A stretch of 49,726 nt of DNA, taken from an uncultured Bacilli bacterium (GTDB taxonomy: Bacteria > Bacillota_I > Bacilli_A > RF39 > UBA660). The position numbers and the translations under genes were made by a program. The first letter of the stretch is position 1. Every line of letters begins with the position of its first letter. The notes under the pieces are model-generated. The model searched no databases and had not been told where the DNA came from. It worked only from the letters and a program-made list of their open reading frames with translations. The stretch is taken from NCBI GenBank assembly GCA_947629025.1, contig CANRCC010000010.1, forward strand, positions 1-49,726, written 5' to 3'. Positions 1 through 49,726 of the stretch are shown here, one piece after another.

Positions 1-300
1 AAAGATAAGGCGGTCGAAAAATATATGAAAGAGTTAGATAGATTAAATGAAGATCCAGAATTTAGAGAATATATGAGTTATGAAGAAGACCAAAGGAAGA
101 TATTAAACTCAAGATTAAAGAAAGCAGAAGAAGATGGAATAGAAAAAGGAATAAAAGAAGGTATCAATGAAGGAATTAAAGAGGGTACTGAAAAAGAAAG
201 ATTACAAATATTACAAAATATGCTTAAGGATAACTTAGATATAAATCTAATTTCAAAATATACAGGCTTATCAATAGATGAAATTGAATCATTAAAATGA
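1..300 (+). CDS. C-terminal part of Rpn/PD-(D/E)XK transposase-family protein (partial)
   Basis: The reading frame is open from base 1, so the gene starts outside the window and the ATG at 25 is probably internal. What remains is a charged helical tail: residues rich in Glu/Lys with repeated short G-I-K-E-G units, then a small helical end (LISKYTGLSIDEIESLK). This layout is typical of the C-terminus of Rpn-type proteins (PD-(D/E)XK nuclease family transposases), in which a nuclease domain is followed by an E/K/G-rich linker and a short helix-turn-helix-like end. The nuclease core cannot be seen, so the family call rests on the tail alone. It ends with TGA, which supports use of the standard code. 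Confidence 0.6.
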   Translation, partial: KDKAVEKYMKELDRLNEDPEFREYMSYEEDQRKILNSRLKKAEEDGIEKGIKEGINEGIKEGTEKERLQILQNMLKDNLDINLISKYTGLSIDEIESLK

Positions 301-341
301 TTCTTTTTATTTTCTTTACAATCAACAAAGTGTAAAATACC

Positions 342-371
342 TTGAATTTAAAGAAAAAAATATGATATAAT
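342..371 (+). promoter_or_regulatory. Promoter of parE-parC
   Basis: TTGAAT at 342-347 and TATAAT at 366-371 are separated by 18 bp, 33 bp upstream of the parE start. An AGGAG-type RBS follows just before the ATG. Confidence 0.55.
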
Positions 372-404
372 ATGCAATAGTGGAAAGTAAAGGAGATTGT
401 AGCA

Positions 405-2306
405 ATGAAGGAATATAATGAGAAGTCGATAAAAGTCTTAGAGGGCCTAGAAGCAGTAAGAAAAAGACCAGGTATGTATATTGGATCAACAGATAAAAGA
501 GGACTTCATCATTTAGTATGGGAAATAGTAGATAATTCTATAGATGAGGTAATGAATGGGTATGGTAAAAATATAAAAATAATACTTCATTCAGATGGTT
601 CTATTAGTGTTTCTGATGATGGAAGAGGTGTTCCTGTTGGAAAACATGAAACTGGAAAAAGCACAGTTGAAGTAATATATACAATCCTTCATGCAGGTGG
701 AAAATTTGAAGAAGGAAACTATAAAGTATCAGGTGGACTTCATGGTGTAGGAGCATCTGTAGTTAATGCTTTATCAAAGTGGATGATAGTAACATCTAAA
801 AGAGATGGCGCAGAGTACACAATAAGTTTTAAAAATGGTGGGCAATTAGATAGTGATTTAAAAAAAGTAGGCCCAACTAGTAAAACAGGAACAACAGTTA
901 GATTTATGCCAGATGATACAATATTTTCAAGTGTTAATTTTTCATTTACAACTATATGTGAAAGAATGCAAGAATCAGCATTTTTACTTAAAGGCTTAAC
1001 TGTAGAAGTAATAGATGAAGAAGATAAAAAACAAGTTAAGTATCATTATGAAAATGGTATTAAATCATTTGCAGAATATATGAATGAGGGAAAAAATACA
1101 ATTCATAATGTACTTCATTTTACTGGAGAAAAAGAAAAAATTGAAGTTGAAATAGCACTTCAATATACAGATACATATAATGAAAGTATTATTTCATTTG
1201 TTAACAATGTTAAAACAGCAGATGGTGGTTCACATGAAGTGGGATTTAAAACTGCTTTAACTAAAGTATTTAACGAATATGCAAAAACAAATGGATATTT
1301 AAAAAGTAAAGATAAAAATTTTGATGGTTCTGATGTAAGAGAGGGCTTAACTGCAGTTATTTCGCTTAGAATACCAGAAGCATTACTTCAATTTGAGGGA
1401 CAAACTAAAGGTAAATTAGGTACTCCAATAGCAAAAACTGTTGTTGAAAATATTGTTACAGAAAAATTAGGATATTATTTAGAAGAAAATAAAGAAACTG
1501 CAGTAGCAATTATAAATAAAGCATTAAAAGGAAAAGCAGCAAGAGAAGCAGCAAGAAAAGCAAGAGATGAAGCAAGAAAAGAAAAAGGTACAAAGAAAGA
1601 AAAAAATATAAGCGATAAATTAGCGCCTGCACAGAAAAAAGACCCAACTAAAAATGAATTATTTATAGTTGAGGGTGATTCTGCTGGTGGATCTGCTAAA
1701 ACTGGTAGAGATAGACGTTATCAAGCAATACTTCCTTTAAGAGGTAAAGTACTTAATACTGAAAAAGCTAAAATAGAAGATGCATATAAAAATGCTGAAA
1801 TAAATACATTAATATATACAATAGGGGCAGGAGTAGGTACTGATTTTGATGTAAAAGATTGTAATTACGATAAAATAATAATAATGACAGATGCGGATGT
1901 TGATGGTTCTCATATCCAAGTTCTTCTAATAACATTCTTTTATAGATATATGAGACCTTTAATAGAAGAAGGAAAACTTTATATTGCAACGCCCCCTTTA
2001 TATAAAATTGAATTTAGTAAGAATGAGATAGTTTATGCATATAATGATGATGAATTAAGAGAATATACAAAAGATAAAAAACCAATTGAAGTACAAAGAT
2101 ATAAAGGTTTAGGAGAAATGGATGCAGATCAATTATGGGATACTACAATGAATCCTGATGAAAGACTTTTAATTAGAGTAAAAATTACAGATGCTGCCCT
2201 TGCAGAAAAGAGAGTCTCAGTGCTTATGGGTGATAGTGTTGAACCAAGAAAAGAATGGATTGAAGAAAATGTTGAGTTTTCTTTAGAAGATAATTATGAA
2301 ATATAA
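405..2306 (+). CDS. parE: DNA topoisomerase IV subunit B (ParE)
   Basis: ATPase subunit of topoisomerase IV, which decatenates daughter chromosomes together with ParC. The N-terminal GHKL ATPase domain shows VDNSIDE at residues 42-48 and the DDGRGVPV and GGLHGVGASVVNAL motifs. The TOPRIM domain has EGDSAGGSAK near residue 422 and DADVDGSHI near residue 494. The QTKGKLGT motif is of ParE rather than GyrB type. Length (633 residues) is normal. A basic Ala/Arg/Lys-rich stretch (about residues 380-405) matches the usual linker. parC follows after 16 bp, the standard Firmicutes pairing, so parE and parC are probably one transcript from the promoter at 342. Confidence 0.96.
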   Translation: MKEYNEKSIKVLEGLEAVRKRPGMYIGSTDKRGLHHLVWEIVDNSIDEVMNGYGKNIKIILHSDGSISVSDDGRGVPVGKHETGKSTVEVIYTILHAGGKFEEGNYKVSGGLHGVGASVVNALSKWMIVTSKRDGAEYTISFKNGGQLDSDLKKVGPTSKTGTTVRFMPDDTIFSSVNFSFTTICERMQESAFLLKGLTVEVIDEEDKKQVKYHYENGIKSFAEYMNEGKNTIHNVLHFTGEKEKIEVEIALQYTDTYNESIISFVNNVKTADGGSHEVGFKTALTKVFNEYAKTNGYLKSKDKNFDGSDVREGLTAVISLRIPEALLQFEGQTKGKLGTPIAKTVVENIVTEKLGYYLEENKETAVAIINKALKGKAAREAARKARDEARKEKGTKKEKNISDKLAPAQKKDPTKNELFIVEGDSAGGSAKTGRDRRYQAILPLRGKVLNTEKAKIEDAYKNAEINTLIYTIGAGVGTDFDVKDCNYDKIIIMTDADVDGSHIQVLLITFFYRYMRPLIEEGKLYIATPPLYKIEFSKNEIVYAYNDDELREYTKDKKPIEVQRYKGLGEMDADQLWDTTMNPDERLLIRVKITDAALAEKRVSVLMGDSVEPRKEWIEENVEFSLEDNYEI

Positions 2307-2322
2307 GAAGTAGGTGAAATAT

Positions 2323-4869
2323 ATGGCAAAGAAAAGTGAAAGTAGTAATATAGTTCAAAAGATACATGATTATTCCCTAGAAGAAATAATGGGAGATAGA
2401 TTTGCTTCTTATTGTAAAGAAATAATTCAAGATAGAGCACTTCCTGATGTTAGGGATGGACTAAAACCTGTTCAAAGAAGAATACTATATGGAATGTATG
2501 AAAGTAAAAATACTTATGATAAGAAATATCGTAAAAGTGCAAAAGCAGTTGGAGAAATAATGGGTAATTACCATCCACATGGTGATTCATCTATATACGA
2601 TGCGATGGTTAGAATGAGTCAATATTGGAAATTAATGACTCCATATATTGATATGCATGGTAACAATGGTTCTATGGATGGTGATTCTGCAGCTGCGATG
2701 CGTTATACTGAGGCAAGACTTTCTAAAATTAGTAATGAATTATTAAAAGATATAGAAAAAGGAACAGTTAATATGGCTCCTAACTATGATGATACTAGAG
2801 TTGAGCCTACAGTACTTCCTTGTAGATTTCCAAATCTTTTAGTTAATGGATCAACAGGAATAAGCGCAGGATATGCTACTAATATTCCACCACATAATTT
2901 AGGTGAAATAATAGATGCTACTATAAAAAGAATAGAAAAACCAAATTGTTCATTTGAAGAAATATTTGATATTGTAAAAGGACCAGATTTCCCAACTGGT
3001 GGAATTGTAGAAGGCAAAAAAAATATTGAAGAAGCATATAAAACTGGTAAAGGTAAAATAAATATTAAATGTAAATATGAGATAATTAAAGAAAAAAGCA
3101 CTCATCAAATAGTTATTACAGAAATACCATATGAAGTAAATAAAGCAAATTTAGTTAAGAAAATAAATGATATAAGAATAGAAAAGAAAATAGATGGTAT
3201 ACAAGAAGCAAGAGATGAAAGTGCAAGAGGAGATTTAAGAATCGTAATTGATTTAAAAAAAGATGCTAATAGTGATTTAATTATTAATTATTTATTAAAA
3301 AATACTGATATGCAAATATCATATAGTTTTAATATGATTGCTATTGTAAATAGAAGACCAAAACTAGTTGGAATAGTTGAAATATTAGATGCTTATATAG
3401 CACATCAAATAGATGTAGTAACAAGAAGAAGTAAATTTGACTTAAAACATGCTCAAACAAGAATGCATATTGTTGATGGATATTTAAAAGCAATGAGTAT
3501 ACTAGATGAGGTAATCGCATGTATTAGAAAAAGTAAAAATAGATTAGATGCAATAAATAATTTAGTAAATGAATTTGAATTTACTACAGAGCAAGCAACT
3601 GCAATTGTAGATATGAAACTTTATAGATTAACTAACACAGATGTAATCGCATTAGAAGAAGAAAAGAAAAAACTAGAAAAAATTATAGAATTCTTAAACT
3701 CAATTTTATCTGATAATAAAGTATTATTTAGACAAATGAAAAAAGAATTACTTGAAATAAAGAAAGAATATGCAAAAGAAAGACAAACAGTAATAAAAGA
3801 TGAAGTAACAGAAATTAAAATTGATGCTCAAGATATGATACAAAAAGAAGATGTAGTTGTTGTAGTAACGAAAGAAGGATATGTAAAAAGAGTATCTAAG
3901 AAAAGTTATGCATCATCAAATACTGAAGAAACAAATCTAAAAGAAAATGACTACATAATAGGATTATATGAATTAAATACACTTGATACAATATTACTAT
4001 TTACTGATTTAGGAAATTATTTATATGTACCGGTCTATGAATTACCTGATTTAAAATGGAAAGATTTAGGTAAACATATAAGCAATATAATAACTATTAA
4101 ATCAGAAGAAAATATAATTAAATGTATACCAGTAACTAATTTTGAAAATAGTATAGTAACTATATTTACAAAAAATGGTATGATTAAAAGAACTGATATA
4201 TCAGAATTTAAACTTCAAAGATATTCTAAAGCAGTATCTTGTATAAAACTAAAAGATGATGATAAAGTTGTTAGTGTATCAAATTCAAAAGAAAAAGAAA
4301 TATTAATTTCAACTCATAATGGATATGGACTTTGGTATGGCATAAGTGAAGTACCAGTAACAGGAATTAAATCTTCAGGAGTTAAATCAATTAATTTAAA
4401 AGATGATTATGTAGTATCTGGTAATATATTTAGTTTAAATGATGAATATATTGTTGTATTTACAGATAAAATGACTGCAAAAAGAGTAAAAATAGAAGAT
4501 ATGGAAAAATCTTCAAGAGCAAGAAGAGGACTATTATTAATTAGAGAGGTTAAAACAAATCCATATAAAATACTAAACACTTTTGTAATTAATAGTAAAG
4601 AATCAATAGGATTTATATGTAATGAACAAATAAATACAATTAAAAGTACAGAAATACCAATTAGTGATAGATATTCAACAGGATCTACTATATCAAAAAA
4701 GAAAATAAAAGATGTTTTTGAAGTAAAAGAATTCTTAAGTAAAGAAGAACTACAAAAAGAAGAAGATATAGAAGTATTAGATGAAGCACAAAAAAAAGAT
4801 GTATCATTAAAAGAAATAGATGATAAAATTATGACAATTGATGATTTTCTAGATGATTTTATGATATAA
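2323..4869 (+). CDS. parC: DNA topoisomerase IV subunit A (ParC)
   Basis: DNA-cleaving subunit of topoisomerase IV. The breakage-reunion domain is near the N-terminus: [19 protein letters not shown], then [15 protein letters not shown], and [10 protein letters not shown] with the catalytic tyrosine near residue 128. The quinolone-region serine (about residue 90) is intact and the usual acidic position four residues on is Asp. The C-terminal beta-pinwheel repeats run from about residue 500 to 800, and the tail is acidic (IDDFLDDFM). I chose ATG 2323 over an in-frame GTG at 2314 because AGGTGA lies at a good distance from the ATG. It follows parE directly. GyrA is the alternative, but the [11 protein letters not shown] region and the parE partner favour ParC. 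Confidence 0.96.
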
Positions 4870-4889
4870 TGTTTTAAAGGAGGTATAGT

Positions 4890-4970
4890 ATGGCTGCAGT
4901 TATAGGTGCTATTGTAGGTGTTATAGTAGCAATAATATTAGTAAGTAAAATAAAATCAAGTAAAAAATAA
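4890..4970 (+). CDS. 26-residue hydrophobic membrane microprotein
   Basis: A short open frame begins 20 bp after parC and is preceded by a strong AAAGGAGG ribosome binding site. The product is one glycine-containing hydrophobic helix (AAVIGAIVGVIVAIILV) followed by a basic end (KIKSSKK), so a single membrane span with a positively charged tail is likely. The next gene (a lipoprotein) starts 19 bp later, so it may be co-transcribed. I do not recognise the peptide. The strong RBS and compact spacing are the main reasons to think it is translated. It could be a small membrane regulator or a type I toxin-like peptide, but no antitoxin RNA was identified. Confidence 0.55.
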   Translation: MAAVIGAIVGVIVAIILVSKIKSSKK

Positions 4971-4989
4971 TTGTTAATAGGAGTTAAAC

Positions 4990-5538
4990 ATGAAAAAAAT
5001 AGTAAAAATATTTATATGTATGCTTTTTGCGCTAATTATAGTAACAGGTTGTACAAAAAAAGATGATTCAAATATTTCAAAATCAAAATCAAAAGGAAAA
5101 TGTGATGTATTTGAGTGCATTAAGAAAATCAAAACTAATAATACACTTGAAGAAGTTAATGAAATAATTGGATTTGATGGAGAATATATTGGAAAAGAAG
5201 CAAAAGTTTATTACTGGCAATTAACAGATGATACAGGTGTTCAAGTTCAATTCTTTGATTCTGGTAATTGTAGAATTGATATAGATTATAAAAATCAGAC
5301 AATTGCAAATAAAAAGAATGATTTTTCAAAATTTGATCAAATAAAGAAAAAACTTAATAAAGGTGAATCATTAAAATATGATGAATTTGTTAAAATAATT
5401 GGTGGAGTAGAAGGAACATTAGATTCTAAATATGAAGGTACATTAAGTTATTATTGGGTTAATAAAGATGGTGGATATTTAACTGCACAATTTGATTCAG
5501 AAACATTAGAATGTAAAGTTGCATCTGGGATGTTTTAA
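4990..5538 (+). CDS. Secreted lipoprotein with two BLIP/SmpA-like repeats
   Basis: A 182-residue protein with a lipoprotein signal peptide: Lys-rich start, hydrophobic core, and lipobox VTGC with the cysteine near residue 21. The mature part has two similar halves. Each starts with a helical stretch (KIKTNNTLEEVNEIIG and KLNKGESLKYDEFVKIIGG) followed by a beta-rich part with Y-Y-W (VYYWQLTDDTG and LSYYWVNKDGG). That helix-helix-beta repeat resembles the SmpA/BLIP-like (DUF3862-type) fold found in many Firmicutes lipoproteins. The family call is by pattern only. It would be anchored on the outer face of the membrane. A terminator overlaps its stop codon. Confidence 0.75.
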   Translation: MKKIVKIFICMLFALIIVTGCTKKDDSNISKSKSKGKCDVFECIKKIKTNNTLEEVNEIIGFDGEYIGKEAKVYYWQLTDDTGVQVQFFDSGNCRIDIDYKNQTIANKKNDFSKFDQIKKKLNKGESLKYDEFVKIIGGVEGTLDSKYEGTLSYYWVNKDGGYLTAQFDSETLECKVASGMF

Positions 5539-5565
5539 AAATTAAGTTTTATGCTTAATTTTTTT
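5537..5565 (+). terminator. Rho-independent terminator after the lipoprotein
   Basis: AAATTAAG and CTTAATTT arms enclose a short loop and run into a T tract. The stem starts at the lipoprotein stop codon. Confidence 0.7.
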
Positions 5566-5569
5566 AATG

Positions 5570-5634
5570 CAACTAATTTTATACAAAAAGATACCAATAA
5601 TATATAGCGCAACTTATTATATTTATAATATAAT
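5570..5634 (+). promoter_or_regulatory. Promoter with two CAACT half-sites for XRE regulator
   Basis: CAACT occurs at 5570-5574 and again at 5610-5614, exactly 40 bp apart. A TATAAT box lies at 5629-5634, about 20 bp before the XRE gene start. The same pentamer precedes the other two XRE-membrane genes of the window (27317/27337 and 29010), which suggests an autoregulatory operator half-site. Confidence 0.4.
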
Positions 5635-5653
5635 TTCGGTAGAGGTGATAATT

Positions 5654-7018
5654 ATGAAATTTTGTGATAAGTTATCTAAAATAAGAAAAGATAACAATTT
5701 AAGCCAAGAACAATTAGCAGATAAAATGAATGTATCAAGGCAAGCAGTATCTAAATGGGAATCAGGAGTATCTTATCCTGATATGGATAAAATACTTAAT
5801 ATGTGCAAAATACTAAATTGTAATTTAGAAGATTTATTAGATGATGGAGTTATTGGAAATTCAAAAGTAAATAATAAAATTAATATTAATGAATACATAA
5901 ATGAATTTTTAAATTTTATAACTAAAATATATAATATGTTTTGGAGTATGAATTTTAAAGAAAAAATTAAATGTATATTAGAAATGTTTATTATTTTTAT
6001 AATATTACTTATATTTGGTACGATAGCATATTCTATAATATATGAAATAATATTTGTTAATATATTTAATATTCCAGTTATAGGTTTTATAATTGAGAAA
6101 ATAATTGATCCACTTACTATAATTCTATTAATAATACTTGGTATTATAATTCTTATCCATTTATTTAAAATAAGATATTTAGACTATTTTGTTACAATTG
6201 AAGATAATAATGCAGATACTAAAAAAACTGAAGAGGCCATAAAAGATGAAAAAATAATTGATCATAAGAAATATATAGTAGAAAGACCAAAAGAAAAAAT
6301 TATTATAAGAGACCCAAAACATTCAGCATTTAATTTTATTAATTTACTTGGTAAGATAATAATGTATATAATTAAATTATTTGTATTAATGTTTATATTA
6401 CCAGTTGTAATTATAACAATATTTATGATTGCTTTACTTGCTATATCATTTGTATTTACAAAATATGGAATAATGTTTTTGTTTATAGCAATTACAATAT
6501 TAGGTTGTATACTAATTAGTTATGTAATAATAAATTTTGCATATAACTTTATATTTAATAGAAAAAGTAAATTTAAACTATCATTTGTAATTTTAATAGT
6601 AGGTTTAACATTAATTGGAGTTGGTTCTGGACTTACAGCTATTAATTTTATGGAATATGATGTTAAAAATATTAGTGAAGATAAATTAAATGTAACTGAT
6701 AAAGAAATAAAGATGGAAAATAATATAGTAATTTCTGATACAATAGATGCTAATTACATTATTGATAATTCATTAAGTAATATTAAATTTAAAATAAAAT
6801 ATGCAAAAGGTTTTAATCCTGTTATATATTCTATAAAACTTGATGAATATAAAATATATCATTTAGATTATGATTTTGATATGTTTGATGCATATAAAGA
6901 GTTCAAAAATGATTTGAAAAATCATAAAATAACTAATTTTGATAGTAAAATGCAGGTAGATATTTATATTTCTCAAGACAATTATAATATTCTAAAACAA
7001 AATGAAGCAAATTATTAA
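5654..7018 (+). CDS. XRE-family regulator fused to multi-pass membrane domain
   Basis: The N-terminal helix-turn-helix spans about residues 1-60 (SQEQLADKMNVSRQAVSKWESG), the usual XRE/Cro-like form. A short linker leads to several hydrophobic segments in pairs: two before about residue 170, two around 240-290, one near 310, then an extracellular-looking C-terminal part of about 110 residues. The start at 5654 has a good GAGGTGATA RBS. An in-frame ATG further upstream has none and would place the HTH unusually far from the start. The fusion suggests a membrane-anchored regulator that senses envelope or extracellular signals. Targets are unknown; two similar proteins occur at 27379 and 29078. 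Confidence 0.85.
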   Translation: MKFCDKLSKIRKDNNLSQEQLADKMNVSRQAVSKWESGVSYPDMDKILNMCKILNCNLEDLLDDGVIGNSKVNNKININEYINEFLNFITKIYNMFWSMNFKEKIKCILEMFIIFIILLIFGTIAYSIIYEIIFVNIFNIPVIGFIIEKIIDPLTIILLIILGIIILIHLFKIRYLDYFVTIEDNNADTKKTEEAIKDEKIIDHKKYIVERPKEKIIIRDPKHSAFNFINLLGKIIMYIIKLFVLMFILPVVIITIFMIALLAISFVFTKYGIMFLFIAITILGCILISYVIINFAYNFIFNRKSKFKLSFVILIVGLTLIGVGSGLTAINFMEYDVKNISEDKLNVTDKEIKMENNIVISDTIDANYIIDNSLSNIKFKIKYAKGFNPVIYSIKLDEYKIYHLDYDFDMFDAYKEFKNDLKNHKITNFDSKMQVDIYISQDNYNILKQNEANY

Positions 7019-7030
7019 AATTTGCTTTTT
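7006..7030 (+). terminator. Terminator after XRE-membrane gene
   Basis: AAGCAAAT at 7006-7013 pairs with ATTTGCTT at 7020-7027 and is followed by T residues. The stem overlaps the stop codon. Confidence 0.75.
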
Positions 7031-7057
7031 TATTTACAAAACATACATAAAAAATGA

Positions 7058-7086
7058 TTGACTAACATAAATATAACAAGTATAAT
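7058..7086 (+). promoter_or_regulatory. Promoter of lemA
   Basis: TTGACT at 7058-7063 and TATAAT at 7081-7086, spaced 17 bp, followed by AAGGAG before the lemA start. Confidence 0.65.
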
Positions 7087-7107
7087 TAATCGTAAGGAGA
7101 TGATAAT

Positions 7108-7653
7108 ATGGTATGGATTATAGTTGGTGTAATTGTACTAATTATTTTATGGGTAATTTGTGTACAAAATTCACTAGTAAGAAAAAGAATGGTTGCAGAA
7201 AATGCTTTTTCTGATATTGACGTTCAATTAGTAAAAAGATATGATCTTATTCCTAATATAGTTAATACAGTAAAAGGTTATGCAAAACATGAAAAAGAAA
7301 CTTTAGAAGGAGTTATTAATGCTAGAAATAAAGCAGTTAGTGCTGAGGGTGTAAATGCTAAAATAGATGCAGATAATCAGCTTACAAGTGCTATTAGTAA
7401 ACTATTTGCTTTAACTGAAAGTTATCCAGATTTAAAAGCAAATGAAAATTTCTTAAATCTTCAATCAGATTTAAAAAATGTTGAAACTGAATTAGCAGGT
7501 GCAAGAAAATATTATAATGTAGCAGCAAGAAAATATAATTTTGCACAAGCAGTAATTCCTAATTTTATTGTTGCCAAAATATTTGGTCATAAACCTATGG
7601 AAATGTTTACTGCAGAAGAAGATCAAAGAAAAAACGTTAAAGTAGAATTCTAA
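7108..7653 (+). CDS. lemA: LemA family membrane protein
   Basis: A 181-residue protein of normal LemA length. One N-terminal transmembrane helix (about residues 3-20) is followed by a helical domain with the family hallmarks: VKRYDLIPNIVNTVKGYAKHE near residues 46-66, then VINARNKAV and LFALTESYPDLKANENFL, and YNVAARKYN plus the C-terminal EDQRKNVKVEF. The N-terminus is outside and the coiled-coil domain faces the membrane interface. Function is not settled in bacteria. It stands 13 bp ahead of a DUF2207 gene, the partner it commonly has in Firmicutes, so the two probably act together in the envelope. Confidence 0.93.
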   Translation: MVWIIVGVIVLIILWVICVQNSLVRKRMVAENAFSDIDVQLVKRYDLIPNIVNTVKGYAKHEKETLEGVINARNKAVSAEGVNAKIDADNQLTSAISKLFALTESYPDLKANENFLNLQSDLKNVETELAGARKYYNVAARKYNFAQAVIPNFIVAKIFGHKPMEMFTAEEDQRKNVKVEF

Positions 7654-7666
7654 TTAGGAGGAAGAT

Positions 7667-9406
7667 ATGAAAAAGAATTATATTAAAATATTTTTTATAT
7701 CTTTTTTTATATTTTTAATCTGTCCATTTAATGCAAAAGCAGATAATGGATATGTAATTAAAAACTATAATGTAGATATAAAAGTAAATGAAAATAATGT
7801 ACTAAATATAAAAGAAACTATAGATGTTAACTTTATACTAGAAAGTCATGGTATATACGAATATATAGCATTAGTTAATAATTTTAACCGTGATGATTTT
7901 GATACAAAGACAAAGGCAAAAGTTTCTAACTTAAAAATTAATGAAAAATATACTACATCTAAATCTGATGGAATACTAAAATTAACGATTGGTGATCCAG
8001 ATAAAACAATAATAGGTGAAAAACAATATATAATTGAGTATGATTATGATTATGGTGATGATAATATAGAAAAGTATGATGAATTATATCACAATATTAT
8101 TAGTAATAAATGGACTACTAGCATACAAAATGTAAATTTTAAAATACAAATGCCAAAAAAGTTTGATACATCTTTAATTAACTTTACTGTTGGTTATTAT
8201 GGGTCAACATATTATGAAGATGTTATATATAATATAGATGGTAATACAATTGAGGGAACAATAAATAAAAATTTATCAGGTAATGCATTAAATCAAGGTG
8301 AAGGACTAACAGTTAGAATAGAACTTCCAGAGGGATATTTTAGTGGAGAAAGAAAAGTATTTGATCCTACATTTTTAATTATTCATGGAGAAATAATACT
8401 AACATCACTTCTTATTATATTTGGAATAATAATATTTAAAAAATATAGTTATTATAAAAAAGATTTGCTTGTAGTAGAGTATACAGTTCCAGATAATTTA
8501 ACTCCAGCAGAAATAGGATATTTATATGATGGTAAAACAAAAAATGAACAAATAGTTTCTTTAATTACATATTTAGCAAATAAAGGGTATTTAAAAATAA
8601 TAGATGAGGGAAAAAAGAATTTCTCATTTCAAAAACTAAAAGATATAAGCCCAAAGGAACCACAATATGTAAAAACTACATTTAATGGCTTATTTGCAAA
8701 TGCAAATAAAGATGGTATTGTAAAAAAATCTTCTTTAGTTGATAAATTTTATAAAACACTAAATACAGCTTTAGTTAAATTATCAAATACGCATAAGATA
8801 TACGATAATTCTCATGCATGGGCAGGAATATTTTATGGTGTAATGATTATAATTCCAAAATTACTTGATTTACTATTAAGAAATCAAACAACATATAGAC
8901 TTTACTATTATTATAGTGAACAAAGTTACATATTTAGTTTAATTACAGTAATATGCGCTATTATGGGTATAATATTTATGATTTTTAATAAAAAAAGATC
9001 AGAAGAAGCAACTAAATATTATAATAAAGCTAGAGGCTTTAAACATTATATTGAAGAAGTTGAAAAAGATAAAATAGAAGAATTAGTTTTAGAAAATCCA
9101 AATTATTTTTATGATATACTTCCATATGCATATGTACTTGGTGTATCAAGTAAATGGACTAAAAAATTTGAATCAATTACACTTGAACCACCAACTTGGT
9201 ATGCAGGTAATGTATATTCTATGACTACAGGAATGTTTGATGTAAATACATTTAATAATTCTTTAACTAAAACAATAAATAGTGTAAGTACTACAATGAG
9301 TTCAAGACCTTATGAATCAAGTGGAACATCAGGAGGAGGTAGCTTCTCTGGTGGTGGAGGCTTCTCTGGTGGCGGAGGAGGCAGCATGGGCGGAGGCCGC
9401 TGGTAA
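7667..9406 (+). CDS. DUF2207 (predicted membrane protein) with Gly-rich tail
   Basis: A 579-residue membrane protein. It has a signal peptide (residues about 1-25, cleavage after AKA), an extracytoplasmic beta-rich DUF2207 domain to about residue 235, one membrane span (about 240-262), a cytoplasmic part with winged-helix-like LTPAEIGYLYDGKTKNEQIVSLITYLANKGYL in pieces, two more spans near 385-400 and 420-440, and a C-terminal tail of Gly/Ser runs ending in GGGRW. The layout is standard for DUF2207 proteins, whose role is unknown. It forms an operon with lemA. The tail is encoded by a stretch that is much richer in G and C than its surroundings. Confidence 0.88.
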   Translation: MKKNYIKIFFISFFIFLICPFNAKADNGYVIKNYNVDIKVNENNVLNIKETIDVNFILESHGIYEYIALVNNFNRDDFDTKTKAKVSNLKINEKYTTSKSDGILKLTIGDPDKTIIGEKQYIIEYDYDYGDDNIEKYDELYHNIISNKWTTSIQNVNFKIQMPKKFDTSLINFTVGYYGSTYYEDVIYNIDGNTIEGTINKNLSGNALNQGEGLTVRIELPEGYFSGERKVFDPTFLIIHGEIILTSLLIIFGIIIFKKYSYYKKDLLVVEYTVPDNLTPAEIGYLYDGKTKNEQIVSLITYLANKGYLKIIDEGKKNFSFQKLKDISPKEPQYVKTTFNGLFANANKDGIVKKSSLVDKFYKTLNTALVKLSNTHKIYDNSHAWAGIFYGVMIIIPKLLDLLLRNQTTYRLYYYYSEQSYIFSLITVICAIMGIIFMIFNKKRSEEATKYYNKARGFKHYIEEVEKDKIEELVLENPNYFYDILPYAYVLGVSSKWTKKFESITLEPPTWYAGNVYSMTTGMFDVNTFNNSLTKTINSVSTTMSSRPYESSGTSGGGSFSGGGGFSGGGGGSMGGGRW

Positions 9407-9458
9407 AAATAAAGTAAATTTTATTATAAATTAGGCATATATTATTGTAGGTGGTAAT

Positions 9459-9821
9459 ATGTCTAAAAAGGAAGATTTTAAATTGTTTGTAAAAGGGCAT
9501 CCAGAACTTATAAAATTTGTTAAATCAAATGAGATGTCATGGCAAAAATTTTATGAAGTATACGATATATATGGAGATAATAACGAAGTATGGAATAAAT
9601 ATTTTAGTAAATTAGATGAAGAAGAAAAACCAAAGGAAAATTTTTCAGTTTCTGATTTAATTAATATGGTAAAAAACGTAGACTTAAATAGTGTTCAAAA
9701 AAATATAACAAATATAAGTAAAGCATTGGGATTAGTTCAATCATTAATTGCAAAAGATGATGTAAGTACATCTGAAAATACATATACACCAAGACCACTT
9801 TATAAGAAATTTGAAGATTAA
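9459..9821 (+). CDS. ylbD: YlbD-family protein
   Basis: The N-terminal signature KEDFKLFVKGHPELIKFVK and the following SWQKFYEVYDIYGD match the YlbD (putative coat protein) family of Bacilli. At 120 residues it is of usual size. In Bacillus it lies in the order ylbD-ylbE-ylbF-ylbG-ylbH, and here ylbE overlaps its stop codon by one base, ylbF follows, and rsmD (ylbH) comes next, which strongly supports the call. A spore-coat role is described for B. subtilis YlbD, but no other sporulation gene is visible here, so that role is not assumed. Confidence 0.82.
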   Translation: MSKKEDFKLFVKGHPELIKFVKSNEMSWQKFYEVYDIYGDNNEVWNKYFSKLDEEEKPKENFSVSDLINMVKNVDLNSVQKNITNISKALGLVQSLIAKDDVSTSENTYTPRPLYKKFED

Positions 9822-10042
9822 TGAAACTAGATTTACAATTTAAAATAAAAAATGACCCAATGCTTAAAAGATATATTAGAGAAAACTCATATTGGTATAA
9901 AATACTTAATAGAAATCCAAATATGATTGATAATATGGTAGATGATATGAAAGAAAAATATAAACTTACAACTGCAGATAAGATAAATAATATATCTGAA
10001 AAATTAGATTTGATAAGAACATTTATGAATGTATTAAAATAG
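9821..10042 (+). CDS. ylbE: YlbE-family protein
   Basis: A 73-residue protein with the YlbE-like pattern: KNDPMLKRYIRENSYWYKIL followed by the N-R-N-P motif. The start codon overlaps the ylbD stop (TAATG), showing translational coupling. The function of the family is unknown. Confidence 0.8.
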   Translation: MKLDLQFKIKNDPMLKRYIRENSYWYKILNRNPNMIDNMVDDMKEKYKLTTADKINNISEKLDLIRTFMNVLK

Positions 10043-10051
10043 AGGAATATT

Positions 10052-10345
10052 ATGATAGAAAAACAAGATGAAATAATAGAAAAAATAGATAATTTAAAGC
10101 AAGTAAAAAGAATGAAAGAATTAATAAATATTATAAAAAGTGATAAAAAATATAAATCACTAATGACTGAATTTAACCAAAATAAAGAAAAATATGTTAA
10201 AGAAAATATATTAAATGAACAAATTATAATTTTAAGAAAAAAATTATTTGAGATAGATGAATTAAAAGAATATTTAAGTATTCAAAATGATATTAGATTA
10301 CTATCAATTAATATTAATAATATAATTAAAAGTATAATAAATTAA
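10052..10345 (+). CDS. ylbF: YlbF/YmcA-family protein
   Basis: An all-helical protein of 97 residues with the YlbF/YmcA (Com_YlbF) layout: long N-terminal helix, IKSDKKYKSLMTEFNQNKEKY, then the C-terminal helices. In B. subtilis, YlbF, YmcA and YaaT form the Y-complex, which partners RNase Y and affects competence and biofilm formation. Here only YlbF is in view. Position between ylbE and rsmD supports the assignment; ylbG, which normally lies between ylbF and ylbH, is absent. A terminator follows. Confidence 0.78.
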   Translation: MIEKQDEIIEKIDNLKQVKRMKELINIIKSDKKYKSLMTEFNQNKEKYVKENILNEQIIILRKKLFEIDELKEYLSIQNDIRLLSININNIIKSIIN

Positions 10346-10375
10346 AAAACTATCTTTTCAAGTAGTTTTTTTTTT
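10344..10375 (+). terminator. Terminator after ylbF
   Basis: AAAAAACTA and TAGTTTTTT arms enclose a 10-base loop and run into a long T tract. Confidence 0.8.
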
Positions 10376-10399
10376 GATAAACTATATTTAGGTGGAAAT

Positions 10400-10948
10400 A
10401 TGAGAGTAATAAGTGGAAAACTTAGAGGAAGAGAAATAAAAGGCTATAATATAGAAGGTACAAGACCAACAATGGCAAGAGTAAAAGAATCTATATTTGC
10501 AATTATACAAAATGATATAAAAGATTCCGTTTGTTTAGATTTATTTTCTGGAAGTGGTAATCTTGGTATAGAAGCTATTAGTAATGGAGCTTTAAAATGT
10601 TATTTTGTAGATAATAATAAGGTTGCTATAAATACAATAAAATATAATGTTCAAAAATTAGATATAACAGATAAATGCATTATAGAACTTAATGATTATA
10701 GAAAAGCACTTGAAAAATTTAAAGCAAATAAAATAAAATTTAATATAGTGTTTTTAGATCCACCATATGATGATGAAATAATAAATGAAATATTAGATTA
10801 TTTATATAAGCAAAAACTATTAAGAAGAAATGCAATAGTAATATGTGAATATAAAAATGGTAATATAAAAAATGATTATTATGAAATACAAAAAGAAAAA
10901 AATTATGGATATAGAAAAGTTGGTATGTATATACCAAAAAGTAATTAG
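10400..10948 (+). CDS. rsmD: 16S rRNA (guanine966-N2)-methyltransferase RsmD
   Basis: Rossmann-fold methyltransferase that modifies G966 of 16S rRNA during 30S assembly. It starts with the family signature MRVISGKLRGREIKGYN, then TRPTMARVKESIF. The SAM-binding motif CLDLFSGSGNLGIEA lies at about residues 46-60, and the catalytic motif is LDPPYDD near residue 118. At 182 residues it is of normal length. It is equivalent to B. subtilis ylbH and follows ylbDEF. The usual next gene, coaD, is missing and is replaced by a prepilin-like gene. Confidence 0.93.
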   Translation: MRVISGKLRGREIKGYNIEGTRPTMARVKESIFAIIQNDIKDSVCLDLFSGSGNLGIEAISNGALKCYFVDNNKVAINTIKYNVQKLDITDKCIIELNDYRKALEKFKANKIKFNIVFLDPPYDDEIINEILDYLYKQKLLRRNAIVICEYKNGNIKNDYYEIQKEKNYGYRKVGMYIPKSN

Positions 10949-10959
10949 AAAGGATAATT

Positions 10960-11346
10960 ATGAATAGAAAAGGATTTACTTTATTAGAATTAATATGCTT
11001 AATATTAGCTCTATCAATATGTACAATATTAATTACATCAAAAATAATACAAATGAAAAATTCATTAAATGAGGAAAACTATAAAATAACTTCAAATTTA
11101 ATTAAAAAGTCAATAGAACTTGAACTTAAAAACAATCCAGAATTTAAGTTAGAACAATGTAATAATAAAGATGAATGTAATAATAAAACAAATAATCAAA
11201 TTTATGATATATCTAATGTATCATCTTTAAATATATATATTTCTTCTATAAAAGAAGAAGATAATAATTACAAAATAAAATTAAATGCATCAGGTAAATA
11301 TTCAGATATAAAAACAAAAAGTAAAACTATTACTGTTAGTAAATAG
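10960..11346 (+). CDS. Type IV prepilin-like protein
   Basis: A class III (prepilin) signal is plain: short basic leader MNRKG, then FTLLELICLILALSICTILI, with the glycine-phenylalanine cleavage site and the glutamate at mature position 5. The remaining ~90 residues are polar with two close cysteine pairs (QCNNKDECNN). It is likely a pseudopilin or ComGC-like subunit processed by a prepilin peptidase. No assembly ATPase, platform protein or peptidase gene is near, so it would depend on genes elsewhere. A DUF4190-type membrane protein is excluded by the clear GFTLLE motif. Confidence 0.75.
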   Translation: MNRKGFTLLELICLILALSICTILITSKIIQMKNSLNEENYKITSNLIKKSIELELKNNPEFKLEQCNNKDECNNKTNNQIYDISNVSSLNIYISSIKEEDNNYKIKLNASGKYSDIKTKSKTITVSK

Positions 11347-11395
11347 ATACTTTTTTTAAATTTCTAAAAATGTTATAATTAGTAGGGTGATAAAT

Positions 11396-12307
11396 ATGAA
11401 TTTAATAATAGGATCTCATGTATCATTTAATAAAAATGATCAATTACTTGGTAGTGTTAAAGAAGCACTTAGTTATAATAGTAATACATTTATGTTCTAT
11501 ACAGGGGCACCTCAAAATACAAATAGGTGTGAGATAGACGTTAATAAAACAATATTAGCAGATGAACTAATGAAGAAAAATGGAATTAATAAAGACAATG
11601 TTATAGTTCATGCACCATATATAATTAATTTAGCAAATGATGCTAAAAAGGAAAACTATGATTTTGCTATAAACTTTTTAAAACAAGAGTTAAATAGATG
11701 CGAAACATTAGGTATAAAAAATATTGTCTTACATCCAGGTAGTCATGTAGGACTTGGTGAAGAAAAGGCACTTGATAACATTATTTATGCATTAAAGCAA
11801 ATATTAGATAAAAAAAGATATACAAACATATTAATAGAAACTATGGCAGGTAAAGGTTCAGAAGTAGGTAAAAATATAGATGAAATAAAATATATTATTG
11901 ATAATGTTAATAGTGATAATCTAGGTGTATGTTTAGATACATGCCATTTAAGTGATTCAGGTACTGATATAAATGATTTTAATTCATATTTAGATTTATT
12001 TGATGAAAAAGTAGGAATAAATAAAATTGGATGCATTCATATTAATGATAGTATGAATGAAATAGGATCACATAAAGATAGACATGCTAATATAGGATTT
12101 GGAAAAATAGGATTTGAAGCTTTAATTAATGTAATTTATAACGAAAGATTAGAAAATATACCAAAAATACTTGAAACTCCATATGTAACAAAAGATGATA
12201 ATTCAAAAGAAAGATTATATCCTCCATATAAAGAAGAAATACAAATGATAAGAAAAAAAGAATTTAACGATAAATTAATTGAAGAAATTAGAAATAAAAA
12301 TAATTAA
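11396..12307 (+). CDS. nfo: Endonuclease IV (Nfo), AP endonuclease
   Basis: Zinc-dependent TIM-barrel enzyme that cuts 5' of abasic sites in base excision repair. Family motifs follow in order: IGSHVSF, TGAPQNT, VHAPYIINLAN, LHPGSHVG, ETMAGKGSEVG, CLDTCHLSDSG, CIHINDSMNEIGSHKDRHANIGFG and the late ETP. The zinc-binding His, Glu and Asp residues of these motifs are present. The length of about 303 residues is normal. ATG 11396 is preferred over GTG 11387 because AGGG lies at a good distance and the protein then begins MNLIIGSHVSF. A TATAAT-like box lies just upstream at about 11374. Confidence 0.95.
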   Translation: MNLIIGSHVSFNKNDQLLGSVKEALSYNSNTFMFYTGAPQNTNRCEIDVNKTILADELMKKNGINKDNVIVHAPYIINLANDAKKENYDFAINFLKQELNRCETLGIKNIVLHPGSHVGLGEEKALDNIIYALKQILDKKRYTNILIETMAGKGSEVGKNIDEIKYIIDNVNSDNLGVCLDTCHLSDSGTDINDFNSYLDLFDEKVGINKIGCIHINDSMNEIGSHKDRHANIGFGKIGFEALINVIYNERLENIPKILETPYVTKDDNSKERLYPPYKEEIQMIRKKEFNDKLIEEIRNKNN

Positions 12308-12316
12308 TATGTAAAA

Positions 12317-12342
12317 AATAGTGTAAACTATTCTTTTTTTTT
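12317..12342 (+). terminator. Terminator after nfo
   Basis: AATAGT and ACTATT arms at 12317-12332 are followed by a run of nine T. Confidence 0.7.
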
Positions 12343-12361
12343 GTCTTTTTTTTATATTGTA

Positions 12362-12390
12362 TAGACAAAACTGGTTTGAAATGTTAAAAT
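12362..12390 (+). promoter_or_regulatory. Promoter of the mraZ division cluster
   Basis: TAGACA at 12362-12367 and TAAAAT at 12385-12390 with a 17-bp spacer. The MraZ repeats lie directly downstream. Confidence 0.5.
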
Positions 12391-12401
12391 AATGGTATCC
12401 A

Positions 12402-12427
12402 GTGGGACAAAGTGGATGAATGTGGGG
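12402..12427 (+). promoter_or_regulatory. MraZ operator: three GTGG repeats at 10-bp period
   Basis: GTGGGA, GTGGAT and GTGGGG begin at 12402, 12412 and 12422, exactly 10 bp apart, just ahead of the mraZ start. MraZ is known to bind series of TGGGN repeats separated by about 5 bp in its own promoter, so this is almost certainly the autoregulatory site. The last repeat also serves as ribosome binding sequence (GGGGGAT). Confidence 0.8.
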
Positions 12428-12435
12428 GATGAAAA

Positions 12436-12864
12436 ATGTTTATGGGAGAATATCATCATAATATTGATGATAAAGGAAGACTTATTATTCCTTCTAAATT
12501 TAGAGAAGAACTAGGAAATAAATTCATTGTTACAAGGGGTTTAGAACAATGTTTATTTGTGTATTCAAAAGATGAATGGAATAATATTATTAATAAATTA
12601 AAAGAACTTCCATTTACTAGTAAGGCAGCTCGTTCATTCATGCGTATGTTTTTGTCTGGTGCCACTGAATGCGAACTTGATAAAAATGGTAGAATTAATA
12701 TTTCAATTCCGCTTACAAATTATGCAGAGCTTGAAAAAGAATGCGTAATAATAGGAGTTAATGATAGACTTGAAATATGGTCATTATCAAAATTCAATAA
12801 CTTCTTTGATGAAAATATAGAAAACTTTAGTGAAATAGCAGAGGAATTATTTAATGCATGTTAG
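12436..12864 (+). CDS. mraZ: Transcriptional regulator MraZ
   Basis: A 142-residue protein with two AbrB-like halves. The start [27 protein letters not shown] is the family signature (broken here by the match to GEYxHxxDxKGR), and the second half repeats the pattern with [12 protein letters not shown] near residue 80. It binds GTGG repeats upstream of its own gene and controls the division and cell-wall cluster. The second frame, rsmH, overlaps its 3' end by 11 bp. Confidence 0.95.
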
Positions 12865-13768
12865 TGTTTTACTAAATGAATCTATAGAAAATTTAAATAT
12901 AAAAGAAGATGGAATTTATGTTGATTGTACTTTGGGTTTCGCAGGACACAGCAAAGAGATATTAAAAAGAATAAAAAAGGGTAAGCTATTCGCCTTTGAT
13001 CAAGATGGGGAAGCTATCGAATATAGTAAAAAGATTCTTGATCAAATAAGTAACAATTACGAAATTATAAATAGTAATTTCGTAAATATAAAACAAGAGT
13101 TAAACAAAAGAGGAATAGAAAAAGTAGATGGAATTTTGTTTGACTTAGGAGTATCAAGTAAACAACTTGATGACGCAAAAAGGGGTTTTAGTTACAATAA
13201 AGATGCACGACTTGATATGAGAATGAATCAAAATCAAGAATTTAGTGCTTATGATGTTGTTAATAATTATACACAAGAAGAATTAACAAGAATATTTTAT
13301 GAATATGGAGAAGAGAAATATTCTAAAAGTATTGCAAAAGGAATAATAAAAGCAAGAGAAGAAAAAGATATACAAACTACATTAGAACTTGCCGAAATAA
13401 TAAAAAATAATGTTCCAGAAAAATACAAAAGAGATTCACATCCAGCAAGAAAAGTATTTCAAGCAATAAGAATAGAAGTTAATAAAGAATTAGATGTATT
13501 TAAAAAAGCATTAAGTGATTCTATAGATTTACTTAATAGTGGTGGAAGAATATGTGTAATAACATTTCATTCTCTTGAAGATAAAATATGTAAAAATAAA
13601 TTTAAAGAATTAAGTGAAATAGATAAGGTAGTTAAAGGATTACCAGTTATTCCAAAAGAATATAAACCTATAATTAAACTTATAGGTAAAATAAAACCAA
13701 GTAAGGAAGAAATAAATAAAAATAATAGATCAAGAAGCGCAATATTAAGAGTTGCAGAAAAATTATAA
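12854..13768 (+). CDS. rsmH: 16S rRNA (cytosine1402-N4)-methyltransferase RsmH
   Basis: Methyltransferase for C1402 of 16S rRNA. It begins [14 protein letters not shown], then the SAM motif [11 protein letters not shown] near residue 23. [20 protein letters not shown] lies near residue 96, DLGVSS being the diagnostic motif, and the C-terminal part has [16 protein letters not shown] and ITFHSLEDK. The final [14 protein letters not shown] motif is also typical. At 304 residues the length is normal. The start overlaps mraZ, which indicates coupling, as in most Gram-positive division clusters. Confidence 0.96.
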
Positions 13769-13781
13769 AAGGGTGATAAAG

Positions 13782-14081
13782 ATGAGAAAGAAAAAAAATA
13801 ATATTATTAAATTACATAATTTTGAAAAAAGATTTGCTTTTATAGGAGCAATAGCTTTAATTACACTTTGGGTATTTAGCTTTTTTGCTAAAATTTCTTT
13901 GTCATCAGTAAATGTAGAAGTTGAAAGACTATCTAAAAAAGTAAAAAATCAAGAAAAAGTAAATCAAAGTTTAGTTATGAAAATAAATGAATTAGCATCC
14001 TTAGAAAATATTCAGTCAGTTGCAAATTCTGAAGGATTAGCGTATAATAATAACAATATAATAATAATAAAACAGCAGTAA
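13782..14081 (+). CDS. ftsL: Cell division protein FtsL-like
   Basis: A 99-residue bitopic protein: basic cytoplasmic start (MRKKKNN), one membrane span at about residues 24-42, then a leucine-zipper-like coiled coil (about 50-80). The ATG at 13782 is preceded by GGGTGATAA and is preferred to one at 13752 that lies inside rsmH. Sequence conservation in FtsL is low, so the call rests on size, topology and position between rsmH and the class B penicillin-binding protein, where FtsL is expected. It would join DivIC and the PBP in the divisome. Confidence 0.8.
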   Translation: MRKKKNNIIKLHNFEKRFAFIGAIALITLWVFSFFAKISLSSVNVEVERLSKKVKNQEKVNQSLVMKINELASLENIQSVANSEGLAYNNNNIIIIKQQ

Positions 14082-14097
14082 AAAGGAAGTGCGAGAA

Positions 14098-16218
14098 ATG
14101 AAAAAGGAGAAAGTAGTGAATAGAGTCCATATAAATAGATTTGTATTCATTTCTGGGCTTCTTTTATTTTTGGTTATAATTGGTAGATTAATATATCTTA
14201 ATTTATCTGATACTATAGATGGAATAAACTTAAAAGAATTTGCTAATAATCGTAATACTAAAAAAGAAACTTTATATGCAACAAGAGGAAGTATATATGA
14301 CATAAATGGTGAAGTACTTGCTCAAACAGTAGATTCATATACATTAATTGCATATCTAGATGAAAGTAGAAGTAAAAATCAATCTAAACCACAACACGTA
14401 GTAGATAAAGAAAAAACAGCACAAGAATTGTCTAAAATTATAGATATGGATGAAGAAAGAATACTTAAAATATTAAATCAAAAAGGATTATATCAAGTTG
14501 AATTTGGTAATGCAGGAAGAGGTTTAACTCAGCTTCAAAAAGAACAAATAGAAAAGTTAAAATTACCAGGTATAGGATTTGTTAATACAAATAAAAGATA
14601 TTATCCTAATCTAGATTTTGCATCTTATACACTAGGTTATGTAACAACTAATGATGATGGAGAAATGAATGGTGAAATGGGTATTGAATCTTATTATAAT
14701 AAAGAACTTACAGGTACCAATGGCTCATTAGAATATCAAGTTGATGCATCAGGATATAAATTAGTTACTAATAATGAAACACCAGAAATTAGAATTGAAA
14801 AGATAGATGGTATGGATATATATTTAACAATAGATAGTAATGTTCAGTTGATAGTAGAAAGAGCTTTAAATACATATTTTGAAGATGCTCACGCAGATAG
14901 TGGTATTGTTGTAGTTGCTGATGCTAAAACTGGAAAAGTATTGGCATCTGCAAGTAGACCTAGTTTTGATCCTAATGTAAAAGATATAAAAAGTTATCTT
15001 GATCCACTAGTATCAATAGCATTTGAACCAGGTTCAACTATGAAAACATATACATATATGGCTACTATGGAAAAAGGCGTATATAAAGGCGATGATACAT
15101 ATATGTCAGGTACTATGGAACTTAGTGGATATAAAATCAAAGACTGGAACGATTATGGTTGGGGAGAAGTTACTTATGATTTTGGTTATATGATGTCATC
15201 AAATATTGGGGTATCAAACTTAGTTACAAAATATATTAATAAAGATGATTTATCATCATATTTAAAAAAATTAGGATTTGGAGAAAAAACAAAAATACAA
15301 CTTCCAGGTGAAGTTACAGGTAAAATATCATTTAAGTATGATATTGAAGTTGCAACCGCATCATTTGGACAAGGAATAACTACAACACCAATTCAACATA
15401 TAAAAGCATTAACATCTATATCTAATAATGGATATTTATTAAATCCAACAATAATAGATAAAATAGTAGATTCAAATACAGGAAAAGTAAAATATAAATC
15501 AAAGACACAAAAAGGAACTAAAGTAGCAGAAATTTCAACAGTAAATAAAATGAAAGATCTAATGGATAGTGTTGTAAATAATCCACAAGGAACAGGAAAT
15601 ATATATCATTTAGATGGTTACCAAATAATAGGTAAGACAGGTACTGCACAAATATTAAATCCAAATACAGGACAATATTATTCTGGTGATTTAGCATCAA
15701 TTAAATCATTTGAGGGAATGTATCCAAAAGATAATCCAAAATATATATTTTATATAGCATTAGAAAGAGCAGTTACAAATAAAATGCCAGATATTTTAAA
15801 ATCAATGATAAAAGATATAGAAACTTATTATAATTTGACAAGTATAGAAGCAGATAATAAAAGTATTTATACAATGCAAAATTTCTTAAATAAGGATATA
15901 GAAGCAGCAAAAAATGAACTTAATTTATCTAATGTACAATACGATATTATAGGAGATGGAAATAGAGTAATAGATCAATATCCAAAAAAAGGAACAAATG
16001 TAACTGGTAAAGTAATTTTATTAACTAATGGAGCTAATATTAATATCCCAGATATAACAGGATATTCAAGAAAACAAGTAATAAATTTAGCAAATTTACT
16101 AAATATAGATTATAATATTGAGGGAACAGGATATGTAAGTACTTATACTGTAGATGTTGATGAAAATGGAAAAATTATAAAGATAAATTGTGTATTAAAT
16201 GATAAATATATGGAATAA
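14098..16218 (+). CDS. pbpB: Class B penicillin-binding protein with PASTA domains (PBP2B/SpoVD-like)
   Basis: Septal peptidoglycan transpeptidase. It has a single N-terminal membrane anchor (about residues 14-34), a PBP dimerisation domain (ATRGSIYDINGEVLA at about residue 60), and a transpeptidase domain with all three motifs: the catalytic serine of STMK near residue 313, SSN at about 367, and KTG at about 513. Two PASTA-like repeats make up the last ~110 residues. The ATG at 14098 has AAGGAAG eight bases upstream; a GTG at 14089 is less likely. In Bacilli this gene is followed by mraY and murD, but here a TasA-like gene follows, so the cluster is split. Confidence 0.93.
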   Translation: MKKEKVVNRVHINRFVFISGLLLFLVIIGRLIYLNLSDTIDGINLKEFANNRNTKKETLYATRGSIYDINGEVLAQTVDSYTLIAYLDESRSKNQSKPQHVVDKEKTAQELSKIIDMDEERILKILNQKGLYQVEFGNAGRGLTQLQKEQIEKLKLPGIGFVNTNKRYYPNLDFASYTLGYVTTNDDGEMNGEMGIESYYNKELTGTNGSLEYQVDASGYKLVTNNETPEIRIEKIDGMDIYLTIDSNVQLIVERALNTYFEDAHADSGIVVVADAKTGKVLASASRPSFDPNVKDIKSYLDPLVSIAFEPGSTMKTYTYMATMEKGVYKGDDTYMSGTMELSGYKIKDWNDYGWGEVTYDFGYMMSSNIGVSNLVTKYINKDDLSSYLKKLGFGEKTKIQLPGEVTGKISFKYDIEVATASFGQGITTTPIQHIKALTSISNNGYLLNPTIIDKIVDSNTGKVKYKSKTQKGTKVAEISTVNKMKDLMDSVVNNPQGTGNIYHLDGYQIIGKTGTAQILNPNTGQYYSGDLASIKSFEGMYPKDNPKYIFYIALERAVTNKMPDILKSMIKDIETYYNLTSIEADNKSIYTMQNFLNKDIEAAKNELNLSNVQYDIIGDGNRVIDQYPKKGTNVTGKVILLTNGANINIPDITGYSRKQVINLANLLNIDYNIEGTGYVSTYTVDVDENGKIIKINCVLNDKYME

Positions 16219-16302
16219 TAAAAATATAAAATTTATAAAAAGTGATGACAAATTATAACTTATATAATATAATTAAATTATATAGGGTAGTAGGAGGCAG
16301 TT

Positions 16303-16812
16303 ATGAAAAATAATAAAAACATTTTAATCGCATCATTAGTATTCGTTATACTTGTTATGATGGTAGGATATATAGCATTTGCTAAAAAATTAAGTGTACA
16401 AGGTAAATCAACAGTAACAGGAAAGTGGCAAGTAGAAATAACAGGAATAGTACCAAGTACAATAGGAAATGCAGAAGCAGGAGATCCATCTCATACCTCA
16501 TCTACTGCATCATTTAATTCAGCTTTTGTTAATGCAGGAGATTCAGTATCTTATTCAGTAACTGTTGAAAATAAAGGTACTATAGATGCAAAATTAAATG
16601 ATATTAAATTAGCAGCAGATAAAATAACAGAAGATGGACAAGATAATGTAGTATATGAAATAATAAATAAACCAAATAAAGGTGATATACTATCTGCTGG
16701 AAAAGCAATAACTTTAGAAATTAAAGCAACATATAATCCAGTTAGTAAAACTAGTTCTTCTATAGAAATTAGAAACTTTACTGCAATAGTAGAATATGTA
16801 CAAGCAAATTAA
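16303..16812 (+). CDS. Secreted TasA-like / SipW-cognate-type protein
   Basis: A 169-residue protein with a long hydrophobic N-terminal segment (about residues 6-26, ending YIAFAKKLSVQG) that resembles SipW-cognate signal peptides, then a beta-rich domain with VTVENKGTIDAKLNDIKL and LEIKATYNPVS. These are features of the TasA/CalY-like biofilm and camelysin families and of related bacterial Ig-like folds. No SipW peptidase is in view. The next gene is a DUF5305 protein, a partner often seen with TasA/SipW systems, so the two may build a cell-surface structure. It has a good GGAGG RBS. Confidence 0.65.
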   Translation: MKNNKNILIASLVFVILVMMVGYIAFAKKLSVQGKSTVTGKWQVEITGIVPSTIGNAEAGDPSHTSSTASFNSAFVNAGDSVSYSVTVENKGTIDAKLNDIKLAADKITEDGQDNVVYEIINKPNKGDILSAGKAITLEIKATYNPVSKTSSSIEIRNFTAIVEYVQAN

Positions 16813-16832
16813 AAGTGTAAAACACTTTTTTT
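16811..16832 (+). terminator. Terminator after TasA-like gene
   Basis: AAAGTGT and ACACTTT arms enclose three A residues and are followed by T residues. Confidence 0.75.
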
Positions 16833-16879
16833 ATTTAGTAAATTATGTATACCTAATATGTAAAGCAACTTAAAAATCT

Positions 16880-16908
16880 TTGAAATACATAAATAAGTAT
16901 AATATAAT
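16880..16908 (+). promoter_or_regulatory. Promoter of DUF5305 gene
   Basis: TTGAAA at 16880-16885 and TATAAT at 16903-16908 with a 17-bp spacer. Confidence 0.6.
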
Positions 16909-16940
16909 GATATATATAAGAAAGTACTATAGGTGATAAT

Positions 16941-18002
16941 ATGAGAAAAAAGATAAAAAAGAAAAAATTAGTTTTAAAAAAATGGGTACGAGTTTCAATT
17001 ATATTTATTCTTACATTTTCTATTCTTATATCCATATATTTAATATTATCTTACTTTTTCCCAAAGTTAGATAAAAATCCATATTATAATTACAATATAA
17101 AAAGAAATATAAATTATAAAGTATATTTAAAAGACAATAATTTTTTTGAAGAAGAATATCAACAAGAGGGAAAACAATATACATCAGATTTAATAGATTA
17201 TATTGATATAGATTTAAGTTATTTATTTAATGGTTCTTCTATAACAAATATGAATTATAATTATGATGTTACTGCAAGTATAATAGGAGAGTATGAGAAT
17301 GCAACTAGTGGAGAATCAGAACTATGGACTAAAAAATTTACATTACTTGAAAAACAAAATAAAGAATTATACGATATTACAGATTTTGATATAAATCAAA
17401 ATTTAAAAATAAATTATGACAGTTATAATAAAATAGTAAATGATTTTAAAAATCAATTAAATCTTGCAATTGATGCATACTTAAATATAAAATTAAGTAT
17501 TAATTATGATGGAATAATTCAAAGTAATAAAAATAAAGTAAAAGGAAAAGATAAATTAGAAGTAATTATACCACTTGCAAAAACTACAACAAATATTCAA
17601 ACTAAATATGATAAAGAAACAACTAAAAGTTTAACAAAAACAGTTGACCAGTCTAGAAATAAAGTTAAATTATTTAGTGGATTATCATTATTAACAATTT
17701 CTATAATATTAATTATAATGGTAAGAGATAAAATATTTATTAGTAAAAAAACATATTATGCAAAAATGAAAGAAAAAATATTAAAAAATTATGCATCAAT
17801 AATAGTAGAGGTTTCTAATCCAGTTGATCTTGAAAATCTTCAAATATTTGATATAAAAAACTTTGAAGATATGATAGATGTAGAAGAAGAATTAAAATCA
17901 CCAATATTACTATATGAAGAGCAAGAAAATGTAGAAAGTCATTTTATAGTAGTAAATGATAAATATGCATATAGATTTATATTAAATAATAATGATTATT
18001 AA
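16941..18002 (+). CDS. DUF5305-type membrane protein
   Basis: A 353-residue protein with a basic start, one membrane span at about residues 18-38, a large extracytoplasmic region to about 245, a second span near 250-268, and a cytoplasmic tail of about 85 residues. The extracytoplasmic part shows the DUF5305 pattern: NYKVYLKDNNFF, YTSDLIDYIDIDLSYLF, and a later VIIPLAKTTTNIQ. DUF5305 proteins often neighbour SipW/TasA-type genes, matching the gene upstream. The function is unknown. It converges on pyruvate kinase with a shared terminator. Confidence 0.7.
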   Translation: MRKKIKKKKLVLKKWVRVSIIFILTFSILISIYLILSYFFPKLDKNPYYNYNIKRNINYKVYLKDNNFFEEEYQQEGKQYTSDLIDYIDIDLSYLFNGSSITNMNYNYDVTASIIGEYENATSGESELWTKKFTLLEKQNKELYDITDFDINQNLKINYDSYNKIVNDFKNQLNLAIDAYLNIKLSINYDGIIQSNKNKVKGKDKLEVIIPLAKTTTNIQTKYDKETTKSLTKTVDQSRNKVKLFSGLSLLTISIILIIMVRDKIFISKKTYYAKMKEKILKNYASIIVEVSNPVDLENLQIFDIKNFEDMIDVEEELKSPILLYEEQENVESHFIVVNDKYAYRFILNNNDY

Positions 18003-18006
18003 AAAA

Positions 18007-18036
18007 GAAAAAATGTTCAAGTTGAACATTTTTTTA
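18007..18036. terminator. Bidirectional terminator between DUF5305 gene and pyk
   Basis: AATGTTCAA and TTGAACATT form a perfect stem around one base at 18012-18030, flanked by A and T tracts. It can stop transcription from both converging genes. Confidence 0.8.
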
Positions 18037-19446
18037 ATCTATTTTTTCAATTTTCATAAAGTTAGTAATCTTAACACCTGTATTAGGGAATCCACCAGTG
18101 ATTATAATTTCATCACCCTTATTTAATTCCATAAATTCTTTAGCTTGTTTTTTACCATCATTAACAATTTCATCAGTTGAACCATATTCACCAACTACAG
18201 CAGAATATACACCATAGTTAAGAGCAAGTGATTTAGCAACTTTTTCATTAGGTACAGTTGCAAGTATCATAGCATTAGGTCTTAAGTTACTAATTGCAGC
18301 AGCTGTATGACCAGACATAGTAGCAGCAACTATTACTTTAGAATTTAATTCATTACTAGCAGTAACAACACTTCTTGCAATTATATCATTTTTATCTATA
18401 TTCTTATGAACATATTTATCTTCAAACTTATAATAACTTTCAACCTTTTTACATATTTCAGCCATATTTTGAATAGTTTCAACTGGATATTTACCCATAG
18501 TAGTTTCATCACTAGTCATTACAGCATCACAACCAGCAAGTACTGCATTAGCAACATCAGTAACCTCAGCATTAGTTGGTCTTATGTTATTTTTCATACT
18601 AGTCATCATTTGAGTAGCCATTATAACTCTTTTACCTTTTTCTCTACATTTATCAATCATCATTTGTTGATATAATGGTAAATTTTCAACACCAGTTTCA
18701 GTACCAAGATCACCACGGGCAATCATAACAATATCAGTTTCATCAATTATTTCATCTATATTGTCCATTGCATATTGAGTTTCAAGTTTAGATATAATAG
18801 TCATATTTGGTTTACCATAAGATGCACATAATTTTCTAACTTCTTTAATATCTTCAGCACAATTAACAAAAGAAATAGCAAGAAAATCACCATCTTTATC
18901 ACATGCATATTTAATATCTTCTTTATCTTGTTCACTTACATAAGGAACATTTAATTTAACACCAGGTATACATACACCACGTCTACTAGTTATAGTTCCA
19001 CCATTAATTATACGGCATATAACATATTTACCATCTTTATCAGTATCTTCAATAATTAACTTATAAAAACCATCATCAAGTAATATAGTCATACCTACTT
19101 TTAAATCTTTTAAAATTCCTTTATAGTTGAAACAGATTTCATCTTTTGTACCAGTAATATCATCTTCAACTATTTTAATAGTTTCTCCTTCTACTAATTC
19201 AATTTGATCATTTTCAAATGAACAAGTTCTTAAATCTGGTCCTTTAGTATCATATAATGTTGCGATATTCGCACCTAATTCTTCATTAGCTCTTTTAATT
19301 AATTCTTCATCAATTCTACGTTCTTCCATAGTCGCATGAGAAAAATTAATTCTAGCTACATTCATACCGGCATCTACAAGTCCTTTAAAACTTTCCCAGT
19401 TTTGTGTAGATGGTCCAATACTACAAATAATTTTTGTTTTTTTCAT
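18034..19446 (-). CDS. pyk: Pyruvate kinase
   Basis: Glycolytic enzyme making pyruvate and ATP from phosphoenolpyruvate and ADP. It starts KKTKIICSIGPSTQNWE and AGMNVARINFSHA. The catalytic lysine lies in IISKLE, the metal-binding acidic residues in IARGDLGTE, and the substrate-binding loop in TSDETTMGKYP. At 470 residues it lacks the extra C-terminal PEP-synthase-like domain of Bacillus enzymes, which is normal for short forms. It is transcribed alone on the minus strand with an AAGGAGTG RBS and its own promoter. It is the only clear housekeeping gene on this strand. Confidence 0.96.
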   Translation of the reverse strand: MKKTKIICSIGPSTQNWESFKGLVDAGMNVARINFSHATMEERRIDEELIKRANEELGANIATLYDTKGPDLRTCSFENDQIELVEGETIKIVEDDITGTKDEICFNYKGILKDLKVGMTILLDDGFYKLIIEDTDKDGKYVICRIINGGTITSRRGVCIPGVKLNVPYVSEQDKEDIKYACDKDGDFLAISFVNCAEDIKEVRKLCASYGKPNMTIISKLETQYAMDNIDEIIDETDIVMIARGDLGTETGVENLPLYQQMMIDKCREKGKRVIMATQMMTSMKNNIRPTNAEVTDVANAVLAGCDAVMTSDETTMGKYPVETIQNMAEICKKVESYYKFEDKYVHKNIDKNDIIARSVVTASNELNSKVIVAATMSGHTAAAISNLRPNAMILATVPNEKVAKSLALNYGVYSAVVGEYGSTDEIVNDGKKQAKEFMELNKGDEIIITGGFPNTGVKITNFMKIEKID

Positions 19447-19471
19447 ATTTACACTCCTTTTTGACTAAATA

Positions 19472-19501
19472 ATTATATAACAAATTACCCTAAAATGTAA
19501 A
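19472..19501 (-). promoter_or_regulatory. Promoter of pyk
   Basis: On the minus strand, TTTACA (19496-19501) and TATAAT (19472-19477) are 18 bp apart, about 25 bp from the start codon. Confidence 0.55.
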
Positions 19502-19565
19502 TAGAAACAACAAAAAAATAATATTTATGTTATAATATATACAAACTTTTTAAGGAGATATTAAT

Positions 19566-20114
19566 ATGTTTTTAAGTGAAATAAAAAAATTACTAGTAAG
19601 TAGAAGTTTAAATACAAAAAATAATAACTATATCATAACACAATTATCAAAAGAAAATTTAGAAGATATAATTAAAACATTAAGTATATCTGATTTAACA
19701 ATTGAAAATTATGAAAATATGAAAAAAGAACATTATGGTATTGTTAGTAAGACACAAAAAATAATACAAATAGATTTAAGCAAAACACCTGTAAATGAAA
19801 TATTTAATGAAATATTTAAAAAATTAGAAATAGAAGATAAACTATATTTTACAAATAAAATAGATATACTTAAATTTAATAGAACCTTAATAAAAGAAAA
19901 AAAGTCTGTTTCAATAGTGTTATATAATATAAAAGATATAGATAAAGAAGATACAAAATTAATTAATGAGTTATTATCATATAAAACTTATGCATATACT
20001 ATAATATATTTAATTTATGATGTTAATGATGTTAGTTCATATGAAACACAAAGTGGAAAAATGCTTGATGGTAGAGAAGACTATGAATTACTTAGATTAT
20101 CACTAAATATTTAA
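19566..20114 (+). CDS. Hypothetical protein, 182 residues
   Basis: Not recognised. It is a soluble-looking protein with mixed helix and strand, no signal peptide and no membrane span. The middle has IDLSKTPVNEIFNEIFKKL and SVSIVLYNIKDI, the end is DYELLRLSLNI. A TAAGGAG RBS and a TATAAT box (19531) precede it, so it is probably expressed. The next gene starts 12 bp later and is also of unknown function; the pair ends at one terminator and so forms a two-gene operon. Codon use matches the chromosomal neighbours, so recent transfer is not indicated. Confidence 0.7.
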   Translation: MFLSEIKKLLVSRSLNTKNNNYIITQLSKENLEDIIKTLSISDLTIENYENMKKEHYGIVSKTQKIIQIDLSKTPVNEIFNEIFKKLEIEDKLYFTNKIDILKFNRTLIKEKKSVSIVLYNIKDIDKEDTKLINELLSYKTYAYTIIYLIYDVNDVSSYETQSGKMLDGREDYELLRLSLNI

Positions 20115-20126
20115 TGGATGATTATT

Positions 20127-20813
20127 ATGGAAAATATTAGTAAACAATTTTTATTGGATAAAAAAATATTATTAGAAAGTATAAAAAAACTCTCTAAATA
20201 TTATAATGAAGATACTATAAAGTATTTAATAGATTTATTAAATTTAAAAAAATCAGTATTTGATGATTTAGAATTTGCATCATATTTTTCTTCTTTACCT
20301 TTATTTAATCAAATTGCAAGATATAATATTTGCAATAGAGCATTTTATAAAATATCAAGATTACCTATTATAGTTAAAGACAATTTAGGAATGACAGATG
20401 AAAGTAATTCATTTATATTAAATTATAAAAATAGTTTTGATTTATTTAATTATGTAATTTCTAATGAAAAAGATTGTATAACTTTATATGAAATAATTTC
20501 ATCACCAGAAGAAAGAATAGAAGAGATAGAAAGAAAAATAACAAAAATTAAAAACTATGATTACTATAAAATGTATAATAATAGAATAAAAACTAATTTA
20601 TTTGGTACATATAATGCAAAAATGTTTAATGTAAATAATAAAAAAATTAATGAGTTAAAAGAACAAATAGCTTTCTTAAAAGAAAATGCTAATATACAAA
20701 TGGATATATGTAATTTAGTAACAGAGAACTTATTAGAAGATTGGGATATTAATTTTGGCTATGAATATGTAAAAAGACTACCTTGGATTGATATATACAA
20801 AAAGAAGATATAG
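20127..20813 (+). CDS. Hypothetical protein, 228 residues
   Basis: Not recognised. The protein is helical and highly charged, with no signal peptide or membrane span. A central stretch (EERIEEIERKITKIKNYDYY) is coiled-coil-like, and a later Leu/Lys/Glu helix (INELKEQIAFLKEN) may pair with it. ATG 20127 follows GGATG at a workable distance; an in-frame ATG at 20118 is also possible. It probably shares a transcript with the gene before it. The terminator stem begins inside its last codons, so the 3' coding end doubles as the left arm. Confidence 0.65.
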   Translation: MENISKQFLLDKKILLESIKKLSKYYNEDTIKYLIDLLNLKKSVFDDLEFASYFSSLPLFNQIARYNICNRAFYKISRLPIIVKDNLGMTDESNSFILNYKNSFDLFNYVISNEKDCITLYEIISSPEERIEEIERKITKIKNYDYYKMYNNRIKTNLFGTYNAKMFNVNNKKINELKEQIAFLKENANIQMDICNLVTENLLEDWDINFGYEYVKRLPWIDIYKKKI

Positions 20814-20824
20814 TCTTTTTTTTT
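20771..20824 (+). terminator. Long-loop terminator using coding sequence as left arm
   Basis: AAAAAGACTA at 20771-20780 (inside the gene) pairs perfectly with TAGTCTTTTT at 20811-20820, followed by more T. The loop is 30 bases. Confidence 0.55.
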
Positions 20825-20828
20825 AATG

Positions 20829-20842
20829 TTACAAAATTGTAA
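20829..20842 (+). promoter_or_regulatory. BceR-type box upstream of response regulator
   Basis: TTACAAAATTGTAA fits the TNACA-N4-TGTAA consensus known for BceR-like regulators. It lies just upstream of the -35 region of a promoter whose TATAAT is at 20866-20871, the position expected for activation. The same 14-mer recurs at 22590. Confidence 0.75.
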
Positions 20843-20896
20843 GATTAGATATACCTTATTCGTGATATAATAATAAAGAAAAATGTGGTGAAATAT

Positions 20897-21571
20897 ATGA
20901 GCAAAATAATGATAATTGAGGATGAAGAATTAATTTGTAATGAACTAGCTAAACTTTTAGAAAATAATAATTATGAAACTATTATTTTAAAAGATTTTAA
21001 AAATGCTCTAAATGAAATACTAGATGCATCACCAGATTTAATTTTACTTGATATTAATATGCCATTTATAAATGGGGAAGCATTACTTCAAAATTTAAGA
21101 AAACAATCTAATATTCCTGTTATTATGGTAACGAGTATTAATTCAGAAACAGATGAAGCACTATCTATTTCTTATGGTGCGGATGATTATATTACTAAAC
21201 CATATAATCCTAATATTTTACTTTTAAGAATAGGAGCAGTATTAAAAAGAACAAAAATAAATTACAATACAAATGTAAATGAATTAACTTACAAGAAATT
21301 AAAATTTGATTTACAAAAAGGAATAATTAAGAAAGATAATATAGAAATAGAATTAACAAAAAATGAAATGATTATTTTTTCCTATTTATTAAATCATCAA
21401 AATAGAATTGTAACTCGTGAAGAACTTATGACAACATTATGGGATAATTCAGAGTATGTTAATGAAAATGCTTTAACAGTTAATGTTAGTAGGCTTAGAA
21501 GTAAATTAAAAGAAATTGGATATGAAGATGTAATAGATACAAGAAAAGGATTAGGGTACATTTTATCATGA
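20897..21571 (+). CDS. OmpR-family response regulator (BceR/YxdJ-like)
   Basis: The receiver domain (residues 1-115) has the acidic pair at 8-9, the phosphoacceptor Asp52 in LLDINMP, the Thr/Ser switch in VMVTS, and the conserved Lys in YITKPYN. The C-terminal winged helix (about 130-224) ends NVSRLRSKLKEIGYEDVIDTRKGLGYIL. ATG 20897 is preferred to GTG 20885. The next gene, its sensor kinase, overlaps by 4 bp. Together with the ABC genes and a YxeA protein downstream this forms a peptide-sensing and detoxification module of Bce/Yxd type. Two identical boxes mark its likely targets, including its own promoter. Confidence 0.92.
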   Translation: MSKIMIIEDEELICNELAKLLENNNYETIILKDFKNALNEILDASPDLILLDINMPFINGEALLQNLRKQSNIPVIMVTSINSETDEALSISYGADDYITKPYNPNILLLRIGAVLKRTKINYNTNVNELTYKKLKFDLQKGIIKKDNIEIELTKNEMIIFSYLLNHQNRIVTREELMTTLWDNSEYVNENALTVNVSRLRSKLKEIGYEDVIDTRKGLGYILS

Positions 21572-22587
21572 AAATAGGTGCGTATTTTAAAGATAATTTA
21601 TATAAGTTATTTATATTTATCATTTGTTATGTTTTTAATTTACTTATATTTTTTGCATTCAAAGTAGATAAATCTGTTATTATATCTTCATCATTTTTAT
21701 ATGTAATTTGCTTTTTACTTATTTTATTAATACCATATTTTAGAAAGAAAAAATTTTATACAGATTTACTATTAAATATTGAAGCACTTGATAAAAGTTA
21801 TTTGGTATTAGAAACTTTATCTAAACCAGAATTTTATGAAGGAAAATTATTATATCAAGCATTATATGAAATTAATAAATCAATGAATGAAAATGTAAAA
21901 AAAATAGAAGAACATATGCAAGATTTTAAAGAATATATTGAAATGTGGATTCATGAAGTTAAAATTCCACTTTCTACTTTAGTTTTAATAAGTAATAATC
22001 ATAAAGAACAATTTGATAAAAAAACAAAGTTACAATTAAAAAGATTAGAAAATTATGTAGAAGAAGTACTTTATTATGCAAGAAGTGAAAACGCAGAAAA
22101 AGATTATTTAATAAAAGAAGTAGATTTATCAAAAGTTATTAAAAATGTAGGCCTTAAAAATATGGATGAAATACTTGAAAATAAAATAGATTATATAGTA
22201 GAAAATTCATCTTATAAAGTATTAACTGATTCAAAATGGTTAGAATTTATTTTAGGACAAATAATTAATAATAGTATTAAATATAAAAGAAATATTGATA
22301 ATTCTTATATTAAAATATTTGTTCAAGATGAAAAGAATAAAACAACCTTAGTAATTGAAGATAATGGTATAGGAATAAAAGAATCAGATTTAAAACAAGT
22401 ATTTGATAAATCTTTTACAGGAGAAAATGGAAGAAACACAAATAAATCTACTGGAATGGGATTATTTATTGCTAAAAATATGTGTAAAAAATTAGGACAT
22501 AAAATAGATATAGAATCTGTTTATAATAAATATACAAAAGTTTATATAACATTCGCAAAAAACAAATATTATGATGTTTTAAAGTAA
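21568..22587 (+). CDS. Intramembrane-sensing histidine kinase (BceS/YxdK-like)
   Basis: A 339-residue kinase with two membrane spans (about residues 11-30 and 36-55) joined by only a few residues, which is the hallmark of intramembrane-sensing kinases that rely on a partner ABC transporter. The dimerisation domain has His129 in MWIHEVKIPLSTL, the Bce-type H box. The ATPase domain shows NNSIKY (N box), DNGIGI (G1) and TGMGLFIAKN (G2). Start overlaps the regulator's stop (ATGA), so the two are coupled. It probably perceives transporter activity rather than the peptide itself. Confidence 0.93.
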   Translation: MKIGAYFKDNLYKLFIFIICYVFNLLIFFAFKVDKSVIISSSFLYVICFLLILLIPYFRKKKFYTDLLLNIEALDKSYLVLETLSKPEFYEGKLLYQALYEINKSMNENVKKIEEHMQDFKEYIEMWIHEVKIPLSTLVLISNNHKEQFDKKTKLQLKRLENYVEEVLYYARSENAEKDYLIKEVDLSKVIKNVGLKNMDEILENKIDYIVENSSYKVLTDSKWLEFILGQIINNSIKYKRNIDNSYIKIFVQDEKNKTTLVIEDNGIGIKESDLKQVFDKSFTGENGRNTNKSTGMGLFIAKNMCKKLGHKIDIESVYNKYTKVYITFAKNKYYDVLK

Positions 22588-22589
22588 TG

Positions 22590-22603
22590 TTACAAAATTG
22601 TAA
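22590..22603 (+). promoter_or_regulatory. BceR-type box upstream of ABC operon
   Basis: TTACAAAATTGTAA is identical to the box at 20829. A further half-site TGTAAT follows at 22610. It precedes the promoter at 22624, so the ABC genes are likely activated by the response regulator. Confidence 0.75.
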
Positions 22604-22623
22604 TGTTCTGTAATATTAAAGAT

Positions 22624-22652
22624 GCGACAAAATAGTTTTTTTAAGTTATTAT
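22624..22652 (+). promoter_or_regulatory. Promoter of ABC operon
   Basis: GCGACA at 22624-22629 and TATTAT at 22647-22652, spaced 17 bp. The -35 is a weak match, as expected for an activator-dependent promoter. Confidence 0.4.
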
Positions 22653-22676
22653 TGTTTACGAAAGGAGAAAAATTTT

Positions 22677-23441
22677 ATGGAAGAAATTTTAAAAGTTGAC
22701 AAAATAGAAAAATACTATGGCAGTCGTTCATCTTTAACAAAAGCGATTGATAATTTATCTTTTGAAGTTGAAAAAGGCGAATTTGTTGCTATTATGGGAG
22801 CATCTGGTTCAGGAAAAACAACCCTTTTAAATTGCATATCAACAATTGATAAAGTAACAAGTGGTCATATTTTTGTTGGAGGATTTGATATTACTAAATT
22901 AAAAGGTAATGAACTTAACAAATTTAGAAGAGAAGAGTTAGGTTTTATATTTCAAGATTTTAATCTACTTGATACTTTAACTGCTTATGAAAATATTGCT
23001 CTTGCTTTATCAATTCAAAATAAAAGTGTTAAAGAAATAGAAGAAAAAATAAAAAAAGTTAGTGAGGAACTTGATATTAAAGATGTTTTAAATAAATATC
23101 CATATCAAATGAGTGGAGGACAAAAACAAAGAGTTGCTGCTGCTCGCGCCATTGTAACTAATCCAAAATTGGTGCTTGCAGATGAACCAACAGGAGCACT
23201 TGATTCTAAATCTTCTAAAATGTTACTAGAAAAACTTAATTATTTAGAACAATTAGGTTCAACTATTCTTATGGTAACACATGATGCTTTTACAGCTAGT
23301 TATGCAAAAAGAGTAATTTTTATCAAAGATGGTAAAATCTTTAAAGAAATTAGAAGAGGTAGTGATACTCGTAAAGAATTTTTTGATAAGATTATTGATG
23401 TTGTAACTTTACTTGGTGGAGATTTAAATGATGCTTTGTAA
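22677..23441 (+). CDS. ABC transporter ATPase (BceA/YxdL-like)
   Basis: A 254-residue ATPase of the MacB/Bce type. Walker A is GASGSGKTT (residues 41-49), the Q loop lies in FIFQDFNLLDTLTAYENI, the signature is MSGGQKQRVAAARA, Walker B is LVLADEPTGALD, and the switch His lies in MVTHD. An AAAGGAG RBS precedes it. The permease overlaps its 3' end by 14 bp. The complex with the permease confers resistance to, and sensing of, antimicrobial peptides in known relatives. Confidence 0.95.
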   Translation: MEEILKVDKIEKYYGSRSSLTKAIDNLSFEVEKGEFVAIMGASGSGKTTLLNCISTIDKVTSGHIFVGGFDITKLKGNELNKFRREELGFIFQDFNLLDTLTAYENIALALSIQNKSVKEIEEKIKKVSEELDIKDVLNKYPYQMSGGQKQRVAAARAIVTNPKLVLADEPTGALDSKSSKMLLEKLNYLEQLGSTILMVTHDAFTASYAKRVIFIKDGKIFKEIRRGSDTRKEFFDKIIDVVTLLGGDLNDAL

Positions 23442-25500
23442 GTTATCACTTAAAAACATTAAGAAGAGTATGAAAGATTATGCCATCTACTTTTTTACAC
23501 TTATTCTTGGTGTAGCAATTTTTTATGTTTTTAATGCACTTGATAGTCAAACAGTTATGATGGATGTTTCATCATCAACACAAGACATTATTGAACTAAT
23601 GATGACAATGTTATCTGGGGTTAGTGTATTTGTATCATTTATATTAGGATTTCTTATTATATATGCTTCAAGGTTTTTAATGAAACGAAGAAATAAAGAG
23701 TTTGGAATTTACTTAACTTTAGGGATGAGTAAAAGAAAAATATCTTTAATATTATTCTTTGAAACATTGTTTATTGGTATTATTTCACTCTTGGTTGGAT
23801 TAGGACTTGGAGTGTTACTATCACAAGCTATGAGTTTAGTTGTTGCCAATATGTTTGAAGCAAATCTCACAAAGTTTGCATTTGTATTCTCATCATCTGC
23901 TTGTATTAAAACAATTATTTATTTTAGTATTATGTATTTACTTGTTATGATATTTAATACTTATAGTGTTAGCAAATGTAAATTAATTGATTTATTAAAT
24001 GATGCAAAAACAAGTGAAAAAATCAAATTAAAAAATCCTTATTTATGTATTATTATTTTCATAATTTCTTGTATTGTACTTGGAAAAGCATACCACATGG
24101 TAACAGCAGAATTTTTAACTTTACAAGAAGTTACTGACATATTAATACCTATTATAATGGGTGCAGTAAGTACATTCTTTATTTTCTGGTCTTTATCAGG
24201 ATTAATTTTAAGAATTGCAATGAGTATCAAGAAGTTCTACTATAAGGGATTAAATAGTTTCACATTAAGACAATTTTCAAGCAAAATTAACACAACAGTA
24301 TTTTCAACAACAATTATTTGTTTAATGTTATTCATAACAATTTGTTTATTATCTGCTTGTCTTACTATGAAAAACTCTATGAATGCTAATATTAAAGAAC
24401 TTGCTCCAGTAGATGCTATGTTCACAGTTAATATGAATATGGATAAGTATTATGAAAAATATAGAAATTATGGATATAATGATTCTCAAATAAAAAACTC
24501 TCACTATACAGCCAAAGAAATGTTTGAATTATTTGATTTTGATATTACTTCTTACTTTAAAGATTATATAGAAGTAAATACTTATGCAACACCAGATCTA
24601 ACATTAAATCATACATTAGGTTCAAGATTAGATAGTGTTAGAACACAATTTCCTTTTTTGGCTTATGATACAATGGAATCTATTGTGAAAATTAGTGATT
24701 ATAATCAAGTAGCAAAATTTTATGGAATACGAGAATATTCTTTAAATTCTGATGAATATATGATTATTGCTGATTTTAAATCAATGGTTGATGTAAGAAA
24801 TATTGCTCTTGAAAATGGTGAAACAATTAATTTATTTGGACATACTCTAAAACCTAAATATAAAACATGCCAAGATGGCTTTTTAGAAATGTCTAGTCAA
24901 CATATTAATACTGGAATTATATTAGTACCTGATAATATTGTAGGGGAAGAATATTTATATGAAAATCATTTGATAGGTAATTATAAAACAACAAACAAAG
25001 ATGAAATAATGGAAATAGAAAATAATATTAACAAACTTTCTAAAAATGAATTAGTTAATACTTATTTACTTCCAAGTGGATCAACAAAACTTGCTATTAA
25101 AGAAGCAACAACAGGATTATCTGCAATGGTTACATTTATTGGTCTTTATTTAGGAGTAATTTTCTTAATTAGTAGTGCAGCAATATTAGGTTTAAAAGAA
25201 TTATCTGAAAGTAGTGATAATAAAGAAAGATTTAAAATGTTAAGAAAGATTGGTACAAATGAGAAGATGATTAATAAAGCATTATTTAGACAAATTACTA
25301 TATTCTTTATGTTACCTTTAATACTTGCATTAATTCATTCTATTTTTGGTATAATGTTTGCTGTTAAAATACTAGAAGTGTTTGGAACAGATGAGTTACT
25401 TCCATCAATTATTGCAACTGCTATTGTTCTAGTAATTATTTATGGAGGATATTTATTAATAACATATTACTCAAGTAAAAATATTATAAAAGATAAATAA
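23428..25500 (+). CDS. FtsX-like ABC permease (BceB/YxdM-like)
   Basis: A 690-residue permease with about ten predicted membrane spans: one near the N-terminus, a group at residues 60-240, two around 280-310, then a large extracellular domain (about 330-545) and three spans at the end. The FtsX-type segment RNKEFGIYLTLGMSKRKI follows the second span and is repeated in spirit by the later KERFKMLRKIGTNEKMI. The large loop between spans 7 and 8 is the feature that defines BceB-like permeases and binds the peptide target in known cases. It is coupled to the ATPase by overlap. Confidence 0.92.
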   Translation: MMLCKLSLKNIKKSMKDYAIYFFTLILGVAIFYVFNALDSQTVMMDVSSSTQDIIELMMTMLSGVSVFVSFILGFLIIYASRFLMKRRNKEFGIYLTLGMSKRKISLILFFETLFIGIISLLVGLGLGVLLSQAMSLVVANMFEANLTKFAFVFSSSACIKTIIYFSIMYLLVMIFNTYSVSKCKLIDLLNDAKTSEKIKLKNPYLCIIIFIISCIVLGKAYHMVTAEFLTLQEVTDILIPIIMGAVSTFFIFWSLSGLILRIAMSIKKFYYKGLNSFTLRQFSSKINTTVFSTTIICLMLFITICLLSACLTMKNSMNANIKELAPVDAMFTVNMNMDKYYEKYRNYGYNDSQIKNSHYTAKEMFELFDFDITSYFKDYIEVNTYATPDLTLNHTLGSRLDSVRTQFPFLAYDTMESIVKISDYNQVAKFYGIREYSLNSDEYMIIADFKSMVDVRNIALENGETINLFGHTLKPKYKTCQDGFLEMSSQHINTGIILVPDNIVGEEYLYENHLIGNYKTTNKDEIMEIENNINKLSKNELVNTYLLPSGSTKLAIKEATTGLSAMVTFIGLYLGVIFLISSAAILGLKELSESSDNKERFKMLRKIGTNEKMINKALFRQITIFFMLPLILALIHSIFGIMFAVKILEVFGTDELLPSIIATAIVLVIIYGGYLLITYYSSKNIIKDK

Positions 25501-25520
25501 TAGATTAGGAGAATTAAAAA

Positions 25521-25868
25521 ATGGAATATATAAAAGAAAAATTACCAGTAATCATGGTGGTAATAGTGTTTTTACTACTATGCGCAGCTACTTATTATTA
25601 TTTGTTTATAGGAAAGACTATATATTTCACTCAAATAGATAATACCAAAATTAAAGAAATAACTAATAGTGATATGTCTTATGAATATACTTTGGATTGT
25701 TATAAAGAAAATGGTAAGAAAAAAATACTTAAATTTAAAACAAGTAGAGAATTAAAAGAAGCTGCTTTTTTAAAAATGGAATATATGGAAATTACAGGAG
25801 TTCATTCTTGGGAAGAAGTACAATTTGATGAACTACCAAAGAAAGTCCAAGAAAAATATAATAAGTAA
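25521..25868 (+). CDS. YxeA-family (DUF1093) membrane-anchored protein
   Basis: A 115-residue protein with one N-terminal span (about residues 10-30) and a small OB-like domain. The pattern YYYLFIGKTIYFTQIDN, YEYTLDCYKENGKKKILKFKTSRELKE and GVHSWEEVQFDELP fits the YxeA family. In B. subtilis yxeA lies directly after yxdLM in the operon controlled by YxdJK, the same order as here, which supports both the family call and assignment of the whole locus to the Yxd-like subgroup. The function is unknown; it may modulate the transporter. Confidence 0.8.
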   Translation: MEYIKEKLPVIMVVIVFLLLCAATYYYLFIGKTIYFTQIDNTKIKEITNSDMSYEYTLDCYKENGKKKILKFKTSRELKEAAFLKMEYMEITGVHSWEEVQFDELPKKVQEKYNK

Positions 25869-25871
25869 TAA

Positions 25872-25903
25872 AAAAAACAAACTATATATAAAGTTTGTTT
25901 TTC
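25872..25903 (+). terminator. Terminator of ABC operon (CAAAC/GTTTG family, copy 1)
   Basis: AAACAAACT at 25875-25883 and AGTTTGTTT at 25892-25900 enclose an AT loop. Nearly the same stem-loop occurs at 27243 and 28905. Confidence 0.8.
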
Positions 25904-25957
25904 TATGTCATAATATTTTGTATCAATTACAAATTAAAATAATTTTAAAATATATAT

Positions 25958-25985
25958 TTGCAAACAAATGTTCTTATTATATAAT
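25958..25985 (+). promoter_or_regulatory. Promoter of BRO gene 1 with LexA-like box
   Basis: TTGCAA (25958-25963) and TATAAT (25980-25985) flank the 14-mer CAAACAAATGTTCT at 25961-25974. This matches the Gram-positive LexA consensus CGAACATATGTTCG at 11 of 14 positions. DinD, a related protein, is LexA-controlled in E. coli. An AAAGGAGG RBS follows. Confidence 0.5.
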
Positions 25986-26008
25986 TCTATTATAAAGGAG
26001 GTTTTTTT

Positions 26009-26872
26009 ATGAATCAAAACAAATTACAAACAATTTCAAATCTATTTGAGGGAAAGGAAATAAGAAGCATCTGGGATAGTGAAAAAGAAGATTATTATTT
26101 TAGTGTTGCTGATGTAATAAGTGCTTTAACTGATAGTAGTAATCCAAGAAATTATTGGAATATGTTAAAGAAAAGAATGAATGAAGAAGAAAAAAGTGAG
26201 TTGTACACAAATTGTGTACAACTGAAAATGAAATCTAAAAAAGATGGGAAAAAATACTTAACAGATACACTTGATACTAAAGGTATTTTAAGATTAATTG
26301 AGTCAGTTCCAAGTCCTAAAGCAGAACCATTTAAAATGTGGTTAGCAACTTTAGGCAGTGAAAGAATCGATGAAGTGTTTGATCCTGAGATTGCAATAAA
26401 AAGAGCAATTAACTATTATCGTAAAAGAGGATATTCTAATGAATGGATTGAAGCTAGATTAAAAGGAATACTAAATAGAAATAAACTAACTGATATATGG
26501 AAAGATGGAGGCATTGTAAAAGATTATGAATATGGAATACTAACGAATGAAATATATAAAGAATGGTCAGGTATGAAAGCAAGTGAATATAAAGTACATA
26601 AAGGTCTTCGTAAAGAATCATTAAGAGATAATATGTCTGATATTGAAGTTGTTCTTACTGATTTAGGAGAAATTGCAACAAGAGAAATTGCTAAGGAACA
26701 TAGGCCTCATGGACTAGAGCAAAATAAAGTGATTGCTAAAATGGGTGGACATGCTGCAAAGGTTGCTAGAGATGATATTGAAAAGAATTTAGGTAAAACA
26801 GTAATTAGCAATCAAAATAATCTTAACTATCAATATTTAGAAGAACAAGAAAAATTGGAAAATAAAAAATAA
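26009..26872 (+). CDS. BRO-N / DinD-like protein, copy 1
   Basis: A 287-residue protein with an N-terminal Bro-N domain (residues about 10-120: IRSIWDSEKEDYYFSVADVI, NPRNYWNMLKKR, TLDTKGILRLIESVPSPKAEPFKMWLATLGSERIDE in pieces) and a C-terminal DinD-like part (LTDIWKDGGI, LTNEIYKEWSGM, HKGLRKESLRDNMSDIE, then HAAKVARDDIEKNLGKTVIS). Such proteins are found in phages and accessory regions; Bro-N domains bind DNA and E. coli DinD inhibits RecA function. A paralogue sits at 30300 and a scrap of a third at 31964. A 25-bp dyad lies inside the reading frame at 26199. Target and role here are unknown. Confidence 0.88.
   Translation: MNQNKLQTISNLFEGKEIRSIWDSEKEDYYFSVADVISALTDSSNPRNYWNMLKKRMNEEEKSELYTNCVQLKMKSKKDGKKYLTDTLDTKGILRLIESVPSPKAEPFKMWLATLGSERIDEVFDPEIAIKRAINYYRKRGYSNEWIEARLKGILNRNKLTDIWKDGGIVKDYEYGILTNEIYKEWSGMKASEYKVHKGLRKESLRDNMSDIEVVLTDLGEIATREIAKEHRPHGLEQNKVIAKMGGHAAKVARDDIEKNLGKTVISNQNNLNYQYLEEQEKLENKK
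26199..26223. repeat. Perfect intragenic dyad in BRO gene 1
   Basis: AGTTGTACACAA and TTGTGTACAACT are exact reverse complements around a single A (26211). The centre is the middle base of an Asn codon. BRO gene 2 has a dyad of the same size in the same codon register but with a different inner sequence. Confidence 0.9.
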
Positions 26873-27223
26873 ATATAGATGTAATTTTAAAGGGTGAAAC
26901 AATATTGCTTACTCAAAAAAGTATGACTGAATTATTTGATGTGAATATTCCTGTAATTTCTAAACACTTAAACAATATATATAAAGAAAAAGAATTACAA
27001 AAAAATTCAACTATTTCAAAAATAGAAATAGTTCAAAAAGAAGGAGATCGCGAGGTTAAAAGAAATATAGAATTTTATAATTTAGATGCTATAACTGCTG
27101 TAGGTTACCAAGTAAACTTTAAAAAACAACGCAATTTAGAATATGGGCTACTAATGTTTTTAAAAATATATATCATCAATGGATGAATTGTATGAAAGAT
27201 ATTTAGAAGAAAATAAAAAATAA
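26872..27223 (+). pseudogene. rhuM-like pseudogene (frameshifted, no start codon)
   Basis: The RhuM family pattern is split over three frames. Frame A from 26872 reads NIDVILKGETILLTQKSMTE and continues to IEFYNLDAITAVGYQVNFKK, where family members start with an extra 15-20 residues and an ATG that are absent here. Near 27135 the frame shifts: the next frame gives FRIWATNVFKNIYHQWM, the expected continuation. A third frame supplies MDELYERYLEENKK and the stop at 27221-27223. RhuM-like (virulence-protein) genes are accessory and often neighbour BRO genes. A TTG at 26905 could start a short product, but the gene is clearly broken. Confidence 0.8.
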
Positions 27224-27242
27224 TGCAAATCAAAATTTTTAT

Positions 27243-27273
27243 AAGCAAACAATATATAAAGTTTGCTTTTTTA
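27243..27273 (+). terminator. Terminator after rhuM remnant (CAAAC/GTTTG family, copy 2)
   Basis: GCAAAC at 27245-27250 and GTTTGC at 27261-27266 enclose AATATATAAA and are followed by T residues. Confidence 0.8.
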
Positions 27274-27316
27274 ATGGTATAATTATTAAAATGTTAATAT
27301 TGGTTGACAAATTTCC

Positions 27317-27358
27317 AACTCAAACAGGTAGATTGCAACTAAGATAAAATGTATAATT
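27317..27358 (+). promoter_or_regulatory. CAACT half-sites and -10 box upstream of XRE regulator 2
   Basis: CAACT at 27317-27321 and 27337-27341 are exactly 20 bp apart, followed by TATAAT at 27353-27358. No good -35 was found at the right spacing. Confidence 0.4.
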
Positions 27359-27378
27359 TTGAGTGTGAGGTGATAAGA

Positions 27379-28026
27379 GTGAATAGTTTAGGAGAAAGAT
27401 TACTAAATTTAAGAAAGGATAAAAAATTATCGCAAGAGGAAGTGGCATATAAGTTAAATGTTACAAGACAAACAGTTTCAAAATGGGAAACAGATCAAAG
27501 TATGCCTGATTTTGATAAAGTTGTTCCTTTGTGCGAATTATATGGTATTACTCCAGATGAATTATTTATTGAATTAAAAGAAAAGGAAACTTCTAAAAAT
27601 ACTGAATTTGTAATTGATTTAGAAGAAGAAAAACAAAGGGCGAGTAAAAGAGCTAAAGGAATAGCTATCAGTGTTGTATTATATTTTTTGGGAGTTGTAT
27701 GGATAATGATTTCAATTCCAGTTATGAATATAAATCCAATAGTAGCATCTGCTATATTTTTACTTATTTGTGCAGTAGCAACATCAATAATTGTATATGT
27801 ATGTATTAGATATAAAAAAATAAAAACACCTGAAGAAACAGAAACTGATAAATTAGAAAATCAAATTTCAGATGTAGTAGCAATAATAGTTACTATTATA
27901 TACTTAATTATTAGTTTTAAAACTATGGCTTGGCATATAACATGGATAATATGGATAATATATGGTTTATTTAATGAAATTTTAAAATTAATATTTATGT
28001 TGAGGAGATCTAAAAATGAAAAATAA
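27379..28026 (+). CDS. XRE regulator with C-terminal membrane domain
   Basis: The HTH occupies about residues 4-62 (LSQEEVAYKLNVTRQTVSKWETD). The C-terminal part has four hydrophobic segments from about residue 95 to 205, giving a membrane-anchored regulator of 215 residues. GTG 27379 is the likely start: GAGGTG lies nine bases upstream and the HTH then begins near the N-terminus. An ATG at 27349 overlaps the -10 box and is unlikely. The next gene, a DUF4097 protein, overlaps its 3' end by 11 bp, so regulator and surface protein are made together. This pairing recalls other XRE/PspC-DUF4097 envelope modules. Confidence 0.83.
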   Translation: MNSLGERLLNLRKDKKLSQEEVAYKLNVTRQTVSKWETDQSMPDFDKVVPLCELYGITPDELFIELKEKETSKNTEFVIDLEEEKQRASKRAKGIAISVVLYFLGVVWIMISIPVMNINPIVASAIFLLICAVATSIIVYVCIRYKKIKTPEETETDKLENQISDVVAIIVTIIYLIISFKTMAWHITWIIWIIYGLFNEILKLIFMLRRSKNEK

Positions 28027-28903
28027 AAAATGGATTATAACATTAATTATTATATTATCAATTATTATGATAACACTTTCTATATTTTTTATTAATTTTT
28101 TACAAAATGGATTTAAATTTAAAATTTTTAATATTAAATTACAAAACAGTAATGAATTAATACTAGATAAAACTTATGAAAAACAATTTAATAAGATTAT
28201 AGTAGATTCAACTATAAGTGAAATTTATATAAAGAAGTCTGATATAAATAATATTAAATCTGTAATTTATGGTGAAAAAGATTATACTAAAGTAGAAACT
28301 AATCTTGATACTTTAACCGTTAAAACAACTGAAAAAAATTGTATAGGATTTTGTTTTAAACAAAAATCTGCAAAAATAGAAATATATTTGCCAGAAGATT
28401 TTAATGGAAATATTGATATAAAAAATAATTATGGTGATATTTTTATTGATGAATTTTTAAATGCTAATCTTGATATTAAAGAAGATTGTGGAGATGTTAA
28501 AATACTTGGTGGTAATGTCGTTAAAGTAGATAATAATTATGGTGATATAGAAATAGAAAAAGCTAATGTATCAACTATAAATGAAGATTGTGGGAATGTT
28601 GTAATTTCAAGTGTATTTGATACAACAGTAAAAAATAGTTATGGAGATATAAAAATTAAATCAGTTGATAATTATCTTAATCTTGAAAACGATTGTGGAG
28701 ATATAGAACTTGATAATATTAATTTAAAAAAAGATTCTTATATTAAAGATGATTATGGTGATATAGAAATAGGTAATACAAATGAATTGTTTATTGATGC
28801 CAAAACAGATTTAGGAAAAGTAAAAATAAAAAATAATTATAATAAATCAGATGTTATTTTAAAAATAGAAAATGATTGTGGAGATATTGAAGTTAATAAT
28901 TAA
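28016..28903 (+). CDS. DUF4097-type beta-helix protein with Tyr/Cys ladder
   Basis: A 295-residue protein: one N-terminal membrane span (about residues 7-31), then an extracytoplasmic domain of short repeats, about 17-22 residues each, in which a GDI or GDV turn is preceded in alternation by Tyr and Cys (NNYGDI, EDCGDV, NNYGDI, EDCGNV, NSYGDI, NDCGDI, DDYGDI, then NDCGDI at the end). This fits the DUF4097 (toast-rack, right-handed beta-helix) family. It is coupled by overlap to the membrane XRE regulator upstream and may be its signal partner. The function is unknown; the regular alternation of Cys and Tyr is unusual. Confidence 0.83.
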   Translation: MKNKKWIITLIIILSIIMITLSIFFINFLQNGFKFKIFNIKLQNSNELILDKTYEKQFNKIIVDSTISEIYIKKSDINNIKSVIYGEKDYTKVETNLDTLTVKTTEKNCIGFCFKQKSAKIEIYLPEDFNGNIDIKNNYGDIFIDEFLNANLDIKEDCGDVKILGGNVVKVDNNYGDIEIEKANVSTINEDCGNVVISSVFDTTVKNSYGDIKIKSVDNYLNLENDCGDIELDNINLKKDSYIKDDYGDIEIGNTNELFIDAKTDLGKVKIKNNYNKSDVILKIENDCGDIEVNN

Positions 28904-28904
28904 A

Positions 28905-28945
28905 TAACATAAAAAAGCAAACAATACATAAAGTTTGTTTTTTAT
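28905..28945 (+). terminator. Extended terminator (CAAAC/GTTTG family, copy 3)
   Basis: CAAAC and GTTTG form the inner stem as at 25872 and 27243. Here TAACATAAAAAA and TTTTTTATGTTA extend it outward. Confidence 0.8.
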
Positions 28946-29009
28946 GTTACAATATTTAGCAATGAAAATAAATATATTATCAAGTAAAATCAATATAAAA
29001 ATCTAAATG

Positions 29010-29022
29010 CAACTAAAAGTTG
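29010..29022 (+). promoter_or_regulatory. CAACT-AAA-AGTTG palindrome upstream of XRE regulator 3
   Basis: Two CAACT half-sites face each other around three A residues, 55 bp before the start. The same pentamer precedes the other two XRE-membrane genes. This is the likely autoregulatory operator. Confidence 0.45.
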
Positions 29023-29077
29023 ATAGTTTAAAATTACTTTCTCATATATAATTTATTGTGAAAAGGAGGTACTCTAA

Positions 29078-29998
29078 ATGAAATTTGGAGATAATTTAAA
29101 GAAAATAAGAATTTTAAAAAAACTGTCACAAGAAAATTTAGCAGAAAAAGTTAATGTATCTAGGCAATCTGTAAGTAAATGGGAAACTGGAGATGCTTAT
29201 CCAACAATGAATAATTTATTAGAATTATGTAAAATTTTTCATTGTAAAATTAATGATTTAGTAAATGATAGTATCATTGATATTGATTCACTTGGAGATG
29301 ATGTTAAAACTAAAGTTGTAAGTTTAAAAAAAGAAGAACAAAAGAAAATGAAAGTATTAAGTAAAATCATTTCTGTAATATCTAAAATAGGAAGAATTTT
29401 TTGTTATGTTGCTATTCCTTTTATTTCTTTAATTTTAATTGTTTTGCCTTATTTAATTAATAATGTAGATGTAAAAGATAATAATTTAACTTTAAATTTG
29501 AAAAATAATAATATTAATATTTCAGAAAAAAATGATAAAGTAATATTAAAAGTTGGAGCATTTGTTTTAGCAGATGCTGATAAAGAATTTTTAAATACTA
29601 AAGTAGTTAATATATTTGAAAATAATAGTAAAGAAAAAATAATTGGCTATGTTGAAACTGGTTTTTCTAGTCTTTTAGTAGTAATTATTTTGACATCTAT
29701 AATATTTAAACATTTAGAAACTTTATTTGATAATATTAATAAAGGAGAAACACCATTTACTTTAGAAAATGTTAATTTAATAAAAAGAATAGCTTGGAAA
29801 ATGATTATAATAATCATAATTAATAATATTGGTGGAGGAGTGTTTGAATTATTATTGAGTACAAATCTAGATATTGAATTTGAAACTTATGACTTAGTAG
29901 AAATATTATTTTTATTTAGTTTAGCGTATATATTTGAATATGGAAGATTATTAGGCCTTGAAACTAAAGGTCAAATGTATGGTGATAGCAATGAATAA
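29078..29998 (+). CDS. XRE regulator fused to DUF2975 membrane domain
   Basis: The HTH lies at residues 1-65 (LSQENLAEKVNVSRQSVSKWE). The rest has a membrane span at about 108-130, an extracellular-looking part (about 132-200), and three further spans (about 205-225, 248-268, 280-300). The pattern FDNINKGETPFTLENVNLIKRIAW is a clear DUF2975 signature, in pieces DNINKGETPFT and ENVNLIKRIA. DUF2975 proteins usually pair with a separate small HTH protein; here the two are fused in one chain. An AAAGGAGG RBS precedes the start. A 48-residue frame overlaps its end by 8 bp. Confidence 0.85.
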   Translation: MKFGDNLKKIRILKKLSQENLAEKVNVSRQSVSKWETGDAYPTMNNLLELCKIFHCKINDLVNDSIIDIDSLGDDVKTKVVSLKKEEQKKMKVLSKIISVISKIGRIFCYVAIPFISLILIVLPYLINNVDVKDNNLTLNLKNNNINISEKNDKVILKVGAFVLADADKEFLNTKVVNIFENNSKEKIIGYVETGFSSLLVVIILTSIIFKHLETLFDNINKGETPFTLENVNLIKRIAWKMIIIIIINNIGGGVFELLLSTNLDIEFETYDLVEILFLFSLAYIFEYGRLLGLETKGQMYGDSNE

Positions 29999-30137
29999 AG
30001 ATAAAATAATAAGTGAATTAGTAATTAAATTAGATATAAGTTTATATAAAGCAACAGAAATATATAATATTTGCAAAAATATTGTTAGTAATGAAATAAA
30101 AGATAAATTAAAGCATCCATTTAAAAATCAAGATTAG
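29991..30137 (+). CDS. 48-residue helical protein coupled to XRE-DUF2975 gene
   Basis: An ATG inside the last codons of the XRE-DUF2975 gene opens a 48-residue frame (MNKDKIISELVIKLDISLYKATEIY and so on), so translation would be coupled. The peptide is charged and helical and might be a small HTH or adaptor protein. It is followed at once by a terminator, which makes it the end of the operon. It has no clear RBS of its own, and I do not recognise it. Confidence 0.5.
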   Translation: MNKDKIISELVIKLDISLYKATEIYNICKNIVSNEIKDKLKHPFKNQD

Positions 30138-30160
30138 TAACAAAAATTAAAAAATATTAA

Positions 30161-30192
30161 ATAGTAGAAAATAAATCTACTATTTTTGTTTT
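30161..30192 (+). terminator. Terminator of XRE-DUF2975 operon
   Basis: ATAGTAGA and TCTACTAT enclose AAATAAA and run into T residues. Confidence 0.8.
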
Positions 30193-30245
30193 ATAAAAAA
30201 TCAAAATTTGCTTGATTAAAAAAACAAAAAAATAATAAGGTCCAG

Positions 30246-30274
30246 TTGATAAACATACATTTGTTTGATATAAT
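30246..30274 (+). promoter_or_regulatory. Promoter of BRO gene 2 with operator-like spacer
   Basis: TTGATA (30246-30251) and TATAAT (30269-30274) have a 17-bp spacer. Within it, 30254-30267 read on the minus strand is CAAACAAATGTATG, sharing the first 11 bases with the LexA-like box of BRO gene 1 but in the opposite orientation. Confidence 0.65.
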
Positions 30275-30299
30275 GCATATATGATAAAGGAGGCAATTT

Positions 30300-31139
30300 A
30301 TGGATAAAGAAAAAATGTATTTAGTAAACAAAATATTTAATAATGAAACAATTAGAACAGTTTGGAGTAAGGATGAAGAAAAATATTTTATAAGTGTTGT
30401 AGATATAGTAGGTGTTATTTCAGAAAGTAATAATCCAAGAAATTATTGGAAAGTTTTAAAACATAGATTAAAACAGGAGGGAAATGAGTTGGTTACAAAC
30501 TGTAACCAACTGAAATTAAAATCTCCTGATGGTAAATATTATAATACTGATGTTGTTGATATAGAAGGAATGTTTAGAATTATTGAGTCAATACCAAGTA
30601 AAAATGCAGAACCTATCAAGCAATGGTTAGCAAAACTTGGTAGTGAAAGAATAGATGAGACATTTGATCCTTCAATTGCAGTACAAAGAGCAATAGATTT
30701 ATATAGATTTAAAGGTTATGATGAAAAATGGATTATAAAAAGAGTTAAAGGTATTCAAGCTAGAAAACAACTTACTGATGTCTGGAATGATTGCGGAATA
30801 ACAAATTCAAAAGAATATGCAATTTTAACAAATGAAATATATAAAGAATGGTCTGGTATGACATCAAAAGAGTATAAATCTTTTAAAGGTCTTAGAAAAG
30901 AATCTCTAAGAGATAATATGACTGATATTGAAGTAGCACTTGCTGATTTAGGTGAATTAGCAGCTCGCGACATAGCAGCAAATGAGCATCCACAAGGCTT
31001 AAAAGAAAATATGAAAGTTGCTACACGTGGCGGTAAAGTAGCAAGTGCAGCTAGAATTTCTTATGAACAAGAAACTAAAAAATCAGCAATATCAAATGAA
31101 AATGCACTTAATTATCAGTATTTGGAAAATAAAAAATAG
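30300..31139 (+). CDS. BRO-N / DinD-like protein, copy 2
   Basis: A 279-residue paralogue of the protein at 26009. The Bro-N domain (about residues 10-115) includes YFISVVDIVGVI, NNPRNYWKVLKHRL, and FRIIESIPSKNAEPIKQWLA. The C-terminal DinD-like part includes LTDVWNDCGI, LTNEIYKEWSGM and GLRKESLRDNMTDIE. The two copies match along their full length but clearly diverge, so the duplication is not recent or they were acquired separately. It has an AAAGGAGG RBS and a strong promoter. A dyad inside the gene (30487) mirrors the one in copy 1. The role is unknown; DNA-damage control is a possibility by analogy with DinD. Confidence 0.88.
   Translation: MDKEKMYLVNKIFNNETIRTVWSKDEEKYFISVVDIVGVISESNNPRNYWKVLKHRLKQEGNELVTNCNQLKLKSPDGKYYNTDVVDIEGMFRIIESIPSKNAEPIKQWLAKLGSERIDETFDPSIAVQRAIDLYRFKGYDEKWIIKRVKGIQARKQLTDVWNDCGITNSKEYAILTNEIYKEWSGMTSKEYKSFKGLRKESLRDNMTDIEVALADLGELAARDIAANEHPQGLKENMKVATRGGKVASAARISYEQETKKSAISNENALNYQYLENKK
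30487..30511. repeat. Intragenic dyad in BRO gene 2
   Basis: AGTTGGTTACA and TGTAACCAACT are exact reverse complements around AAC, centred at 30499, the middle base of an Asn codon. Size and codon register are the same as in BRO gene 1. Confidence 0.9.
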
Positions 31140-31144
31140 ATTTT

Positions 31145-31193
31145 AAACAAATATATTATAATTTTAATGATAGTGTATAAATTAATTATAAAA
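31145..31193 (+). repeat. Intergenic repeat C, copy 1
   Basis: The segment after BRO gene 2, including TATAATTTTAATGATA and TGTATAAATTAATTATAAAA, recurs at 34517-34575 ahead of an unrelated gene, with an 8-10 base difference in the middle. Confidence 0.7.
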
Positions 31194-31219
31194 AACCAAG
31201 GATTTAATCCTTGGTTTTT
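31191..31219. terminator. Terminator between BRO gene 2 and HD gene
   Basis: AAAACCAAGGA and TCCTTGGTTTT enclose five bases, flanked by A and T tracts. It serves both converging genes. Confidence 0.85.
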
Positions 31220-31225
31220 TAATTG

Positions 31226-31843
31226 TTATAAATTTTTAATGTTTTGAATATCTTTTGATAGTTCAGTAAATGTTTCACTATCTTTATAATATCTTCTGTC
31301 AAATAAAATCCAACCATCACTAGCATTTTTAACTTGTGGTAATATTTCTTCAGATAATTCTTCTGGATAATTTTTAACATCCTCAATAGCATTTTCTAGT
31401 TTAAAATCACCATTTAAATCATATATTTTTGCTTGTAAATCAGATTCTAATTTAGTTACGTATAATGTAAATTTTGCTTCTTTTGTTTGTTGTGCTTCAA
31501 ATTCATCATATATACTTAAAAATTCATCTTGATTAATTAATCCCTCAGTAATACTTACTATTGATTGTCTACCATCACTATTTTCAGAAGAATTTATTGA
31601 AGCTTCATACATAGACTTAATTTTCTTTAGTTCTTTAATAATAATCATCTTAAATACTTTTTCCATATTTAAATCTATCTTTTTTTCAGAAGAAATTACT
31701 AATGATAAAACTAAACAACCATATACATGATCAGCTACTGATTCTATTTTATCATCAGGTATATTAACTTCTTTCCATCCAGTACGAATAACATTCTTTA
31801 ATTTATTAGCTAGTAAGTAAAAATTAATAATATTTTTATTCAT
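31226..31843 (-). CDS. HD-domain protein with altered metal motif (YfbR-like), probably inactive
   Basis: The 205-residue protein follows the pattern of HD-domain hydrolases of the 5'-nucleotidase/YfbR type: VIRTGWKEVNIPDDKIESVADHVYG in pieces (IRTGWKEVNI, IESVADHVYG), then a helix where the HD pair is expected, and later EFEAQQTKEAKFTLYVTKLE and KIYDLNG. At the metal-binding step, family members have His-Asp or His-Glu (as in IHELEEI), but here it reads IIKELKKI, so the histidine and a following acidic residue are both replaced by lysine. It is likely to have lost catalysis. A GGAGGAGAAATT RBS shows it is probably still translated. Confidence 0.72.
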   Translation of the reverse strand: MNKNIINFYLLANKLKNVIRTGWKEVNIPDDKIESVADHVYGCLVLSLVISSEKKIDLNMEKVFKMIIIKELKKIKSMYEASINSSENSDGRQSIVSITEGLINQDEFLSIYDEFEAQQTKEAKFTLYVTKLESDLQAKIYDLNGDFKLENAIEDVKNYPEELSEEILPQVKNASDGWILFDRRYYKDSETFTELSKDIQNIKNL

Positions 31844-31963
31844 AAAATTTCTCCTCCTTTTTATATTTTATCACATTTATTTATAATTTAATACCATAAA
31901 TAAAAAATAATTTATAATTAAAGTAATTTATAGTTCTAAGAAATGATGTTAATTATAATTCTT

Positions 31964-32050
31964 TGATGTTTATAAAGATTGCAGAATAACTAAATTAAAA
32001 GAATATGTAATTTTAACAAATGAGTATCCACAATTTAAAAGAAAATATGG
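31964..32050 (+). pseudogene. Scrap of a third BRO/DinD-like gene
   Basis: GATTGCAGAATAACTAAATT and the following bases match 30789 onward of BRO gene 2 (DCGITNSKEYAILTNE), then jump to the segment matching NEHPQGLKENM (about 30982). An internal piece of about 140 bp is missing. No start codon or frame remains. It shows that a BRO gene of the copy-2 type was once here and has decayed. Confidence 0.75.
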
Positions 32051-32141
32051 TATACTATAGTATAATAAATAAAATAATTTAGTTATTTTTATATATAACT
32101 ATTACATATATTAATGTATTTTCTATTAGTGAGGTGGCAAT

Positions 32142-32738
32142 ATGAATTGTATAATTTTTAGAATAATAATAATTATTTTATTAAAATTTGTATGTAATCA
32201 CATAGGTAATCAAAAGATAAAATACTGTTATTTTATATTTTTCATATTAATTTGTATTTATCCAATTGAAAATAAAGTTTTTAAATTTAATTCTTCTGAT
32301 AAGGCATTTAGTTATTATTATCCTACATCAAAAATATTAAAGAAATATGAATGTAATAATTATGTATATATAGTTTATGAACCACAAAAAAATAAGTTAC
32401 CAGAATTTATGTATTTAATAAAAGAAGATGGAACTTGGAAAATTAATAATTTGATAACAAAAGGAGAAGTTATTCCTAAAATATTTGATGAAATATGTAC
32501 TATGTATATTATTAAACCAAAAAAAAGTGATTCAATAGGTATTGCCGTCTATCATGATAAAGATGGATCTGATGGTGCGATATCAGATTCATTATCTTCC
32601 AATTTTGATAAATTCACTACTAATTTGGATGAAATTAGTGATGAAGATGTAGATGTAGTTATTTTAAAAAAGAAAGTAGATAAGGATTATACAATATATC
32701 TTAATGGAAATGAATATAAACCATTTGCTAATAAGTAG
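32142..32738 (+). CDS. Orphan immunity-like membrane protein (copy of the gene after RHS)
   Basis: A 198-residue protein with two hydrophobic segments at the N-terminus (about residues 3-18 and 29-40), then a soluble domain (KAFSYYYPTSKILKKYECNN, YIVYEPQKNKLPEFMYLIKE, later DSIGIAVYHDKDGSDGAIS). The family is not recognised. Its first 129 codons match the gene that starts 18 bp after the RHS gene at 49340: nine nucleotide differences fall in codons 3-38, and codons 39-129 are identical. A gene right after an RHS toxin gene is normally its immunity gene, so this is probably an orphan immunity copy. The RBS is GAGGTGG, shared with the other copy. Confidence 0.7.
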   Translation: MNCIIFRIIIIILLKFVCNHIGNQKIKYCYFIFFILICIYPIENKVFKFNSSDKAFSYYYPTSKILKKYECNNYVYIVYEPQKNKLPEFMYLIKEDGTWKINNLITKGEVIPKIFDEICTMYIIKPKKSDSIGIAVYHDKDGSDGAISDSLSSNFDKFTTNLDEISDEDVDVVILKKKVDKDYTIYLNGNEYKPFANK

Positions 32739-32785
32739 AAATTATAATATATATTATGATTTAAACAAAATTTGCTTCAAGAAAA

Positions 32786-32829
32786 AAATAAATAGGTATT
32801 TTATATACCTTTTTATTGTGGTATAATAC
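32786..32829 (+). repeat. Intergenic repeat A, copy 1 (terminator plus promoter)
   Basis: AGGTATTTTATATACCT forms a stem followed by T residues, then TGTGGTATAAT as an extended -10. The same block recurs at 37251-37295. Similarity continues more loosely for about 90 bp. Confidence 0.75.
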
Positions 32830-32940
32830 TATTTGAAAAAAATGGTAATTTAAATAATTTATAATGAACTTGAATTTATAATTAATATTTTATATTATAA
32901 AAATGATTTTTAATTTAAAAGGAGATAGTATAGAACAATT

Positions 32941-33492
32941 ATGAAGAGAATTATGGATGATAAGGATAGTAAGAAAATTTTTAGTTATGATAAAGATATA
33001 AATTTTGAGGAATTTAGTGACTATTTCAAAACATTTTCTAAAAAGCTATCAAAAAAATGGTTTTTGCCATTTACAATTATATATTTATTTTTAGCAGTAC
33101 TTGTATTTATGTTTAAAAAGACATCCACATCCGATTTTTTCCTTGTAATATTTATATACTTTGTTATTATTTTTATAATTAAAATTGTTAAAATTTTAAA
33201 TAATGAAAATCTAGCCAAAAAAATATATAATAAAAGTATTAAATCATTAAAAAATAAAAATAATATATTAGATTTTTATGAGGGATATCTTATAGTAAAT
33301 ATGTGTAATGGTGCTAAAAAGATTTATTATATGTATTTAAAAAAAATTATTGAAAATGATAAATACTTTTATTTAATTGATGATACACGATTACGAGTAT
33401 GGTTAAATAAGGAGATACTTAATGATGAACAAATAGACTTCATTAGAGATATTAATATAGATATTTATGAGGATAGATGTAAAAAAAATTAA
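32941..33492 (+). CDS. YcxB-like membrane protein 1 (immunity-like)
   Basis: A 183-residue protein with a short cytoplasmic start (DSKKIFSYDKDINFEEF), two membrane spans (about residues 42-58 and 66-84) and a C-terminal beta-rich domain (NILDFYEGYLIVNMCNGAKK, YLKKIIENDKYFYLIDD). This is the YcxB-like layout. A paralogue follows 90 bp downstream with matching start and end. The AAGGAG is 16 bases from ATG 32941, longer than usual, but the start aligns with that of the paralogue. Small two-span proteins of this type are common among orphan immunity genes, which is an inference from context. Confidence 0.68.
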   Translation: MKRIMDDKDSKKIFSYDKDINFEEFSDYFKTFSKKLSKKWFLPFTIIYLFLAVLVFMFKKTSTSDFFLVIFIYFVIIFIIKIVKILNNENLAKKIYNKSIKSLKNKNNILDFYEGYLIVNMCNGAKKIYYMYLKKIIENDKYFYLIDDTRLRVWLNKEILNDEQIDFIRDINIDIYEDRCKKN

Positions 33493-33581
33493 GTATAATT
33501 ATTGTAATAATTATCTATTTTACTAATTCAAATTTCTTATTTATGAGAACTAAATAAGTTTGAGGGAGGAGAATATAAAAA

Positions 33582-34148
33582 ATGGAAAAAATTATGGACA
33601 ATGAAGGTAGTAAGAAAATTTTCAGTTATGATAAAGATATAAGTTTTTATGAATTTAAGGACTATTTCAAAACGTTTTATAAAGAAATTTCAAAAGAATT
33701 TCTTATGAAATTTACTATTTTATATTTATTTTTTATATTATCTGGATCTTCAAATGAAAATAACAATATATATGATTATTTATTAGTATTAGCATTGTAT
33801 TTATTTTGTATTTTTCTATGGCTAGGACCTTCACATAGAAAAAAATATGAAAAGAAACAATATAAAAGGTATATTTATTTGGAAAAGGGAAGAAATAATG
33901 TCTCATATTTTTATAAAGAATATTTTATATCAAATGTTGGTACTTTTGCCAGAAAGATTTATTATATAGATTTAAAAAAAATTATTGAAAACGACAAATA
34001 TTTTTATTTAATTTATGATACAAAATCACCAATATGGTTAAATAAGAAAGTACTTAATGATGAACAAAAAGACTTTATTAGAAATATTAATATAAATGTT
34101 TATAAAAATAAATGTAGAAAAGATAAAAAGATTTTAGAAAAAAATTAA
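33582..34148 (+). CDS. YcxB-like membrane protein 2 (tandem paralogue)
   Basis: A 188-residue paralogue of the gene before it. The N-terminus (IMDNEGSKKIFSYDKDISFY) and the C-terminal domain (KIYYIDLKKIIENDKYFYLI, then LNDEQKDFIRNIN) are close, while the two membrane spans (about residues 42-60 and 68-85) differ almost completely. The strong GGGAGGAG RBS supports ATG 33582. Conservation of soluble ends with diversified membrane core is notable and parallels the mosaic seen in the immunity-like pair at 32142 and 49340. Confidence 0.68.
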   Translation: MEKIMDNEGSKKIFSYDKDISFYEFKDYFKTFYKEISKEFLMKFTILYLFFILSGSSNENNNIYDYLLVLALYLFCIFLWLGPSHRKKYEKKQYKRYIYLEKGRNNVSYFYKEYFISNVGTFARKIYYIDLKKIIENDKYFYLIYDTKSPIWLNKKVLNDEQKDFIRNININVYKNKCRKDKKILEKN

Positions 34149-34584
34149 ATTTTTTCTTATTAAGATTAATATCATAATATATTAAAATGATATATAACAA
34201 TAAACAAAATATTAATACTGTAAATATTAACATCAATTTACTAATTTTAGTATTTATGTCTGTATTAGTTTAATATAAAATAATATTTTAAAACTATTAA
34301 TAACTTGCTATTTCTAATTTACAAATGGAATATTAAAATACAAGAGATATTTATATGAATTATAAAATTTCTAAAATAACAATGCCTATTTCTATCTTAT
34401 CAATTGTTCTTGGATTTAGATATAAAAAAAGGAGATTAAATAGTGATAAAAATATAACTATTGGGGTAATAATGCTTTAATATTTTTCTTATTTAATAAA
34501 AAGTAATATTTAATTATAAACATATATTATGTTATAATTTTAATGATAATATTATTGTATAAATTAATTATAAAATAGGAGAGA
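34149..34584. other. Gap with gene scrap and repeat C copy 2
   Basis: No full gene. A 41-residue frame at 34355-34480 (KISKITMPISILSIVLGF, then RYKKRRLNSDKNITIGVIML) has no clear RBS and looks like a decayed two-helix membrane protein of the DUF4190 kind. Repeat C copy 2 at 34517-34575 supplies TGTTATAATT as a likely extended -10 for the next gene. The rest is AT-rich with nothing I can name. Confidence 0.5.
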
Positions 34585-34590
34585 GTGTTT

Positions 34591-35061
34591 ATGAAATTAA
34601 AATATTTGATAATATTTTTATTAATTATTATTTTTGTAAGAATATTTCGATCTAATATTAATATATATAACAATTTATATGACAATTATGATTCTATTGC
34701 CAATTATGTAAATAATAATTATAAAGAATTAGAAAAAATATCTAAGAAATATATTGCAGGTGAAAAGGTAAAATATCCAGGTGTGATAGAATATATTACT
34801 GTTTGTGCTGAATATGAGTCTTATTGTACTAGTACAACTACAACTGTACACTTTACGACTAGTACAAAAGGATTAGTCCCTTCAGGTACAAGTATTGGTT
34901 TTTACTATTCAACAAATGATATTCCTGTAGGTTATGAAGGTGGATATGATAATCTAGAAAAAGTAGGGAAAAATAAATGGAAATGGAATGATGTAGGAGA
35001 CAATCATGGAACAACAATAAAAATAAGAGATAATTGGTATTATTTTGATGCATCATTTTAA
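34591..35061 (+). CDS. Membrane-anchored small protein, unknown (immunity-like)
   Basis: A 156-residue protein. One N-terminal hydrophobic helix (about residues 3-19) anchors a beta-rich domain with a Thr/Ser-rich middle (YCTSTTTTVHFTTSTKG) and an aromatic end (KNKWKWNDVGDNHGTTIK, IRDNWYYFDASF). Two cysteines frame the first strand (VCAEYESYC). AGGAGA lies eight bases before ATG 34591, better than the in-frame GTG at 34585. I do not recognise the family. Size, single anchor and location among duplicated small membrane proteins suggest an immunity-type protein. Confidence 0.6.
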   Translation: MKLKYLIIFLLIIIFVRIFRSNINIYNNLYDNYDSIANYVNNNYKELEKISKKYIAGEKVKYPGVIEYITVCAEYESYCTSTTTTVHFTTSTKGLVPSGTSIGFYYSTNDIPVGYEGGYDNLEKVGKNKWKWNDVGDNHGTTIKIRDNWYYFDASF

Positions 35062-35117
35062 TTTGATATAATGAAAGTAAAATATATATTTATTTAAAAT
35101 ATTGTTTGGAGGTAATT

Positions 35118-35639
35118 ATGAAAAAAATTTTTATAGTGATATTTAGTATTTTTATATTTTTAACATTTTTTACAGGATGTAACCTAAATAAAAATAAAGT
35201 TGAATTTAAGGATGATTTTGGCTATAATACTCCAAGTGTTGTAACATATAAATTTATTGGTAAGTCAAAACATTTTGCATTTCATACAGGTAAGGCATAT
35301 TATGGAAATGATAATTATCAATATTTATACATTAATAATTTTGAAAAAATTAATACGATTAAAGATGAAAAAAATATAATCAGTTATAAGATTTATGTAT
35401 TATTTAATAATAAATCTTTAACTTCAGATGAAATGAATGAACTAAATGGAGATAAACTAGATGATAAAATAAAAAATTTTGAAGTTGAAGAAAGTGGAAT
35501 AGCAGGTAATGCTGAATCAGATGCATTTTTAGAAACTAGTAAATATAACTTTAAAAAATATATTAAAGTAAAGATAAAATATTGTTTTAAAAATAATAAA
35601 TGTGAAGAAGAACCTCTTAATATAAGTTACATAGAGTAA
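35118..35639 (+). CDS. Small lipoprotein, unknown (immunity-like)
   Basis: A 173-residue lipoprotein with signal peptide and lipobox FTGC (cysteine near residue 21). The mature part has a beta-rich central segment (VVTYKFIGKSKHFAFHTGKA, YLYINNFEKI) and an acidic linker, ending KYIKVKIKYCFKNNKCEEEP with a close cysteine pair. GGAGG precedes ATG 35118; the TTG at 35106 is too early. The signature FAFHTGKAYYG followed by YLYI occurs in small lipoproteins of Firmicutes with no known role. Position in this array again suggests a surface immunity or antagonist protein. Confidence 0.6.
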   Translation: MKKIFIVIFSIFIFLTFFTGCNLNKNKVEFKDDFGYNTPSVVTYKFIGKSKHFAFHTGKAYYGNDNYQYLYINNFEKINTIKDEKNIISYKIYVLFNNKSLTSDEMNELNGDKLDDKIKNFEVEESGIAGNAESDAFLETSKYNFKKYIKVKIKYCFKNNKCEEEPLNISYIE

Positions 35640-35897
35640 AGTATTATTAAATTTTAACTTTCGTAAATTTTAAAAATTAAGGACTTGACTTAAGTCTTTT
35701 TTCTTTTCAATAAATAAGGTATGTACACATATATTTTATTAAAAGATATTTATAGTTAAGATGCATATTTGGTAAATGCATTACTAACAAATTTAGATAC
35801 AAAGTATGATAAAAAAATGTAAATCAAATAATGTAAATATTGCTATATTATTAAAAAATAATATAATATTGTTATAGTTGAAAGGAGTTTACTGGTT
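35640..35897. other. Gap with repeat B copy 1 and a gene scrap
   Basis: Repeat B copy 1 spans about 35676-35750: a GACTTAAGTC terminator-like stem with T tract and the block ATGTACACATATATTTTATT, which recurs at 38256-38312 ahead of the PBP gene. At 35760-35822 a frame without start (DAYLVNALLTNLDTKYDKKM and stop) looks like the tail of a lost gene. No complete gene is seen. Confidence 0.6.
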
Positions 35898-35984
35898 ATG
35901 AAAAACAAAAACACACTAAAAAATGATTATATAAATGTAAATGGAATTAATATGTGCGTAGGAGATGATGAAAGTGGCAGATAG
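35898..35984 (+). CDS. 28-residue leader-like peptide overlapping next gene
   Basis: A strong AAAGGAG lies ten bases before ATG 35898. The peptide (MKNKNTLKNDYINVNGINMC then VGDDESGR) ends 10 bases inside the next frame. It may be a short leader that couples translation to the following gene, or the former N-terminus of that gene cut off by a frameshift. I cannot decide. Confidence 0.4.
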   Translation: MKNKNTLKNDYINVNGINMCVGDDESGR

Positions 35985-36270
35985 AAAAGATGTAAAATTA
36001 GAAAATCTAAATATTGATGGTTCGTTTGAAGGAGTAGATGTTAGTGATATTGATTTAAACAAATCTGATGAAGATAAGAAAGTGTCAGATAAAGAAGATG
36101 CTTATCTAGATCCTCAAACAGTAAAAGATGTAAAATTAGATAAAAAAACGTTAGAAAACCTAAAAGAAAATCTAAAACATATTCCATCATTTGAAGGGGC
36201 AGATGTTAGTGATATTGATACTAACAAAATTAATGAAGAAAATTATAGTGAACCAAAAATTAGAAGATAA
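35974..36270 (+). CDS. Small acidic protein with two SFEGxDVSDID repeats
   Basis: About 98 residues from GTG 35974, which has AGGAG nine bases upstream; ATG 35965 is possible. It is soluble, acidic and Lys-rich, with a repeated unit: LENLNIDGSFEGVDVSDIDL and LKHIPSFEGADVSDIDTNK. No signal peptide and no membrane span. The family is not recognised. It overlaps a 28-residue frame with a stronger RBS. It sits in the array of small orphan genes between a lipoprotein and a membrane protein. Confidence 0.5.
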   Translation: MADRKDVKLENLNIDGSFEGVDVSDIDLNKSDEDKKVSDKEDAYLDPQTVKDVKLDKKTLENLKENLKHIPSFEGADVSDIDTNKINEENYSEPKIRR

Positions 36271-36313
36271 TATAACAAAAGCATTTTAAGAACAATAAGT
36301 AAAGTAAATATTT

Positions 36314-36337
36314 GACCTAATAATAGGTCTTTTTTTG
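36314..36337 (+). terminator. Terminator after repeat protein
   Basis: GACCTA and TAGGTC enclose ATAA and are followed by seven T. Confidence 0.75.
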
Positions 36338-36678
36338 TCGTTAAAAGATTGACAAAATGTTATTGAGGAGGGTATACTGATAATATATTTAATGATAAAG
36401 GTATTAGTAATAAGGATAATAGAATAAATAAGATAGGAAAAATAAATATAGAATGGTAAAACAAATGAAATATGATGTAAATTTTTGATTTGTAATTAAT
36501 ATTACTAACTAGATAATAGCAAAATTGAGGTATATGTTACTATTGATAGTGGTAAAACTTTTATATATGATATTTTCAACTATAAAGATGAATTTATGGT
36601 GAATAAATATTAAAAAAAGAGTGATTAGATTAATTATACTTATAATAATAGAGTTTTAGAAAGGAAATAATATAGTTT
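36338..36678. other. Gap with a promoter and decayed gene pieces
   Basis: TTGACA at 36349-36354 and TATACT at 36373-36378 (18-bp spacer) form a plausible promoter that now leads into broken coding sequence. Readable pieces are NDKGISNKDNRINKIGKINI near 36391-36459 and DNSKIEVYVTIDSGKTFIYD plus IFNYKDEFMVNKY near 36511-36612, in different frames and with no start. They look like the remains of one small gene of the array. Confidence 0.5.
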
Positions 36679-37113
36679 ATGAGTAAAAAAATAAAGTTTA
36701 TAATAATACCTTTAATTATTTTATTAATTACTTTTTTATCTTTTATTTTATTAAATAAATATAATAAATTAAAGGAAAAAAAACTAAATGAAAATAGGTA
36801 TAATGAGATAAGAAAAAGTGTGGAAAAAGCAGTTAAATGGAATATAGGTGCTATGTATCCTAATTGTGAAATATCTGACGGTTTTAAAGATTTATCAGAC
36901 ATACACTATAATTCATCATTTTTAATAAATAATGGTTATTTAAAAAAAGAAGAATTATTAGATATAGATAATAAATCATATTGTGATGTATATGTAGATA
37001 TAAAAACAGAGTATAAAGATAAATTAGATTATCAAAAAGATTGTAAAATTTACTATAAGATTTATTTAAAATGTAATGAATATGTAGATAAAGGATATAT
37101 TAATTGGAATTAA
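36679..37113 (+). CDS. Small membrane-anchored, pilin-like protein
   Basis: A 144-residue protein with a basic start (MSKKIK), one hydrophobic helix (about residues 7-26), a charged helix, and a small globular end. The pattern SSFLINNGYLKKEELLDID, KSYCDVYVDIK and KIYLKCNEYVDKGYINW resembles the C-terminal domain of pseudopilin-like proteins, including the cysteine pair, but there is no prepilin Gly-Phe cleavage motif. AAGGAA lies 12 bases before the ATG. It may be a surface or immunity-type protein; the function is unknown. Confidence 0.55.
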   Translation: MSKKIKFIIIPLIILLITFLSFILLNKYNKLKEKKLNENRYNEIRKSVEKAVKWNIGAMYPNCEISDGFKDLSDIHYNSSFLINNGYLKKEELLDIDNKSYCDVYVDIKTEYKDKLDYQKDCKIYYKIYLKCNEYVDKGYINWN

Positions 37114-37141
37114 GAATTACTACCAAAATAATAAGTTATTT

Positions 37142-37174
37142 AAACAGATCATAAATCTAATGACCTGTTTTTTT
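37142..37174 (+). terminator. Terminator after pilin-like gene
   Basis: AACAG-TCAT and ATGA-CTGTT arms with one bulge on each side, followed by T residues. Confidence 0.6.
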
Positions 37175-37250
37175 ATACAATAAATTTAGATAGGGAGTAT
37201 GATACTGATATGACATTTGAAATAAACTCATAATATAAAACTAAATATGA

Positions 37251-37295
37251 AAATAAATAGGTATTTTATATACCTTTTTATTGTGGTACAATATT
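37251..37295 (+). repeat. Intergenic repeat A, copy 2 (terminator plus promoter)
   Basis: The block AAATAAATAGGTATTTTATA and the following TACCT stem, T tract and TGTGGTACAAT repeat copy 1 at 32786 with one change in the -10. It precedes the PHP gene and probably drives it. Confidence 0.75.
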
Positions 37296-37404
37296 ATTGG
37301 AAATAAATAGTAATATATAATGTAATTGAATTTATAATTATATATTTTTAATGAATATGTATGGCTAGTTATAGCCATTTAGTAAGAAAGTTAGGAGATT
37401 AAAT

Positions 37405-38217
37405 ATGAAAGATTGTCATGTGCATACTAAAATAAGTCATGATGGAGTATCTACGATTAATGAATATATAAATATTGCCAAAGAAAAGGGAGTAGATGAA
37501 ATAACATTTACTGAACATTATGATATTTATGATGGTTTAAAAACAAATTTAAAAACATTAGATGTTGAACATTATAAAAATGAATATTTAAAATATAAAG
37601 ATGATACAAAATTAAAGACAAATTTTGGTATAGAAATAGGGCTTCAACCAGATATTTCAACACAAATAAGAGATATGCTTGAAAAATATGAATTTGATTT
37701 TATAATTGGTTCATCACATATAACATGTAAAAAAGATATGGCCATGGATAAAAGTTTTTTTGATGGACTTACAAGAAAAGAAGCATATTTAAAATACTTT
37801 AGGGAAGTACTAGAAAATATTAAGTTATATACTAAAGAATTTGATGTATATGGTCATCTAGATTATGTTGTTAGATATGGTGGATATAATATAAAAAAAA
37901 TAGATTATGAAGAATTCAAAGAAATATTAGATGAAATACTAATTAATTTAATAAAAAAAGAAAAAGGAATAGAAATTAATACTTCTGGAATTAGATATGG
38001 TTTAGGTATGCCACATCCAAATATAGAAATATTAAAAAGATATAAAGAATTAGGTGGAAAAATAATTACAGTTGGGTCTGATGCACACAATGTAAAAGAT
38101 TTAGCATCACATTTTAATATGGCATATGATTTGTTAGAATATGCTGGATTTGATGAAGTGGCTGTATTTCATAACAGAATTCCTGATTTTAAAAAAATAA
38201 AAGAGTTAAAAAAATAA
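37405..38217 (+). CDS. PHP-domain histidinol-phosphatase-like hydrolase (HisK/HisJ family)
   Basis: A 270-residue PHP-fold protein. The first metal site is CHVHTKISHDG (residues 4-14), followed by ITFTEHYDIYDG, GIEIGLQ, FDFIIGSSHI, VYGHLDYVVRYGG, EINTSGIRYG and the late TVGSDAHN, all metal-ligand motifs of the PHP family. The likely reaction is hydrolysis of histidinol phosphate or a related phosphate ester. No other histidine biosynthesis gene is near, so a role outside histidine synthesis is equally possible. It has an AGGAG RBS and appears to be the only ordinary metabolic gene inside the accessory region. Confidence 0.85.
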   Translation: MKDCHVHTKISHDGVSTINEYINIAKEKGVDEITFTEHYDIYDGLKTNLKTLDVEHYKNEYLKYKDDTKLKTNFGIEIGLQPDISTQIRDMLEKYEFDFIIGSSHITCKKDMAMDKSFFDGLTRKEAYLKYFREVLENIKLYTKEFDVYGHLDYVVRYGGYNIKKIDYEEFKEILDEILINLIKKEKGIEINTSGIRYGLGMPHPNIEILKRYKELGGKIITVGSDAHNVKDLASHFNMAYDLLEYAGFDEVAVFHNRIPDFKKIKELKK

Positions 38218-38239
38218 GTTATTTAATTTAATATTTAAA

Positions 38240-38312
38240 AGATTTAAGTTTTCGCTTAAGTCTTTTTTCTTTTTCATAAATAGGGCATGTACACATATAT
38301 TTTATTAAGAGA
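38240..38312 (+). repeat. Terminator and intergenic repeat B, copy 2
   Basis: AGATTTAAG and CTTAAGTCT form the terminator stem after the PHP gene, with a T tract. The segment from 38256 with ATGTACACATATATTTTATT matches copy 1 at 35690-35750. Confidence 0.75.
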
Positions 38313-38324
38313 AGGTGAAACTTA

Positions 38325-39419
38325 GTGTTCTTTAAAGATATTCATATTAGAATTAGATTATTTTTTGTAATTGTTATAATACTTTTTTTAGTAATAATTG
38401 GAAAAGTTGTTTATATCCAAGTATTTGAATATGATAAGTTAAAAGAATTGTCATCAGATCTTTGGAGTCGTAATCTTCCTGTTGAGGGGAATAGAGGAAT
38501 AATATATGATAGAAATAGCGTAATACTTGCAGATAATGTTACAACAACTAGTTTAGTACTTATACCAAATCAAATAAAAGAAAAAGATAGAGCAATAAAA
38601 GAATTATCAAAAATACTTGGTATATCAGAAGAAGAAATGAGTAAACATGTAAATAAAAAAACATCAATAGAAAGAGTTCATCCAGAGGGAAGAAGATTAT
38701 CATTTGATATTGCAGATAAAATATCAGCATTAAATTTAGAGGGAGTATATTTAATAAAAGAATCAAAAAGAAACTACCCATATGATAAAAATTTATCACA
38801 TGTTCTTGGTTATGTTGGTATTGATAATCAAGGTTTATCAGGACTTGAACTTCAATATAATGAATATTTAACTGGAGAATATGGTTCAATAAAATATTTC
38901 TCAGATGCTAAAGGAAATAAGCTAAAACTAAGTGAAATATATGAACAACCACAAGATGGAGTTAATATGATGCTTACTATAAATAATGAAATACAAATGT
39001 CTGTTGAAAGAGAATTAGATAATGCTGTTATGAAATATAATGCAGAAAAAGCATTATCAATAGTTATGGATCCTAATTCAGGAGAAATACTTGCTATGAG
39101 TTCAAGACCTAATTTTTCACCTTCTAATTATAAAAAATATACTATAGAAGAAATAAATAGAAATTTACCAATATGGATGAATTATGAACCAGGATCAACT
39201 TTCAAGATTATAACACTTGCAACTGCACTTGAAGAAAACTTAGTTGATTTAGAAAAAGAACATTTTTATGATGGAGGAAGTGTTAGAGTAGCAAATGCAA
39301 AAATAAAATGTTGGAAAAAAGGGGGACATGGAGATCAAACTTTTCTTCAAGTTGTTGAAAATTCATGCAATCTTGGTGTCAATACAGCAACACATACAAA
39401 TTTGAAGAAAATGCTTTAA
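38325..39419 (+). pseudogene. Truncated class B penicillin-binding protein (SpoVD/PBP2B-like)
   Basis: The first ~350 residues are a clear class B PBP: anchor helix at about residues 12-30, dimerisation domain (GNRGIIYDRNSVILADN), then the transpeptidase with the catalytic serine of STFK near residue 291 and the SCN triad at about 347. Directly after SCN-LG the match stops and the frame ends 15 residues later, so the KTG motif and the last third of the domain are missing. It cannot be a working transpeptidase. GTG 38325 has AAGGTGA upstream. A full PBP of the same class is at 14098. Either a deletion or insertion junction, or an assembly join, lies near 39375. Confidence 0.85.
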
Positions 39420-40300
39420 ATAACACAAAAAACCATACCCAAATTGATGTTTGTTCTACCTTTAATTTAGTTTATAATAATGTATCTTACATAAATAATG
39501 AGGATATTAAAATAGATAATTCTGTAATACAAATTATTTCTAACAAAAAGGATAATACTAAAAAAATCAATAATAAATTATTTAATATAGATACTAATAC
39601 TTATGAAAATATAATATATAATAAAAAACAAATTGCTATTGATTTATTAAATAGATTAGATTCTTCTATAATGGCTATCAGTAAAAATATTATAAAGAAT
39701 TATTTGATAAAAAATATCGTTTATAAATTAAATAATAGAATTGCTGAAATACAAGTAAATCAAAATAACTTATTAGTATCTTTTCATAAGGTTGCTAAAC
39801 AATTTGATATTGAAAATAAGTTAATAGATCGTAAAGGATATGAAAATAATAGTATATGCTATTCTTTAAATGTTGAAGATATTAATAGTTGTGATTATGC
39901 AACTAAAATTATTGAAAATATGTATAACTTTTTTACTACCCCACAAGAAAGTTTAAGTAATAGTTTATTCAATACTTTAAAATTTAAAATTAGTACATTA
40001 AGCACTTCTATAAGTAACCATACGACTAATAAGGGATTAATGTTTAAAGGAAAAAGAAATTTTGTATTATTATCAAAAACAAATTATGGTGTTTATGTTA
40101 GGTTATTAAATGTTGCTAATTCAAATAATGAGTTAGATGTTGTTACTAGAAAAAGTTATGAGCCACTATGTTTATCATACAAAGTTAAAAATAATGATGA
40201 TATTGATACATTATTTCCTTATATCAAAGAAAGTTATGAGATGTGCAATATTAACCCAATTGATTTAAAATATGAATTTTACAAAATCTATCAAGTTTAA
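39377..40300 (+). pseudogene. N-terminally truncated protein with two DUF5655-like repeats
   Basis: The frame is open from the PBP junction to 40300, but no RBS or plausible start is present, so the 5' end is probably lost. From about residue 90 of the open frame there are two similar domains. The first has SIMAISKNIIKNYLIKNIVY and FDIENKLIDRKGYENNSICY and ends CDYATKIIENMYNFF; the second has GKRNFVLLSKTNYGVYVRLL and DDIDTLFPYIKESYEM. The order (basic Asn-Phe strand, paired strands, then a D-D-I-D helix ending S-Y-E) fits the DUF5655 family, found at the C-terminus of some nucleic-acid-related proteins. A terminator follows. Confidence 0.55.
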
Positions 40301-40327
40301 TAAGCAGATTTTACTACTTATTTTTTA
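40299..40327 (+). terminator. Terminator after DUF5655-like remnant
   Basis: AATAAG and CTTATT enclose a 12-base loop followed by T residues. Confidence 0.5.
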
Positions 40328-40435
40328 TACAAGTGTTAAAGAAAAATATTCATAATTTTATTAATTGATTAACTATGTTTATGATTTGACATTTTTTTCA
40401 AGAGAGGTAACATGCAATTAACTGGAGGTATGAAA

Positions 40436-40693
40436 ATGAAAAAAATTGATAAATTATACTTAGAAGAGGATAAAAAAATTAGAATATTACATGAATCATA
40501 TCTTTTGGCTGACTTATTATTCTTAAATTATAAATACCCCAATAGTCATTATTACGGCAATTCTATTGATAGTATTTATAATTCTATTCATGATAAAATA
40601 GTTTTAAATAAAAAAGATGAAGAAAAAATAATAAATGATGCTTTGATACTATTAAAAATAAAATATAATATACAAGATATTTTTAATAATTGA
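40436..40693 (+). CDS. Small hypothetical protein, 85 residues
   Basis: A soluble, mainly helical protein (KIDKLYLEEDKKIRILHESY, then LLADLLFLNYKYPNSHYYGN). GGAGG lies seven bases before ATG 40436, preferred to in-frame starts at 40412 and 40430. TTGACA at 40385-40390 may be its -35. The family is not recognised. It is the first gene downstream of the DUF5655-like remnant and the last before the 325-bp leader of the sigma-like gene. Confidence 0.5.
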   Translation: MKKIDKLYLEEDKKIRILHESYLLADLLFLNYKYPNSHYYGNSIDSIYNSIHDKIVLNKKDEEKIINDALILLKIKYNIQDIFNN

Positions 40694-41018
40694 GTATAAT
40701 ATTAAAATGTTAATTAATACATTATTATTTATGGGTTAAACAATTATTATAAAGCAAATTTTAAACATTTTTACAAAAACATCCATAAAAGGTAAAAATT
40801 GACAAAAAATAAGTCAAAAAATGTAGAAAAAGAAAAAATTCAACTTAAATTGTCAATTTTACCAATTTTATATAGTATTTAATATATTTAAAATTATAAA
40901 TACTATAATAAAAACTTATGAAAAATTTTATGTATAAGAAAAGAAAATATTTTTCTTTTTTTTTATGTAAGAGCGCCACCTATTATTAAATTTTTAAATT
41001 TGATAATAGGAGGTATAT
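40694..41018. other. 325-bp leader of the sigma-like gene
   Basis: No gene. The segment holds a TTGACA at about 40799, several TATAAT-like boxes (for example near 40899-40910), a weak AAGAAAA/TTTTCTT stem with a T tract at about 40940-40966 that could act as an attenuator, and the RBS hairpin at 40979. Such a long leader is unusual for this compact region. Confidence 0.5.
40979..41010 (+). promoter_or_regulatory. Hairpin covering the ribosome binding site of the sigma-like gene
   Basis: CCTATTATTAAATTT pairs with AAATTTGATAATAGG (14 Watson-Crick pairs plus one T-G) around a two-base loop. The right arm ends in the first AGG of the AGGAGG ribosome binding site, eight bases before ATG 41019. 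Confidence 0.75.
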
Positions 41019-41495
41019 ATGAGAAATAATAGAAGAAAATCAAAAGATAATCCATATTTGATTGAACAAATTGGTAAAGAATATTTTGTAAAATTTAAAA
41101 ATACCATAGGAGAAGAAATTGTAATGCCAATAAGTTATGAGATTTTTAATTCATTTGATAAATTTGAACTGGAAGATATATCACAAATGCATAAATTTGA
41201 ACGTCATATTGAACATTCTATAATCTATGAAGAAAAGTTATATTGTAGAGGGGTAAGAAAGGAGCAGTCAATATTAGACTATTTAATTAACAAGGAGTTA
41301 ATCGAAGATTTATATCAAGCAATACATAAATTATCAGTAGTACAAAAAAGAAGGCTAATATTATACTATTTCTATGATAAAACTTTAGAACAAATTTCTA
41401 AAATTGAAAGTTGTTCTATTCATTCTGTCTTCGTTTCAATAAATCGTTCTATAGATAAAATAAAAAAATTTTTAATTTATAGTGTAAAAAATTGA
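41019..41495 (+). CDS. Small sigma-70-like factor (region 4 type) of mobile elements
   Basis: A 158-residue protein matching the small sigma-like factors of clostridial mobile elements and phages: DNPYLIEQIGKEYFVKFKNT, ISYEIFNSFDKFELEDISQM, HKFERHIEHS and then the region-4 HTH (LSVVQKRRLILYYFYDKTLE, QISKIESCSIHSVFVSINRS). It lacks a clear region 2, so it may be a co-activator or a reduced sigma factor. It likely controls the downstream phage-like and RHS genes. Its RBS lies in the right arm of a 15-pair hairpin, so translation is probably regulated. The next gene starts 135 bp after it. Confidence 0.78.
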   Translation: MRNNRRKSKDNPYLIEQIGKEYFVKFKNTIGEEIVMPISYEIFNSFDKFELEDISQMHKFERHIEHSIIYEEKLYCRGVRKEQSILDYLINKELIEDLYQAIHKLSVVQKRRLILYYFYDKTLEQISKIESCSIHSVFVSINRSIDKIKKFLIYSVKN

Positions 41496-41629
41496 CTTTT
41501 AGTGGGGAAACAATTGAAGAGATAATTTTCTCTATCCATTTGTTTCTTTTTTTATATTGTCTAGTGAAAATCCAGAAACAAATGCTTTATTTTAGAGTTG
41601 TTAAATTTAAAATGAAAGGAAGGGATAAT

Positions 41630-42685
41630 ATGAATTTAACAGATCAAATAAAACAAGGACAGGATAGTATACTTATTGGCGATGCACTTAGTATGGCTAT
41701 AATGTCAATGAAAATATGTCCAATGGAAGGAGTAGTAGCACCTGATAGTAATGAATTAATTATAAGTGTAGGAGATTCATATGCGGGATTAATGTCACCA
41801 AAGGGTAAAATATATAACTATGTTTATAATATTTCTAAGCCATTATGCTATAGTGAAGATCATTATGGTGAATTTCATCAAGAAATAAATATCATAAATA
41901 ATGAACCACAAATGAGAGCATATATAGAATGGTATGATGATGGTGTAAATACAATTGAAGAATTAGAACCAATTAATCTTATATTACATCAAGGATATAA
42001 TATAATAAAAACAAATTATCAAAATGTAGAATTAGAAATGCTTTATCCAAGAAATAATGATTTTAATAAAAATTTTATAAATACAACATTTTATAATATG
42101 AATAAAAAAATTAATAATGAACTTTCAATAAATGATTTATATTTTAAAGATGCATTTACAAAAATGGGAGATGAATTAAATTTAGAAGTAGATAATTTAA
42201 ATGTTAAATGTATTACATCAAAAAATAATAAATTTAGTCTTGATAGTGATGGTAATTTAATTGTTAACAGCATTACTACAAATAGCGATAATATATCAGG
42301 TAGTATTAATCAAGACGAAATATGTAATTTTATTTATCCAGTAGGAAGTATTTATATGTCAGTAAATAATATTAATCCATCTACATTATTTGGTGGTACT
42401 TGGGAACAATTAAAAGATAGGTTTTTATTGGGTGCAGGTAGTACATATGGTAATGGTGATATAGGTGGAGAGGCTTCTCATCTTTTGACTATTAATGAAA
42501 TGCCAACTCATACACATGGTGTTAATTTTGATCAACTATGGTCTTTTGGAGGTACAACAAGTTTAGCAACAACATCTGGAGGTCCTTATGGTGCAGCAGG
42601 TTATATTCATAATACAGGAGGATCTCAACCACATAATAATATGCCACCATATTTAGTTGTTAATATCTGGAAAAGAGTATCATAA
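41630..42685 (+). CDS. Phage tail-collar / baseplate-type protein
   Basis: A 351-residue protein. The N-terminal half is unrecognised (possible attachment part, TDQIKQGQDSILIGDALSMA). The C-terminal ~110 residues are a clear collar/baseplate domain: CNFIYPVGSIYMSVNNINP, LFGGTWEQLKDRFLLGAGST, EMPTHTHGVNF and PHNNMPPYLVVNIWKRV. This domain caps receptor-binding fibres in tailed phages. ATG 41630 has AAGGAAGG upstream; the longer frame from 41492 overlaps the sigma gene and lacks an RBS. No other tail gene is present, so it is either a remnant or a recruited surface or export component for the RHS protein that follows. Confidence 0.8.
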   Translation: MNLTDQIKQGQDSILIGDALSMAIMSMKICPMEGVVAPDSNELIISVGDSYAGLMSPKGKIYNYVYNISKPLCYSEDHYGEFHQEINIINNEPQMRAYIEWYDDGVNTIEELEPINLILHQGYNIIKTNYQNVELEMLYPRNNDFNKNFINTTFYNMNKKINNELSINDLYFKDAFTKMGDELNLEVDNLNVKCITSKNNKFSLDSDGNLIVNSITTNSDNISGSINQDEICNFIYPVGSIYMSVNNINPSTLFGGTWEQLKDRFLLGAGSTYGNGDIGGEASHLLTINEMPTHTHGVNFDQLWSFGGTTSLATTSGGPYGAAGYIHNTGGSQPHNNMPPYLVVNIWKRVS

Positions 42686-42695
42686 ATATAAAATT

Positions 42696-43037
42696 ATGAA
42701 ATATTTCAATAATTATAAAAACCTCTTGTTGGAATTTAATATATTAGTTGAAAGATTAAATATTATAAATGAATATGAGGAAAAGTTATTAAAAGAAAAA
42801 AAAGAAATAGATGATTTAATAAAACATCAAAGTAAAACTATAAAACAAATTGAACAAAATATAGATCAATTAAGTGGTATAGAAAATAAATTATTTAAGG
42901 AAATAGTTATAAATGGTATTAATGTATCTAAAGCGATTGAAAAAGTTGCTGAAGAAGAACAAAAAGATGTATCTACATTATGGAAAAACTATTATCCTAA
43001 AGTGAAATATAAGATAGATCAATTATATGTTAAATAA
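42696..43037 (+). CDS. Small coiled-coil protein, phage-regulator-like
   Basis: A 113-residue protein. About residues 1-70 form a coiled coil (ILVERLNIINEYEEKLLKEK, KKEIDDLIKHQSKTIKQIEQ). The end has a possible HTH: LFKEIVINGINVSKAIEKVA, then EEEQKDVSTLWKNYYPKVKY. This resembles DUF1492/ArpU-like small phage transcription factors, without a firm match. ATG 42696 starts ten bases after the collar gene and is preferred to the ATG at 42657 inside that gene; no strong RBS is visible. It sits between the collar gene and the RHS gene in one likely transcript and could regulate or chaperone the latter. Confidence 0.55.
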   Translation: MKYFNNYKNLLLEFNILVERLNIINEYEEKLLKEKKEIDDLIKHQSKTIKQIEQNIDQLSGIENKLFKEIVINGINVSKAIEKVAEEEQKDVSTLWKNYYPKVKYKIDQLYVK

Positions 43038-43063
43038 TAAATGTAAAGATAAAGGAGGAAAAT

Positions 43064-46000
43064 ATGAATCAAATAGAAATTATTGGTAAAAGAAAAAAAA
43101 GAGAAAAACATTTTTTACAAGACGATGGTACAATAGTCGCAGAAATGTATAATGAAAATGTCCATTTTCTTAAAAATGGACAATATGAAGAAATAGATAA
43201 CACTCTTATTTTAAAAGACGATTATTATATTAATAGGAATAACGAATATAGTGTTAGTTTTGCATCAAAATCAAGATCCAACATAATAAAATTAGAAAAA
43301 GAGAAACATTATATTTATTTATCATTAGATAAATTTAATGATTTTAATGTTGAATATATAGATTTTAAAAATAAACTTAATAGTAAAATAATATATCAGA
43401 ATGTTCTTAAAAATATAGATATATATTATGATATCACTCCATCAAAAATCAAAGAGAATATAGTTATTAATAATCTAGATAATGAATTAGATAAACTTGT
43501 ATTTAACATTGAAACTGATTTAGTTTTAAAAACAGATAATAATGGAAGCATAAGAGCAACATATAATGGTGAAGACGTATTTATTTTTGATTCACCTTAT
43601 ATGATTGATAGTAAAGGAAAAATTAGCAATAAATTAACTTATAATTTAATAAAAGATGAAGAAAAATATCAATTGTTTATGTTTATTGATAAAAAATGGT
43701 TAGAGTCAAAAGCAATATATCCAGTTATTATAGATCCAACAATAACAAGTTATAGTGAGAATGATAACGTTTATGATACTTTTATATATCCAGGAGATAC
43801 AAATATTAATAGAAATAATTTACCTTATTTAAAAGCTGGTGTAGAAAAAGTTAATGGTAATGATGTAATAAATAGAACTCTTTTAAAATTTAATTTACCT
43901 ACAATAGGTACAGGGAGCCAAGTTGTAAAAGCAACATTAAATTTGACGGATTACCCAGATATTTTTCATAATTACGAACATGGTAGTGTAGATTTTCATA
44001 GAATAACTCAAGACTGGGATGAAACTACTGCAAACTGGGATACAATGAATAATAAATATGACAGTAGAGTAGAAGGTATGTGCATTTGTAATAGATTATA
44101 TTATACAGATGATGATGGTGTCATTAATTATGTAAGTAGTTCTTCTACAGATATAACTTCTCTAGTTCAAAAATGGTATACTAATCTTCCTAATTATGGA
44201 ATAATGTTAAAAACAAGTGAAGAAATATATAAAACTGATGGATTTCCAATGTTTTTTTCAAAAAATAATGCTATAACAAGTGGTTATAATCCAAAACCAT
44301 TATTGATAGTTACATACAGAAATCAGAATGGCTTAGAAAATTATATGGAGTATGAAATTCAAGAATTTACAAAAGGAAAATCATATCATAACATCTATAA
44401 TGGAAATCTTACTCAAATTTTTGAAATAGGCTTAATAAAAAATAGTAAAATGCCATTAAATTTAAATCTTGTTTATAATACAAATGATGTAGTTTTGAAA
44501 AATAATATTGGATATGGAAGAGGTTATAGATTAAATTTTTATCAAACTATTAAAGAAGAAAAGATAGACGAAAAAAATTATATAGAATATACTGATGAAG
44601 ATGGTACACTTCATTATTTCTTAAATGAGAAAACATCAATTGAAGATGATAATTTAAAAACAAATAATACTGGTAATATATACTACGATGAAGATGGTCT
44701 TGATTTGAAAATAGAAATTACTGATGACAAATATGTAATGTATGATAAAAGTGGTAATCAGATGATATTTGAAAAATATAAAGAAGTTGGATATTTAACA
44801 GAAATAAAAGATATAAGTGGTAATATTAGTACAATTCTTTATGATGCAGAATATAAAAAAATATTAGGTATAAGAGGTTGTGAGGATCAATACATTAATA
44901 TAATTTACAATAATAATTATATATCAATTATCAGTCCACTTCATACAGTTGAATTATCTTATTTAGATAGTGATATTTTAAGTAATATAATATATGAAAC
45001 AGGTACAGTTTATATTTTTCATAATGAAAATTATTTAGTTTCGGGTATTAGAGGCTTGAATGGAAAAGGTTTTGATTATGAATATTATAGTGAAATTCCA
45101 TATAAGTTAAAAAAAGTAACTGAAATTGGGATTGATGATATTATTGGAAATTATTATAATGTTGAATATGGATTTAATACAACATCTGTTATTGATTCAA
45201 AAAATAGAATAAAAACAATAGCATTTAATAACTATGGTAATCCAATATGTATATCTAGTTTAAAGTCCAGTAATGATATTACCAATGCATATGGCTATAA
45301 TGTTGAATATGGTGAATCTATAAATGGATATAATGTATATAAAAATAAATTATTAAGTAGTATGATACCAGTAAAATATGTTAAAAATATTCTTAAGGAT
45401 ACAAGTTTTGAAAATAGTACGATTACTTTTTTACCAAATGCCTCTTCATCAGTAGAAATAACGGAAGAATATGCAAATTTAGGATCTAAAAGTTTAAAGT
45501 TTAGATCAATTGATGGTTTAAATCCAGCGGAAATATCCCAAGAAATTAAAGTTACTAAAGGAAAAAGTTATACATTCAGTGCATATATAAAGACAATTTC
45601 TTCTGAGTATTCTGTAAATTTATGTATAGGTTATTATGATGAAAATGGTGATTTTATAAAAATGTTAAGTGATTGTACAACAAACGAAGATGATGATTTT
45701 GAAAGATTAGATGCAACAATTTTTTATTCAGAATCATCTTCATCAAATTTAATATTAAAAATTTGTATGAATGGGGTAGGAACTTGCTTTATTGATAATG
45801 TTCAACTTGAGGAAGGCGAGGTAGCGAATAATTATAATTTAATAGATAACTCTGATTTTTCAGATGGATTTAATGATTGGAATTTACAATCAGGAGAGAA
45901 TTATCCAGTGTCTAATATATTTAACATTGTTAATATTGATAACCAAAATGCATTAAAAGTCAATATGTTCACATCTAATGGGAGTAGTTTATCAAAGAAA

Positions 46001-49000
46001 TTTAATATAAGTGGTAAAGCTGGTGATCATTATGTATTATCATTTTGGTATAAAAATAAAGGTTTAAATGGAGTATCTTTATTTGAAGAAGGCCCAATAA
46101 ATGGCATTAGTATTACATTCTATCCTGATAATGATACAGGTTTTGGTGGAGATACAATTGAAAATTATACATTAAATCCTGGTGAGGATCAATGGCAATT
46201 TTTTATACATGATTTTTATGCTGATTATGATTTTAAAAATTTTGAACTAGACTTTTATCAAGTATTTAATGGAAATGAATTTTATATAACAAATATTAAT
46301 TTCTTTAAGGATGTTAGAAGTGTCAGATATGATTATGACAGCAATGGAAATCTAATAAAATCAAAAAATTTAAATAATCAAATAAATGAGTTTAATTATG
46401 ATAAAAATAATCAACTTGTTAAAATGACTGAATATAAGGGTGCAAATTTTCATTATGAATATGACAATACTATAATAGATAGATTACTTAGGGGTGTATC
46501 GGGTACTGGAATTTCAAATGAAATGGAGTATGATGAATATGGTAATCCAATAATATCTAGAATTATTGACAGGGGTCAAATGATTACTGCAGAGAGTGGA
46601 ATTTATAAAATAAGATTAAAAGGAACAAATAGAGCATTGAGATTATTTAATCATTCTATATTATTAGTTGATGATATACATGGTCACGATAAATGGAATT
46701 TAGAAAAAGTAATCGTAGATGGTAAAGATTATTATAAAATATTCCATTCTATAATAGATGATAGATATTTAACAAATAGTGATGAGAGTATAGTTTTATC
46801 AGCATATCAAGAAGAAAAATCATTATTTGAATTAGAAAAACAAGATAATGGTAGTTTTCATATAAAAAATAAATCAAACGATAAGTATATAAAAAATGAT
46901 AATAATTTTATAGTTTTTGACAGTTTAATAGATGATGATGAAAATTTCGAATTTTATTTTGAATCTATTACAAATGGATTGTTTATTGAAAACTCTGCTC
47001 AATATACTTCAGATGGAAGATTTATTGAAAAAACTATAGATACTAATTTTAAAGAAATTAATTATGATATAGATCCTGTGACTGGTAATATAAATTCCAT
47101 AACGAATTCTAAAAATCAAATAACACATTATAATTACGATAATGATGGCAAAATCATTTATATAATGAACAATGATAGAAAAGTTAGTTATGAATATAAT
47201 AACAACAAAGTTTTAAGTAAAATAATTCAAGATGATAGAGTTTATAGTTTTGAATATGATAAATTTTTAAATGTTAAATCAATTAAACTAGGTGATAGTG
47301 TAATTTTAGTAGATAAAACTTATGAAAATAACAATGGTAATTTGTTATCAATTACTTATGGCAATAATCAAACTATTAATTATGAATATGATGAATTTGA
47401 TAGAATTAGTAAAACGATAAAAGGTGATGATACGTATAGTTATAAGTATAATAATAATGGTGATTTAATAAAAATAATATCTAACAATGATATTATAAAA
47501 TATACATATGATCTAGCTAAAAGACTATACGAATATCAGAATAATAATTTTAAAATAAAGTATAATTATGATGTAAATGATAATGTTATTTCAAAAAAAT
47601 ATTCATTAGATAATATTAATCATACAATTAATAATATTTTAAATGAAGATGATTCTGTAATAAAGACAAGTATTGATAATGATGAAATAAATTATAATTA
47701 TGATGGCTTAGGAAGACTAGTAAGTAGTAATATAAATAACAATTATGAAACAAAATATCAATATATAACAAATGGTAAGAGAACTTCAACGATGGTTAAA
47801 AGTATAAGTAATAATGGTGATAAATATACGTATAAATATGATAGTTTAAATAATATTACACATATTTATCACAATGGTGTATTAGAAAATGAGTATTATT
47901 ATGATGAATATAATCAATTAGTAAAAGAAAATAATTATATTACTAATAAAATTGTACAATACGAATATGATAATTTAGGTAATATATTATATAAAACAGA
48001 ATATGAAATAAATACAAAAAATAAAATAAATCAAAATAAATATGAATATAATAATTTAAATTGGAAAGATCAATTAACTAAATTTGATAATATAGCAATT
48101 AATTATGATAATTTAGGTAATCCGATATCAATAGGAGATAATATAAAAATAAGTTGGATAAATGGTCGACAAATGAATAGTTATGTAGATTCAAAAAACG
48201 TTATTAATTATAGATATAATAAAGATGGTCTAAGAATAAGTAAAATAATTAACAATAAAGAAACAAAATATTATTTAGAGGGTGAAAAAATAGTACTTGA
48301 ACAAACAGATGATGATGTGTTATACTATTTATACGATGGAATAGGAAACATAATTGGTTTTGAATATAAAAATAATAGATATTATTATATAAAAAATAAT
48401 CAAAATGATATTATTGCTATTCTAAATAATAATTATAATATTATAGCAAAGTATATATATGATTCATGGGGAAATATTATATCTATTACTGATGAAAATG
48501 GTATTGATGTGTCTGATAATATCAATCATATAGCAAATATAAATCCATATAGATATAGAAGTTACTATTATGATAAAGAAACAAAATTATATTATTTGAA
48601 CTCTAGATATTATAATCCAAAATGGTGTAGATTCATAAATACAGATAGAATTATAGATAATGAAAATTCCATCCAAGGTAATTTATATGTATATTGTGCA
48701 AATGATCCTATTAATAAAGTTGACTTAAGTGGTAGTTCATTCAAAAGTTTTATAGGAAAAGTAGTTAAAGCAGTAAAAAAGATTGCTAAAATAGTAAAGA
48801 ATGTTGTTGATAAAATAGTATCATCATCAAAAGTGACAAGAACTAGTCATTCTTCAGGTACTAAAGGTTTTATTGTAAAAGTAGAAGATATTAAAACTAA
48901 AGATATTATAACATCTAAAACAGGTAATGATGATAGTCTATTTAAGATAATAGAATATGATAGACCATTTGATATTAATGATCTTAAAAGTATTATAAAT

Positions 49001-49321
49001 ATAGATAGTTTATTAATTTCGACTAATAATAGAATCTTTGATGTAGGTTTAGAAATAGGTAATGGATGGGCAGTTGACTTTTCTTGGAAACAAGATAGTG
49101 GAAACGGAGTACTTTCAATAGGTGCAAACTTATTTGGACAATTTTTCATCGACGTTGGACATGCAGGAGAAGTAAAAAATAATATTCAAAAAACGAGTAC
49201 TACTAATGTTAGTATCAATATATTAATATTAGCATATGCATTTGCCCATATTACAGTACCAGAATTTGATGTTTCAAAAATATTAAAATCTATTTTTTCT
49301 AAACCAAAGCTGTCATATTAA
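43064..49321 (+). CDS. Giant RHS/YD-repeat polymorphic toxin, no signal peptide
   Basis: A 2085-residue protein. Residues 1-225 form a beta-rich N-terminal domain without signal peptide. A DNRLRE-like domain follows (about 235-420: TLLKFNLPTIG, WDETTANWDTMN, WYTNLPNYGIML), then RHS/YD repeats, two carbohydrate-binding-like domains (about 776-1075: DTSFENSTITF, GKSYTFSAYIKT), more YD repeats, a ricin-like beta-trefoil insert (about 1175-1300), and YD repeats to about 1795. The RHS core ends YYLNSRYYNPKWCRFINTD and YCANDPINKVDLSG at about residue 1890. The last ~195 residues are the likely toxin, family unknown. RBS AAAGGAGG. It follows phage-like genes and precedes an immunity-like gene by 18 bp. 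Confidence 0.93.
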   Translation: MNQIEIIGKRKKREKHFLQDDGTIVAEMYNENVHFLKNGQYEEIDNTLILKDDYYINRNNEYSVSFASKSRSNIIKLEKEKHYIYLSLDKFNDFNVEYIDFKNKLNSKIIYQNVLKNIDIYYDITPSKIKENIVINNLDNELDKLVFNIETDLVLKTDNNGSIRATYNGEDVFIFDSPYMIDSKGKISNKLTYNLIKDEEKYQLFMFIDKKWLESKAIYPVIIDPTITSYSENDNVYDTFIYPGDTNINRNNLPYLKAGVEKVNGNDVINRTLLKFNLPTIGTGSQVVKATLNLTDYPDIFHNYEHGSVDFHRITQDWDETTANWDTMNNKYDSRVEGMCICNRLYYTDDDGVINYVSSSSTDITSLVQKWYTNLPNYGIMLKTSEEIYKTDGFPMFFSKNNAITSGYNPKPLLIVTYRNQNGLENYMEYEIQEFTKGKSYHNIYNGNLTQIFEIGLIKNSKMPLNLNLVYNTNDVVLKNNIGYGRGYRLNFYQTIKEEKIDEKNYIEYTDEDGTLHYFLNEKTSIEDDNLKTNNTGNIYYDEDGLDLKIEITDDKYVMYDKSGNQMIFEKYKEVGYLTEIKDISGNISTILYDAEYKKILGIRGCEDQYINIIYNNNYISIISPLHTVELSYLDSDILSNIIYETGTVYIFHNENYLVSGIRGLNGKGFDYEYYSEIPYKLKKVTEIGIDDIIGNYYNVEYGFNTTSVIDSKNRIKTIAFNNYGNPICISSLKSSNDITNAYGYNVEYGESINGYNVYKNKLLSSMIPVKYVKNILKDTSFENSTITFLPNASSSVEITEEYANLGSKSLKFRSIDGLNPAEISQEIKVTKGKSYTFSAYIKTISSEYSVNLCIGYYDENGDFIKMLSDCTTNEDDDFERLDATIFYSESSSSNLILKICMNGVGTCFIDNVQLEEGEVANNYNLIDNSDFSDGFNDWNLQSGENYPVSNIFNIVNIDNQNALKVNMFTSNGSSLSKKFNISGKAGDHYVLSFWYKNKGLNGVSLFEEGPINGISITFYPDNDTGFGGDTIENYTLNPGEDQWQFFIHDFYADYDFKNFELDFYQVFNGNEFYITNINFFKDVRSVRYDYDSNGNLIKSKNLNNQINEFNYDKNNQLVKMTEYKGANFHYEYDNTIIDRLLRGVSGTGISNEMEYDEYGNPIISRIIDRGQMITAESGIYKIRLKGTNRALRLFNHSILLVDDIHGHDKWNLEKVIVDGKDYYKIFHSIIDDRYLTNSDESIVLSAYQEEKSLFELEKQDNGSFHIKNKSNDKYIKNDNNFIVFDSLIDDDENFEFYFESITNGLFIENSAQYTSDGRFIEKTIDTNFKEINYDIDPVTGNINSITNSKNQITHYNYDNDGKIIYIMNNDRKVSYEYNNNKVLSKIIQDDRVYSFEYDKFLNVKSIKLGDSVILVDKTYENNNGNLLSITYGNNQTINYEYDEFDRISKTIKGDDTYSYKYNNNGDLIKIISNNDIIKYTYDLAKRLYEYQNNNFKIKYNYDVNDNVISKKYSLDNINHTINNILNEDDSVIKTSIDNDEINYNYDGLGRLVSSNINNNYETKYQYITNGKRTSTMVKSISNNGDKYTYKYDSLNNITHIYHNGVLENEYYYDEYNQLVKENNYITNKIVQYEYDNLGNILYKTEYEINTKNKINQNKYEYNNLNWKDQLTKFDNIAINYDNLGNPISIGDNIKISWINGRQMNSYVDSKNVINYRYNKDGLRISKIINNKETKYYLEGEKIVLEQTDDDVLYYLYDGIGNIIGFEYKNNRYYYIKNNQNDIIAILNNNYNIIAKYIYDSWGNIISITDENGIDVSDNINHIANINPYRYRSYYYDKETKLYYLNSRYYNPKWCRFINTDRIIDNENSIQGNLYVYCANDPINKVDLSGSSFKSFIGKVVKAVKKIAKIVKNVVDKIVSSSKVTRTSHSSGTKGFIVKVEDIKTKDIITSKTGNDDSLFKIIEYDRPFDINDLKSIINIDSLLISTNNRIFDVGLEIGNGWAVDFSWKQDSGNGVLSIGANLFGQFFIDVGHAGEVKNNIQKTSTTNVSINILILAYAFAHITVPEFDVSKILKSIFSKPKLSY

Positions 49322-49339
49322 AAATAAAGAGGTGGCAAT

Positions 49340-49726
49340 ATGAATTATATACTTTTTAGAATAATAATAATTATTTTATTAGAATTTGCATATAAGCACA
49401 TAGGTAATCAAAAGATAAAAAACTTTTATTTTATATTTTTCATATTAATTTTTATTTATCCAATTGAAAATAAAGTTTTTAAATTTAATTCTTCTGATAA
49501 GGCATTTAGTTATTATTATCCTACATCAAAAATATTAAAGAAATATGAATGTAATAATTATGTATATATAGTTTATGAACCACAAAAAAATAAGTTACCA
49601 GAATTTATGTATTTAATAAAAGAAGATGGAACTTGGAAAATTAATAATTTGATAACAAAAGGAGAAGTTATTCCTAAAATATTTGATGAAATATGTACTA
49701 TGTATATTATTAAACCAAAAAAAAGT
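49340..49726 (+). CDS. Likely RHS immunity gene (partial, runs off window)
   Basis: It starts 18 bp after the RHS gene behind GAGGTGG. The first 129 codons are present. The protein has two N-terminal hydrophobic segments and then the same soluble domain as the gene at 32142. Codons 39-129 are identical to that copy at the nucleotide level, while nine differences, all changing the amino acid, fall in codons 3-38. Four of them turn Cys of the orphan copy into Tyr or Phe here. Position makes it the presumed immunity protein of the RHS toxin. The membrane anchor suggests it acts at the membrane. The 3' end is outside the window. Confidence 0.72.
   Translation, partial: MNYILFRIIIIILLEFAYKHIGNQKIKNFYFIFFILIFIYPIENKVFKFNSSDKAFSYYYPTSKILKKYECNNYVYIVYEPQKNKLPEFMYLIKEDGTWKINNLITKGEVIPKIFDEICTMYIIKPKKS

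Follow-up and report, generated by a model that had tools for sequence, protein, structure and literature searches.

The window analysed here, the whole 49,726-nucleotide stretch that forms contig C10 of a 1.12-Mb assembly (36 contigs, ~91% complete), carries seven small open reading frames, A to G, between positions 32142 and 37113. ORF calling, with the starts of D and E shifted to ATG, placed all seven on the plus strand, in agreement with a preliminary description of the region as an array of seven or more short genes. The array lies ~6 kb upstream of a gene for an RHS protein, and a PHP-domain gene, the 5' part of ftsI and phage-like genes are found in between. A comparison with one close relative, the congener G001, found different genes upstream of ftsI in that genome. 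The features are listed below, with the basis of each assignment in brackets.

32142-32738, plus strand: gene A, 198 aa with two spans near the N-terminus, an orphan copy of the gene downstream of RHS (ORF, nucleotide match, family behind RHS genes elsewhere)
32785-32891, plus strand: repeated spacer, copy 1, probably terminator/promoter-like (self-comparison)
32941-33492, plus strand: gene B, 183 aa, a YcxB-like membrane protein paralogous to C (family library and profile search)
33582-34148, plus strand: gene C, 188 aa, a YcxB-like membrane protein sharing 50% identity with B (family library and profile search)
34202-34474, plus strand: relic, C-terminal membrane half of a B/C-family fusion protein (translated match versus shuffles)
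34591-35061, plus strand: gene D, 156 aa, one span, without a trusted homologue (ORF, hydropathy, homologue search)
35118-35639, plus strand: gene E, 173-aa lipoprotein, one solid homologue (homologue search, lipobox)
35965-36270, plus strand: gene F, 101 aa, internal repeat, without a membrane anchor (ORF, hydropathy)
36509-36592, plus strand: probable relic of the gene adjoining G in G049 (translated match versus shuffles)
36679-37113, plus strand: gene G, 144 aa, one span (ORF, seven homologous loci)
37250-37348, plus strand: repeated spacer, copy 2 (self-comparison)
43064-49321, plus strand: RHS protein, 2085 aa, the last ~200 aa being a tip without a known domain (ORF, library scans)
49340-49726, plus strand: gene A', next after the RHS gene and truncated at the contig end (ORF, nucleotide match to A)

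Hydropathy analysis predicted two spans for A and for B, one each for D and G, and one for C at the threshold used, while E has a hydrophobic start followed by the lipobox FTGC. The expectation that most of the products would contain a membrane span or a lipobox was borne out for six of the seven proteins, the exception being F, which has neither. Predicted structure models of A and C reached mean pLDDT values of 52.9 and 42.3, respectively, too poor for a fold search. The gaps between successive genes measure 202, 89, 442, 56, 325 and 408 bp, four of the six exceeding 200 bp. Each gene had been said to have its own ribosome-binding site. When the upstream bases were read by eye, Shine-Dalgarno-like stretches were seen at the usual distance for A, C, D and E, but those of B and G lie farther from the ATG than usual and that of F adjoins the ATG, so that F may begin a few codons later.

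Gene scraps had also been reported, and two segments answer to this description. The segment at 34202-34474 scores 44.7 bits against the C-terminal half of fusion proteins of the B/C family (best of 40 shuffles, 33.5); as this relic is the second half of a B/C fusion, C may be a shortened gene. The match of 36509-36592 to the gene adjoining G in G049 is weak, at 35.0 bits against 33.9 for the best of 40 shuffles, and this segment is a probable relic. A toxin-tail relic at 34188-34254 was considered on the basis of a 22-aa match to the RHS end (score 57, maximum 50 in 500 shuffles), accompanied by a weak nucleotide match at 34196-34391. The toxin-tail reading was rejected as improbable because 34188-34254 joins the B/C-fusion relic in the right order and because no RHS protein is among the seven best matches of the segment.

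The two copies of the spacer, already recognised as a repeat in the preliminary description, are 83% identical. A search of eight genomes of the genus found one related stretch in each of two congeners, located in both cases at a gene or between two genes and with different neighbours; the genome of the array itself has a further piece of 36 bp at another place. Since a short hairpin, a T run and a TATAAT-like box were recognised in it by eye, the spacer is taken to be, probably, a terminator/promoter-like unit.

Gene A and the gene behind the RHS protein

The regions of A and A' are identical at 389 of 398 nt (97.7%; 32131-32528 versus 49329-49726), which confirms that the array holds a copy of the gene downstream of the RHS gene. 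A' begins 19 bp after the RHS gene, which contains the single RHS core match of the whole assembly (48458-48733). The last ~200 aa of the RHS protein gave no convincing family match in library scans. All nine differences between A and A' fall within the first 113 nt of the gene, the part coding for the two spans, and all alter the protein; the final 274 nt before the contig end are identical.

Contig C22, when reversed, begins inside an A-family gene, followed by endolysin, holin and NAD-metabolism genes and a large serine recombinase and, further on, by the 3' part of ftsI, mraY and ftsW (names read from translations). As the 5' part of ftsI lies in the window at 38325-39419, C10 and C22 most likely join across A', although the join is imperfect, with 218 of 222 overlapping bases identical. 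Because C22 differs at these four bases, the identical end of A and A' may partly be an assembly effect. If the C22 piece completes A', the two genes differ at 13 nucleotides (differing gene ends excluded), 12 of which alter the protein, numbers too small for selection to be claimed.

Searches of Pfam, NCBIfam, PHROGs, PADLOC and PDB returned no match for family A. A single-sequence search of 147 genomes, including the genome of the window, identified A-family genes in that genome and in the congeners G001 and G006, with two borderline matches in G029 and G060. A non-iterated profile, A1, searched against 386 genomes of the family, added G203 and G443. A further A-family gene was found in G207, among RHS loci fetched later; the genome search with A1 had omitted it despite an E value of 3.5e-11 against this profile, so tallies from the genome searches are lower bounds. 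Four extra hits of the iterated A profile (L193, L103, L225 and L113), none of which fell below E 0.01 with the non-iterated profile, were dropped as drift, and the RHS-neighbour counts given here rest on non-iterated profiles. A named collection yielded relatives of A from two Bacilli MAGs, one from roe deer and one presumably from rabbit ('Lapin'). On reading, L193 4492-5187 and L103 3950-4648 resemble sigma factors.

A-family genes lie directly behind RHS genes, at 16-26 bp, in four loci including the window. The gene in G203 begins 16 bp after a 2094-aa RHS gene in an arrangement much like that of the window, and G443 has two tandem copies, the first of them 26 bp after the RHS end. In G207 the A-family gene also lies 26 bp after an RHS end and is followed by the next RHS core, an order which suggests that A moves together with the toxin tip, in the manner of RHS tip/immunity cassettes. 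These three further genomes represent two genera, G207 and G443 bearing the same genus label and so not being fully independent. The A searches at E 0.001 gave four A loci outside the genome of the window, two of which (G203 and G443) are directly behind RHS; for the A-family genes of G001 and G006, no RHS gene was found in the stretches fetched or in either assembly. By eye, the RHS proteins linked to A have tips that start with a lysine-rich part and finish with a hydrophobic one; these tips share 18-33% identity with the tip in the window.

Endolysin and holin genes come after A in the window (when continued into C22) and in G203, as would be expected if A were not an antidote but part of a phage-like RHS module, for example a lysis or release protein. 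However, the A-family genes of G207 and G443 lie behind RHS ends without such genes, another RHS core coming next in G207, and in G404, where a tail-collar gene precedes a similar RHS gene, the place of A behind it is taken by a B/C gene. A function in lysis or release is therefore considered very improbable, and the genomic context supports A as an immunity gene.

The YcxB-like genes B and C

B and C resemble the YcxB-like family (PF14317) with scores of 18.0 and 18.7 bits, under the Pfam gathering cut-off of 23.3, and their relatives in G257 and G404 score 24.0 and 22.5 bits. B exceeds the Pfam cut-off for Ac76, a baculovirus family (PF05814; 25.8 versus 22.5 bits), and this was regarded as a chance match of membrane helices. 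Profile A2 matched 36 of the 386 family genomes, that of the window included, often in frames of >350 aa with a second membrane part. Weak hits of the iterated B/C search (L140, L142, L097, L223, L216 and L189 6152-6883) were dropped.

In four genomes a B/C gene was found beside or near an RHS gene. That of G404 is the first gene after a 2088-aa RHS gene, 168 bp away on the same strand, with no other candidate antidote between the two. The place right after the RHS gene is held by a small gene that changes with the tip, an A-family gene in four loci and a B/C gene in G404. The B/C gene of G370 is the second after the RHS gene. At a locus on contig C5 of G196, fetched for its RHS gene, the B/C gene adjoins the RHS gene in convergent orientation at 69 bp, and in G257 it lies 3.1 kb behind the RHS gene on the opposite strand, as part of a mixed bank that includes DUF5412 and DUF5071 genes; in both genomes it belongs to a group of small genes behind the RHS gene.

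Among the 35 B/C loci that were not fetched for RHS, with a mean of 7.7 of 10 kb examinable per locus, three (G257, G404 and G370) have an RHS gene within 5 kb, against ~0.06 expected under random placement (P ~4e-5), a lenient null since accessory genes cluster in islands. For this expectation, 35 RHS clusters were counted by contig, and mean genome size and cluster span were assumed to be 1.24 Mb and 4 kb, respectively. Among the B/C loci, two of the 35 (G071 and G207; L088 and L188) look like one element, and B/C hits in G390, G225 and G301 lie outside the flank-fetched loci.

The other 32 of the 35 loci have no RHS gene within 5 kb in the stretch examined. Several have plain chromosomal neighbours, and in G001 and G004 the B/C gene stands alone among chromosomal genes. 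These loci favour a general accessory island, in which only A would be tied to RHS, B to G would be small membrane genes of no relation to one another that mobile elements had left behind, and the occurrence of B/C genes near RHS genes in some genomes would reflect only the collection of islands in the same places. Against this stand the G404 gene, first behind its RHS gene with no rival antidote, the small-gene groups of G257 and G196, and the adjoining of the two families in two species, an A-family gene being followed by a B/C-family gene both in G001 and in the window. An accessory island is considered somewhat unlikely as an account of the whole array. An immunity role for B and C is probable; like that of A, it is inferred from gene neighbourhood.

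Genes D to G and the survey of RHS loci

Seven solid homologous loci in six genomes were found for G (E 5e-11 or better). None has an RHS gene in the stretch fetched, and several sit with conjugation-like, XRE-regulator and other accessory genes (names read from sequence), both of which count in favour of the accessory island. The single solid homologue of E is in G016, and no RHS gene was found on its contig, which is 6.8 kb long. Both E and G gave additional matches near E 0.001-0.01. The hits of D were weak (best E 8e-4); its membership of the H family, small membrane proteins of G196, G001 and G067, was considered and rejected, D being absent among the H-profile hits listed. F was compared with the ORFs of the fetched loci and the family libraries only.

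A first survey from the RHS side started from 71 RHS-core ORFs, of which 63 have at least one ORF in places 1-3 after them; of the 126 ORFs in these places, only A' of the window matched any of A to G. It took profile searches of more genomes to reverse this negative for A and B/C. A later survey covered 107 RHS-core ORFs, drawn from 122 stretches, and 99 of these RHS-core ORFs have an ORF within 1.5 kb downstream. An A-family gene was found at that distance for four RHS-core ORFs and a B/C gene for three, counts that are not rates, as the 122 stretches include ones fetched for A or B/C. The preliminary description had proposed a search for homologues of the array genes beside toxin genes. These were found for A (G203, G443, G207 and the window) and for B/C (G404, G370, G196 and G257), and not for G (0/7 loci) or E (0/1); the contrary outcome, homologues that never occur beside toxin genes, did not arise for three of the seven genes (A, B and C).

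Nothing related to A, the RHS tip, B/C or E was found among viral contigs, and nothing related to A, C or G among plasmids. In PDB, profile A1 had no match, and the tip profile matched one unrelated-looking chain (E 0.08).

Small membrane proteins and lipoproteins are common in protection against bacteriocins and phages. The array genes might protect against such a target, the RHS link being secondary, and the neighbouring gene at 30300-31139 matches a PADLOC candidate defence family. None of A to G matches PADLOC at E 0.01, however, and A follows RHS genes in four loci, which leaves only a slight chance of another target.

A probable store of immunity genes

On balance, the region is likely to be a partly decayed, mixed store of membrane immunity genes. 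The original reading of the array as an immunity bank is partly supported: by context for A, and as probable for B and C. For D, E, F and G it is no more than a possibility, the homologous loci of G and E showing no RHS gene in the stretches fetched. A is a second copy of the gene paired with the RHS toxin ~10 kb downstream, and B and C belong to another membrane family, which probably serves further RHS toxins. Located in the cell membrane, proteins of this kind would block RHS toxins from neighbouring cells delivered to or through it, and the array may in this way protect against the toxins of non-kin. Membrane proteins as the likely antidotes point most simply to a membrane-acting toxin.

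A wider proposal is that gut Bacilli of this family have RHS toxins with an undescribed, probably membrane-acting tip and two undescribed membrane-anchored immunity families (A and the YcxB-like B/C), the array being a reservoir in sequence exchange with the gene that follows RHS. Exchange of this kind would account both for the identity of A and A' over most of the stretch available for comparison and for the differences in their membrane helices, but the proposal as a whole is judged unlikely. The locus offers context evidence for a role in RHS immunity of two membrane families, one unnamed and the other described only as YcxB-like, in a gut lineage represented here by metagenome assemblies. 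It also points to an RHS tip of undescribed activity, testable in a laboratory strain, and, if the reading is true, hypothetical genes of these genomes could be taken as a record of past RHS toxin encounters.

Orphan immunity genes are known in several bacterial groups. The type of locus is already known, and the array is a further case of an immunity-gene store. Heterogeneous polyimmunity loci of polymorphic toxin systems had been described by 2012 (Zhang et al. 2012, PMC3482391). To judge from the part of that paper available, the array resembles them in having several unrelated immunity-type genes in one orientation with no toxin between; here all seven genes are on the plus strand, immunity-type context was found for A, B and C only, and the sole RHS core match lies outside the array, other toxins having been sought by library scans. 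It differs from them in its mostly large gaps, where polyimmunity loci have small intergenic distances, and in that four of its seven genes are without a toxin link and decayed genes are included. Polyimmunity loci also differ in content from one close relative to another; for the array, the comparison covered the congener G001, which has other genes upstream of ftsI. Among the papers listed for YcxB, none had a toxin topic by title, and the word is absent from the available part of PMC3482391; no paper joining RF39 with Rhs and toxin was found in the literature search.

TspA is a membrane-depolarising toxin of Staphylococcus aureus, and its antidote TsaI is a membrane protein encoded in strings of two to sixteen copies (PMC9484751). 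As far as the available part of that paper describes it, this system shares with the array the presence of several genes for membrane immunity proteins in the vicinity of a polymorphic toxin, interspersed with gene fragments. The TsaI genes, however, lie directly downstream of tspA and are closely spaced, whereas the array is upstream of the RHS gene and lacks close spacing; TsaI is one family (DUF443, predicted five spans), whereas at least two unrelated families are present here; and TspA is a type VII substrate, whereas the RHS protein belongs to a phage-like element. Acquired interbacterial defence clusters of Bacteroidales are a further parallel, with orphan immunity genes away from the toxin in gut bacteria; those clusters answer type VI effectors, whereas the likely toxins here are RHS proteins of Bacilli. 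Clusters of this kind are the subject of two reports (PMC12247911, PMC10470768).

Differences between the array gene and its copy after the RHS gene

The gene at 32142-32738 (+) and its near copy at 49340-49726 (+), which lies directly after the RHS gene at 43064-49321 and is cut by the contig end, differ at nine positions over the part that the window holds of the copy, each of them protein-changing. These differences are confined to the first 113 nt, and the two copies are identical from there to the contig end. Upstream of the array, 30300-31139 strongly matched PDC-S13, a candidate defence family of PADLOC (E 8e-112), and a stretch related to it (71% at the DNA level) is present at 26085-26677.

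Small-gene banks in other genomes

Groups of small genes, including members of the YcxB-like membrane family, were found behind RHS genes in two other genomes, on G257:C2 (L189) and G196:C5 (L210). These banks of candidate immunity genes are clearer than the array in the window. The L189 bank, which adjoins ribosomal protein genes, contains DUF5412 and DUF5071 genes by Pfam, and the L210 bank contains two DUF5071-like genes, assigned by reading.

Interruption of ftsI and a possible invertible cassette

An ftsI/SpoVD-type gene at 38325-39419 is broken off directly past its SCN motif, and its 3' part is located on contig C22 (L010) of the same genome, behind a large serine recombinase. The congener G001 has ftsI broken at the identical point (C9, L011). 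In both genomes a block of NAD-metabolism genes lies with the recombinase between the ftsI parts, and the proteins of this block are nearly identical when compared by eye. In another genus (G042:C1, L112), an RHS gene, a related recombinase and the 3' part of ftsI are consecutive. Elements of this kind seem to have a standing site of insertion in this gene, which looks essential.

Window positions 39391-40001 and positions 2028-2629 of reversed C22 form an inverted repeat of ~600 bp (90%). If the window contig, C10, joins C22, this repeat lies on both sides of the RHS-lysis cassette, so that the cassette could be inverted.

Follow-up and report, generated by a model that had tools for sequence, protein, structure and literature searches.

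Gene content of the RHS locus

We analysed a window of 49,726 nucleotides (the whole stretch of DNA studied here) from an uncultured Bacilli bacterium of the family UBA660. Four genes lie in line on the + strand at 41019-49321, as the preliminary description had it: they encode a sigma-region-4-like factor, a Gp10-type collar protein, a small protein and an RHS protein of 2085 residues. The features of the window, and those of L134, which belongs to a different contig of this genome (G000:C22), are as follows.

38325-39370, +, N-terminal half of a penicillin-binding protein (PBP) gene of SpoVD/FtsI type, with PBP_dimer and a truncated Transpeptidase domain (Pfam)
39367-39370, no strand, attL core GCAA, left end of the element, identical to the GCAA at attR (L134:3837-3840)
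39365-40300, +, DUF5655-like ORF at the left end of the element (Pfam DUF5655, E 3.5e-5), true start uncertain
40412-40693, +, ORF of 93 aa within the element, no Pfam or PHROG match
41019-41495, +, sigma-region-4-like regulator with Sigma70_r4_2 and PHROG sigma factor matches and a good ribosome-binding site
41633-42685, +, collar protein: N-terminal beta domain, RHS-linked pre-collar segment and C-terminal Gp10_C collar domain
42697-43037, +, small protein, putative coiled coil with a conserved C-terminal VTKAIEKVA...DVSTLWKNYYPKVK block
43064-49321, +, RHS toxin of 2085 aa: DNRLRE-type N-terminus, RHS repeats/core and variable C-terminal domain
48734-49321, +, variable C-terminal (toxin) domain, at the position of the Ntox44, GIY-YIG and Tox-REase-7 domains of relatives
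49340-49726, +, immunity gene candidate directly 3' of RHS, cut by the contig end
L134:2972-3837 (C22), minus, C-terminal half of the PBP gene
L134:3863-5500 (C22), large serine recombinase (Resolvase, Recombinase and zinc ribbon)
L134:16522-16905 (C22), minus, holin PF05105
L134:16884-17606 (C22), minus, endolysin (PG_binding and M15)

The Sigma70_r4_2 match of the regulator is weak (E 2.3e-5), slightly below the Pfam cut-off. The collar gene carries a Gp10 baseplate C-terminal/collar domain (Pfam, E 1.7e-20) in an ORF open from 41492 to 42685, whose likely start is the ATG at 41633, with GGAAGG ahead of the codon. Its relatives include the C-terminal domain of T4 gp10 and lactobacillus phage antireceptors, placing it among phage receptor-binding proteins and baseplate tips. 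The N-terminal domain was modelled by AlphaFold mostly with pLDDT > 90; Foldseek searches with the collar model gave low TM-scores, leaving the known Gp10_C as the sole standing relation and no assignment for the N-terminal beta domain. The small ORF is open from 42657, with a likely start at 42697. It had been called phage-type, a label that we do not retain, as no Pfam or PHROG family was matched over 42657-43037 and a phage origin is not recognisable; the protein is possibly a transcription regulator.

The RHS protein matches RHS_repeat (Pfam, E 4e-20) and has solved Rhs shells among its relatives. It has the make-up of a polymorphic toxin, with repeats, a conserved core and C-terminal domains that differ between homologues with alike cores; in relatives these domains are Ntox44 (5), GIY-YIG (4) and also Tox-REase-7, and arrays downstream of RHS hold further C-terminal cassettes and immunity candidates. 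The domain of the window itself (48734-49321) had no Pfam match, and its AlphaFold model, run without homologues, was uninformative (pLDDT 35). The N-terminus, MNQIEIIGKRKKREKHFLQ..., is devoid of a hydrophobic segment, so that the protein lacks the N-terminal signal peptide that marks the WapA type. A signal peptide was likewise absent from all 19 homologues whose N-termini were examined by eye, and present in three homologous DNRLRE-RHS proteins on Bacillaceae plasmids, which upholds the earlier remark that the protein departs in this respect from many Gram-positive RHS/WapA proteins. The contig ends 405 bases past the RHS stop, so the window cannot show whether lysis or other genes are absent.

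An integrative element probably split between two contigs

The PBP gene adjoins mraY/ftsW, and the element interrupts it at the SxN codons; when the two flanks are joined, an open PBP of 637 aa is re-formed with no frameshift. Together with the GCAA core, the arms flanking it, which make a 17/20 inverted repeat of the kind that a serine-integrase attP should show, and the large serine recombinase at one end, this re-formed gene characterizes a large-serine-recombinase element. On C22, a near-copy of the immunity candidate at the right end is followed by the endolysin, the holin, the serine recombinase and the second half of the PBP gene. With the first PBP half in the window, and the lysis genes, the recombinase and the second half on C22, the locus is thus an integrative element that spans 24 kb or more and carries no head or tail genes; the link between the window and C22 spans a contig gap and is based on the two PBP halves and on immunity copies that are similar, not identical. 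Besides its second copy on C22, the immunity candidate has a 68% homologue in the sister genome G001, which keeps immunity genes without the toxin. The same insertion site is used in G001 and in G065, the latter with a 49% homologue of the DUF5655-like ORF at the matching place.

No structural gene besides the collar was found between attL and attR in the sequence readable on the window side (C10) and in L134, in agreement with the earlier statement that other tail genes are missing, and neither the window element nor L134 contains tail tube, sheath, tape measure or head genes, or a TcA-like translocation pore gene.

Collar and lysis genes in related loci

The pairing of collar and RHS is nearly constant in the family: the collar is directly upstream of RHS in 34 of the 35 RHS loci read, and the preliminary description's own ground for refutation, an RHS gene mostly without a collar in relatives, does not apply. 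Its proposed gene order fares less well, the sigma-collar-small-RHS arrangement occurring in full in only 6/35 loci. The sigma-like gene lies upstream of the collar in 9 of these 35 loci and downstream in 3, and the small protein, present in 10 loci, always stands between collar and RHS. Of the 145 family genomes, 13 have the module made of the collar and its pre-collar segment, and 12 of these are RHS-positive (Fisher p about 5e-14); among 395 genomes sampled class-wide the full module was seen in family UBA660 only.

Of 27 assessable loci, 21 have a holin and/or an endolysin as part of the island; matches of the endolysin profile to solitary M23 genes and to an ordinary prophage (G021 C79, G146 C47) were excluded from the counts. 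The lysis genes of the islands either immediately precede the collar or close the toxin-immunity array. Nine of the 19 PF05105 holins in 34 RHS genomes are on the RHS contig within about 20 kb (binomial p about 2e-9), and a further 4 on contigs into which the RHS locus extends, against a background of 20 holin-bearing genomes among the 145 of the family. The endolysins of relatives are of M23 or CHAP type, and both holin and endolysin families vary from locus to locus, which means that the lysis cassette was either exchanged repeatedly or acquired independently. Local lysis genes are absent from six readable loci (G010, G179, G221, G160, G303 and G065); one of them, G065, is the locus that occupies the insertion site of the window element. 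We also considered that the lysis genes might belong to the ICE-type genes found beside G069, G220 and G368, and rejected this because lysis genes abut the collar or the RHS array in the ICE-free islands G188, G203 and G334. An independent case is provided by the gut contig MT836326.1, where an RHS gene without a signal peptide is preceded, at a distance of 38 bases, by a BhlA holin gene; when viral contigs were scanned with this RHS, no relative turned up.

Proposed release of the toxin and its alternatives

Read from gene content and linkage, the locus somewhat probably encodes an antibacterial polymorphic RHS toxin that would be released through a phage-type lysis cassette with the collar as its partner, in a manner comparable with type 10 secretion. 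The features of that type are recognized here as a holin gene linked to the cargo gene (PF05105 beside the immunity copy, across the contig gap, and again in the islands of relatives), a peptidoglycan hydrolase gene adjoining the holin (the PG_binding and M15 endolysin) and a location outside a phage genome, which holds for the window and has its exceptions in G171 and the IMG/VR contigs L192/L193. The large serine recombinase would have inserted a mobile element into the PBP gene, and the locus would be the toxin module of that element, whose cargo comprises the RHS toxin with its putative immunity gene, the collar, small regulators (one or two) and a holin and endolysin, which lie at the opposite end. 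The sigma-like and other small regulators may switch this module on in some cells. The RHS protein would fold in the cytoplasm into a closed shell with the variable toxin domain inside, as in known Rhs structures, and the linked holin and endolysin would then open membrane and wall, freeing the toxin and probably killing the producer. Given its strict pairing and domain identity, the collar may assemble with the toxin or guide it to neighbouring cells, among which kin bearing the immunity gene would survive. Both release by lysis and the collar-RHS partnership are thus what we infer from the gene arrangement. The preliminary description had proposed a compact phage-derived delivery system in which the collar or phage lysis machinery replaces ordinary secretion: the lysis part gains from the lysis genes in most assessable islands, although six readable loci are without local ones, whereas nothing supports the collar as an exporter.

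We regard it as unlikely that the module is instead temperate-phage cargo, its RHS-collar product riding on or leaving with virions and the islands being decayed or satellite forms that depend on phages. The kinship of the collar with phage antireceptors fits such an origin, MuF polymorphic toxins are tied to temperate phages (PMC5576092), and in G171 and L192/L193 the module closes a phage late region on the right, where tail proteins, a collar-domain tail protein, a holin-like gene and an endolysin precede collar and RHS. However, these are the only three phage-like contexts among those read; head, portal, terminase and tail genes are missing from most islands (among the 25 most frequent families), in G188 and G203 the genes upstream are core genes and structural genes were not observed, and the window element has its own serine recombinase and att sites. 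The full prophage that had been named as a refutation is not found in the window, and G188 and G203 gave no sign of structural genes; in G171 and L192/L193, however, this refutation does apply, the module there following phage tail and lysis genes.

An ordinary RHS/WapA-like toxin that has lost its signal peptide and exits by a generic route (autolysis, vesicles or another secretion pathway), with the lysis genes as neighbours without a role, appears rather more doubtful. It would accommodate the six loci without a local cassette, the changing holin and endolysin families and the frequent presence of peptidoglycan hydrolases on mobile elements. The strong enrichment of holins beside RHS argues against it, as do the position of the cassette, in phage and non-phage settings, directly upstream of the collar or closing the toxin array, and the holin adjoining the unrelated RHS of MT836326.1. 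Least credible, and in our view very improbable, is an action of RHS inside the producer, perhaps as a module of the element for abortive defence or addiction, with lysis as outcome rather than export route: the missing signal peptide, the site on an integrative element and the toxin-free immunity genes of G001 would agree with it, but RHS shells with exchangeable C-terminal cassettes and immunity arrays typify toxins meant for other cells, and the tail-tip-like partner points outward.

The release by lysis that we favour has its closest parallel in Yersinia entomophaga, where YenLC mediates lytic release of YenTc, a related shell toxin, by type 10 secretion (PMC10847048), one of the phage-type cassettes documented to release toxin by lysis in Gram-negative bacteria (PMC10847048). 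Shared are a large shell-type toxin without signal sequence, a linked holin and peptidoglycan hydrolase, a non-phage context and, presumably and by analogy as regards release here, lysis of a subset of producers. YenTc differs as a three-part ABC toxin against insects, made by a Gram-negative cell and accompanied by spanins (PMC10847048); the RHS island combines a Gram-positive-type cell, a single RHS chain, a variable domain of antibacterial type, a collar and a serine-recombinase element. The clostridial toxins with TcdE are likewise Gram-positive, without signal peptide and linked to a holin, whereas their export is reported as non-lytic, their targets are animal cells and they have neither RHS nor collar (PMC12150058). 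WapA and RHS toxins share the DNRLRE region, RHS core, variable C-terminal toxin and a downstream immunity gene (here a candidate), but WapA carries both a cell-wall-binding domain and a Sec signal peptide (PMC12704120), whereas the RHS island lacks the signal peptide and brings a collar gene and lysis genes. How RHS toxins of very large size get out of Gram-positive cells is an unsettled question even for WapA (PMC12704120), and our literature search found no direct precedent in Gram-positive bacteria for an RHS-collar pair or for phage-type release of RHS.

Tentatively, and with less confidence than in release by lysis as such, the family may represent a new lysis-released antibacterial weapon of Gram-positive-type gut bacteria, in which an RHS shell toxin, loaded with a tail-tip-like receptor-binding protein, is freed by a dedicated holin and endolysin and is passed from species to species on serine-recombinase elements and on temperate phages, a protein-only killer between bacteriocin and phage. 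It offers a conserved and compact Gram-positive-type genetic unit, with a strictly paired collar, in which toxin exit can be tested, and its phage-borne and phage-free versions let the path from phage cargo to free-standing weapon be traced. Polymorphic toxins are also found on phages of gut Firmicutes as MuF proteins (PMC5576092); MuF is a head/portal protein, whereas here an RHS shell goes with a tail-tip-like collar, mostly outside phages. The RHS C-terminal fragments and immunity genes downstream of RHS (L029, L035) resemble Rhs orphan cassette arrays, with the difference that the arrays described here can terminate in a holin-endolysin pair.

Collar-RHS pairing and the RHS N terminus

The RHS gene lies on contig C10, which is the whole window and comes from a genome of 1.12 Mb in 36 contigs (G000). 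As the preliminary description had it, the sigma-like, collar, small protein and RHS genes stand in line; their order is given here, and all are on the plus strand:

41019-41495, +, sigma-region-4-like gene
41633 (most likely start) to 42685, +, collar gene
up to 43037, +, small protein gene
43064-49321, +, RHS gene (2085 aa)
49340 to contig end, +, immunity candidate

The RHS stop codon is 405 bases from the contig end. Over 1044 aa, the RHS protein matches at 100% identity a fragment from the MAG "uncultured Bacilli bacterium Lapin-011__bin79" (L030). The small protein had been termed phage-type, a label we drop since a search for a phage-family match to it found none.

RHS matches were present in 55 of the 386 family genomes searched, and 35 RHS loci were read together with their surroundings. 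The collar gene is directly upstream of RHS in 34 of these 35 loci, with the small gene between the two in ten; the one exception (G390) comes from a short contig that extends just 894 bases beyond RHS on the upstream side. The collar-RHS pair is real: RHS is not found mostly without collar among relatives, and of the gene order sought there it is the full sigma-collar-small-RHS arrangement that is rare (6/35 loci), the regulators at the remaining loci being XRE-type or other small HTH-like proteins. In the collar protein, an RHS-linked segment (...YFKDAFTK..DxLNLEVNNLNxxCITSxNNKFSLDSxGNLxVNSIT...) precedes the Gp10_C domain. Profile searches of 145 family genomes detected this full module in 13, 12 of which carry RHS (Fisher p ~5e-14), and bare collar domains in many unrelated genes; among 395 genomes sampled class-wide, the full module turned up in this family alone. 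Lactobacillus phage antireceptors share 48-55% identity with the C-terminal domain of the collar protein.

All 19 RHS N termini inspected begin near the motif KRKxREKHFLQxDGTI and none shows a clear hydrophobic leader, so that the earlier claim of a missing signal peptide holds, as judged by inspection, throughout these homologues. In three DNRLRE-RHS homologues on Cytobacillus, Rossellomorea, and Priestia plasmids, a clear signal peptide and a linker precede the same segment. For WapA proteins, a Sec signal peptide has been described and wall passage is unexplained (PMC12704120).

Elsewhere, in G001 (contig C12, L283:7619-15989), a protein of about 2229 aa has two neighbours that contain collar domains and seem to carry signal peptides; here phage collar domains have apparently been reused as secreted chromosomal proteins; similar arrays occur in G161, G101, and G180.

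The element and its insertion site

The single PF05105 holin of G000 (E 3.4e-19) is encoded on contig C22. Read in reverse, this contig opens with a near-copy of the immunity gene that is truncated in the window; next come an endolysin (PG_binding_1 and Peptidase_M15_3, E 1.7e-19) and the holin, and beyond lie an NAD salvage cluster (identified by eye), a large serine recombinase (Resolvase, Recombinase, and zinc ribbon domains), the C-terminal half of a PBP gene, mraY, and ftsW. The N-terminal PBP half is at window 38325-39370. GCAA is present at both element junctions, and the outer arms pair as an inverted repeat (17/20). The flanks, when joined in silico, restore an open 637-aa PBP, parallel to the intact gene of G120; the identical site is occupied in G065, where the entire element is in one contig, and in the sister genome G001. 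Given these features and the split PBP halves, the window locus is an integrative element whose length is about 24 kb or more. That C10 and C22 physically join is itself an inference, the two immunity copies being similar, not identical.

The PBP gene adjoining mraY/ftsW (window 38325-39370; L134:2972-3840 on C22) is a hot spot for such recombinase elements, broken at SxN codons in G000, G001, G065, and probably G078, and elsewhere in the gene in G074. Further family genomes hold PBP C-terminal fragments of ~290-350 aa, or of 224 aa starting ~60 residues later, some of them being contig ends. Such interruption recalls prophages that break sporulation genes.

The NAD salvage genes inside the element (L134:5481-15454; by eye pncA, pncB, nadE, prs, nadD, pncC, NrtR-like, and nadK) are probably recently shared mobile cargo, because their DNA is 96.7% identical to that of G001 while the flanking chromosome reaches about 83%; six other genomes of the genus yielded no match to the 647-aa NadE. 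An element of the same type without RHS, on contig C9 of G001, retains at L282:2752-3369 an immunity homologue (68%) together with a fragment resembling the G000 endolysin, an orphan-immunity version. VirD4/TraG-like coupling proteins, recognized by eye, adjoin the RHS islands of G065 and G069 (L099-L100, L083), and VirB4-like genes lie near those of G220 and G368; conjugative elements may carry some of the islands.

Lysis genes and phage context

Hand reading placed a holin and/or endolysin within the island in 21 of the 35 loci (G167, G261, G270, G398, G334, G359, G190, G203, G358, G188, G368, G171, G224, G069, G220, two in G293, G113, and, on a contig continuing the locus, G346, G405, and G000), which are not all independent because some are closely related (G270/G346, G167/G405). 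Six readable loci have no lysis genes (G010, G179, G221, G160, G303, G065) and eight were cut too short for assessment. The cassette has one of two positions: it closes the downstream array, or it directly precedes collar (regulator, holin, endolysin, collar, RHS). Among PF05105 matches in 34 RHS genomes, 9/19 share a contig with RHS and lie no more than about 20 kb from it (binomial p ~2e-9 against random placement), the family background being 20 of 145 genomes. In most assessable loci, the lysis genes belong to the RHS island. A distant gut contig, MT836326.1, shows an independent case of holin-RHS linkage, its BhlA holin gene (E 2.4e-10) stopping 38 bases 5' of an RHS without signal peptide; in this region (L188:2651-4152) the RHS reading frame is broken in places, and the contig was submitted as a human faecal phage.

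The endolysin catalytic type differs between loci (M23, CHAP-like, M15), as though it had been replaced repeatedly. Three endolysins (L070:1350-2087, L081:762-1586, L073:15243-16070) have a common C-terminal domain and a swapped catalytic N-terminal domain, CHAP-like by eye versus M23.

A full prophage next to the locus, which would tell against a compact phage-derived delivery system, is the situation in G171 and the IMG/VR contigs L192 and L193: there, a phage late region has at its right end, behind tail proteins, the same endolysin, collar, and RHS. At the other islands structural genes were not noticed as far as the 25 most frequent families of 101 flanking proteins reach; most of these families are endolysins, holins, M23 peptidases, or HTH regulators, and one minor-head and one tape-measure PHROG also stand in the list, which is pooled over loci. 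In G188 and G203, the stretch from the upstream core genes to RHS holds no structural genes. The module is therefore found as phage cargo and, elsewhere, as an island that stands alone.

Possible toxin release and toxin variety

The pairing, the missing signal peptide, the lysis-cassette linkage, and the mobile element are read directly from the sequences, and the arrangement is real and unusual. The RHS core would form a shell, as in known Rhs families, the solved Rhs shells being sequence relatives of the window protein. Holin and endolysin would function as in their known families, with expression presumably switched on in a subset of cells and lysis offering the toxin its exit; the collar protein, given the antireceptor likeness of its C-terminal domain, might be a partner that caps or guides it. 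Among working models, Tc toxin release via the type 10 secretion system comes closest (PMC10847048). Non-lytic export is possible too, because the TcdE holin can also work without lysis (PMC12150058). On balance, the locus seems best filed with RHS polymorphic toxins having a presumed type-10-like release; we do not claim T10SS membership.

Among 29 RHS C-terminal domains, we identified Ntox44 in five, a GIY-YIG nuclease in four, and Tox-REase-7 and DUF6973 in one each, a variety that fits antibacterial polymorphic toxins; the window's own domain matched no Pfam family. At several loci, additional RHS C-terminal cassettes and immunity candidates stand in arrays (L029, L035).
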